From the NCBI GenBank assembly GCA_013203595.1, contig JABMNT010000183.1, forward strand, positions 1 to 35,536: a stretch of 35,536 nt of DNA, read 5' to 3'. A program made the translations under genes and the position numbers. The stretch is from Rhodospirillales bacterium. GTDB taxonomy: Bacteria; Pseudomonadota; Alphaproteobacteria; Rhodospirillales; Casp-alpha2. The stretch's first letter is position 1. Each line of letters starts with the position of its first letter. Below are positions 1 to 35,536 of the stretch, piece by piece. The notes under the pieces were generated by a model that saw only the letters and a list, made by a program, of their open reading frames with translations, searched no databases and had not been told where the DNA came from.

Positions 1-436
1 ATTTGTCGCCGCCCTGGTGCAGCCAGGGCGAGGCGATGCCGTGCACCATGGCCCGGTATTTAAGCACCGGCAGATCAAAGCCGCGGCCGTTGTAGCTGAC
101 CAGGCGCGGCTTTAGGCGTTCGAAATATTTGAAAAAGCCGGTGAGCAGTTGCTTTTCGTCGAAATCCGCCTCGCCGCCGCTGCGCAGTTCCTTCAGGCTA
201 TAGATCTCGTGGCCGTCACCATGCTCGATTTCCGCTTCGAGAAAGCTGATGGCGACAATTTTGTGAAACGGTTGGCGCGGGAAGGCGTTGCGGCCATCGG
301 TGATGTCAAGATGATAGCGGTCCAGTTCGCCGCGCCGGGCCTTGACGTCAGGATCATCGAAACCGGTCAGGTTGGGCACCGCATCGGTGTCGGGGACGGT
401 TTCGATATCGAAGACAAACAGGTTTTGGTGCTGCAT
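1..436 (-). CDS. PolB-like 3'-5' exonuclease (3' end cut by window edge)
   Basis: About 145 N-terminal residues are visible, read leftward off the window. The protein starts MQHQNLFVFDIETVPD: the DIET stretch is exonuclease motif I of the DEDD superfamily, with its metal-binding Asp and Glu. Further on, LVSYNGRGFDLPVL is the Exo II motif with the N-G-x-x-F-D signature. This matches the stand-alone predicted 3'-5' exonucleases related to the DNA polymerase B proofreading domain (COG3298 type). The start chosen is the ATG just before the hydrophobic first strand. The gene is divergent from ybaB, with 66 bases between them. The third motif lies outside the window, so catalytic completeness cannot be judged. 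The in vivo role is unknown to me; DNA or RNA processing is the family expectation. Confidence 0.85.
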   Translation of the reverse strand, partial: MQHQNLFVFDIETVPDTDAVPNLTGFDDPDVKARRGELDRYHLDITDGRNAFPRQPFHKIVAISFLEAEIEHGDGHEIYSLKELRSGGEADFDEKQLLTGFFKYFERLKPRLVSYNGRGFDLPVLKYRAMVHGIASPWLHQGGDK

Positions 437-502
437 TACCGGACTTTCGATGTTATACAGCCCCAATGATACGTCCCCTTTGCTGCCAGTGAAAGAACCC
501 AC

Positions 503-826
503 ATGAAGAACTTTGCAAGTATGATGAAGCAGGCCCAGGAAATGCAGTCGAAAATGGCCGAGATGCAGGAAAACCTGCAGACCATTGAAGTGATTGGCCA
601 GTCGGCGGCCGGCATGTGTCAGGTCACCCTGAACGGCAAGGGCGAAGCCAAGAAGATAAAGATTGACCCGAGCCTGGTTACCCCGGACGACGCCGGGGTT
701 CTGGAAGATCTGATTCTGGCGGCGTTCAACGATGCCAAAGGCAAGGTCGAAGCCGAAATGAAAGAAAAAATGTCCGAACTGACGGGCGGCCTGGCGCTGC
801 CGGAAGGTTTCAAACTGCCGTTCTAG
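503..826 (+). CDS. ybaB: YbaB/EbfC family nucleoid-associated protein
   Basis: This is a 107-residue protein of the usual YbaB length. The N-terminal helix is rich in Met, Gln and Lys ([16 protein letters not shown]), followed by the conserved core with [18 protein letters not shown] and the C-terminal helix ending [12 protein letters not shown]. Family members are dimeric DNA-binding proteins that coat or bridge DNA. The gene lies 10 bases upstream of recR, the classical ybaB-recR pair seen across bacteria. The dnaX gene that often precedes this pair is not here; an opposing exonuclease gene is. A purine-rich GAAAGAA upstream of the ATG can serve as ribosome binding site. Confidence 0.95.
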
Positions 827-836
827 GTGTTCCCCC

Positions 837-1430
837 ATGGTCTCTGAAGATATCGAGCGCCTGATCACGCTGCTTGCCAAATTGCCGGGGCTTGGCCCCC
901 GCTCGGCCCGGCGCGCCGCGCTTAACCTGATCAAGCGCAAGGAAACCCTGATGCAGCCGCTGGCGAAAGCCATGGCCGATGCGGCGGCGGCCACCAAAAG
1001 CTGCTCGACCTGCGGCAATCTGGATACCCGCGATCCCTGCAAGCTGTGCCATGACCCCCGGCGTGATGATACGATAATCTGTGTGGTCGAGGATGTGGCT
1101 GATCTGTGGGCGCTGGAGCGGACCTCGGCCTTTCGCGGGCGCTACCATGTGCTGGGCGGCACCCTGTCGGCGCTCGACGGGGTCAATCCCCAGGATCTGA
1201 AAATTCCCGAACTGGTGCAGCGGGTTCATGCCGGCGGCGTCAAAGAGGTGATCCTGGCCACCAACGCCACCGTCGATGGCCAGACCACGGCCCATTATAT
1301 CGCCGACCGGCTGGAACCGCTGGGCGTCACTGTCAGTGGCCTGGCACACGGGGTGCCGGTCGGCGGCGAACTCGATTATCTGGACGACGGCACGCTCAGC
1401 GCCGCGCTGAAGGCCCGCGGACCGGTCTAG
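837..1430 (+). CDS. recR: Recombination mediator protein RecR
   Basis: The 197-residue product has the full RecR layout. An N-terminal helix-hairpin-helix contains [16 protein letters not shown] Cys4 zinc motif follows (CSTCGN and CKLCHD, about residues 57-72). Then comes a Toprim domain beginning [14 protein letters not shown], and a C-terminal region with [17 protein letters not shown]. RecR works with RecO/RecF to load RecA on gapped single-stranded DNA. The length is normal and no key residue is missing. It is translated 10 bases after ybaB and is almost certainly co-transcribed. The stop codon is 8 bases from the stop of the opposing nfeD-like gene, leaving no room for a conventional terminator. 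Confidence 0.97.
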
Positions 1431-1438
1431 GGAAAGCC

Positions 1439-1891
1439 TTAATCGTTGACCTTCTTGATCACCAGGGACGCGCCTTTGCTGCCGACCACTTTTACCCGGC
1501 TTCCGGCCGGCATGTCGGGGCCATTGATTTTCCATTCGCCGTCGCCGACGGGCATTTTTCCGGTGCCGTTGGTGATCGGGCTGTCGAGGGTGAAAGTCTG
1601 GCCGATATATTGCGCACCGCGCTGGTTGAGCAGAGGATTGGCACTTTCCTGCGGGTGGCGTTTCAGCCACAGGCGCCCGCCAAATCCGGAAATCACCGAC
1701 AGACAGGCGAAGCCGACCAGCTGCAAATTCCAGTCAAGGCCGGGAACCGCCAGCAAAACCGCGCCGACAGCCGCGGCACCGAGACCCAGCCACAGGAAAA
1801 TCATGCCCGGTGCCAGGGTTTCCAGAATGACCATGGCGATGGCCAGAATCCACCAATGCCAGAACACCAGAGAATCGAGAAATGATACCAT
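1439..1891 (-). CDS. NfeD-like membrane protein
   Basis: This 150-residue protein starts with two or three hydrophobic segments (about residues 8-35 and 38-75), including WHWWILAIAMVILET and the small-residue run GLGAAAVGAVLL. A soluble C-terminal beta domain of OB-fold type follows (GQTFTLDSPITNGTGKMPVGDGEW, then PAGSRVKVVGSKGASLVI). This is the short NfeD1b form, which lacks the protease domain. Such proteins partner with SPFH/stomatin proteins in membrane microdomains. The adjacent upstream gene on the same strand is exactly such a protein, with 6 bases between them. The GGAG just before the nfeD start lies at the end of the SPFH gene, which suggests translational coupling. Confidence 0.9.
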   Translation of the reverse strand: MVSFLDSLVFWHWWILAIAMVILETLAPGMIFLWLGLGAAAVGAVLLAVPGLDWNLQLVGFACLSVISGFGGRLWLKRHPQESANPLLNQRGAQYIGQTFTLDSPITNGTGKMPVGDGEWKINGPDMPAGSRVKVVGSKGASLVIKKVND

Positions 1892-1897
1892 GAACGC

Positions 1898-2872
1898 CTA
1901 CTCCTTTTTCCCCCAGGGTTGCACCGCACCGCCATCGCCGTCCTTGCTGAAGGCTTCCTTCGCCAGTTCGGCAATGCCGGCAACGCTTCCCAGGATGCCG
2001 GTGACTTCCATGGGCAGCATGATCACTTTCTGGTTGTTGGCCGCGGCAATCTTGCCCAGGGCGTCGACGTATTTTTGCGCAATGAAGTAGTTGATGGCCT
2101 GCACGTTGCCGCCGGATATGGCATCGGAAACCATGGTCGTGACTTTGGCCTCGGCTTCGCCTTCCCGCTCGCGGGCTTCGGCGTCCCGGTAGGCGGCCTC
2201 GCGGCGGCCTTCGGCTTCCAGAATGGCCGACTGCTTTTCCCCTTCGGCTTTCAGGATCTCGGCCTGGCGGAAGCCTTCGGCTTCGAGAATATTGGCCCGC
2301 TTGTCGCGTTCAGCCTTCATCTGGCGGGCCATGGAATCGACCAGATCTCGGGGCGGCGAAATATCCTTGATCTCGATCCGGGTGACCTTCACCCCCCAGG
2401 GGTCGGTGGCCTTGTCGACCACGTCAAGCAACTGGTTGTTGATGGTATCGCGCTGCGACAGCAATTCGTCGAGATCCATGGAGCCCATGACGGTGCGGAT
2501 ATTGGTCATCGTTAAATTGAGGATCGCCAGTTGCAGATTGTTCACCTCGTAGGCGGCCTGGGAGGCTTCAATAATCTGGAAAAACACCACACCATCGACC
2601 TGCACCATGGCATTGTCCTTGGTGATCACTTCCTGCGAAGGCACATCGAGCACCTGTTCGCGCATGTTCAGTTTGTAGCCGATGCGGTCAACGACCGGGA
2701 TAATCAGATGCAGGCCCGGTCGCAGTGTCTTGGTGTAGCGGCCAAACCGCTCTACCGTATATTCCATGCCCTGGGAAACGGTTTTGATTCCCATTAAAAC
2801 CAGCAGGATTCCTAAAAAGGCGAAAAAGAATGAAAAAATTTCGACGGCACCGATGCCCGATAAAAAGCCCAT
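1898..2872 (-). CDS. SPFH/Band 7 (stomatin-like, QmcA type) membrane protein
   Basis: The product is 324 residues from the preferred ATG at 2872. That start is preceded by GGAAGGAA and gives an N-terminal membrane anchor ([17 protein letters not shown]). An in-frame start 33 bases upstream is possible but adds a charged tail. The Band 7 domain follows ([15 protein letters not shown]-like stretch, [38 protein letters not shown]). After it comes a long Ala/Glu-rich helical region with repeated ILEAEG/ILKAEG units, typical of flotillin and stomatin coiled coils. These proteins form membrane-bound oligomeric rings that organise microdomains and influence membrane proteases. It forms an operon with the nfeD-like gene downstream. 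Confidence 0.93.
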
Positions 2873-3030
2873 AATGTGTTCCTTCCCAAAAAGGGGTTCC
2901 AGCAAACCCGGTTGTTATTTCGCTGTTGTTTTATACCCTCTACTTACAGTTAGCGCGCCGGCCCGGCCCTGCAATGAGATTGCGATCGTAAACATAACAT
3001 GAACGTTGCCGGTTTGCCTACGGTGCCGCC

Positions 3031-4533
3031 TCAGTCCTTGGATTCCGTCTGATTTGTCAATGCCGCCTGCTCCTGGACTTCCTCCGCATCGCCTTCAATC
3101 AGGTCGCCGCGTTCGTGTTCGGTGAAATCGAAGGTCGGTACATGACCGGGCAATCGTTTGTGGCGGTTGGACTGGACCCCGTAGGAAACCAGTTTCTGAA
3201 CCCGCGGCAGCAGGCGTTTGTTAATGCTGCCGGTCAGGTCATTGTAGGATTTTGCCGCCGTCTTCAGGCCTTTGCCGACATTCACGGTTTTTTCGACAAT
3301 GACGCCGATGCTTTCGACAATCATCTGCGCACCCTCGACAATGCGTTCCTGGTTTTCCGACTGGCGTTCCACATCAAGCTGCACCCGGGCCATGCCGATC
3401 AGGCAGTTAAGGGCGGCGGGCCCGGCCAGGGTGATCTGCAGTTTGCTGGCTTTTCTGTGAAACTGCGGATCGGCGATGGAGACCTTTTCGATGGCCCCTT
3501 CGTTGGGCAGATACATGATGCTGAACACCTGCGGTGTGCCCTGCATGCGTCCTGATTCCTTGTAACTGGCGACCACTTCGGCCTTGTAGTTCTTGTCGGC
3601 GAGGCCCTTCAAATGGCCGTTCATGGTTTTCGCCAGATTGGCATAGGCAATGGATTGTTGCTGTTCATCTTCGGCCTCGGCCAGATCGAGCAGAAATTTC
3701 GACGCCTTGCTGTCGATCACCAGAACCGTATTGCCGGGCAGGAACACCAGGGCGTCGGGCCGCAGGCGTTTCGAATCGAGCTGCTGCTGAACAACGAAGT
3801 CGCGGCCCTTGACCAGGCCAAACGAGGTCAGGGTGTTTTCCAGGCCGATCTCCGAATACTGGCCGGCCCCACCGGGGCTGGACAGGGCGCGCATCACCGT
3901 ATCCATGGTATTGCGGTTGCTGGTCACGTCGGAATTGAGGGCGTGGATGTTCTTGTTCACTTCGGTGATCGAATGGACAAGATGCTCGGTGGTTTTGCGG
4001 ACCTGTTCCTCGGACTGTTTCTTGGCCTCGTCCGACTGCCGTTTGTGATCGTCCAGTAGTTTCGATGACAATTCCCGGGCACTGGCCAGCGTTGCCGACT
4101 TGGCTGCCGTGATCGCCTCGATTTTCATGGTCTCGACAATCTGCATGCGTTCCGTATGGGCTTCGCGTTCCTTGTCCAGTTCCGTGCGCAGGATGGCGTT
4201 TTGCCGCTCGGCCTCGGTTTTCTGCTGGGCCAGCTCGGTTATGTGGATCAGTTGCGCCGCGTTATCCTGCTGCAATCGGTTCACCTGGTTTTCGAAATGG
4301 CGGTTTTGACTCTCCAGCTCGACCCGACCCAGTTGCAGTTGCTGCAGGTCCTTTTGCGCCGCATCGATTTCCCCTTCCAGGGTGATTTCCATCTGGCTGG
4401 CCAGCAGAGCGGCGGCCTGCGCCTGTTGTTTGCTGTTTTTGTGCGCGACCAGACTGACGATAAGTGCGGCCACAGCGGCGATCAGGCTGACGCCAAGAAC
4501 CGAGATCAAAACGTCCGGATTTTCAATTACCAT
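3031..4533 (-). CDS. rmuC: DNA recombination protein RmuC homologue
   Basis: The product is about 500 residues from the ATG at 4533, which places a transmembrane anchor (VLISVLGVSLIAAVAALIVSL) right at the N-terminus as in other RmuC proteins. An open frame continues 60 bases upstream, so the start is not certain, and no strong ribosome binding site was seen. Residues about 30-190 form a Gln/Glu-rich coiled coil. The RmuC domain follows, with the nuclease-like core RLRPDALVFLPGN and VLVIDSKAS (Asp and D-x-K of a PD-(D/E)xK-type fold) and a late GMARVQLDVERQSENQERIV stretch. The family limits inversions at short inverted repeats in E. coli. It stands alone here, divergent from the DUF4139 gene. 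Confidence 0.93.
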   Translation of the reverse strand: MVIENPDVLISVLGVSLIAAVAALIVSLVAHKNSKQQAQAAALLASQMEITLEGEIDAAQKDLQQLQLGRVELESQNRHFENQVNRLQQDNAAQLIHITELAQQKTEAERQNAILRTELDKEREAHTERMQIVETMKIEAITAAKSATLASARELSSKLLDDHKRQSDEAKKQSEEQVRKTTEHLVHSITEVNKNIHALNSDVTSNRNTMDTVMRALSSPGGAGQYSEIGLENTLTSFGLVKGRDFVVQQQLDSKRLRPDALVFLPGNTVLVIDSKASKFLLDLAEAEDEQQQSIAYANLAKTMNGHLKGLADKNYKAEVVASYKESGRMQGTPQVFSIMYLPNEGAIEKVSIADPQFHRKASKLQITLAGPAALNCLIGMARVQLDVERQSENQERIVEGAQMIVESIGVIVEKTVNVGKGLKTAAKSYNDLTGSINKRLLPRVQKLVSYGVQSNRHKRLPGHVPTFDFTEHERGDLIEGDAEEVQEQAALTNQTESKD

Positions 4534-4640
4534 TGCATGTGCCACATTTAAGCCAAATCCTTGTCTCAGTCTGAGGATAGAAACTTGCCCCAAGGGGTTG
4601 AGAAACGCAAACGAGAGAACAGGATCGCCAGGAACCGATT

Positions 4641-6059
4641 ATGAAAAACAGCTTTGCCTTGTCTATATGCATGTCCTGTCTGCTGGCCGCCAGCGGGGTT
4701 CGGGCCGATGTCGTGTCAATTGGAGAGGGCCAACGCAGTGGTCTTGGTGTGACCCTTTACAGCAACGGAACGGCGCTGATAGAAGATGCCCGGGTTGCCC
4801 AATTACCCTTGGGAAACAACATACTAGAGTTTTCATCCGTGAGCCCGCAGATGCTTGCCGAATCGGCCCAACTGATTGCGGACCCGGCATTTGCGGTCAT
4901 CGAACAGGGGTTTTTGCCGGCAAATCTGAGTCAGACCGAGCTGTTGAAAGCCTATCTGGGCAAGTCCGTGAAGGTGGTTAAAACCCACCCGACGACCGGT
5001 GAGGACTCCGTCCATGACGCGCTGGTGATTGCCGCCGTGCCCCAGTTAATGCTGCGAATCGATGGCCAGATCGAAACCACGGTTCCCGGGCGCCTGGTTT
5101 TCCCGGTCATCCCGGCCAGTCTGCGGGCCAACCCGGTTTTTCGCGCCGTCGGTCAGGCCAATGCGGCGGCACGGACAACGCTGCGCCTGCAGTATCTGGC
5201 CGCTGGCCTGTCCTGGCAGGCCGATCATGTGGCCACCTTCGACGAGACGTCAGGGCGCCTGCAGCTGCAGACATGGGCGACCCTGGTCAATACCAGCGGG
5301 CTTGATTTGATCAGCAGCCGCATGCAACTGGTTGCCGGACAGGTCAATCAGCTGACCTCGCCATCCGCCCCAAGGCCGCTGCAACGCCTGTTGAAGGCGG
5401 AGTCCATGGCCATGGCAGATACGGCGGCACCGCCTTCGCGGCAAAGTCTCGAGGGCTATCATCTCTATTCACTGAACAGGCCCGTTGACCTGTTCGATAA
5501 CCAGCGCAAGCAGATCCCCCTGTTGCCGCTCCAGCAGTTGCCGGCGAAACGCCAGCTTGTCGGCAGTTTTCAGCCCAATATGTATGGCCAGGATGCGTCC
5601 AGCCAGCCCAGCCATCCGCAGATTCAGATCACATTCACAAACGACGGGGCGGGCGGGGCAAAGCAGCCGCTTCCGGGCGGCATTATCCGGCTTTACGGAG
5701 CCGATCAACAGCAGGTCACGCAGTTTCTGGGTGAAGACCGGCTCGATAATCTGCCGGTTGGTGAACGTGCCGAGATCGCCGTCGGCCAGGCGTTCGATGT
5801 GACCATACGCCATAAGCAGGTTGATTTTAAACGCGAAGTGATGGGCCGCAACAGCTTCGAGGTGGCTTTCACCGTTGAGGTCCTGAATGGCAGTGAACGG
5901 ACGGAGACGGTTAAGGTCAATGAGCTGATAACCGGCGACTGGAGCTTTGCCGAAGACAAGACGGCCTTTGTCCGCGACGGAAACCAGGCCGTCTGGGAGG
6001 TCGAGGTGCCGGCTGGCGGCACGGTGACAGCCGGCTACCGGGTTCGCCTTCGTCGCTGA
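4641..6059 (+). CDS. Secreted DUF4139 domain protein
   Basis: This 472-residue protein has a classical signal peptide (MKNSFALSICMSCLLAASGVRA, likely cut after VRA). A beta-rich region with VTLYSNGTALIEDARVAQLPLGNN is followed by the core LQYLAAGLSWQADHVATFDE, ATLVNTSGLDL and MQLVAGQVN. These are hallmarks of DUF4139, found in proteins loosely called mucoidy inhibitor A-like. The C-terminal third (EIAVGQAFDVTIRHKQVDFKRE to GGTVTAGYRVRLRR) has the usual paired beta-strand ending. Export to the periplasm is inferred from the signal peptide. The biochemical function of the family is not established. It appears to be a single-gene unit between rmuC and def. Confidence 0.85.
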   Translation: MKNSFALSICMSCLLAASGVRADVVSIGEGQRSGLGVTLYSNGTALIEDARVAQLPLGNNILEFSSVSPQMLAESAQLIADPAFAVIEQGFLPANLSQTELLKAYLGKSVKVVKTHPTTGEDSVHDALVIAAVPQLMLRIDGQIETTVPGRLVFPVIPASLRANPVFRAVGQANAAARTTLRLQYLAAGLSWQADHVATFDETSGRLQLQTWATLVNTSGLDLISSRMQLVAGQVNQLTSPSAPRPLQRLLKAESMAMADTAAPPSRQSLEGYHLYSLNRPVDLFDNQRKQIPLLPLQQLPAKRQLVGSFQPNMYGQDASSQPSHPQIQITFTNDGAGGAKQPLPGGIIRLYGADQQQVTQFLGEDRLDNLPVGERAEIAVGQAFDVTIRHKQVDFKREVMGRNSFEVAFTVEVLNGSERTETVKVNELITGDWSFAEDKTAFVRDGNQAVWEVEVPAGGTVTAGYRVRLRR

Positions 6060-6075
6060 TTCTGGCTTGTTCCGC

Positions 6076-6104
6076 TTGACGCAAGGCACCTGTGACCTTA
6101 TGTC
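6076..6104 (+). promoter_or_regulatory. Candidate promoter for def-fmt
   Basis: TTGACG at 6076-6081 is separated by 17 bases from TATGTC at 6099-6104. The -35 box matches the consensus at five of six positions; the -10 box is weak (three of six). Placement 31 bases ahead of the def start is sensible, with an AAGGAA ribosome binding site between them. Confidence 0.4.
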
Positions 6105-6134
6105 GAGGGCGTTGTCAGGTAAGGAACAGAGTTT

Positions 6135-6668
6135 ATGGCCCTATTGCCAATCATTGTCGCACCAGATCCGCGATTGAAAATCAAGGCGGAAGCCGTCGAC
6201 CAGGTCGACGACGAGCTGCGTGCGTTCATGCACGATATGCTGGAGACCATGTATGCGGCGCCCGGTATTGGTCTTGCCGGGCCGCAGGTTGGCCTTGGTA
6301 AACGCGTGATCGTCGTTGATGTGCGTGAAAACGCCGAGGATGACGGCGCACCAAATCCCTATTGCATGGTCAACCCGCAGATTATTGAAGTCTCCAGGGA
6401 AGACCGCATTCATGATGAAGGCTGCCTGTCCCTGCCCGATCAATATGCCGAAGTGGAACGCCCCGATTCAATCCGGGTCCGCTATACCGACGAAAACAAC
6501 ACCGTCCAGGAACTGGATGCCGACGGCCTGCTGGCGACCTGCATCCAGCATGAGATTGACCATCTCGACGGAATTTTGTTTGTCGACCACATAACCGCAC
6601 TCAAGCGCAAAATGATTTTACGCAAGCTGACGAAAATCAAGAAACTGGCCGAACGCGAATCGGCATAG
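6135..6668 (+). CDS. def: Peptide deformylase
   Basis: This 177-residue metalloenzyme removes the formyl group from nascent N-terminal methionine. All three motifs are present: GIGLAGPQVG (motif I), EGCLSLPD (motif II, with the metal Cys) and QHEIDHLDG (motif III, the HExxH that supplies two metal His and the catalytic Glu). Motif I reads A-G-P-Q where A-A-P-Q is most common, a conservative change. The start is fixed by AAGGAA ten bases upstream. The stop codon TAG is followed directly by the ATG of fmt, so the enzymes that add and remove the formyl group are translated from one mRNA. Confidence 0.97.
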   Translation: MALLPIIVAPDPRLKIKAEAVDQVDDELRAFMHDMLETMYAAPGIGLAGPQVGLGKRVIVVDVRENAEDDGAPNPYCMVNPQIIEVSREDRIHDEGCLSLPDQYAEVERPDSIRVRYTDENNTVQELDADGLLATCIQHEIDHLDGILFVDHITALKRKMILRKLTKIKKLAERESA

Positions 6669-7601
6669 ATGTCGGCACTGCGGCTCATCTTCATGGGAAC
6701 GCCGGATTTCTCGGTTCCCGTACTGGAACGGCTGATCGCCGCCGGACATGATATTGTCTGTGTCTATTCCCAACCCCCACGTCCGGCCGGTCGCGGCCAG
6801 AAACAGACCCCGACACCGGTTCATGCCTGTGCAGAGCGCCATGGCATTGAGGTGCGGACGCCGAAGTCCTTTGCCGCAGATGACGTGCGCCGGGATTTTC
6901 TCAGCCTGAACGCCGATGCCGCGGTTGTTGTCGCCTATGGATTAATTTTACCGAAACTCGTGCTGGCCGGCCCCCGGCTTGGCTGCATCAACATTCATGC
7001 GTCGCTGCTGCCGCGCTGGCGCGGTGCCGCACCGATCCAGCGGGCGATCATGGCCGGAGATACACAATCGGGAATAACCATCATGCAGATGGATGAAGGG
7101 CTGGATACCGGCGACATCCTGGCGATGGAAAAAATCGAATTGCCGCCAGACATCACCGCGACGGAATTGCACGATCAGTTGTCAACCATCGGTGCCGACC
7201 TGATCGTGGCAACGCTGGACGATGTGGCGGCAGAGCGGATTACGCCGCTCAGCCAGCCATCGGCAGGCGCCATCTATGCGGCCAAGATCGACAAGGCCGA
7301 AGGCCGCATTGACTGGCGCAAACCGGCGTCAGCGATTGACCGCCTGGTCCGGGCCCTGACGCCATGGCCCGGTGTCTGGTTTGTGCACGATGGCGAACGC
7401 ATAAAAATATTCAACCTGTCCGTGGTCGATGACGGCTCCGGTGCAAAGCCCGGCACGGTTCTCGACAACCATCTGAAAATTGCCTGTGGCGACGGCGCCG
7501 TCGTTATCAATGAATTGCAGCGGCCGGGCAAAAAGCGGGCCGCGTCTGCCGAGGTATTGCGGGGCTATACGATTGCCGCCGGGACGCTTCTTGCCGGCTA
7601 G
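6669..7601 (+). CDS. fmt: Methionyl-tRNA formyltransferase
   Basis: The 310-residue product is of normal length. The N-terminal formyltransferase domain opens with LRLIFMGTPDFSVPVLE. It carries the folate-binding and catalytic region HASLLPRWRGAAPIQRAI, with the conserved N-x-H of NIHASLLP, and DEGLDTGDI. A C-terminal OB-like domain contains DWRKPASAIDRLVRALTPWPG. It formylates initiator Met-tRNA using 10-formyl-tetrahydrofolate. It follows def with no gap. Its stop codon is separated by one base from the stop of the opposing gene, so read-through between the convergent transcripts seems likely unless Rho acts. Confidence 0.97.
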   Translation: MSALRLIFMGTPDFSVPVLERLIAAGHDIVCVYSQPPRPAGRGQKQTPTPVHACAERHGIEVRTPKSFAADDVRRDFLSLNADAAVVVAYGLILPKLVLAGPRLGCINIHASLLPRWRGAAPIQRAIMAGDTQSGITIMQMDEGLDTGDILAMEKIELPPDITATELHDQLSTIGADLIVATLDDVAAERITPLSQPSAGAIYAAKIDKAEGRIDWRKPASAIDRLVRALTPWPGVWFVHDGERIKIFNLSVVDDGSGAKPGTVLDNHLKIACGDGAVVINELQRPGKKRAASAEVLRGYTIAAGTLLAG

Positions 7602-7602
7602 G

Positions 7603-8637
7603 CTATTCAAGCACCGATAACATGGGGGCCGCGTCGTCGATCTTGACGATGTTGTCGATCCCCTGTTTCATTTCCGACATGATAAACTCGGCCCGCCGCC
7701 CGGGGCCGCCCGAGTGCTTGTTGGGGAACAGGCGCGACCAGGCTTCCATTTTTACGCTCAGGGCACAGAGCACACCACCGATGGACAGGTGATAACTGGA
7801 AATCAGACTTTCGACCTTGCGGAAACGATCTGCCGATATCTTGTCCCACATGTGCTTGGTGCCGCGTTCAAAATTCTCGAACCGTCCGGTGACTGCCGCC
7901 ATCCGTTCGTTGATAGTCGCCTCAATATGATTGATCGTCTGCATCAGGTTCTGGTCGGTCTTGAACTGGTAGTTGTCCCGTAATTCGTCCATGGCGTCGA
8001 GAAATTCGGTAATGATCGGTTCGATGGAATCCAGGCATTGCCGGTAGTAGGACAGGGATAAAAAGATATCTCCGTAATCTTCCATGAACTTGGGTATTTC
8101 GTCGGGTTTGATTTCCAGCATCTGCGACATTTGCTGGATTTTCCCGAGCGCCTTTTTCACGTCCGGATCGCGGAACAACTTAACAACGTCCTGGAAGCTG
8201 GAAATTTCCAGTTCATCGCTGCCATAGATGTGCTGGATCAGCGGCCGTGTGAAGTCGGTCATATAGGAAGTCAGCTCTTTGTTTTTTTCATCAGACAGTT
8301 TGAGATCACTGACATTCTCAATATTGATGCCCAAATCCCGCAGGCTAATGCGCAGGCTGTAAACATCGTAGCTGGGCAGCAAACCCAACTGGCGCATCAT
8401 TACCAGATCGGCGGGGGGATCGGCGACATCCCAGTTGAACTCCTTCGACAGATCCTCAATTTCCAGCTGGCCGCTGCCTGAATCGGCATTGGTAAACAGC
8501 TCCACGACACTTTTGAGGCGGACATTTTTAATCAGCTTTGCGCGCCGTAAAGCGGGCGTCGCCAGCGGCAGAATCCGCAAGGGCAGAACGTGAAGGGAAT
8601 CCCGATCAACATCCACAAGGTCGTCATCGTAGGACAT
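7603..8637 (-). CDS. Conserved alphaproteobacterial protein of unknown function
   Basis: The product is about 344 residues from the ATG at 8637; a GTG nine bases upstream is also in frame. I do not recognise a named domain. There is no signal peptide or membrane span, so it is probably cytoplasmic. The N-terminal region (DRDSLHVLPLRILPLATPALRRAKLIKN) is Leu/Pro/Arg rich. The middle and C-terminal parts are strongly alpha-helical and charged, with likely coiled-coil content around IEATINERMAAVTGRFENFERGTKHMWDKI. It is divergent from truA. The intergenic region contains a perfect 7-bp inverted repeat (8713-8732) that could control either gene. I recall similar proteins as hypothetical in Rhodospirillales, but cannot verify this here. 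Confidence 0.8.
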   Translation of the reverse strand: MSYDDDLVDVDRDSLHVLPLRILPLATPALRRAKLIKNVRLKSVVELFTNADSGSGQLEIEDLSKEFNWDVADPPADLVMMRQLGLLPSYDVYSLRISLRDLGINIENVSDLKLSDEKNKELTSYMTDFTRPLIQHIYGSDELEISSFQDVVKLFRDPDVKKALGKIQQMSQMLEIKPDEIPKFMEDYGDIFLSLSYYRQCLDSIEPIITEFLDAMDELRDNYQFKTDQNLMQTINHIEATINERMAAVTGRFENFERGTKHMWDKISADRFRKVESLISSYHLSIGGVLCALSVKMEAWSRLFPNKHSGGPGRRAEFIMSEMKQGIDNIVKIDDAAPMLSVLE

Positions 8638-8712
8638 AAAAATCACTTTTATTTGAAAAAACCAAAATATACCGGTTCAAAGTATCAGAATTCGGCGAGA
8701 TACCAAGAAATC

Positions 8713-8732
8713 TGTCACAGAGGTATGTGACA
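8713..8732. promoter_or_regulatory. Perfect dyad TGTCACA-N6-TGTGACA, candidate operator
   Basis: Two 7-base arms are exact reverse complements, separated by GAGGTA, in an AT-rich intergenic stretch between the unknown gene (start 8637) and truA (start 8799). The symmetry and arm spacing fit a dimeric helix-turn-helix regulator. The regulator is unknown. It is not the CRP consensus, in which the arms are TGTGA then TCACA. Confidence 0.5.
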
Positions 8733-8798
8733 ATGTGTGAATAAAGACCTTTATGAAATAGGTGTCGATCCTTCTGCGCAGGCGGGCTAAAAGAAGCG

Positions 8799-9536
8799 AT
8801 GGTGCGATATCATTTGAAAATTGAATACGATGGACGGCCTTTCGTGGGCTGGCAACGCCAGGAGAACGGTCCGTCCGTTCAGCAGTTCGTTGAAGAAGCC
8901 GTTACCCGTTTTACCGGCGCACCGGCCGTTCTGTTTGTTGCCGGGCGAACCGATAAGGGAGTGCATGCCTTAAATCAGTCGGCGCATGTCGATCTCGACA
9001 AGCAATGGTCACCCGATAGGGTGCGCGATGCCCTCAACGCGCAATTGCGTCCGCAGCCGATTGTTGTCCTGTCGGCGACAATCGTTGACGAGGAATTTCA
9101 CGCCCGGTTTTCGGCAAAGGAACGGGTCTATATGTACCGGATTATCAACCGCCGCCCGCCCCTGACCGTTGACCGGGGGCTGAGTTGGTGGGTTCCCGGT
9201 GCGCTGGATCCGGCATTGATGAAAGATGCGGCTGAAGTGCTGTTGGGCAACCATGATTTTTCAACCTTCCGGGCAACCGCCTGCCAGGCCAAGTCACCGG
9301 TTAAAACCCTCGATCAGCTGGATGTGGAATGGGACGGCCATGAGATCCGGATTCATACCCGTGCCCGGTCGTTCTTGTATCATCAGGTGCGCAACATCGT
9401 TGGCTCGCTGAAATGGGTCGGCGAAGGGCGATGGACAAAAGATGACCTGAAGTCTGCCTTGCAGGCCAAAGACCGCCGGGCCGGTGGGCCGACGGTGCCG
9501 GCCGATGGCCTTTACCTGACCGATGTGGTCTATTAA
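8799..9536 (+). CDS. truA: tRNA pseudouridine(38-40) synthase
   Basis: This 245-residue protein modifies positions 38-40 in the anticodon stem of tRNAs. It opens with the conserved IEYDGRPFVGWQRQ. It contains the catalytic motif AGRTDKGVHA, whose Asp is the nucleophile, as well as FHARFSAKERVYMYRI and the C-terminal FLYHQVRNIVGSL. The length is normal. In many alphaproteobacteria truA lies directly after fmt; here the opposing unknown gene is inserted between them. AAGAAG just before the ATG supports this start. Confidence 0.97.
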   Translation: MVRYHLKIEYDGRPFVGWQRQENGPSVQQFVEEAVTRFTGAPAVLFVAGRTDKGVHALNQSAHVDLDKQWSPDRVRDALNAQLRPQPIVVLSATIVDEEFHARFSAKERVYMYRIINRRPPLTVDRGLSWWVPGALDPALMKDAAEVLLGNHDFSTFRATACQAKSPVKTLDQLDVEWDGHEIRIHTRARSFLYHQVRNIVGSLKWVGEGRWTKDDLKSALQAKDRRAGGPTVPADGLYLTDVVY

Positions 9537-9587
9537 TCAACGGCCTCGGTTTGCCTTAACCACCCGCAAGTAACGGATTTATTCTTC

Positions 9588-9965
9588 ATGCGCGCGAACA
9601 TCGAACTCAGCCTTAAGCCGCAGAACAGGTCGACCCCGAACGGCAATTCCGAGCAAAATCAGGAACCGGAAGAGACACCGGTCATGGGCTGGTTTGCGGT
9701 GGCATTCGGGATCTTGGGTATTTTCACCTTTGGCGTCATCTTTGTCCCCCTCGGGCTGGTCTGCTCGGTTTTGGCCTTTCTGTTTGGTCAGGTCAGTTGG
9801 GCGATCAGCGGACTGGTGCTGGCAGTGATCGGGTTTGTCACCTCACCACATCTCTGGCTGATCGTCGGTCTGGCGGCGGCCTATCAGGGGCTCGGACTGC
9901 ACGAACAGTTGCAGCCGTTTTTTGATATGATGGGGATCGAGCCGCCACCGGGTGTTGATGTCTAG
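9588..9965 (+). CDS. Small membrane protein of unknown function
   Basis: The reading frame gives 125 residues from the ATG at 9588. A second start at 9684 (MGWFAVAF) has GGAAGAG nine bases upstream and would give 93 residues; I cannot decide between them. The first 32 residues are polar and Pro/Gln/Glu rich. Two to three hydrophobic spans follow (WFAVAFGILGIFTFGVIFVPLGLVCSVLAFLFG, then ISGLVLAVIGFVTS and LWLIVGLAAAY). The repeated Gly-rich hydrophobic pattern resembles DUF4190-type small membrane proteins, but the match is by eye only. The stop codon lies inside the first copy of the 36-bp direct repeat. Confidence 0.65.
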   Translation: MRANIELSLKPQNRSTPNGNSEQNQEPEETPVMGWFAVAFGILGIFTFGVIFVPLGLVCSVLAFLFGQVSWAISGLVLAVIGFVTSPHLWLIVGLAAAYQGLGLHEQLQPFFDMMGIEPPPGVDV

Positions 9966-9996
9966 TGATTCCATATGAACATGAACTGCACTAGCC
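9961..9996 (+). repeat. 36-bp direct repeat, copy 1 (at convergent gene junction)
   Basis: Copy 1 overlaps the TAG stop of the small membrane protein gene and includes the TAG stop of the opposing gene. It matches the copy at 17931-17966 at 29 of 36 positions, in the same orientation, with the shared core GATTCCATAT-N-AACATGAA. Copy 1 also has a CTAGTG...CACTAG inverted pair that is only partly kept in copy 2. Confidence 0.7.
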
Positions 9997-10551
9997 GGTA
10001 ATCAACTGATTGAGCAGCAAGCCCAGCAAGACATCCAGAAAGACGATGCCGGCGGTCGTCGACAACGGCACCAGGAGTGCGGTTTTAGCGATGTATCCGG
10101 AATAGACGAGGGTCCATATAAACAGGAGGGTGGTCAGGCCCTGCACGATACTTGTTGGAATCAGCCCGATCAGTCCAAGCACGATCACGCCGATGAAAAG
10201 CACATACTGGGGGACCATGGCCCAGTTGTAGGCGACAATAAATGGAATGTATCTGTCCCGGCATCCCAGTGTCCGGGTCAGCCATTCCATGACCACCGGA
10301 AAGACCAGCCAGGACAGGAAATAGGCCGATAGCTCCAGTGCCAGATAGCGCCCGAAGGGGAGATCGACCTGACCGGCATAGGCCTGTGCCGCCAGCAATA
10401 GCAGATAGAGCGGTGCCAGGATAAAGGCGGCCTGGAAGGAGCGCCAGAACCCGACGGTGGTTTTATCAAAAAAGTCATGCCCCTGGGAGTCAAAACGCGC
10501 TAGACGCCAGGCCCCGTAAAGCGCGCGGACGGCATCGGGCAGGGCGCTCAT
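9991..10551 (-). CDS. Multi-pass membrane protein of unknown function (Yip1-like topology)
   Basis: The product has 186 residues. A soluble N-terminus (residues 1-40, with many Arg and Asp) precedes about four or five hydrophobic segments, including FILAPLYLLLLAAQAYA, LSAYFLSWLVFPVVM, YVLFIGVIVLGLIGLIP and a C-terminal pair ending VFLDVLLGLLLNQLITG. No catalytic motif is visible. Its start overlaps the dapE stop by four bases (ATGA), so it is translationally coupled to dapE and forms the end of the dapD-dapE unit. A link with lysine or cell-wall metabolism is only positional. Confidence 0.75.
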   Translation of the reverse strand: MSALPDAVRALYGAWRLARFDSQGHDFFDKTTVGFWRSFQAAFILAPLYLLLLAAQAYAGQVDLPFGRYLALELSAYFLSWLVFPVVMEWLTRTLGCRDRYIPFIVAYNWAMVPQYVLFIGVIVLGLIGLIPTSIVQGLTTLLFIWTLVYSGYIAKTALLVPLSTTAGIVFLDVLLGLLLNQLITG

Positions 10552-11702
10552 TCGGGCGGGCCGAAGTATCCAAGCAAAATCTGTTCGTAGATATCAGTCA
10601 ACCGGGTTATGTCCTGCAAACTGACGTTTTCGTCGACCTTATGGGCCGTTGCGTTGCGCATCCCAAACTCAGAAACGGCACAGATATCCTTGATGAAGCG
10701 CGCATCTGATGTGCCGCCGGTGGTGCTCAGTTCTGTATCCAGGCCGGTGACGGTTTTGATCGCGGCGCTGATCAAATCGCTTAGTTTCCCGGGCGCTGTC
10801 AGAAAGGATTCTCCGGATATGGAAATCTCCATGTCGTGTTGGCCACCGATATTCTGGCGGTGCTTTTCCAGAAATGCGCTCAGGCTGGCTCCGGAATGCT
10901 GGTCGTTGAAGCGAATGTTAATCCGCGCCGTCGCTTTCGCAGGTATGAGGTTCGTGGTTTCGTTGCCGACATCCATGGTGGTGATCTCGAGATTGCTGGC
11001 CTGGAAATAATCGTTACCCGCATCGAGCACTGCCCCATCCACTTCCGACAGGAATTTCAGCAAGCGGGGGACCGGATTGTCGGCCAGGTGTGGATAGGCG
11101 ACGTGGCCCTGTGTGCCATAAACGGTGATCGTCGCATTGAGGCTGCCCCGGCGGCCGATTTTAGCCATATCACCAACCTGGCTGACACTGGTTGGCTCGC
11201 CGACAAGGCAATGGTCAACGGTTTCATCCCGGCTGTTCAGCCATTCCAGCATTTTTCGGGTGCCGTTGATGGCAGGGCCTTCTTCGTCGCCGGTGATCAA
11301 AAAGCTGATGGAACCGGCAAGCGACGGGCCCTTTGCGGCGAGCAGGCGTGCCACTGCCGCGGTAAAGCAGGCAACGGCACATTTCATGTCGGAGGCGCCG
11401 CGGCCAAATAAATGGCCGTCTTTGATGGTTGCCACAAACGGATCAACAGACCAGTCATCCGGATTGCCGACCGGGACAACATCCGTATGACCGGCAAAAC
11501 AAAAATGCGGACCGGTTGTGCCAATGCGGGCGTAAAGATTGTCGACGTCCGGGGTTCCATCCTCGGCAAATGGCAGGCGATGGCAGGTAAATCCCAGTTC
11601 CTGCAATGTGCCCTGCAGGACATCAAGGGCGCCCGCATCAACCGGCGTCACACTGGGGCAACGGATAAGCTCCTGGCTGAACTGGATGGGATCAATCACC
11701 AT
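10548..11702 (-). CDS. dapE: Succinyl-diaminopimelate desuccinylase
   Basis: This 384-residue M20-family zinc hydrolase is close to the family length. The metal motif FAGHTDVVP (first His/Asp), the bridging Asp in GRGASDMK, the catalytic pair GDEEGPA and a late His (ATAHKVDE) are all visible. The LTTTGGTSDARFI-like stretch typical of DapE is present as LSTTGGTSDARFI. It releases succinate from N-succinyl-LL-2,6-diaminopimelate in the succinylase branch of lysine and peptidoglycan synthesis. It follows dapD with three bases between stop and start, so the two consecutive pathway genes are co-transcribed. Confidence 0.97.
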   Translation of the reverse strand: MVIDPIQFSQELIRCPSVTPVDAGALDVLQGTLQELGFTCHRLPFAEDGTPDVDNLYARIGTTGPHFCFAGHTDVVPVGNPDDWSVDPFVATIKDGHLFGRGASDMKCAVACFTAAVARLLAAKGPSLAGSISFLITGDEEGPAINGTRKMLEWLNSRDETVDHCLVGEPTSVSQVGDMAKIGRRGSLNATITVYGTQGHVAYPHLADNPVPRLLKFLSEVDGAVLDAGNDYFQASNLEITTMDVGNETTNLIPAKATARINIRFNDQHSGASLSAFLEKHRQNIGGQHDMEISISGESFLTAPGKLSDLISAAIKTVTGLDTELSTTGGTSDARFIKDICAVSEFGMRNATAHKVDENVSLQDITRLTDIYEQILLGYFGPPE

Positions 11703-11705
11703 GAT

Positions 11706-12548
11706 TTAATCGCGCAGCAAATCATTGATCGACGTCTTCGAGCGGGTTTGCGCGTCCACCCGCTTGACGATGACCGCACAATAGAGCGAAGGCCCCGGTG
11801 TTCCGTCGGGAAACGGCTTGCCGGGCAGGGAGCCGGGAACAACAACAGAGTAGGACGGCACCCGACCATAGAAAATTTCGCCGGTTGCACGGTCAACGAT
11901 TTTCGTTGACGCACTGATGAACACGCCCATCGACAGAACCGAGCCTTCCTCCACAATAACACCCTCAACCACTTCGGAACGGGCACCGATGAAACAGTTG
12001 TCTTCAATGATGACCGGATCAGCCTGCAGGGGTTCCAGCACACCGCCAATACCAACACCGCCTGACAAATGAACGTTTTTGCCAATTTGCGCGCAGGAGC
12101 CGACGGTGACCCAGGTGTCGACCATGGTTCCGGTATCCACATAGGCACCCAAGTTGACAAAGCTGGGCATCAGAATGACGCCAGGCGCAATGTAGGCGGA
12201 ACGCCGGACGATGCAATTGGGCACAGCGCGAAAACCGGCAGCACGGAAAGCCGCGTCGTCCATGCCTGCAAATTTAGACGGCACCTTGTCAAACCAGCCA
12301 GAGCCGTCCGGGCCACCCGAAATGACGCCCATATCGTTCAGACGAAAGGAAAGCAGGACGGCTTTCTTGAGCCACTGATTGACCTGCCAGCCGTCAGCGG
12401 TTTTTTCGGCAACGCGGGCTTTTCCTGAATCCAGCAACCCCAGGGCGGTGTCAACAGCGTCCCGGACCTCGCCCTTGGTGGTGATTGAAATTTCCGCCCG
12501 GGCTTCCCAGGCGTTGTCGATGGTTGCTTGCAGATCAGTAGTGCTCAT
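11706..12548 (-). CDS. dapD: Tetrahydrodipicolinate N-succinyltransferase
   Basis: The 280-residue product matches DapD length. The N-terminal helical domain ([25 protein letters not shown]) leads to a left-handed beta-helix built from hexapeptide repeats ([40 protein letters not shown]). The C-terminal part carries [14 protein letters not shown]. It transfers succinate from succinyl-CoA to tetrahydrodipicolinate, the step that feeds the substrate used by DapE after transamination. A promoter-like TTGACA lies upstream. The gene seems to be transcribed separately from the nucleotidase gene behind it, since 163 bases separate them. Confidence 0.97.
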
Positions 12549-12602
12549 GGTTTTTCGGTTCCTGTATTATGCTTCAGGCAAAGGCCTCAAAATGACCGCC
12601 GG

Positions 12603-12631
12603 AACATGCGCGAAGCGCCGGCGACTGTCAA
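12603..12631 (-). promoter_or_regulatory. Candidate promoter for dapD-dapE
   Basis: On the minus strand a perfect TTGACA (plus coordinates 12626-12631) is followed after 17 bases by CATGTT (12603-12608). The -35 box is consensus and the -10 box is weak. It lies about 55 bases before the dapD start in an otherwise gene-free stretch. Confidence 0.45.
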
Positions 12632-12711
12632 TATCCGGCACCCGGTTGTTGGCTGGTTTGTTCGATGCCGCAACTGCCAACAGGCAATGCCAATAAATGG
12701 CTTTATCGGTG

Positions 12712-13404
12712 CTATTGCACGGAAATTTGTTCAAGCCAGGCTGTCAAATCATCAACAATATGATGAATATGTTCGCCTTCAGAGCCTTCTGTCGCCCAGT
12801 CCGTGTCGGTGCGCACCCAAACCGTGGTCATCCCCAGAGCTGCGGCCGGGATCAGGTTTTTCGCCATGTCTTCAACCATTACCGATGTATTTGGATCAAT
12901 CTTGAAGGCGGCGATCATTTTCTCATAGACGGCAAAATCCGGCTTTGGCGTAAACTGGCTGTCAACAATATCAAAAATACCGTCAAAATGCTGCAGGATG
13001 CCCAGTTTACGGGTCACATTTTCCGCGTGTTTGGTCGAGCCGTTGGTGAATATCACTTTGCGGCCGGGCAATCGGGCAAGTGCGGCATCCAATGCCGGCG
13101 CAAACGGAACCGGGCTCAAATCGATATCATGAACGTATTCCAGATATTCGTCAGGCGATGTGCCATGCATGGTCATCATGCCCCGCATGCTGGTGCCGTA
13201 TTCCCGGAAAAACGATTTTTGTTTTTTATGGGCGTCGTCCCAGCCCAGACCCAGGGCCTGCATAATAAATTCCGTTATTTTTCGATCAACCTGATCAAAC
13301 AGGCGCGATGACGCCGGATACAAGGTATTGTCCAGGTCAAAAACCCATGTTTCAGTGGATATAAACGGGTTGGATAGGGATGGTTTGTCTTGATTTTCTG
13401 TCAT
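12712..13404 (-). CDS. HAD-superfamily pyrimidine 5'-nucleotidase
   Basis: This 230-residue protein carries the HAD motifs: FDLDNTLYP (motif I, nucleophile and acid Asp), FTNGSTKH (motif II), a Lys in the TPKPDF region, and MVEDMAKNL (motif IV acids). The layout and the long helical cap between motifs I and II match the SDT1/PyrF-like pyrimidine 5'-nucleotidase subfamily, which dephosphorylates UMP and CMP. I recall its position next to dapD as recurring in alphaproteobacteria. The ATG start has no clear Shine-Dalgarno sequence, so another start cannot be excluded. Confidence 0.88.
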   Translation of the reverse strand: MTENQDKPSLSNPFISTETWVFDLDNTLYPASSRLFDQVDRKITEFIMQALGLGWDDAHKKQKSFFREYGTSMRGMMTMHGTSPDEYLEYVHDIDLSPVPFAPALDAALARLPGRKVIFTNGSTKHAENVTRKLGILQHFDGIFDIVDSQFTPKPDFAVYEKMIAAFKIDPNTSVMVEDMAKNLIPAAALGMTTVWVRTDTDWATEGSEGEHIHHIVDDLTAWLEQISVQ

Positions 13405-13598
13405 AGGCGTATTTGATTAAGGGGGGGCGTGGTTTGCAAGCTTATTTTAACACATATAAAGCATGATAGGCGAGTGCAGGCAGGCCGGGGCGTTGTATAA
13501 AATCGCTTGATTCCGCCTGTTAAGGGCACCGGGAGAGAGAAACCGATGCCGGAGCCCATGAATTAAACGGGCCGTATTTTGAGGGGCGAACGGGATTG

Positions 13599-15302
13599 AT
13601 GGCAGAAAAGGTCGATTTGGAACCTGCAGAGGAAGCAAAGTCAGCAGCTCTTCTGAAATCAAAAGATGATGCGGAAATCCTGTTGGCCGGGTATCCGGGA
13701 GCCGCATTGCTGATTACCCGTGACTGCAGCGTTGAGCGTGCGAACGCCAAGGGCGAAGGGCTTGAAGCCCTGATCGTCCATGGGGCCATCCCTGAAATTC
13801 GCGATCTGGTAAATAAATCCGAAGGCGTCCATACGGTGACGGCGACAACGGTGACCCTGCCAAGTGCTAAAGGTGAAATCATTCTCGATTTGACCGTGGT
13901 CCCGGTCGAAAGCGGTCGGTTTCTGGTCCTGGCCCGCGATCAGACCATGGAGAAAAATTTGCGCAGCGCGCTTGTCGAGTCGCGACAGCGTTATAAGGAT
14001 CTGGTTGAAATCTCCAGCGATTTTTGCTGGGAAACCTCGGTCGACGGGGAATTTCAGTTTGTTTCACCCAAAGGAGCGATCGGTTATACGGCGGACGAAC
14101 TGGTCAATGCAAAAGCCGAAACCTTCATTGTCAATCCGGAGAACTTCACACCGCTGCCGTTTGCAAGCCGTCGCCCGCTGGATGAAGTTGAGATTTGGTT
14201 CAGCCACAAAAATGGTAGCCAGGCCTGCATGATGCTGTCCTGTGTGCCTCTGTATTCGGAGGCGGGCGGCACCGAAAGCTGGTGTGGGACGCGGGGGGTA
14301 TGCCGGGATGTGACGATTGAGCGGGAGAATGAAACGGCGTTAACCCGGGCCCGCAATCGGGAGCAGATATTAAGCTATATCGTCAGCATGATCCGGGACG
14401 AACTGGAGCCGGAAAACATGTTGTCAGCAGCGGCAACCGCGTCGACACGGGCGCTGGAAGTGGCGGGTTGCCGGATCTATCGATTGGCCGGTCTTGAAAG
14501 CTTTGGCACAGCCGCCGAATACGGCAACACAGCGGATACCGGGGATCTGAATGATAATTTGGATGATCTGGGATCGAACGGGGAAGTCAAACAATTCAGG
14601 ACCGGGAACTGGACCTATTTTGTGGTAGCCACGCATTATCGCAATGTCATAAACGGGGCAATCGGAATCTGGATTTCCGAGGTCAGTGACACGCGGGCCG
14701 ATGACTTGAAAATTCTATTGGGTGATATTGCCAACCAGCTTGGTATTGCCAATGAACAAATAGCCAATCACGAACGGATTGTTGCGCTTTCCCGCACTGA
14801 TGGCATGACCGGATTACTGAACCGCCGCGCCTTCTTTGAAGAGGAACTGCCGCGGCGCCTGTCGCGACTGGCCCGCAGCCGGGAGACCGCGGCGCTTTTT
14901 TATGTTGATATGGATAACTTTAAGAAGGTTAATGACGTGCACGGGCATCAGGCTGGTGATGACGCCATTTTGTTCTTGCGTGACCTGTTGATGGACTTCT
15001 CGCGCCCGGGTGATGTCATTGCCCGGTTGGGGGGAGACGAGTTTGCCATGTGGCTGGATGGGATTTCCCCGGAAGTAACCCAAAACCGGGCCGGCGCCTT
15101 GATCACGGCCAGCCAGGCCATGGCCCAGTATTCCGGTGATCCCGCCTATCCCCTGGGTATTTCCGTTGGCGTAGCGGTTTACGACCCAAAGGACGAAGAA
15201 TCATTTGATGGTATGCTTGCGCGTGCAGATGAAGCTATGTATGCAGTTAAAAAAGCCGGAAAAGGTGGATTTATGATGGCACCGGCACCGAAGGCCGATT
15301 AG
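13599..15302 (+). CDS. Diguanylate cyclase with PAS, PAS and GAF-like sensor domains
   Basis: The product is 567 residues from the ATG at 13599, which is preceded by GAGGGG. By eye it contains a degenerate PAS domain (about 28-115), a second PAS domain (about 130-245, with SSDFCWETSVDGEFQFVSP and GTRGVCRDVT), a GAF-like region (about 258-390), and a complete GGDEF domain opening with SRTDGMTGLLNRRAFF. The active-site GGDEF is at about residues 478-482. An RPGD inhibitory I-site sits exactly five residues before it, so this should be an active c-di-GMP synthase with product feedback. There is no EAL domain and no membrane span, so it is a cytoplasmic sensor. Two DUF2336 genes follow on the same strand, which suggests shared function. 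Confidence 0.92.
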   Translation: MAEKVDLEPAEEAKSAALLKSKDDAEILLAGYPGAALLITRDCSVERANAKGEGLEALIVHGAIPEIRDLVNKSEGVHTVTATTVTLPSAKGEIILDLTVVPVESGRFLVLARDQTMEKNLRSALVESRQRYKDLVEISSDFCWETSVDGEFQFVSPKGAIGYTADELVNAKAETFIVNPENFTPLPFASRRPLDEVEIWFSHKNGSQACMMLSCVPLYSEAGGTESWCGTRGVCRDVTIERENETALTRARNREQILSYIVSMIRDELEPENMLSAAATASTRALEVAGCRIYRLAGLESFGTAAEYGNTADTGDLNDNLDDLGSNGEVKQFRTGNWTYFVVATHYRNVINGAIGIWISEVSDTRADDLKILLGDIANQLGIANEQIANHERIVALSRTDGMTGLLNRRAFFEEELPRRLSRLARSRETAALFYVDMDNFKKVNDVHGHQAGDDAILFLRDLLMDFSRPGDVIARLGGDEFAMWLDGISPEVTQNRAGALITASQAMAQYSGDPAYPLGISVGVAVYDPKDEESFDGMLARADEAMYAVKKAGKGGFMMAPAPKAD

Positions 15303-15347
15303 CCGTTTTGACGCGTGAATCCCGTTGCAGGCAGGAATTTTAGAAAT

Positions 15348-16634
15348 ATGAGTTTCGAAGGATCAGACAGCCGACTGGATTATGAAAAATCCAAGGAAAT
15401 GGCCCGAAGCGCGGATCCCGCTGTTCGGGCCAGACTGGCTTCAAAAAAAGATCTGCCACCTGAAATCCTCTATTTCCTGGCGGAAGACAGCGACGCGGAA
15501 GTCCGTCGTCAGGTCGCTAACAATGAAGCGGCACCGGAACTGACCCACTCGATTCTGGCCAGGGACGAAGCGGAAGGGGTACGTTCCCAACTGGCTGTCA
15601 AAATTGCCAAGTCGCTCATAAACCCGGTGCGGAATCTGCCTGAAAAAAGCCGTCAGATGTCGCATGACGCCCTGAGCCAGTTGGCCGCGGATCAAATAAC
15701 CGCTGTTCGCCGCGCTCTTGCCGAAGCCATTAAGGACGTACCCGGGGCACCCGCCGATCTTATTTTGCGCATGGCCGGCGATGCGGAAATTGTGGTCGCG
15801 GGGCCGGTGCTGGAACATTCACCGGTGCTTACGGACGAACATCTGCTGCGCATTGTCAAAGCGCCGGTAGCCGATGGCGCGCGTAATTTTATCTCGAAGC
15901 GCCGGGGCGTAAACGAAATCGTCTCCGAAGCGATTGTCGCAACAGATGACATTACGGCCATTGGCGAACTGCTGGGTAACAGCAGCGCCCATATTCAGGA
16001 AAAAACACTGGACAAGCTGGTCGATCGTGCGGAAGACATCGAGTTGTGGCAGGCGCCGTTGGTCAGCCGGACGAGCCTGCCGAAAACAGCAGCGACACGT
16101 CTGGCCCAGTTTGTGGCTGAAAACTTGCTGGAGGAGCTGCAAAAGCGTGACGATATCGATGCATCGACACTGGAAGACGTGAAGCGGGTGGTCCGTGCCC
16201 GCTTGGGCGGTGAAGAGTTCGCCCTGGAAGATGAAGACAATTTGCCGGCCGTTGCCCAGGATTTCCTGCAGATGGATCCTCCCGTCGCCATGGTGCAGCG
16301 ATTGTTTGACAGCCGCAGACTGGACGGAGACATGGTTTCCCGGTCACTGGATGCAGCTGATTATTCCTTTGTGCTGGCGGCTTTGCTCGTCAATTCAAAA
16401 ATTGACAGAAAAATTGTTCAGCTGATTTTCACCGACAAAAGCGCGAAAGGAATTGTTGCGATCTGCAAACTGTCCGGGATACCGGTTGGTTTGATCGTCA
16501 AAATCCAGCAACGCATGGGGCGTGTGCCGCCAAAGGAAATTCTGAAGCCGGTCGACGGCGCCTATCCTGTGACGCAGTCTGACGCCGAATGGCAAATTGA
16601 GTTCCATGCCAAACTCGTCGAACGCATGTCTTGA
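15348..16634 (+). CDS. DUF2336 domain protein, first tandem copy
   Basis: The product is about 428 residues from the ATG at 15348; an in-frame GTG at 15315 would add 11. The N-terminal half is a series of HEAT-like helical pairs with recurring R-x-x-L-A and V-R-x-x-V-A-x-N patterns (VRARLASKKDLPPEILYFLAEDSDAEVRRQVANN), typical of DUF2336. The C-terminal half (from about 320) has VSRSLDAADYSFVLAAL and ends DAEWQIEFHAKL. Such solenoids usually mediate protein contacts; no catalytic motif is visible and the function is unknown. It aligns end to end with the next gene. It starts 45 bases after the diguanylate cyclase and is probably in the same operon. Confidence 0.85.
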   Translation: MSFEGSDSRLDYEKSKEMARSADPAVRARLASKKDLPPEILYFLAEDSDAEVRRQVANNEAAPELTHSILARDEAEGVRSQLAVKIAKSLINPVRNLPEKSRQMSHDALSQLAADQITAVRRALAEAIKDVPGAPADLILRMAGDAEIVVAGPVLEHSPVLTDEHLLRIVKAPVADGARNFISKRRGVNEIVSEAIVATDDITAIGELLGNSSAHIQEKTLDKLVDRAEDIELWQAPLVSRTSLPKTAATRLAQFVAENLLEELQKRDDIDASTLEDVKRVVRARLGGEEFALEDEDNLPAVAQDFLQMDPPVAMVQRLFDSRRLDGDMVSRSLDAADYSFVLAALLVNSKIDRKIVQLIFTDKSAKGIVAICKLSGIPVGLIVKIQQRMGRVPPKEILKPVDGAYPVTQSDAEWQIEFHAKLVERMS

Positions 16635-16651
16635 AAAGTTGAGGCCAGCCA

Positions 16652-17935
16652 ATGAAAAGCATCATCGGAAAGCTGTTTGGTTCCGGCAAAGGCCGGGAAG
16701 TCACCTATGACCAGGCGAAGGAGCTTGCCAACCATAAGGATGACGAGATTCGCCGTGAACTGGCCAGCCAGCCGGAAATCCGCCCGGAGATTCTCTATTA
16801 TCTGACGGATGACCCGTCACCGGTGGTTCGTGCAGAAGTCGCCAAAAACCAGGCCACACCCGCCCAGGCCGATTTGCTGCTGGCCAAGGACAGGGACGAC
16901 GATGTCCGTGTTGATTTGGCGGCAAAGATATCCCGGCTGGCACCCGGCCTGAGCGCCAACGAACATGACCAGGTCAAGGTGATGGCCTACGAAGCGCTCG
17001 AGATCCTGGCCCGCGACCAGGTTGTTCGCGTTCGTCAGATCATTTCCGAGACCCTGAAGGATATTGCCGATGCGCCGCCTGAAATCATCCGCCAACTGGC
17101 CTGGGATGCCGAGGCGCTGGTGTCTGGCCCGATCCTCGAATATTCGCCGGTCCTGACCGACAACGATCTTCTTGAAATTATCAAGCAGAGCGGTTCCGGC
17201 AGTAATCTGAAGGCCATTTCAAAGCGCAGCAAAGTCTCTGAATCGGTTGTTGACGCCATTGTTGAAACCTCGGAAGAGGATGCCATTGGCTTCTTGCTGG
17301 CTAATAAAAGTGCGCAAATTCGTGAAGAAACCCTGGATAAAATCATTGCCGAGGCAATCAACGTCGAAAGCTGGCATGCCCCGCTGGTGGTTCGCCCCAG
17401 GCTGTCGGAAACGGCGGCGATGAACCTGGCCCGCTTTGTTGCCGAAAATTTATTGACAGCCTTGACGTCGCGAAAGGACTTCGCCCCGGAAGTCATCGCC
17501 GCCGTGCGCACGGTCGTCAACAAACGCCTGGAAAGTCAGGACGCGGCTTCGGTTGCAGACGAGGAAAGCACGGACACACCTTTGCAGGAGGCCCATGCAC
17601 AGGCGAGCAAGCTCCATGGCGAAGGGGCGTTGACGGAAGCCGCGGTGCTCAAGGCCATGGACCGCAATCAGCGGACCTTTGTGGTTGCCGCCCTGTCGGT
17701 ATTGACGGATCTGACCATCATCAAAATGGAAAAGGCCGTACGCCAGAAAGATCCAAAAGGGATGGTCGCCATCGCCTGGAAAGCCGGGTTAAGCACCAAG
17801 GTTATCGAGGCCCTGCAACGCGATATTTCCGGCATTGCCGAGGAAAAAATCATCAAACCTGCGGATAACGGGCTTTATCCCCTGAGCGATTCCGACCTGG
17901 AATGGCAGTTTGAAGTGATGACGGATATTGTCTAG
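16652..17935 (+). CDS. DUF2336 domain protein, second tandem copy
   Basis: This 427-residue protein is colinear with the preceding one. Matching blocks include PEILYYLTDDPSPVVRAEVAKNQATP, GPILEYSPVLTDNDLLEIIK, ISKRSKVSESVVDAIV, EETLDKI, ARFVAENLL, and the ending DLEWQFEV. By eye more than a third of positions are identical, so the pair arose by an old tandem duplication. The N-terminus differs, with a short basic/glycine stretch (MKSIIGKLFGSGKGRE) that copy 1 lacks. It starts 17 bases after copy 1. The stop codon lies in the second copy of the 36-bp direct repeat. The function is unknown. Confidence 0.85.
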   Translation: MKSIIGKLFGSGKGREVTYDQAKELANHKDDEIRRELASQPEIRPEILYYLTDDPSPVVRAEVAKNQATPAQADLLLAKDRDDDVRVDLAAKISRLAPGLSANEHDQVKVMAYEALEILARDQVVRVRQIISETLKDIADAPPEIIRQLAWDAEALVSGPILEYSPVLTDNDLLEIIKQSGSGSNLKAISKRSKVSESVVDAIVETSEEDAIGFLLANKSAQIREETLDKIIAEAINVESWHAPLVVRPRLSETAAMNLARFVAENLLTALTSRKDFAPEVIAAVRTVVNKRLESQDAASVADEESTDTPLQEAHAQASKLHGEGALTEAAVLKAMDRNQRTFVVAALSVLTDLTIIKMEKAVRQKDPKGMVAIAWKAGLSTKVIEALQRDISGIAEEKIIKPADNGLYPLSDSDLEWQFEVMTDIV

Positions 17936-17966
17936 CGATTCCATATTAACATGAAAGACACTCGTC
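17931..17966 (+). repeat. 36-bp direct repeat, copy 2 (at convergent gene junction)
   Basis: Copy 2 begins in the last codon (GTC) and TAG stop of the second DUF2336 gene and runs to the stop of the opposing pheA gene. It matches copy 1 (9961-9996) at 29 of 36 positions in the same orientation. Both copies begin at the same codon phase (GTC TAG) although the upstream genes are unrelated. Confidence 0.7.
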
Positions 17967-18828
17967 AGTCGTCCTGTGTCCGGCCCTGTTCAAGCCGGTA
18001 GGGATGTGCCGGATAGGTGCCCAAAATCGTTACTTCGTGGGTAAAAAACCGCAGTTCGTCGAGGGCGTTTTTCAGGCCCGCCTGTTCCGGGTGCCCCTCC
18101 ACATCCGCATAAAACTGCGCCGCAACAAAATCACCCCGCAAATAGCTTTCCAGTTTGGTCATGTTGACACCGTTGGTGGCAAAACCGCCCATCGCCTTGT
18201 ACAGGGCGGCGGGCAGGTTGCGGACGCGAAAGACAAAGGTCGTCATCACATGTGGCATCGTCGGCGACGGCACCACCGGGTCTTTGGCCATGACGACAAA
18301 TCGGGTGGTGTTGTGCTCGGTGTCTTCCAGATCCTTGGCCAATGTGGTCAGGCCATAGATTTCAGCAGCCAGCTTTGAGCTGATGGCGGCCTGGGTTTTG
18401 TCGCCCCATTTTGCAACATCCTTGGCCGCACCCGCGGTGTCGACATGGTCGATCGGCAGGATGTTATGGGTTTGATTGAACCTGCGACACTGATTGAGTG
18501 CGTGAATATGGCTGTGCGCGTGGGTTATATCCTGCAGGGTCGCGCCGGCGACGCCTAGTAAATGGTGATTCACCGGCTGGAAGTGTTCACCGACGATATG
18601 CAGGCCGGAGTCGGGCAGTAAATGATGGATATCGGCGACCCGTCCGGCCACCGTATTATCGATGGGTATCATTGCCAGTGCCGCGACGCCATCGCGGACC
18701 GCCTGAAAGGCATCCTCAAATGTCCGGCACGGTTGGGTTTTCATTTCCGGGTAAGCCGCCCGGCATGACATATCTGAATAGGCACCAAGGGAGCCCTGGA
18801 AAGCGATGGTTTGATCTGGGGTGGACAT
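17965..18828 (-). CDS. pheA: Prephenate dehydratase (monofunctional)
   Basis: This 287-residue enzyme converts prephenate to phenylpyruvate in phenylalanine synthesis. The catalytic domain opens with IAFQGSLGAYSDMSC and contains the signature EHNTTRFVVMAK with the essential Thr-Arg-Phe. A C-terminal ACT domain (about residues 195-275) has LPAALYKAMGGFATNGVNMTKLES, where phenylalanine binds as feedback inhibitor. There is no chorismate mutase domain, as is usual in alphaproteobacteria. It is followed upstream on the same strand by kdsB with 21 bases between, a frequent pairing in this class. Confidence 0.96.
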   Translation of the reverse strand: MSTPDQTIAFQGSLGAYSDMSCRAAYPEMKTQPCRTFEDAFQAVRDGVAALAMIPIDNTVAGRVADIHHLLPDSGLHIVGEHFQPVNHHLLGVAGATLQDITHAHSHIHALNQCRRFNQTHNILPIDHVDTAGAAKDVAKWGDKTQAAISSKLAAEIYGLTTLAKDLEDTEHNTTRFVVMAKDPVVPSPTMPHVMTTFVFRVRNLPAALYKAMGGFATNGVNMTKLESYLRGDFVAAQFYADVEGHPEQAGLKNALDELRFFTHEVTILGTYPAHPYRLEQGRTQDD

Positions 18829-18849
18829 GAGGACTCCGCGTGGATTCGG

Positions 18850-19608
18850 TTAACGGGTTTGACCCGCAGCCGCAATCATTTCCCGGGCAACAACAAGGTC
18901 AGCCGGAGTATCGACACCGAAGGGAACCGTGTCAACGCATGCGCACACAATTTGCATGCCGGCTTCCAGCGCTCTTAACTGCTCCAGCTTTTCCCGTTGT
19001 TCCAAAACTCCCGGCGGCAGGGCGACAAAGCGGGCAAGGGCACTGCGGGTATAGGCGTAGAGCCCAATGTGATGATAAAGCGGTCCCGGTCCCGTCGGTA
19101 CGGTGGCGCGACTGAAATAAAGGGCGCGCCCGACCGTTGTATCATCTTTCAGGGCCAAGACAGCCTTGATGACGTTCGGGTTGGTTTTTTCCTCTGCCTT
19201 GGTAATTTCCGCGACCAGGGTTGATATATCAGCGCCTTCCGTCTGCAGGGCCGTCAGGCAGATTCGAATAAGTGCCGGATCAATCGTCGGCAGGTCGCCT
19301 TGCAGGTTAATGATGCAGTCGTGCCGGGCATCAGGATCAACGCGCCCAAGCGCTTCAAAGATGCGGTCCGAGCCCGACGGGTGGTCAGCGGCGGTCATGA
19401 CGGCGCGCCCGCCGACCTGTTTGATGGCGTCCTGGATCGCCACATCGCCACAAGCGACAACAACCGGACCAATATCCGCCTCCATGGCGCGGCGCCAGCA
19501 ATGGACAATCATCGGTTCGCCCAGAATGTCGGCAAGCGGCTTGTCTGGCAGGCGAGTCGAGGCCAGTCGGGCGGGGATCAGGATGATCGGATGAGACGGT
19601 CTGTGCAT
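18850..19608 (-). CDS. kdsB: 3-deoxy-manno-octulosonate cytidylyltransferase
   Basis: The product is about 252 residues from the ATG at 19608, which puts the nucleotide-binding motif IPARLASTRLPDKPL near the N-terminus as in other KdsB proteins. An open frame from a GTG at 19677 adds 23 unlikely residues. It also contains INLQGDLPTIDP and a conserved ending VDTPADLVVAREMI. It activates Kdo as CMP-Kdo for lipopolysaccharide inner-core synthesis, which implies an LPS-bearing Gram-negative. It is divergent from the cytochrome c gene and in tandem with pheA. Confidence 0.96.
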   Translation of the reverse strand: MHRPSHPIILIPARLASTRLPDKPLADILGEPMIVHCWRRAMEADIGPVVVACGDVAIQDAIKQVGGRAVMTAADHPSGSDRIFEALGRVDPDARHDCIINLQGDLPTIDPALIRICLTALQTEGADISTLVAEITKAEEKTNPNVIKAVLALKDDTTVGRALYFSRATVPTGPGPLYHHIGLYAYTRSALARFVALPPGVLEQREKLEQLRALEAGMQIVCACVDTVPFGVDTPADLVVAREMIAAAGQTR

Positions 19609-19727
19609 GGCCTGAGCATATCGCCCCAATCCGGCATGGAAAAGCCCAAAGCAAATGTTTGAATCGAGGGATTGCACAGCCGGGAACTAGCGGTTAAATT
19701 CCGGACTTAAATTTGGAGGTGATGTCC

Positions 19728-20264
19728 ATGCATTTTTCGTGTTGGGAAAAACTCGGTTTCGGTGTCTTGGTTGCGGCATGGGTCGCCTTTGGCAGCAATT
19801 TTATTGGTGACGCGTTGATTCACGCCGACCCGCTCGAACAATCGGCCTATCAGGTGGTCCTGTTGGAAGATACCAACACGGAAGCGCCGCAGGCTGACAG
19901 CGGGCCTGTGGAGGATGCCATGACCATGCTGGCTTCCGTCGATCTCGATCAGGGCGAAAAAGTCTTTGGCAAGTGCAAGAGCTGTCACTCGACCGATGAA
20001 GGTGGAAAAAACGGTATTGGCCCCAACCTGTGGGATATTGTCGAGCGCGCCAAGGGCGGTGCCGACGGATATAAATATTCCGATGCAATGCTGGAAAAAG
20101 GCGGCAATTGGTCCTACGCCGATCTGGATCACTTCCTGACCAAACCGAAAGATTTTGTGCCGAAAACAAAAATGAGCTTTCAAGGGCTTAAGAAAGCCTC
20201 GGACCGGGCTGCAGTTGTTTTGTATCTGCGGTCCCTGAGCGCTTCGCCGAAACCGTTACCCTGA
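19728..20264 (+). CDS. Membrane-anchored class I cytochrome c
   Basis: The product is about 178 residues. GGAGG at 19715-19719 lies eight bases from the ATG at 19728, so I prefer that over the in-frame TTG and ATG further upstream. An uncleaved N-terminal signal anchor (KLGFGVLVAAWVAFGSNFIGDALI) is followed by a linker rich in Glu, Asp, Ala and Pro (about 45-70). One haem domain then carries the CKSCH haem-binding site, the GPNLW segment and a distal Met in KTKMSF. This is the CycM / cytochrome c552 type, which shuttles electrons between bc1 and the oxidase at the periplasmic face. A fixed start here removes nine non-homologous residues. Confidence 0.93.
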   Translation: MHFSCWEKLGFGVLVAAWVAFGSNFIGDALIHADPLEQSAYQVVLLEDTNTEAPQADSGPVEDAMTMLASVDLDQGEKVFGKCKSCHSTDEGGKNGIGPNLWDIVERAKGGADGYKYSDAMLEKGGNWSYADLDHFLTKPKDFVPKTKMSFQGLKKASDRAAVVLYLRSLSASPKPLP

Positions 20265-20274
20265 CGAACAGCAG

Positions 20275-21051
20275 TTGCGTACATCTCAAACGGATAGCTA
20301 CCTCGCATTGGCCGAGGCAATGGCTGATGCGGTTCGTCCCGTCTCCATGGGATATTTCCGCTCGGGTCTGGGCATTGAAAGCAAGGCGGATGACAGTCCG
20401 GTAACCCTTGCCGACCGGGCTGCCGAAACGGTTATGCGCCGGATGCTCGAAGTGGCGGTTCCTGAACACGGGATTATCGGTGAAGAGCATGGCACTAAAG
20501 ATGCCGATGCGGATTTTGTCTGGGTATTGGACCCGATTGACGGAACCCAGACCTTTGCCACCGGCAAACCCCTGTTTGGCACCCTGATTGCGCTGTTGCA
20601 TCAGGGTGAACCGTTAATCGGGATCATAGACATGCCGGCCCTTGACGAGCGCTGGGTCGGCGTGCGTGGGCGGACCACCCTGTTCAAGGGCCAGCCGGCG
20701 GCGACGCGCCCCTGCAAGAACCTTAAAGACGCGTGGCTATATGCAACATCGCCGCAGATGTTTGTGCCCGCACGATTTCAAAATTTTGAAAACCTGAGAA
20801 CCGCCTGCCGGCGCACGGTATACGGGGCCGAATGCCAGGCCTATGGCCTGCTCAGCAGCGGCTGGGTCGATGTGGTTTGCGAGGATACCCTGCAGCCCTA
20901 TGACTATGCCGCATTGATTCCGGTCATCGAAGGGGCCGGCGGGGTGATAACCGACTGGCAGGGCAACGCCCTGACAACCGCATCGGCGGGTCACGTGATC
21001 GCCGTTGGTGACCCGGATCTGCATGAAAAAGCCATGGCGGCGCTTTCCTGA
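20275..21051 (+). CDS. hisN: Inositol monophosphatase family protein, probable histidinol-phosphatase
   Basis: This 258-residue protein starts at a TTG ten bases after the cytochrome stop; the next ATG would remove the first helix. The metal-binding motifs of the family are complete: GEEHG (Glu), DPIDGTQTF (Asp-Asp) and a late Asp in LQPYDYAALIPVIEGAGG. The overall pattern (SPVTLADRAAE, FGTLIALLHQGEPLIGIIDMPALDERWVG) is closer to HisN-type histidinol-phosphate phosphatases than to SuhB or CysQ. That step produces histidinol in histidine synthesis. A generic inositol phosphatase role remains possible. Confidence 0.85.
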   Translation: MRTSQTDSYLALAEAMADAVRPVSMGYFRSGLGIESKADDSPVTLADRAAETVMRRMLEVAVPEHGIIGEEHGTKDADADFVWVLDPIDGTQTFATGKPLFGTLIALLHQGEPLIGIIDMPALDERWVGVRGRTTLFKGQPAATRPCKNLKDAWLYATSPQMFVPARFQNFENLRTACRRTVYGAECQAYGLLSSGWVDVVCEDTLQPYDYAALIPVIEGAGGVITDWQGNALTTASAGHVIAVGDPDLHEKAMAALS

Positions 21052-21074
21052 CGGGTTTTAATCCGCCCGGTTTG

Positions 21075-21479
21075 TTAAAAACCGATGGTTCCGTTTTCTT
21101 CTATGGTGACAGCCTGTCCGTTCTGCAAGGCATCCGCGGCGACCTGCAGAATCGGTATGGTCGGATACCCCATTTCCCCGGCGACCAGGTCGCCTAATAC
21201 CAGAATGGCGTCGATTTCGGTCATTAAAATGGCTTTCGGTCCGATCTTTTTATAAAGAAGCTCCAACAGCACCGCACTCGACGAGCTCGAACCGATCATT
21301 GCCGGTAGCAGCAAAATCCGCTGTGAAATGCAAATGCCACGGTTTGGATGATCATGCTGAATGATCTCTGCGGTTTGCGGACTGACGCCGCCCCAGAAAC
21401 TGACGGCGGCATCGAGCCGCAGAACAACGCCCTGGGCGCGGCCTGCGACCAGGACCCGGGCTTTTACTGATCCTGCCAT
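21075..21479 (-). CDS. Aconitase X small (swivel) subunit, DUF126
   Basis: This 134-residue protein has the swivel-domain pattern of aconitase X: VLVAGRAQGVVLRLDAAVSFWGGVSP, HPNRGICISQRILLLPAMIGSSSSS and EIDAILVLGDLVAGEMGYPTIPI. The Ser-rich GSSSSS loop binds substrate in the family. Its start lies 16 bases inside the end of the large-subunit gene, so the two are translationally coupled. In many bacteria the two domains are fused; here they are separate. With hydroxyproline genes beside it, the likely reaction is dehydration of cis-3-hydroxy-L-proline to pyrroline-2-carboxylate. This is inferred from context and known homologues. Confidence 0.88.
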   Translation of the reverse strand: MAGSVKARVLVAGRAQGVVLRLDAAVSFWGGVSPQTAEIIQHDHPNRGICISQRILLLPAMIGSSSSSAVLLELLYKKIGPKAILMTEIDAILVLGDLVAGEMGYPTIPILQVAADALQNGQAVTIEENGTIGF

Positions 21480-22723
21480 AATCCTGGATTCCGTGTAATT
21501 TTTCCACTGACGGCAGAATCAACACAATCTGCCAGCGAGCCGAAAACTGACTGATAGCCGGTGTTGCCCGGGCCATAATGGGCGAACTTGGCGGAATTGG
21601 TCATCATCACGCCGCCTTTTCCCCTGAGGATGGGGGCAACGGCAACGCAGGTATCGATGACCAGTTCAATGCCGGCCCGGGCCAGGGCTTCCAGCAAGCC
21701 TTCCTGCTCGAGTTTATGCAGCACGAAGCGATTGGTGCAGACATAAAACGGGACCCGCGATGATCTGCCGGCGAGCGTCGTCAATAAGGCGCGGGTTTCC
21801 GCATATGAAAAATGCGGACTGCCAAGGGCGACGCAGTCCAGCTGACTGCCGGTCTGCTGGCTCAGGCGGTCCCGCTCTCGGCGGAAGTCCTGGAGCGTGG
21901 GTTTCAGGGTTTCGGCGCAGGGATTTCCGCCCAGGGCATCGGCCAGGGTTGCGGCTTCCGGTGTCTGTCCGACAATATGAAACATGCCGACGGCCCCGGT
22001 TGAGGCCGCACCGGCGCCGAGGGCCTTGAGATGGTCTTCCGCAACCGGTGCCTCGAACCCGGTGAGGGCGGGGACCGATGCGCCGGCATGGCGGCCCAGC
22101 CAGGAACCCAGAACCGGGAAAAAACTTTCCGATGATTTGAGTGCTCCCGGCAGTCCGCTAAGATCAATGACCAGATTGGCATGGCGGTTCTCGGGCCTGT
22201 GCAGTCCGGTGTAGGGGGCTCGGCCACTCAATGCCAGGCAGATATCCAGTAAATCGCCGTAGCGATTGGTGCGCGCCCCAAGCACGGAATTGGCAAAGAC
22301 AACCGCGTTACTCTCTCCCCATGCCACATTCTCGCCCAGCCCCGGGCGATGGCCCGTCTGGTAAGGCGCGCAGGTCCAGCTGGCCTGACAGCCGAGATCC
22401 AGATAGGCCTGCATTTGGCGTTTTGCCATGGATCTGTGGTGCGTACCGGCCTGTACCAGGTGCGGGTGAATGAGATCCAGCGCGCCCACATTCAAGGTCG
22501 CAGGGATGGCGACCCTGCCGCCCAGCTGAACCAGTTTTTCCGCAAAAAAGACACCGCTGTCGCCCAGATACAGACAGCCGTCAATATGCGCCGACGCGAC
22601 CGCAATTAACCGCGATGCCCCTAAAATTTCTGCCGTGGCGACAAGGATTCGCATGGCCATTGCCAGGGCTGGTTGGCTTTCGTCAACCAGCACACGCTTT
22701 TCGGTTTCACTTAAGTGAAGCAT
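21464..22723 (-). CDS. Aconitase X large (catalytic) subunit, DUF521
   Basis: This 419-residue protein belongs to the aconitase X family: LVATAEILGASRLIAVASAHIDGCLYLG near the start, then CVALGSPHFSYAETRALL, FYVCTNRFVLHKL, and IDTCVAVAPIL followed by TNSAKFAHYGPGNTG. The conserved Cys residues in these segments are the expected iron-sulfur or metal ligands. Known bacterial members act as cis-3-hydroxy-L-proline dehydratases; archaeal ones act on phosphomevalonate. The divergent hypD-hypO-hypE genes favour the hydroxyproline reaction. The pyrroline-2-carboxylate reductase needed to complete that route to proline is not in the window. Confidence 0.9.
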   Translation of the reverse strand: MLHLSETEKRVLVDESQPALAMAMRILVATAEILGASRLIAVASAHIDGCLYLGDSGVFFAEKLVQLGGRVAIPATLNVGALDLIHPHLVQAGTHHRSMAKRQMQAYLDLGCQASWTCAPYQTGHRPGLGENVAWGESNAVVFANSVLGARTNRYGDLLDICLALSGRAPYTGLHRPENRHANLVIDLSGLPGALKSSESFFPVLGSWLGRHAGASVPALTGFEAPVAEDHLKALGAGAASTGAVGMFHIVGQTPEAATLADALGGNPCAETLKPTLQDFRRERDRLSQQTGSQLDCVALGSPHFSYAETRALLTTLAGRSSRVPFYVCTNRFVLHKLEQEGLLEALARAGIELVIDTCVAVAPILRGKGGVMMTNSAKFAHYGPGNTGYQSVFGSLADCVDSAVSGKITRNPGLWQDQ

Positions 22724-22816
22724 GGATCAGTATAGACGCCAAAACCGAGCCATTGCACGTCCATCAATCATGGGTAAGCTGGCATCCGGTGTCAGAACAG
22801 AGAAAGGAATGGACAG

Positions 22817-23713
22817 ATGGCGGTCGCATGGAGCGGAGTATTTCCGGCATTGATGACGGAATTTACCAGAGACGGAAGCCTCGATCTGGACGCCACCCAA
22901 CGCCATATTCAGTCGTGCCTGGACGCGGGCATCGAAGGGTTGGTGATGTTGGGGACGCTCGGTGAAAACAGCTCGCTCAGTGCCGATGAAAAAGCCGCCG
23001 TGCTGAAAGCCGCGGTTGAAGTCTGTGCCGGGCGCATACCGGTGTTGTCCGGGGTTGCCGAGTATACGACCGAACTGGCAATTGCCCATGCGGCGCGGGC
23101 CCGCGAGGCGGGCTGTGAAGGTCTGATGGTTCTGCCAAGCATGGTCTACCAGCAGGACCAGCGCGAAGGCCGGGCCCATTTTGAAGCGATCGCCGCTGCC
23201 ACGGATCTGTCGATTATGATTTACAACAATCCGGTTTCCTACAAGCTCGACATGACACCGGCCAGCTTCGTTGCCATGGCGGCTGCTGAAAATATCGTTG
23301 CGGTCAAGGAATCGTCCCATGACAGCCGTCGCATCACTGATATGATCAACGCTTGCGGAGACCGCTATCTGATGTTTTGCGGGGTTGATGATCTGGTCCT
23401 TGAAAATCTGATGTTTGGTGCCGTCGGCTGGGTGTCGGGTTTGGTTAATAGCTTCCCGAAGGAAGCGGTGGCGCTGTATGCTTACGCGAAAGCCGGAAAA
23501 ATTGACCAGGCCCTGGCGCTCTATCGCTGGTTCATGCCCCTGCTGCATCTCGATGTGGATGTGAAGCTGGTGCAATATATCAAACTGGCCAACCAGATGA
23601 CCGGCGAAGGTGCTGAATGGGTGCGCCGGCCGCGCATGGAATTGATTGGCGATGAACGGGCAAAGGTCATGAGCCTTGTTCAGACGGCGCTCGATACCCG
23701 GCCAGCTATTTAA
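22817..23713 (+). CDS. DHDPS/NAL-family lyase, probable HypD (pyrroline-4-hydroxy-2-carboxylate deaminase)
   Basis: This 298-residue TIM-barrel protein is of the dihydrodipicolinate synthase family. The Schiff-base Lys is at about residue 164 in VAVKESS, and the Tyr of IMIYNNP is at about 136, the positions used across the family. LGTLGENSSLS carries the substrate-carboxylate loop. The true dapA role is unlikely, because the gene is embedded between aconitase X and D-hydroxyproline dehydrogenase genes. There the family member deaminates pyrroline-4-hydroxy-2-carboxylate to 2-oxoglutarate semialdehyde. The ATG of the next gene follows its stop after one base. AAAGGAA precedes the start. Confidence 0.85.
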   Translation: MAVAWSGVFPALMTEFTRDGSLDLDATQRHIQSCLDAGIEGLVMLGTLGENSSLSADEKAAVLKAAVEVCAGRIPVLSGVAEYTTELAIAHAARAREAGCEGLMVLPSMVYQQDQREGRAHFEAIAAATDLSIMIYNNPVSYKLDMTPASFVAMAAAENIVAVKESSHDSRRITDMINACGDRYLMFCGVDDLVLENLMFGAVGWVSGLVNSFPKEAVALYAYAKAGKIDQALALYRWFMPLLHLDVDVKLVQYIKLANQMTGEGAEWVRRPRMELIGDERAKVMSLVQTALDTRPAI

Positions 23714-23714
23714 C

Positions 23715-24968
23715 ATGGCTCCAACTAAAGGCGAAACACTGGTTATCGGTGGTGGGATCATCGGGTTGGCCTGTGCCTTTTTTCTGCACCGCCAGGGGCG
23801 GGCTGTCCGGGTTATACATGCGGTTGGCCTTGATGAAAGTACGTCGTGTGGCAATGCCGGCGGGATCGCGGCGGCGGAAGTGTTGCCGCTGTCCGGTCCC
23901 GGAGTTCTGTTGAATACGCCGAAATGGCTTATTGATCCGCTCGGGCCGCTGAGTATTCGCACCGCCCATATCCCCCGGCTGCTGCCCTGGTTCTGGCGGT
24001 TTATAGGCGCCTGCACCGTCGAGAAGCGCCGTTATCTGGCCCAGGCCATGGCCACTTTGCTGGGTACGGCGCTTGCAGATCACGAGGCGGTTCTGGACGC
24101 CACCAGGCTGTCTCATCTGGTCGCCAAAAAAGGTGCCTTGTTTGTCTACAAAAGCCGCTCGGGTCGCCACGCGAGCCAGCCGGACTGGGACCTGCGGCGC
24201 GACTGCGGGGTTCAGTTCGAGCCGCTGGAGCGGGCCGGCCTGCTGGAATTCGAGCCCGCCCTCGGGCCGCTGGCCGCCTGTGGCTACCGAACCGAAGACT
24301 GGGCCCATTACCGGGACCCGGCGGAACTGGTGGTCGAACTGGCGGCCTATCTGAAGGCCGCCGGGGTGCAGTTCGAGCAGGCCGAAGTCGATGAAATGCG
24401 CTGCCAGGAAGGCAACGCCCGGGGCGTTAAGCTGACAACCGGAAGAATTATTGATGCTGATCACATCGTTGTCGCCGCCGGCGCCTGGTCGGCCCGGCTG
24501 TCAAGGCAACTGGGCGATCCGGTTTCGCTTGAATCAGAGCGTGGATACAATACGACCCTTGCGCAGCCGCATATCGAAGTGCGTTCATTCGTCACCTTTT
24601 CCGAGGATTATTTTGTGATGACGCCCATGCGCATGGGGCTGCGGATCGGCGGCGCCGTCGAATTTGCTGGCTTGCAGGCTCCGCCCAACTACAACCGGGC
24701 CAGGGCCCTGCTGCGTCTGGCCAAAACCTACCTGCCGGATCTGCATACGGAAGGCGGCAGCGAGTGGATGGGGCACCGTCCGTCGACGCCGGACTCGGTA
24801 CCGGTGATCAGCCCGGCGCAGCATTACAGCAATGTGTTTTACGCATTTGGGCACGGCCATCTGGGCCTGACCGGCAGCATGACGACCGGGCGGCTGATCG
24901 CCGATCTGGTGGCCGGCGTGCCCGTGGACGTGGATTTGAGCCCCTTTCATATTAAACGGTTTTCCTGA
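23715..24968 (+). CDS. FAD-dependent D-amino acid dehydrogenase, probable D-hydroxyproline dehydrogenase
   Basis: The product is 417 residues from the ATG at 23715, which directly follows the previous stop; an upstream start would overlap that gene by 38 bases. The dinucleotide-binding motif VIGGGIIGLACAFFLHRQG lies at the N-terminus. TSCGNAGGIAAAEVLPL is the second flavin contact, and a C-terminal FYAFGHGHLGLTGSMTTGRL closes the FAD site, as in DadA-type proteins. It would oxidise cis-4-hydroxy-D-proline to pyrroline-4-hydroxy-2-carboxylate, the substrate of the HypD-like gene before it. The electron acceptor is unknown. A generic D-amino acid dehydrogenase cannot be excluded by sequence alone. 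Confidence 0.85.
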   Translation: MAPTKGETLVIGGGIIGLACAFFLHRQGRAVRVIHAVGLDESTSCGNAGGIAAAEVLPLSGPGVLLNTPKWLIDPLGPLSIRTAHIPRLLPWFWRFIGACTVEKRRYLAQAMATLLGTALADHEAVLDATRLSHLVAKKGALFVYKSRSGRHASQPDWDLRRDCGVQFEPLERAGLLEFEPALGPLAACGYRTEDWAHYRDPAELVVELAAYLKAAGVQFEQAEVDEMRCQEGNARGVKLTTGRIIDADHIVVAAGAWSARLSRQLGDPVSLESERGYNTTLAQPHIEVRSFVTFSEDYFVMTPMRMGLRIGGAVEFAGLQAPPNYNRARALLRLAKTYLPDLHTEGGSEWMGHRPSTPDSVPVISPAQHYSNVFYAFGHGHLGLTGSMTTGRLIADLVAGVPVDVDLSPFHIKRFS

Positions 24969-24984
24969 GACAGCGGACAGAGCC

Positions 24985-25986
24985 ATGGCGCGACATACCT
25001 TTAGCTGCATCGATGCCCATACCTGCGGGAACCCGGTCCGGGTCGTCGCCGACGGCGGGCCAGTGCTTGCCGGTGCCACCATGATTGAACGGCGCCAGCA
25101 TTTTCTGGCTGAATTTGACTGGGTGCGCAGGGCCCTGATGTTCGAGCCGCGTGGCCATGAGGTGATGTCCGGCAGTATTCTCTACCCGTCGACCCGCGAT
25201 GACTGCGACATTGCGCTTTTATTCATTGAAGTCAGTGGCTGCCTGCCGATGTGCGGCCATGGCACCATCGGTACGGTTACCGTGGCCATCGAGCAGGGTC
25301 TGGTCACGCCAAAAACCCCGGGTCTTTTGCGTCTTGATACGCCAGCCGGCGTTGTTGAAGCCCACTACGTCATGGACGGCGCGCATGTTGACCGGGTGCG
25401 GATCCGCAATATCGCGTCCTATCTGCATGCGGCGGATGTGTCCGTTGAGGTGCCGGGATTAGGAGAAATCCGGGCCGACGTCGCCTATGGCGGCAATTTT
25501 TATGCGATCATCGAAGCGCAGGAGAATTTTCGCGATATGGCGGATCTGTCGCCGGGTGAAATCCAGCGCTTCAGTCCCCTGATCCGGGACCGCATAAACC
25601 AGGCCTACAGCTTCATCCATCCGCAGCACCCGGCCATTTGCGGCCTGTCTCATGTGATGTGGACGGGCCAGCCTCTGGCCGCCACAGCAACGGCACGCAA
25701 TGCCGTGTTCTATGGTGATAAAGCCATTGACCGCTCCCCCTGCGGTACCGGCACCTCGGCCCGCATGGCCCAGTGGGCGGCCCGGGGTGATCTGGTCGAG
25801 GGCCAGGACTTCGTCCACGAAAGCATTATCGGAAGCCAGTTCTCCGGTCGCATTGAAGCCAGGTCCCGGGTCGGGGATTATGACGCGATTATTCCGTCCA
25901 TCGAAGGCTGGGCCCGCATCCACGGCCTCAACACCATTTTCGTCGACGACCGCGACCCCTTTGCGCACGGGTTTCTGGTCACTTGA
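24985..25986 (+). CDS. 4-hydroxyproline 2-epimerase (proline racemase family)
   Basis: This 333-residue protein has both active-site cysteines of the proline racemase family: C90 in PMCGHGTIG and C253 in DRSPCGTGTSARMA. Having Cys at both positions indicates a racemase/epimerase; in the related trans-3-hydroxyproline dehydratase the second Cys is replaced. An N-terminal IDAHTCGNPVRVV and late GQDFVHESIIGSQFSGRIE match 4-hydroxyproline epimerases. It would convert trans-4-hydroxy-L-proline to cis-4-hydroxy-D-proline, the entry step for the two genes upstream. It starts 16 bases after them. No transporter or regulator accompanies the cluster. Confidence 0.92.
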   Translation: MARHTFSCIDAHTCGNPVRVVADGGPVLAGATMIERRQHFLAEFDWVRRALMFEPRGHEVMSGSILYPSTRDDCDIALLFIEVSGCLPMCGHGTIGTVTVAIEQGLVTPKTPGLLRLDTPAGVVEAHYVMDGAHVDRVRIRNIASYLHAADVSVEVPGLGEIRADVAYGGNFYAIIEAQENFRDMADLSPGEIQRFSPLIRDRINQAYSFIHPQHPAICGLSHVMWTGQPLAATATARNAVFYGDKAIDRSPCGTGTSARMAQWAARGDLVEGQDFVHESIIGSQFSGRIEARSRVGDYDAIIPSIEGWARIHGLNTIFVDDRDPFAHGFLVT

Positions 25987-26018
25987 TTGAAAAAAATTGC
26001 CGGTTCCCGGTGGGTCTG

Positions 26019-26032
26019 CTGACCTGGGTCAG
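26019..26032. terminator. Small hairpin between convergent genes, weak terminator candidate
   Basis: CTGAC-CTGG-GTCAG forms a 5-bp stem in the 50-base gap between the epimerase stop and the opposing PAS_5 gene stop. It lacks a U-run on either strand, so it would not be a standard intrinsic terminator. Confidence 0.25.
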
Positions 26033-26036
26033 GCCA

Positions 26037-26567
26037 TTATTCACTGAATACCATTTTCAAACGGTTTATTTCATCACCTTCGGGGGGTTCAACATAGGGT
26101 TGGTTGAACCCGGAATTTGAAGGCAACTCGAAGAAATGGCAGCCGAAAATCTTGTCTACGGTTTCGCCGTTGTCGGACAGGGGAAGGCTGAGGCGATGGT
26201 AGAGCATATGGCCCCGGGTTTCCGTGGGCATTTGCGTTGTTGCCATACCGGCCTGACCGTTTCTTTGCGTCGTTCCAAAAAGGTCAGTCAATGTCTGCAA
26301 CAGCTTTCCCTTACGGACTTCATCCATCATCCGACCTGTCAGCAATTCACCGATATGTTCTTCAATGGCGGTGCCGACAAACCGATAGCGAAACCGGGTC
26401 TGGTTAACCACATCCAGAATGAAGCAGCTGGGTACAAGCCTTGGTATGGCCATGAGATCAAGGTCAGCCTGTTTGGGGAACCGTTTGCCTCCATGTGCGG
26501 CCAACCACAAATCATAGACCTCTTGCGCCTGAGGCGGATAAATCTGCGTACGGAACGGGTCAGTCAT
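26037..26567 (-). CDS. PAS_5 (PF07310-type) domain protein
   Basis: The product is 176 residues from the ATG at 26567. The frame is open for a further 72 codons, but that stretch overlaps the promoter of the divergent operon and looks non-coding; an ATG at 26582 is an alternative start. The domain pattern is clear: AQEVYDLWLAAHGGKRFPKQADLDLMAIPRLVPSCFILDVV, then FRYRFVGTAIEEHIGELLTGR, matching the alphaproteobacterial PAS_5 family. There is no output domain, so it may be a ligand sensor working through a partner. It is divergent from the SMP-30 operon. The function is unknown. Confidence 0.8.
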   Translation of the reverse strand: MTDPFRTQIYPPQAQEVYDLWLAAHGGKRFPKQADLDLMAIPRLVPSCFILDVVNQTRFRYRFVGTAIEEHIGELLTGRMMDEVRKGKLLQTLTDLFGTTQRNGQAGMATTQMPTETRGHMLYHRLSLPLSDNGETVDKIFGCHFFELPSNSGFNQPYVEPPEGDEINRLKMVFSE

Positions 26568-26718
26568 GGTCAAAGATATCATGGCGGGCAGGCTATGGAA
26601 ATACGCGAAGGAGGCGACCACGGAGCCGCAGGTGCCAACACATCCGATCAGGACCGAGCAGGCCACGTCATTGCCTGGCGTTCTTTCCGCGATCCGGGAA
26701 AACACGGCAAGAGATTGC

Positions 26719-26747
26719 TTGACAGGCTGATGATCAATGAATACATT
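26719..26747 (+). promoter_or_regulatory. Promoter of the SMP-30 operon
   Basis: Perfect TTGACA at 26719-26724 is followed after 17 bases by TACATT at 26742-26747 (four of six to the -10 consensus). The expected transcript start lies about 23 bases before the ATG, leaving room for the AGGATGAG ribosome binding site. This is the clearest promoter in the window. Confidence 0.65.
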
Positions 26748-26760
26748 AATGTATACGTTA
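26741..26760. promoter_or_regulatory. Palindromic operator overlapping the -10 box
   Basis: ATACATTAATGTAT (26741-26754) is a perfect 14-base palindrome covering the -10 box. It overlaps a second imperfect one, TAATGTATACGTTA (26747-26760, 12 of 14). The TGTATAC core resembles operators of GntR-family repressors of the FadR/VanR type. Repression by occlusion is inferred. No such regulator gene is in the window. Confidence 0.55.
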
Positions 26761-26776
26761 TTTAGGATGAGTTTCC

Positions 26777-27751
26777 ATGACACCGCGCCCCATCCCGATC
26801 AACGATTTGGCATTCATCGGTACCGGCCTGACCCGTCCGGAATGTGTCCTGGCGGTACGCTCCGGCCACCTCTGTGTTGCCGACTTCCGCGGCGGTGTCT
26901 CGATCATCCATCCCGACGGCAGGACGGAAACAGTTCTGGCCAGGAATACGGACTTTGTCCCCAAGCCCAACGGCATTTGCATTCAGCACGATGGCTCCTT
27001 TTTGCTGGCCCACCTGGGTGCAGAAGACGGTGGTGTTTATCATTTGCACCGTGATGGCCGGCTGCACCCCTATCTCCTGGAAATTGACGGCGAAGCCGTG
27101 CCACCGACCAATTATGTCCATCGCGACGGCCAGGGCCGGGTATGGGTCACGGTCAGTACCCGGCTTATCCCGCGCGCGCTCGGTTATCGTCACGACAATG
27201 CCGACGGCTTTATCATTCTCGTCGATGACCGGGGTGCCCGGATTGTCGCCGATGGTCTGGGCTATACCAACGAATGTGTGGTCCATCCCGATGGCCGCCA
27301 GCTTTATGTCAATGAAACCTTTCAAAAACGCCTGTCAAAATTCAATATCGCCGATGACGGAAGCCTGAGTAACAAATCAACCGTGGCGGATTTTGGAGCG
27401 GGCACTTTCCCCGACGGCCTGACCTTTGATGTTGAAGGCGGGGTCTGGATCACCAGTATTGTCAGCAACCGGGTTATTCGCATTGCCCCCGACGGGGAAC
27501 AGACACTGATCCTCGAAGATCACGATGCCGATCACACAGCCCAGGCAGAGGCTGCCTTTCAGGACGGGACCATGGGCCGGCCGCATCTCGATATTGCTTC
27601 CGGTCAGCGTCTGAAGAATATTTCCAGCCTGGCCTTTGGCGGGCAGGATTTGAAAACGGCCTATTTGGGCTGTTTGCTAGGTGATCAAATTGCAACCTTT
27701 TCATCGCCCATTGCCGGGCATCCGCCGAGCCATTGGGACGTCTCTTTTTAA
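26777..27751 (+). CDS. SMP-30/gluconolactonase family protein
   Basis: This 324-residue beta-propeller protein starts 7 bases after AGGATGAG. Family signatures include the early Glu in GLTRPECVLAV, PNGICIQHDGSFLLAHLG, PTNYVHRDGQGRVWVTVST, GYTNECVVHPDGRQLYVNET and FPDGLTFDVEGGVWITSI; Glu, Asn and Asp of these loops bind the divalent metal in known members. There is no signal peptide, so it is cytoplasmic. Members hydrolyse sugar-acid lactones. It is the first gene of an operon with a decarboxylating dehydrogenase and a Gfo/Idh/MocA oxidoreductase. That grouping suggests a sugar is oxidised to a lactone, opened, then further oxidised and decarboxylated. The substrate is unknown. Confidence 0.85.
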   Translation: MTPRPIPINDLAFIGTGLTRPECVLAVRSGHLCVADFRGGVSIIHPDGRTETVLARNTDFVPKPNGICIQHDGSFLLAHLGAEDGGVYHLHRDGRLHPYLLEIDGEAVPPTNYVHRDGQGRVWVTVSTRLIPRALGYRHDNADGFIILVDDRGARIVADGLGYTNECVVHPDGRQLYVNETFQKRLSKFNIADDGSLSNKSTVADFGAGTFPDGLTFDVEGGVWITSIVSNRVIRIAPDGEQTLILEDHDADHTAQAEAAFQDGTMGRPHLDIASGQRLKNISSLAFGGQDLKTAYLGCLLGDQIATFSSPIAGHPPSHWDVSF

Positions 27752-27774
27752 ATACAAATCCAAGGAACAGACTT

Positions 27775-28887
27775 ATGAACAACCAGAAAATATTTTCCAT
27801 CGCGGTGATGCCAGGCGACGGCATCGGTACGGAGATCATGTCCCCCTGCCTGGAAGTGATGGCGGCAGCCATGCAGCGAGTGGGCGGGATCGAGATGGAT
27901 TTCACGACCATCGAAGCCGGTGCCGGCTGTTACACCAAACATGGCGATGCCTTTCCCGAGGAATCCCGGAAAACTGCCACATCGGCAGATGCCATTCTGC
28001 TGGGTGCCATGGGATTGCCCTCCGTGCGCTATCCCAACGGCACTGAAATTGCGCCGCAGTTGGACCTGCGGTTTGATCTGGGCCTGTATGCCGGGGTCCG
28101 TCCGTTCCGCGCGGTTCCCGGAATTCCCATGGTGCTTGCCGATCCCAGAGCCAAGGATATCGATTTCGTCCTGATCCGCGAATCGACGGAAGGGCTGTTT
28201 GCGTCGCATGGCAAGGGCACCGTCGAAAACGACGAGACGGCCAGGGAAACCCTGGTCATCACGCGCAATGTCTCGGAACGGCTTTTCGACTTTTCATTCG
28301 ACCTTGCCCGCCAACGCAAGGCCAAAGGTGGAGAAGGCCGGGTCAGTTGCATCGACAAGGCCAACGTCTTCATGGCCTTCGCGTTCTTCCGCAAAATCTT
28401 TGACGAACGGGCGGCCCTGAACCCGGATATCGCTGCCGATCATGCCTATATCGATGCGACGGCGCTGAATATGGTTCGCAACCCGCTGGGCTTTGATGTG
28501 ATGGTTACGGAGAACATGTTTGGCGATATCCTGTCCGATCTGGGGGCCGCCCTGATCGGCGGCATGGGGATGGCGCCGTCTGCCGACATCGGTGACGACC
28601 ATGCGGTTTTCCAGCCCTGTCATGGCAGTGCCCCCGATATCATGGGCCAGGGCAAGGCCAATCCGACGGCCATGTTCATGTCGGGCGCGATGATGCTCGA
28701 CTGGCTCGGCAACAGCCATGGGGTGGGCGAATGCAACAAGGCCGCCGCCCTGCTGAACGCGGCCATCGACCATGCCTTTGGCGCCGGCCGCCTGATGCCG
28801 TTTGAACTGGGTGGTCAATCGGGCACTTCGCCGATTACCGATGCGGTGCTGGCCGCCGTTGACCAGATTGACCTGGCTTCACTTTAA
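27775..28887 (+). CDS. Isocitrate/isopropylmalate dehydrogenase family protein of unknown substrate
   Basis: The product is 370 residues from the ATG at 27775, preceded by AAGGAA. The fold signatures are complete: IAVMPGDGIGTEIM at the N-terminus, the metal-binding region VTENMFGDILSDLGAAL, and APSADIGDDHAVFQPCHGSAPDIMGQGKANPTAM. The substrate-specifying segments are unusual. LGLYAGVRPFRA replaces the usual L-D-L-Y-x-x-x-R-P form, and RESTEGLFASHG replaces the Tyr-containing TEGEY or TEGLY. It therefore should act on a 2-hydroxy (beta-carboxylated) acid other than isopropylmalate or isocitrate, perhaps a malate, tartrate or sugar-diacid derivative. It is not leuB by context. Confidence 0.85.
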   Translation: MNNQKIFSIAVMPGDGIGTEIMSPCLEVMAAAMQRVGGIEMDFTTIEAGAGCYTKHGDAFPEESRKTATSADAILLGAMGLPSVRYPNGTEIAPQLDLRFDLGLYAGVRPFRAVPGIPMVLADPRAKDIDFVLIRESTEGLFASHGKGTVENDETARETLVITRNVSERLFDFSFDLARQRKAKGGEGRVSCIDKANVFMAFAFFRKIFDERAALNPDIAADHAYIDATALNMVRNPLGFDVMVTENMFGDILSDLGAALIGGMGMAPSADIGDDHAVFQPCHGSAPDIMGQGKANPTAMFMSGAMMLDWLGNSHGVGECNKAAALLNAAIDHAFGAGRLMPFELGGQSGTSPITDAVLAAVDQIDLASL

Positions 28888-28911
28888 CGATCTCCAGTAA
28901 AGGCAGAGACC

Positions 28912-29958
28912 ATGCCCCGTCCCATCCGTGTTGCCGCCATCGGCATCGGTTTTTTCAGTCAGTTTCACCTGCAGGGATGGTCCGATATTGAAGATGCGGA
29001 CCTGGTTGCCCTGAGTTCGCGTGATCCCGACGCCCTGAACAGGGCGGCCGATACCTATGGGGTCGCCGGTCGCTATGGGGACCTGGAGACCATGCTGGAC
29101 CGGGAAAAGCCGGATCTGCTGGATATCATATCGCCGCCGTCAACCCATGCCGCCTTTATCCGCGCCGCCTTTGACCGGGATATTGCGGTTATCTGTCAAA
29201 AGCCGTTCACCACCAGCCTGGCTGAGGCGGAAGAAATGGCGGCTCTGTCCGAGGTCAGGCAACTGCCGCTTCTGGTGCATGAAAACTTCCGCTTTCAGCC
29301 CTGGTACCGGGAAATCAAGAACCGCCTGGATGCGGGTGAGCTGGGCGATCTCTACCAGATTACGTTTCGTTTGCGACCCGGCGACGGCCAGGGCCCTGGC
29401 GCCTATCTGGACCGCCAGCCCTATTTTCAGCAGATGGAGCGGTTTCTGGTGCATGAGACGGCGATCCATCAAATTGACGTGTTCCGCTACCTGTTCGGTG
29501 AAATTGACGGGGTCACAGCCCGGCTGGCAAAAATCAACCCGGTGATCGCCGGCGAGGATGCCGGACTGATCATCTTCGAATTTGCCAATGGCTGCCGGGG
29601 TTTGTTTGACGGCAACCGGTTGTCTGACCATATCGCTGACAACCGCCGCCTGACCATGGGTGAAGTGATCATCGAAGGCGCGAAGGGCACCCTTCGTCTT
29701 GACGGCAACGCTTGCCTGTATATGCGCAAGCATGGCGAAAACAGCGAGCGGCAGATCGCCTACCCATGGCGGGACCGGGGGTTTGGCGGCGATTGCGTGT
29801 ATTTGTACGAAAAACACGTGATCGCGCATTTACAAAATGCCGCCCCGGTCATGAACACGGCGCGGGCGTATTTGAAAAACCTGGCGATTGAAGAAGCGGT
29901 TTATCAGTCACAGGCAGAAAACCGCCATATAAGGCTGCGCGCAGGCTCCATTACGTGA
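28912..29958 (+). CDS. Gfo/Idh/MocA family oxidoreductase
   Basis: This 348-residue protein has an N-terminal Rossmann domain (VAAIGIGFFSQFHLQGW, with GIGFFSQ as a variant of GxGxxG) and SPPSTHAAFIRAAF. The family catalytic-lysine motif appears as CQKPF rather than the usual EKP. The C-terminal substrate domain contains HENFRFQPWYREIK, LVHETAIHQIDVFRYLFG (the H-x-x-D/H region of the active site) and GTLRLDG. Members are NAD(P)-dependent dehydrogenases of sugars, inositols and sugar acids. It is the third gene of the SMP-30 operon, 24 bases after the dehydrogenase, and may supply the lactone that the SMP-30 enzyme opens. Confidence 0.88.
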   Translation: MPRPIRVAAIGIGFFSQFHLQGWSDIEDADLVALSSRDPDALNRAADTYGVAGRYGDLETMLDREKPDLLDIISPPSTHAAFIRAAFDRDIAVICQKPFTTSLAEAEEMAALSEVRQLPLLVHENFRFQPWYREIKNRLDAGELGDLYQITFRLRPGDGQGPGAYLDRQPYFQQMERFLVHETAIHQIDVFRYLFGEIDGVTARLAKINPVIAGEDAGLIIFEFANGCRGLFDGNRLSDHIADNRRLTMGEVIIEGAKGTLRLDGNACLYMRKHGENSERQIAYPWRDRGFGGDCVYLYEKHVIAHLQNAAPVMNTARAYLKNLAIEEAVYQSQAENRHIRLRAGSIT

Positions 29959-29989
29959 GCTGGAAGAACACTTAAGCCGCGAAGCGGAT

Positions 29990-30030
29990 GGCAGAAAAGC
30001 AGATAGGTGTAAGCATCTGTCTTCTCTGCC
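29990..30030. terminator. Long hairpin between convergent genes
   Basis: GGCAGA-A-AAG-CAGAT pairs with ATCTG-T-CTT-C-TCTGCC across a 10-base loop: 14 base pairs with one mismatch and one bulge. It sits midway between the Gfo/Idh/MocA stop and the opposing sodB stop. There is no U-run on either side, so it may act as an mRNA 3'-end stabiliser or a Rho-assisted bidirectional stop. Confidence 0.4.
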
Positions 30031-30058
30031 TGCAGGATGCCGCCCGCCAGGGTGCCGG

Positions 30059-30679
30059 TTATGCGGCTATAATCTGCGGTCCTTTTTCAAACAACTCGGC
30101 TGCGGAATCCCAATTCACCAGGTGATCGACAAAGGCTTCCAGGTATTTCGGGCGGGCGTTGCGGTAATCGATGTAATAGGTATGTTCCCACACATCGCAG
30201 GTCAAAATCGCGGTTTTGCCATGGGTGAGGGGATTATCGGCATTGGCGGTTTTGAGAATTTCCAGCCTGCCTTCGCTATTCATCACCAGCCACGCCCAGC
30301 CGGAGCCGAACTGGGTAAGGCCCGCTTCAATGAACTTGCCGCGGAAATCGGCAAAGGAGCCGAAACTGGCGTTGATGGCCGTCGCTACGCTGCCGGGTAC
30401 CGGGCCGCCGCCATTGGGTTTCATCGAGTTCCAGAAATGCGTGTGGTTCCAGTGCTGACCCGCATTGTTGAACAGGCCCGTATTGCCGGTCTTATGGGCG
30501 TTTAAAACGACCTGTTCGAGCGTATCGCCCATATGATCCAGCCCTTCGAGCAGTTCATTGCCCTTGGAGACATAGGCCTGATGGTGCTTGCCATGGTGGA
30601 ATTCCAGGGTTTCGGCACTCATATACGGCGCAAGCGCATCGTGCGCATAAGGTAGTTCGGGAAGGTCAAATGCGGGCAT
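30059..30679 (-). CDS. sodB: Superoxide dismutase, Fe type
   Basis: The product is 206 residues from the ATG at 30679, set by GGAG ten bases upstream; an open frame extends 57 bases further but is not conserved in character. Metal ligands are visible: His in LEFHHGKHHQAYV, His in NHTHFWNSM, and Asp and His in DVWEHTYYIDYRN. The Gln of NNAGQHWNH is in the position typical of iron SODs, whereas manganese forms have Gly there. It detoxifies superoxide in the cytoplasm. It appears monocistronic. Confidence 0.95.
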   Translation of the reverse strand: MPAFDLPELPYAHDALAPYMSAETLEFHHGKHHQAYVSKGNELLEGLDHMGDTLEQVVLNAHKTGNTGLFNNAGQHWNHTHFWNSMKPNGGGPVPGSVATAINASFGSFADFRGKFIEAGLTQFGSGWAWLVMNSEGRLEILKTANADNPLTHGKTAILTCDVWEHTYYIDYRNARPKYLEAFVDHLVNWDSAAELFEKGPQIIAA

Positions 30680-30822
30680 CAAGGTTACTCCGGTTGAGAT
30701 TGAAAAATACCCAGGCTTTGAATTGCCAAGGCGCAAACTCCATATTCTTTAATTGATCAGGCGGGCGTCCATGGCTGGTTATCTGCGGCTTTTTTGAACC
30801 ACCAGTGCCTGGCATTGGGTCT

Positions 30823-31143
30823 TTAGACGTCGGGTCGGCCGCTGACCATGTCGTAGTCGCGAAAGACTTCTGCCACCCGGATCCGGTAATTCCTGAAGAT
30901 TTTGTCACGTCCTTCGGTCTGGGCCAGGCTGTGATCGCTATGTGTGTACCAGCGTTCGACCGCTTCATGGTCCATCCAGAACGACAGCGACAGGAACTTT
31001 CCCTCATTCGTCACGCTTTGGAAGCGTTCAACAGAAACAAAGCCATCCGTGCGTTCCAGTTCATCACGCAAGGACGCGGCGACCTCAAAATACTGGTCGG
31101 CTTTTCCCTCAAGGGGTTCAACTTCAAAGATGACCGCGATCAT
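30823..31143 (-). CDS. Antibiotic biosynthesis monooxygenase (ABM) fold protein
   Basis: This 106-residue protein starts at the ATG at 31143, which has AGGAG upstream; the longer open frame before it is antisense to sdaA. The ferredoxin-like ABM pattern is MIAVIFEVEPLEGKADQYFEVAASLRDELERTDGFVSVERFQSV, then FLSLSFWMDHEAVERWYTH. Small ABM proteins are often cofactor-free monooxygenases or haem-related. No substrate can be assigned. It is divergent from sdaA, with 108 bases between them. Confidence 0.8.
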   Translation of the reverse strand: MIAVIFEVEPLEGKADQYFEVAASLRDELERTDGFVSVERFQSVTNEGKFLSLSFWMDHEAVERWYTHSDHSLAQTEGRDKIFRNYRIRVAEVFRDYDMVSGRPDV

Positions 31144-31251
31144 CGAGTGCTCCTGATTGGCGTCTGAGGAATATATAGTGTCGTAAAAGGCCGGGCGAAG
31201 CGATAGCTTAACAGGGCATAAACTGTTTTTATTTACGGAAGCTCCCAACCA

Positions 31252-32634
31252 ATGCCCTATAGCGTTTTCGAATTGTTTAAGGTGGGGATCGGCCCCTCCA
31301 GCTCGCATACGGTCGGGCCCATGGTCGCGGCGCGCCGCTTTGTCGAAGAACTGGTGGATCAGGACGCGCTGGTGACGGTTGGGCGCGTCGAATCCCGGTT
31401 GTACGGATCGCTGGCCTTCACCGGCGTCGGCCATGGCTCTGACCACGCGATCATGTTGGGGCTGTCGGGGGAAAACCCCCATGATATCGATCCGAACGCC
31501 GTGCCCGTTATTATCGAGCGTATTGACCGCTCCCAATCGATAAACCTGGGTGGCCGCCACAGCGTTCCCTTTGACCGCGAAACCGACCTGATATTTGACT
31601 ACGGACCGCCCCTGGCAGACCACGCCAACGGGATGATTTTCGCGGCCTATGACCGGTCCGGCGAGGTCGTTTCCCGCAAAACTTTTTATTCGGTGGGTGG
31701 CGGTTTTATCGCAACTGATACGGAACTGCAGAACAAGCAGGACAGCCGCGAGACGATGCCCGGCGCGCCCTTTGATTTTGACTCGTCGCGGGCGCTGTTG
31801 ACGATGGGCGACACCTCAGGCCTGTCGATTGCGCAAATGATGCTGGCTAACGAAGTTTCACAAAAGCCGGAAGCCGAGGTGATGGCCGGAATTGATCATA
31901 TCTGGCAGGTCATGCACGCCTGTATGGAGCGCGGCCTGCTCGCCAAGGGCAACCTGCCGGGTGGCCTGAATGTGCGTCGCCGGGCCAGGCATATCCATCA
32001 GGAACTGATTAAGGATCGCGGCCTCAACTCCAGTCTGCCCCACGAATGCATGGACTGGATCAGTCTGTTTGCCATTGCCGTCAATGAAGAGAATGCATCG
32101 GGCGGGCGGATCGTGACCGCGCCAACCAATGGTGCGGCGGGCGTGATTCCTGCGGTGATCCGTTATTATCTGGAGTTTTGTCCGGGCGCCGACATGACCG
32201 GGGTCAGGACCTTTATGCTGACGGCGGCGGCTGTTGGATCGTTGATCAAGGCGAACGCGTCGATTTCCGGAGCCGAGGCCGGCTGCCAGGGAGAAGTCGG
32301 TTCGGCATCGGCAATGGCGGCGGCCGGGTTATGTGCGGCCCTGAATGGCAGCAACGGGCAAATTGAAAACGCGGCGGAAATTGCCCTGGAGCACCATCTG
32401 GGAATGACCTGTGATCCCGTTGGCGGGCTGGTCCAGGTGCCCTGTATCGAGCGTAATGCCATGGGTGCCGTGAAAGCGATCAATGCAGCCTCGCTGGCCT
32501 TGAGAGGCGACGGTCAGCATTTTGTGTCGCTGGACGCGGTGATCGAAACCATGCGTCAAACCGGCGAGGATATGCAATCGAAATACAAGGAAACCAGCCA
32601 GGGGGGACTGGCTGTAAATGTGGTTGCCTGCTGA
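31252..32634 (+). CDS. sdaA: L-serine dehydratase (iron-sulfur, single chain)
   Basis: This 460-residue enzyme deaminates serine to pyruvate and ammonia. The N-terminal beta domain opens [19 protein letters not shown]. The alpha domain contains [40 protein letters not shown] and [30 protein letters not shown], which supply the three cysteine ligands of the [4Fe-4S] cluster. The C-terminal tail is [19 protein letters not shown], as in E. coli SdaA/SdaB. No PLP motif is present, as expected. It is convergent with the histidine kinase gene, 29 bases apart. Confidence 0.97.
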
Positions 32635-32663
32635 TAAACCGGATGTCGCCCGGTCAATTCCGC

Positions 32664-34976
32664 TTATGTGATGGCCTGTCCTGAATGGGTTGGCGCGCCG
32701 ACCGTGCGCTCGGCGGGAAATGCAATTTGGACGACGGTCCCCGCGTTCAGTTTGCTGTTCAAGGTCAGGGTTCCGCCGTGTAATTCCGTTAGGGTCTGTG
32801 TCAGATAGAGGCCAAGGCCCGTGCCCTCGTGGCTCAACTGGAATCCCTGGCGGGCCTGCTCAAAGGGCTTCATTACCCGCGCGATATCGTCTTCGGCAAT
32901 ACCAATTCCCGTATCTGCAACTTCCCAGGACATGGCCCCGTCAGGGGCCATGGACGCGGACAGAGAGACCCGACCGCCGGGTCGGGTAAATTTGACCGAA
33001 TTTGACAAAAGGTTGAGCAGAATCTGGCGCATGCGCAATTCATCGCCGCGGAATAACGGCAGGTCCCTGGGCAGTTTCAGGGTCAGGGTAATATCAGCGG
33101 CATCGGCGCGCGAGCGCATCATCTTGATGGACGAGGCCATTAACTGGCCGACGTCGATCTGGTCGTTGTCCAGTTCGATTTCCCCGGCCTCAATTTTTGA
33201 AATATCCAGGATGTCACTGATCACGTTCAACAGGTGGTTTCCTGCCGCATAGATATCCTTGGCGTAATCATCGTAGTTAGCGTGGCCCAATTCGCCGAAG
33301 GTATGCTCCATCATCAGCTGCGAAAATCCGATAACGGCATTTAACGGAGTCCGCAATTCGTGGCTCATATGGGCCAGGAATTCGCTTTTCGCGCGATTGG
33401 CAAATTCCGCCGCTTCCTTTGCCGTGCGCAGATGTTGTTCAACGGTTTTGCGATCGGTCAAATCGGTGCCGATTGTGCCGATCCCGGCGATGTTGCCGTC
33501 GCGGTCCAGAACCGGAAACTTAATCCATTCCAGAAACCGGTTTACCCCATCCTCGCATTGTCGCCATTCCTCGCGGCGGACGATTTTCCGGGAATTTAGA
33601 ACTTCCGCTTCCTGGGCATTGCGCGAGTCCACACGATCGACCGGATCCGTGAACAATTCGTCGGTTGTCCGGCCTAAAACCTGCTCCTGCGTAAGCGCCC
33701 GCCATAGCCGCTGTTGTTTGTTGGCAACCAGATAGCGGCCATCCAGGTCCTTCACGTTGACGCTGATCGGCAGGTTGTCGAGGACGGATGTATAGAGGTC
33801 TGTCTTGAGTTCGAGTTCTTCCTTGGCCCGGTAATGGTCCGACGTATCGGTCAGGAATCCACTGACTCCGATGACCTCGCCATCGGCGCCGATGACCGGA
33901 AAACGGATGGCCATGACCGATCGTTCAACACCATCGGGGAAAACCGTGCGCGATTCGACATTACTGCTTTTACGTTCCTCGAGGGCCAGCCGGTCCTGCT
34001 CGGCAATAGGTGCCGCGTCCTCCGGCGGTAAATGGTTGTAAATGGATGACCCGATAATGTCCTCATTATTGACATTCTGCCACTCCCGGTAGGTTTCGTT
34101 GACGTAGATGAAATTGGCGTTTTTGTCCTTCAGGAATACGGCTGCGGGTGAATTTTCGATGAAGGCCTTCAGGTAGGCTTCGCTTTCCTCGCGCGCCTGA
34201 TCCGCCTTCTTCTGATCCGTAATATCCGTTGAAAAAAGCAGGATGCTGCCGTCGTCGGTTTTCTGCTCATGAACGGACTCCCAGGAGCCATCGGAGCGGC
34301 TTATTTCCGATATCCCGCTTTGCCTCCTGTGGGTTTGCAGGCGGCCAGCTATCCACGCTTCCGGGTCCGCCTGGGCTTGCGGAATCACCCCGTTTTGGAT
34401 GCTGATACGGAGGATTTCCTCAAACGTGATACCCTGGCTTAACAGGGATTTGTCGGCGATATAACGCCCATATTTGGCATTGCAGTAGGTCAGGCGGTCG
34501 TCCTTGTCGAACAGCGCAATGGCCGATGAAATCTGGTTCAGGGCATTAACCAACTGAGCCTGGGACTTGTGAAAATCAGGACGCAGGCTGTCGTTGGGCG
34601 TTTCGGGCGTGTCATTGCGTTCGACGCCCAGGCTTAGGGTTTGACAGACGGCGGTTTCACCCGCCCAGTCAACCCGATGAAACCGGGATTTTAAATGCAG
34701 GGGGGATCTGTCTTTTGTCAGACCGGTAAAAAAAAGCGGTTGGGTAAAGGCTTGTCCGTCCATGCAGGTGGCACAGGCCTTGCGCAAATGTGACCGGTCC
34801 TCCGGTGCCAGCAGCAGGAGCATGGCGTTTTGGTCGCTAAATTCAGAGGCCGCGGAATATCCGAAAAGCCGGACAAAGGCCGGATTCATATACAGGGGGT
34901 GAAAGTCGCGATGAATGACAATGCCATCGGCGGCATTTTCGACAATCTGAAGAAATGCGGCATTTTCCGCAGTCAT
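32664..34976 (-). CDS. Soluble histidine kinase with four PAS domains
   Basis: The product is 770 residues. Four PAS domains follow one another by eye: about 5-110 (ENAADGIVIHRDFHPLYMNPAF), 140-255 (ISSAIALFDKDDRLTYCNAKYG), 265-385 (NSPAAVFLKDKNANFIYVNETY) and 390-510 (LPISVNVKDLDGRYLVANKQ). The HisKA segment FLAHMSHELRTPLNAVIGFS has its phospho-acceptor at about His539. The ATPase has the N box QILLNLLSNSVKF and the G boxes DTGIGIA and GTGLGLYL. No membrane span and no receiver domain are present. No response regulator gene is adjacent, so the partner is elsewhere. The start is supported by GGGGGAGAGG upstream. Confidence 0.93.
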   Translation of the reverse strand: MTAENAAFLQIVENAADGIVIHRDFHPLYMNPAFVRLFGYSAASEFSDQNAMLLLLAPEDRSHLRKACATCMDGQAFTQPLFFTGLTKDRSPLHLKSRFHRVDWAGETAVCQTLSLGVERNDTPETPNDSLRPDFHKSQAQLVNALNQISSAIALFDKDDRLTYCNAKYGRYIADKSLLSQGITFEEILRISIQNGVIPQAQADPEAWIAGRLQTHRRQSGISEISRSDGSWESVHEQKTDDGSILLFSTDITDQKKADQAREESEAYLKAFIENSPAAVFLKDKNANFIYVNETYREWQNVNNEDIIGSSIYNHLPPEDAAPIAEQDRLALEERKSSNVESRTVFPDGVERSVMAIRFPVIGADGEVIGVSGFLTDTSDHYRAKEELELKTDLYTSVLDNLPISVNVKDLDGRYLVANKQQRLWRALTQEQVLGRTTDELFTDPVDRVDSRNAQEAEVLNSRKIVRREEWRQCEDGVNRFLEWIKFPVLDRDGNIAGIGTIGTDLTDRKTVEQHLRTAKEAAEFANRAKSEFLAHMSHELRTPLNAVIGFSQLMMEHTFGELGHANYDDYAKDIYAAGNHLLNVISDILDISKIEAGEIELDNDQIDVGQLMASSIKMMRSRADAADITLTLKLPRDLPLFRGDELRMRQILLNLLSNSVKFTRPGGRVSLSASMAPDGAMSWEVADTGIGIAEDDIARVMKPFEQARQGFQLSHEGTGLGLYLTQTLTELHGGTLTLNSKLNAGTVVQIAFPAERTVGAPTHSGQAIT

Positions 34977-35091
34977 GATGGTGCCTCTCCCCCGGAATCT
35001 ATATCCAGATTGTTCATATGGCCAATCATCCTAAAGCCGTGAATTAGAGTGTCCTGCCATCATACACCATTAAGCGGCGTTGTTTGCGGCT

Positions 35092-35121
35092 ATCATATTC
35101 CTTAAACCTCATTGTTATCAA
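35092..35121 (-). promoter_or_regulatory. Candidate promoter for the histidine kinase gene
   Basis: On the minus strand TTGATA (plus 35116-35121) is followed after 18 bases by TATGAT (35092-35097); each matches consensus at five of six positions. It lies about 115 bases before the kinase start, in the AT-rich 243-base stretch between the kinase gene and the SAICAR synthase gene. Confidence 0.5.
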
Positions 35122-35128
35122 TAGTTTA

Positions 35129-35148
35129 TCGCCCTTCGGCCTGGGCGA
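35129..35148 (-). terminator. Hairpin downstream of the SAICAR synthase gene
   Basis: TCGCCC and GGGCGA are perfect 6-bp arms around an 8-base loop, 72 bases after the synthase stop and just upstream of the kinase promoter. The following bases (TAAACTATT on the minus strand) are AT-rich but not a U-run, so a terminator role is tentative. Confidence 0.35.
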
Positions 35149-35219
35149 CGCCGGTTTCGATTGATTTCAACACATGCGAATTGCACAGGTTCCGGATTGG
35201 CGGACTGGTTTGGTAACTT

Positions 35220-35536
35220 TCAGCTAAAGTATTCCGGCAGCGCTGTCGCCAGATTGCCGGCAATGCGATCACGAACTGACCGATCCAGAGCCGGCTTTTT
35301 GAAGGTTTGTCCCGTGACCTGTTCGTATAAGCGTATGTATTTTTCGCTGAACTCGTTCAGTGTTTCTGCGGGAATCTCAGGAATCGGGTCCTTATAGGGG
35401 TCACAGCGGGCGGAGATCCACAGCCGCAGAAACTCCTTGTCCAGGCTTTCCGGATCCTGGCCTTTGGCAAGCCGGTCCTCATACGACGCGCCGATCCAGA
35501 AGCGGCTCGAGTCCGTGGTATGGATTTCATCGGCAA
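35220..35536 (-). CDS. SAICAR synthase, longer type (5' part outside the window)
   Basis: The last 105 residues are visible. EIHTTDSSRFWIGASYEDRL is the substrate-binding region of phosphoribosylaminoimidazole-succinocarboxamide synthase. It continues LDKEFLRLWISARCDPYKDPIPEIPAETLNEFSEKYIRLYEQVTGQTF, a C-terminal tail found in the roughly 300-residue (ADE1-like) form rather than the short PurC of E. coli. It joins aspartate to carboxyaminoimidazole ribotide in purine synthesis. Since alphaproteobacteria usually also carry a short purC near purS/Q/L, this may be a second copy. The start and ATP-binding half lie outside the window. Confidence 0.85.
   Translation of the reverse strand, partial: ADEIHTTDSSRFWIGASYEDRLAKGQDPESLDKEFLRLWISARCDPYKDPIPEIPAETLNEFSEKYIRLYEQVTGQTFKKPALDRSVRDRIAGNLATALPEYFS

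Follow-up and report, generated by a model that had tools for sequence, protein, structure and literature searches.

A lactonase, a Phe-type dehydrogenase and a Gfo/Idh/MocA oxidoreductase appear to be the front end of an undescribed route into four-carbon sugar-acid catabolism

Three adjacent genes in the window, by which we mean the whole 35,536-nucleotide stretch of Rhodospirillales contig JABMNT010000183.1, appear to open an undescribed bacterial route for converting a small, probably four-carbon sugar through sugar acids into an ordinary intermediate of glycolysis. On balance, we favor placing this trio at the periphery of a catabolic route that enters the known tetronate pathway and ends in dihydroxyacetone phosphate (DHAP) and CO2, with C4 sugar acids, or compounds that give rise to them directly, as the likely substrate class. 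No description of the module was found in the titles and abstract openings covered by the literature search, most subscription journals lying outside its scope.

The trio begins with a lactonase of the SMP-30/gluconolactonase family (26777-27751, + strand; 324 aa; PF08450 (SGL/SMP-30), 92.5 bits by HMM), followed by a dehydrogenase of the isocitrate/isopropylmalate family, here called Phe-type (27775-28887, + strand; 370 aa from the ATG at 27775; PF00180 (Iso_dh), 276.7 bits), and a Gfo/Idh/MocA-family dehydrogenase (28912-29958, + strand; 348 aa; PF01408, 82.9 bits, with C-terminal domains PF22725/PF02894). The intergenic gaps are 23 and 24 bp, and ribosome-binding-like sequences, located by eye, lie 5′ of the ORFs, with AAGGA ahead of the ATG at 27775. 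Position, strand and spacing thus agree with the three-gene operon proposed in a first-pass annotation of this DNA, and the altered substrate loops quoted there are present in the dehydrogenase. Among matches to E 1e-10, none of the three proteins reached an NCBIfam cut-off, and no match at that level was found for the lactonase. The closest solved relative of the Gfo protein is 5uhw (E 1.8e-47, residues 5-342), which we take to be the D-apiose dehydrogenase ApsD. We propose that the Gfo/Idh/MocA protein is an aldofuranose 1-dehydrogenase and the Phe-type dehydrogenase a tetronate dehydrogenase. A tie to the upstream hydroxyproline genes was rejected; an opposite-strand PAS gene intervenes between them and the trio, and the three hydroxyproline proteins had no match in the trio-type loci searched, except for a DAO-type protein (37%) in L059.

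A sigma-70-like promoter, TTGACA-17-TACATT (26719-26747, + strand; 10/12 matches), precedes the trio. It had been described as a single strong promoter; the site is present, but strength is not supported, as the region holds two promoter-like sites against a shuffle mean of 1.8. A better signal is the putative operator at 26748-26759, the second half of a tandem (26736-26759, + strand) in which AATGAATACATT, with one mismatch, and AATGTATACGTT, an exact AANGTATACNTT, start 12 bp apart, spanning and just following the -10. The 15-mer AACGTATACATTAAT is common to the trio promoter and, inverted, to the otnK promoter on contig C240 of the same genome. The exact palindrome occurs three times in the 4.58 Mb genome (trio promoter, otnK promoter and inside a long ORF), which is no special number because the reversed pattern gives four exact sites. 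The motif was first found in the window and C240. Across 35 module loci, picked by homology thresholds fixed before the count, there were 14 sites within the 18,364 bp lying upstream of module genes and 1 in the remaining 636,474 bp, and 11 control palindromes gave no site upstream of module genes. Locus L078 carries the tandem with identical 12-bp spacing (10383, exact; 10395, one mismatch). The exact operator is absent from 21 of the 35 loci, and no upstream operator within one mismatch was present in 23 otnK stretches from other genomes without the trio or in 9 stretches where relatives of Gfo or SMP lie away from the dehydrogenase. The alternative ATACATTAATGTAT was discarded, having two exact genomic sites (trio promoter and C276) and none within three mismatches in the C240 stretch; AANGTATACNTT is the better candidate palindrome.

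Conservation of the trio, or of the dehydrogenase-Gfo pair within it, is seen both inside and outside the Alphaproteobacteria. Of 385 genomes of the class, OtnK was found in 49; protein searches limited to five scored candidates per genome, so that absences are not firm, placed the Phe-type dehydrogenase in 36 and lactonase relatives at E <= 1e-60 in 17, the source genome included. The Phe-type dehydrogenase and a Gfo orthologue are both present in 18 genomes (again counting the source genome) and share a stretch of at most 19 kb in 14; all three genes occur in nine genomes and lie together in seven. Since 14/18 and 7/9 genomes keep the genes together, the linkage is not chance, and linkage and co-occurrence support the earlier claim of one functional unit. 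OtnK, the 3-oxo-tetronate kinase, accompanies 27 of the 36 Phe-type genomes (p 1e-20), 18 of 20 Gfo-positive genomes (p 5e-16) and 15 of 17 SMP-positive genomes (p 5e-13; all Fisher, uncorrected for phylogeny), and was not found at the threshold used in the remaining 9, 2 and 2. Many Phe-type dehydrogenases sit away from the module. Nothing coherent emerged from the neighbors of the G194 copy (L052, 10 proteins; gene order the same in L053 of G287) or from 10 neighboring proteins at six further Phe-type loci.

Phe-type dehydrogenase and otnK occur together in 12 loci (L038, L044, L050, L055, L075, L077, L078, L079, L129, L131, L134 and L137). All 12 also contain a GntR gene and an LsrG-like ABM gene; 10 have an OtnC-like gene and the other two a FucA-like aldolase, while Gfo is present in eight, plus a ninth in L129 at 41% identity, and SMP-30 in four. 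OtnI was found in none of the 12, and the search for LtnD returned only a distant 29% relative in L055. In L055, ABM-OtnC-OtnK is divergent from SMP-Iso_dh-Gfo-GntR, and in L129, a Desulfobacterales MAG, all seven genes lie on one 8.4-kb contig. NCBIfam scores exceed the cut-offs for OtnK (350 bits) and OtnC (250 bits) in L055 (618 and 329), in L129 (573 and 273) and in the otnK-otnC-ABM operon on C240 (631 and 331); the aldolases of L077 and L078 score below the OtnC cut-off.

In the records examined, annotation of the ABM genes goes no further than putative quinol monooxygenase, antibiotic biosynthesis monooxygenase or hypothetical. In seven loci ABM adjoins Iso_dh on the same strand (gap <=63 bp, between tblastn match ends rather than gene ends); in the sequence covered around six of them neither Gfo nor SMP is present, and five of the six have an aldehyde dehydrogenase, so ABM goes with the dehydrogenase and not with the lactone. 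An OtnI/Hyi-like protein was found in all 28 genomes tested, so ABM, found in 17 of them, need not be the isomerase; this search does not discriminate OtnI because Hyi-like proteins also match. The source genome has two such proteins (C67, 47%; C195, 41%), and in L133 an OtnI/Hyi-like gene (41%) adjoins the Phe-type dehydrogenase, which fits oxidation at C2.

In the isocitrate/isopropylmalate family, a conserved Tyr (Tyr139 in T. thermophilus IPMDH) is the general acid of the decarboxylation step, and Arg94, Arg104, Arg132, Lys185, Asp217, Asp241 and Asp245 are catalytic-mechanism residues of beta-decarboxylating dehydrogenases. The trio dehydrogenase retains the latter set (R99, R109, R135, K195, D227, D251 and D255) and aligns Phe142 (codon 28198-28200) with Tyr139. 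In an alignment of 138 rows, which counts one gene twice (L004, L086), contains near-copies, and omits translations below 300 aa (L070 among them) and the superseded stretches L005 and L008-L037, the first six residues are present in 138/138 rows and Asp245 in 136, with Glu in the other two. A loss of Arg104 suggested by pairwise alignment was dismissed, as the multiple alignment with checked numbering retains it. For the tree, built without the catalytic-Tyr column from 53 of 58 Phe rows (near-copies dropped) and 40 of 80 Tyr rows (analyst's choice), the trio dehydrogenase falls in a clade of 52 rows (SH-aLRT 99), all with Phe at that position, while 40 of 41 rows outside have Tyr; all 36 Phe-type genomes of the class carry the substitution. 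The first-pass annotation had assumed oxidation with decarboxylation. The consistent Tyr-to-Phe exchange and the separate decarboxylase OtnC in 10 of the 12 otnK-bearing modules argue against this, although retention of the three carboxylate-binding Arg in 138/138 rows fits a dicarboxylate substrate and possible decarboxylation and counts against our reading.

The L-threonate/D-erythronate pathway (LtnD or DenD, OtnI, OtnK, OtnC) shares OtnK and OtnC with the modules, by NCBIfam equivalog models, and the end product DHAP with the proposed route. In place of OtnI and LtnD, however, the modules have the Iso_dh-family enzyme and ABM, preceded by either Gfo plus lactonase or an aldehyde dehydrogenase. 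D-apiose pathways, reportedly described by Carter in 2018, comprise ApsD, ApnL, ApnO, OiaK and others. There, a Gfo/Idh/MocA dehydrogenase forms a lactone from a tetrofuranose-type sugar and a lactonase follows, as the trio's Gfo and lactonase would, but we know of no Iso_dh-family enzyme in that pathway. Membership in it was rejected, as the otnK-type kinase of the source genome (the only one scored) falls short of the OiaK model (150 < 700 bits) while exceeding that for OtnK (631 > 350). The ABM proteins resemble the P-DPD isomerase LsrG in fold. Of 18 residues invariant across 16 module proteins, E. coli LsrG has 11, and eight of these 11 are polar or charged (S29, E33, D39, Y53, E54, Y56, H65 and H70). 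They differ in identity (21-29%) and genomic context, and the L055 protein scores 40 bits against a 135-bit cut-off.

In the proposed route, the Gfo/Idh/MocA enzyme would oxidize C1 of a small aldofuranose, a tetrose or apiose-type branched relative, to a lactone that the SMP-30 protein would open to an aldonate. The Phe-type dehydrogenase would then oxidize a tetronate hydroxyl without decarboxylation, and the ABM protein, replacing OtnI, would probably shift the carbonyl from C2 to C3. OtnK would phosphorylate the resulting 3-oxo-tetronate and OtnC would decarboxylate its product to DHAP. The order Gfo, lactonase, dehydrogenase given in the first-pass annotation is chemically sensible. In the source genome, the trio in the window and otnK-otnC-ABM on C240 are two operons with the AANGTATACNTT operator in common. 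Of the 35 module loci, 25 carry a GntR gene, which had itself served to select a few of them. Its orthologue in the source genome (58% identity, contig C30) lies one gene from a D-erythronate dehydrogenase, DenD, that exceeds its cut-off (357/325), and has tandem operators of its own about 45 bp before the first start codon (L224:5640 and 5652, one mismatch each, 12-bp spacing). This GntR most likely reads the operator of both operons.

Several other readings were weighed against this route. That the enzyme is merely a divergent tartrate/D-malate dehydrogenase seems very improbable; it shares the superfamily, fold, NAD site and Arg/Lys/Asp active-site set with DmlA and TtuC, and the tartrate dehydrogenase equivalog TIGR02089 (TTC) is its third-best NCBIfam match, but at 260.8 bits it lies below the 470.4-bit cut-off, identity is 36-38%, and the catalytic Tyr is absent. 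E. coli DmlA, two annotated TtuC proteins, the C124 paralogue of the same genome and three further rows form a separate group (support 100), apart from the Phe clade, and another paralogue (C233) groups with E. coli LeuB. With scores also below the cut-offs for LeuB (230.9 < 353.2 bits), homoisocitrate (NF040626, 284.7 < 540 bits) and isocitrate dehydrogenases, the earlier statement that the enzyme is not leuB, icd or a clear tartrate dehydrogenase stands. Of the two outcomes named there as refuting, clustering of the dehydrogenase within characterised tartrate/D-malate dehydrogenases and lack of co-occurrence of the three genes in related genomes, neither was seen. It is also unlikely that the trio degrades some other substrate, such as pantoyl lactone or an acid of the tartrate or malate type, its OtnK/OtnC linkage reflecting a common habit of sugar-acid users. 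The nine Phe-type genomes without OtnK and the Phe-type genes away from the module would fit, but the operator common to trio and otnK, the single-locus modules in distant phyla and the frequency of OtnK in Gfo-positive genomes do not.

Two further readings retain decarboxylation. A doubtful but possible one has the dehydrogenase oxidize and beta-decarboxylate a branched C5 dicarboxylic sugar acid, for example 2-C-hydroxymethyl-tartrate made from a carboxylated apiose-like furanose by Gfo and lactonase. Once CO2 has gone, the remaining enediol would not be protonated by the missing Tyr but would be handed to ABM for tautomerization to 3-oxo-tetronate for OtnK. The retained Arg, Lys and Asp residues, the seven loci in which ABM, resembling the carbonyl-shifting LsrG, adjoins Iso_dh, the relation of Gfo to the presumed D-apiose dehydrogenase 5uhw, and acid-transport binding proteins of the TRAP or TTT type in 8/35 module loci all accord with it. 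Loss of Tyr, however, argues more simply against decarboxylation, which OtnC already supplies, and we know of no such acid as an abundant nutrient. Its stronger form, in which Tyr was discarded so that the reaction ends in the enediol and a dedicated LsrG-like ABM with a new enzyme function makes 3-oxo-tetronate, is a shade more doubtful; if true, one catalytic cycle would be split over two proteins in the service of an unrecognised branched sugar nutrient. Less probable than any of these except the tartrate/D-malate reading is oxidation at C3 of a pentaric acid (xylarate, arabinarate), made by Gfo and lactonase from a uronate-like precursor, with loss of one carboxylate. This would reach the OtnK substrate in one step and suits the retained Arg for two carboxylates and the acid transporters, but it leaves ABM without a role and the Tyr loss unexplained, and oxidation would fall on a carbinol that is not alpha to a carboxylate, whereas known family members oxidize one that is.

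If the tetronate route is right, it would be a further entry to four-carbon sugar-acid catabolism besides those through LtnD and DenD, and would give a function to the ABM family and to a dehydrogenase clade found in about a tenth of the class genomes sampled. Because trio and otnK have their operator in common, the regulon can be tested directly, and a small panel of C4 and branched C5 compounds can pin down the substrate. The Phe clade is also a natural test of the role of the conserved Tyr in isocitrate/isopropylmalate dehydrogenases.

The genes for an SMP-30 lactonase, an isocitrate/isopropylmalate-family dehydrogenase (370 aa counted from the ATG at 27775) and a Gfo/Idh/MocA dehydrogenase are co-directional at 26777-29958, with gaps of 23 and 24 bp between them. 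None of the three proteins reached a curated NCBIfam cut-off; the central dehydrogenase scored too low for each listed model of leuB, TTC, homoisocitrate and isocitrate dehydrogenase. The trio is bounded on its 5′ side by an opposite-strand PAS_5 gene and on its 3′ side by an opposite-strand superoxide-dismutase-like gene, named by sequence reading. Beyond the PAS_5 gene is a hydroxyproline catabolic block (21464-25986) with a 4-hydroxyproline epimerase (586 bits, cut-off 376), an aconitase-X-like gene named by sequence reading, a DHDPS-family gene and a D-amino-acid-dehydrogenase-like gene.

Conservation was assessed in a class sample of 385 genomes that includes the window's own genome. Relatives of the dehydrogenase (E ≤ 1e-60) were found in at least 42 of these, of Gfo (E ≤ 1e-70) in at least 20 and of the lactonase (E ≤ 1e-60) in at least 17, with up to five candidates scored per genome and absences therefore not firm. 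Of the 42, 36 carry what we call a Phe-type dehydrogenase, with Phe in place of the family's catalytic Tyr; the call was made on a best match to the window protein at ≥ 50% identity, and the Phe itself was confirmed in 36 of 36. A Phe-type dehydrogenase is also present in 18 of the 20 Gfo-positive genomes; a single stretch of up to 19 kb holds both genes in 14 of these 18, and all three genes are kept together in 7 of the 9 genomes possessing all three (own genome counted in both cases), which upholds the view of the first-pass annotation that the trio is one unit. Outside the class sample, relatives occur in Sulfitobacter, Marinovum, two Ruegeria, a Granulosicoccaceae MAG, a betaproteobacterial MAG and a Desulfobacterales MAG.

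Thirty-five loci chosen by homology are referred to here as module loci; the genes of interest in them are those for the Phe-type dehydrogenase, Gfo, lactonase, the 3-oxo-tetronate kinase OtnK, the decarboxylase OtnC, an LsrG-like ABM protein and a GntR regulator. Seven loci (L038, L039, L075, L079, L134, L137 and L143) encode a metallo-beta-lactamase-fold lactonase-like protein, and no SMP-30 relative was found in them; five Rhizobiaceae loci (L043, L044, L047, L050 and L131) encode an aldehyde dehydrogenase and lack both Gfo and lactonase. Two lactonase types and the aldehyde-dehydrogenase alternative would fit a front end that converts aldose to aldonate. The Rhizobiaceae loci (L044, 2594-13527, and the other four) represent a form of the module with an ABC sugar transporter, an SDR, a HAD hydrolase and an aldehyde dehydrogenase. 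In the Desulfobacterales MAG (Thermodesulfobacteriota; L129, 736-7031), Gfo (41%), GntR, SMP-30, OtnK, OtnC, ABM and the dehydrogenase share one 8.4-kb contig, suggesting either that the module moved horizontally as a unit or that the contig was misbinned. A second context for this Gfo clade is seen in three plasmid loci (L040-L042), where relatives at 47-52% lie among thiamine-pyrophosphate enzymes, cupins and sugar-phosphate-isomerase genes, with neither the dehydrogenase nor OtnK in these stretches.

In an alignment of 138 dehydrogenase sequences, with T. thermophilus IPMDH as numbering ruler, Arg94, Arg104, Arg132, Lys185, Asp217 and Asp241 are invariant; position 245 has Glu in two sequences and Asp in the other 136. 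At position 139, 80 sequences have Tyr and 58, the window protein (Phe142) among them, have Phe. In a tree of 93 alignment rows (53 Phe, 40 Tyr), built with column 139 excluded, a single clade (SH-aLRT 99) gathers 52 Phe rows and not one Tyr row; the protein of a Planctomycetota MAG (L150) lies outside it, having gained Phe independently. DmlA, two annotated TtuC proteins and the own-genome paralogue on contig C124 formed a separate group (support 100). L150 is one of three distant Phe-type relatives, and the other two (L049 and L139) carry the Glu at Asp245; in L139, a Pseudomonas MAG, a ketopantoate-reductase-like gene and a TRAP binding protein lie beside the dehydrogenase. The tyrosine at position 139 is the proton donor in the decarboxylation half-reaction, and its loss therefore speaks for plain dehydrogenation, whereas the retained arginines speak against it. 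The decarboxylation proposed at first pass is probably wrong given the replacement of the catalytic Tyr, though the arginines are retained. A literature search on this tyrosine returned no paper on point, only a review of another field.

The Phe-type dehydrogenase occurs together with OtnK in 12 of the 35 module loci, all 12 of which also have ABM and GntR, and 10 of which have OtnC; L077 and L078 have a FucA-like aldolase instead (73 and 83 bits, below the OtnC cut-off of 250). Against cut-offs of 350 for OtnK and 250 for OtnC, the respective scores were 618 and 329 bits in L055, 573 and 273 in L129, 498 and 300 in L038, and 575 and 311 in L044, with OtnK at 568 in L077 and 527 in L134 and OtnC at 321 in L079 and 289 in L075; the kinases of L050, L078, L131 and L137 were identified by tblastn to L055 only. 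As outlined in PMC12540250, L-threonate is converted by LtnD to 2-oxo-L-threonate, by OtnI to the 3-oxo form, by OtnK to the phosphate and by OtnC to DHAP, and a bypass without OtnI was described later; D-erythronate enters through DenD as 2-oxo-tetronate, as outlined in PMC10580937. The 12 modules have OtnK in common with the known L-threonate pathway but differ in that OtnI was found in none of them and LtnD only as one 29% relative, in L055. On a short contig of a Pseudolabrys MAG (L133, 462-2385), an OtnI/Hyi-like gene (41%) adjoins the Phe-type dehydrogenase.

Of the 385 genomes in the class sample, 49 have OtnK (E ≤ 1e-100). It is present in 18 of the 20 with Gfo (Fisher p = 5e-16), 15 of the 17 with SMP-30 (p = 5e-13) and 27 of the 36 with a Phe-type dehydrogenase (p = 1e-20), all p values uncorrected for shared ancestry. 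At this threshold OtnK is missing from two genomes with Gfo, G064 (68% complete) and G197, from two with SMP-30, G041 and G203, and from nine with the dehydrogenase. The own genome has one OtnK, on contig C240, followed by OtnC and then an ABM protein.

The sequence AACGTATACATTAAT lies 5′ of this otnK, and the trio promoter has the same 15-mer inverted; when the two 80-bp pieces were shuffled (mononucleotide, 300 pairs), common words reached a length of 10 at most. The palindrome within it, AANGTATACNTT, has three exact sites in the 4.58 Mb of the own genome, at 26748-26759 in the trio promoter, at C240:29835 in the otnK promoter and at C141:22288 within a long ORF. Their number alone is not unusual, since the reversed pattern has four exact sites, but their placement is. 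Among the 35 module loci, 14 exact sites (in 14 loci, counting the window in which the motif was discovered and the close relatives L043/L047 and L052/L053) fall in the 18,364 bp 5′ of module genes and one in the remaining 636,474 bp, and 11 control palindromes of like composition had no site in these upstream regions. The exact site is absent from 21 of the 35 loci, and five of those examined have a one-mismatch site. In the Rhizobiaceae loci, the operator is exact 5′ of the transporter genes in four of five, with one mismatch in L050. With one mismatch allowed, no site was found upstream of otnK in 23 stretches of other genomes without the trio, or in 9 stretches where relatives of Gfo or SMP-30 stand away from the dehydrogenase, and so the motif tracks the module and not otnK generally.

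Of the 35 module loci, 25 include a GntR gene, and a few of the loci were picked partly by its presence. About 45 bp 5′ of its first start codon, the own-genome orthologue (58% identity, contig C30) has two tandem sites with one mismatch each; their 12-bp spacing recurs in the trio promoter (sites at 26736 and 26748) and in L078. A D-erythronate dehydrogenase (357 bits, cut-off 325) is encoded one gene away from this orthologue, and further dehydrogenase-type genes lie near it (stretch L224 of C30, 1-5594). Contig C87 (44022-45895) carries a second GntR gene (39% to the module GntR), oriented divergently from a Tyr-type dehydrogenase paralogue (44%); the pair may be a sister system in which the catalytic tyrosine is the usual one.

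In 19 loci an ABM gene is no more than 5 kb from the Phe-type dehydrogenase, and in seven it is the immediate neighbour (≤ 63 bp, same strand); six of the seven lack both Gfo and SMP-30 in the stretch examined. The match to LsrG is weak, both for the L055 protein (40 bits, cut-off 135) and for the own-genome protein (structure 3qmq at E 8e-8, ranked after 2omo and 8ecp). Eleven of 18 invariant ABM residues, eight of them polar or charged, are identical in E. coli LsrG, which carries an isomerase annotation. LsrG shifts a carbonyl along a hydroxyketone, the kind of change that OtnI makes in 2-oxo-tetronate. A search of 28 OtnK genomes recovered ABM in 17; G335 has ABM alongside the trio and OtnK elsewhere, with LtnD and OtnI.

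In the pathway that we propose, Gfo would oxidize an aldofuranose to a lactone, SMP-30 would open this to a tetronate, and the Phe-type dehydrogenase would yield 2-oxo-tetronate, which ABM or OtnI may convert to 3-oxo-tetronate for phosphorylation by OtnK to the 4-phosphate and cleavage by OtnC to DHAP and CO2. Each reaction of the trio and of ABM is one that we infer, the direct observations being those on the genes. The first-pass annotation had named no pathway for the trio, and our literature search likewise found no published description of it with OtnK/OtnC; we know of none. The module is real and conserved and apparently co-regulated, and it would be a new form of tetronate catabolism that relies on a dehydrogenase subfamily which is itself new.
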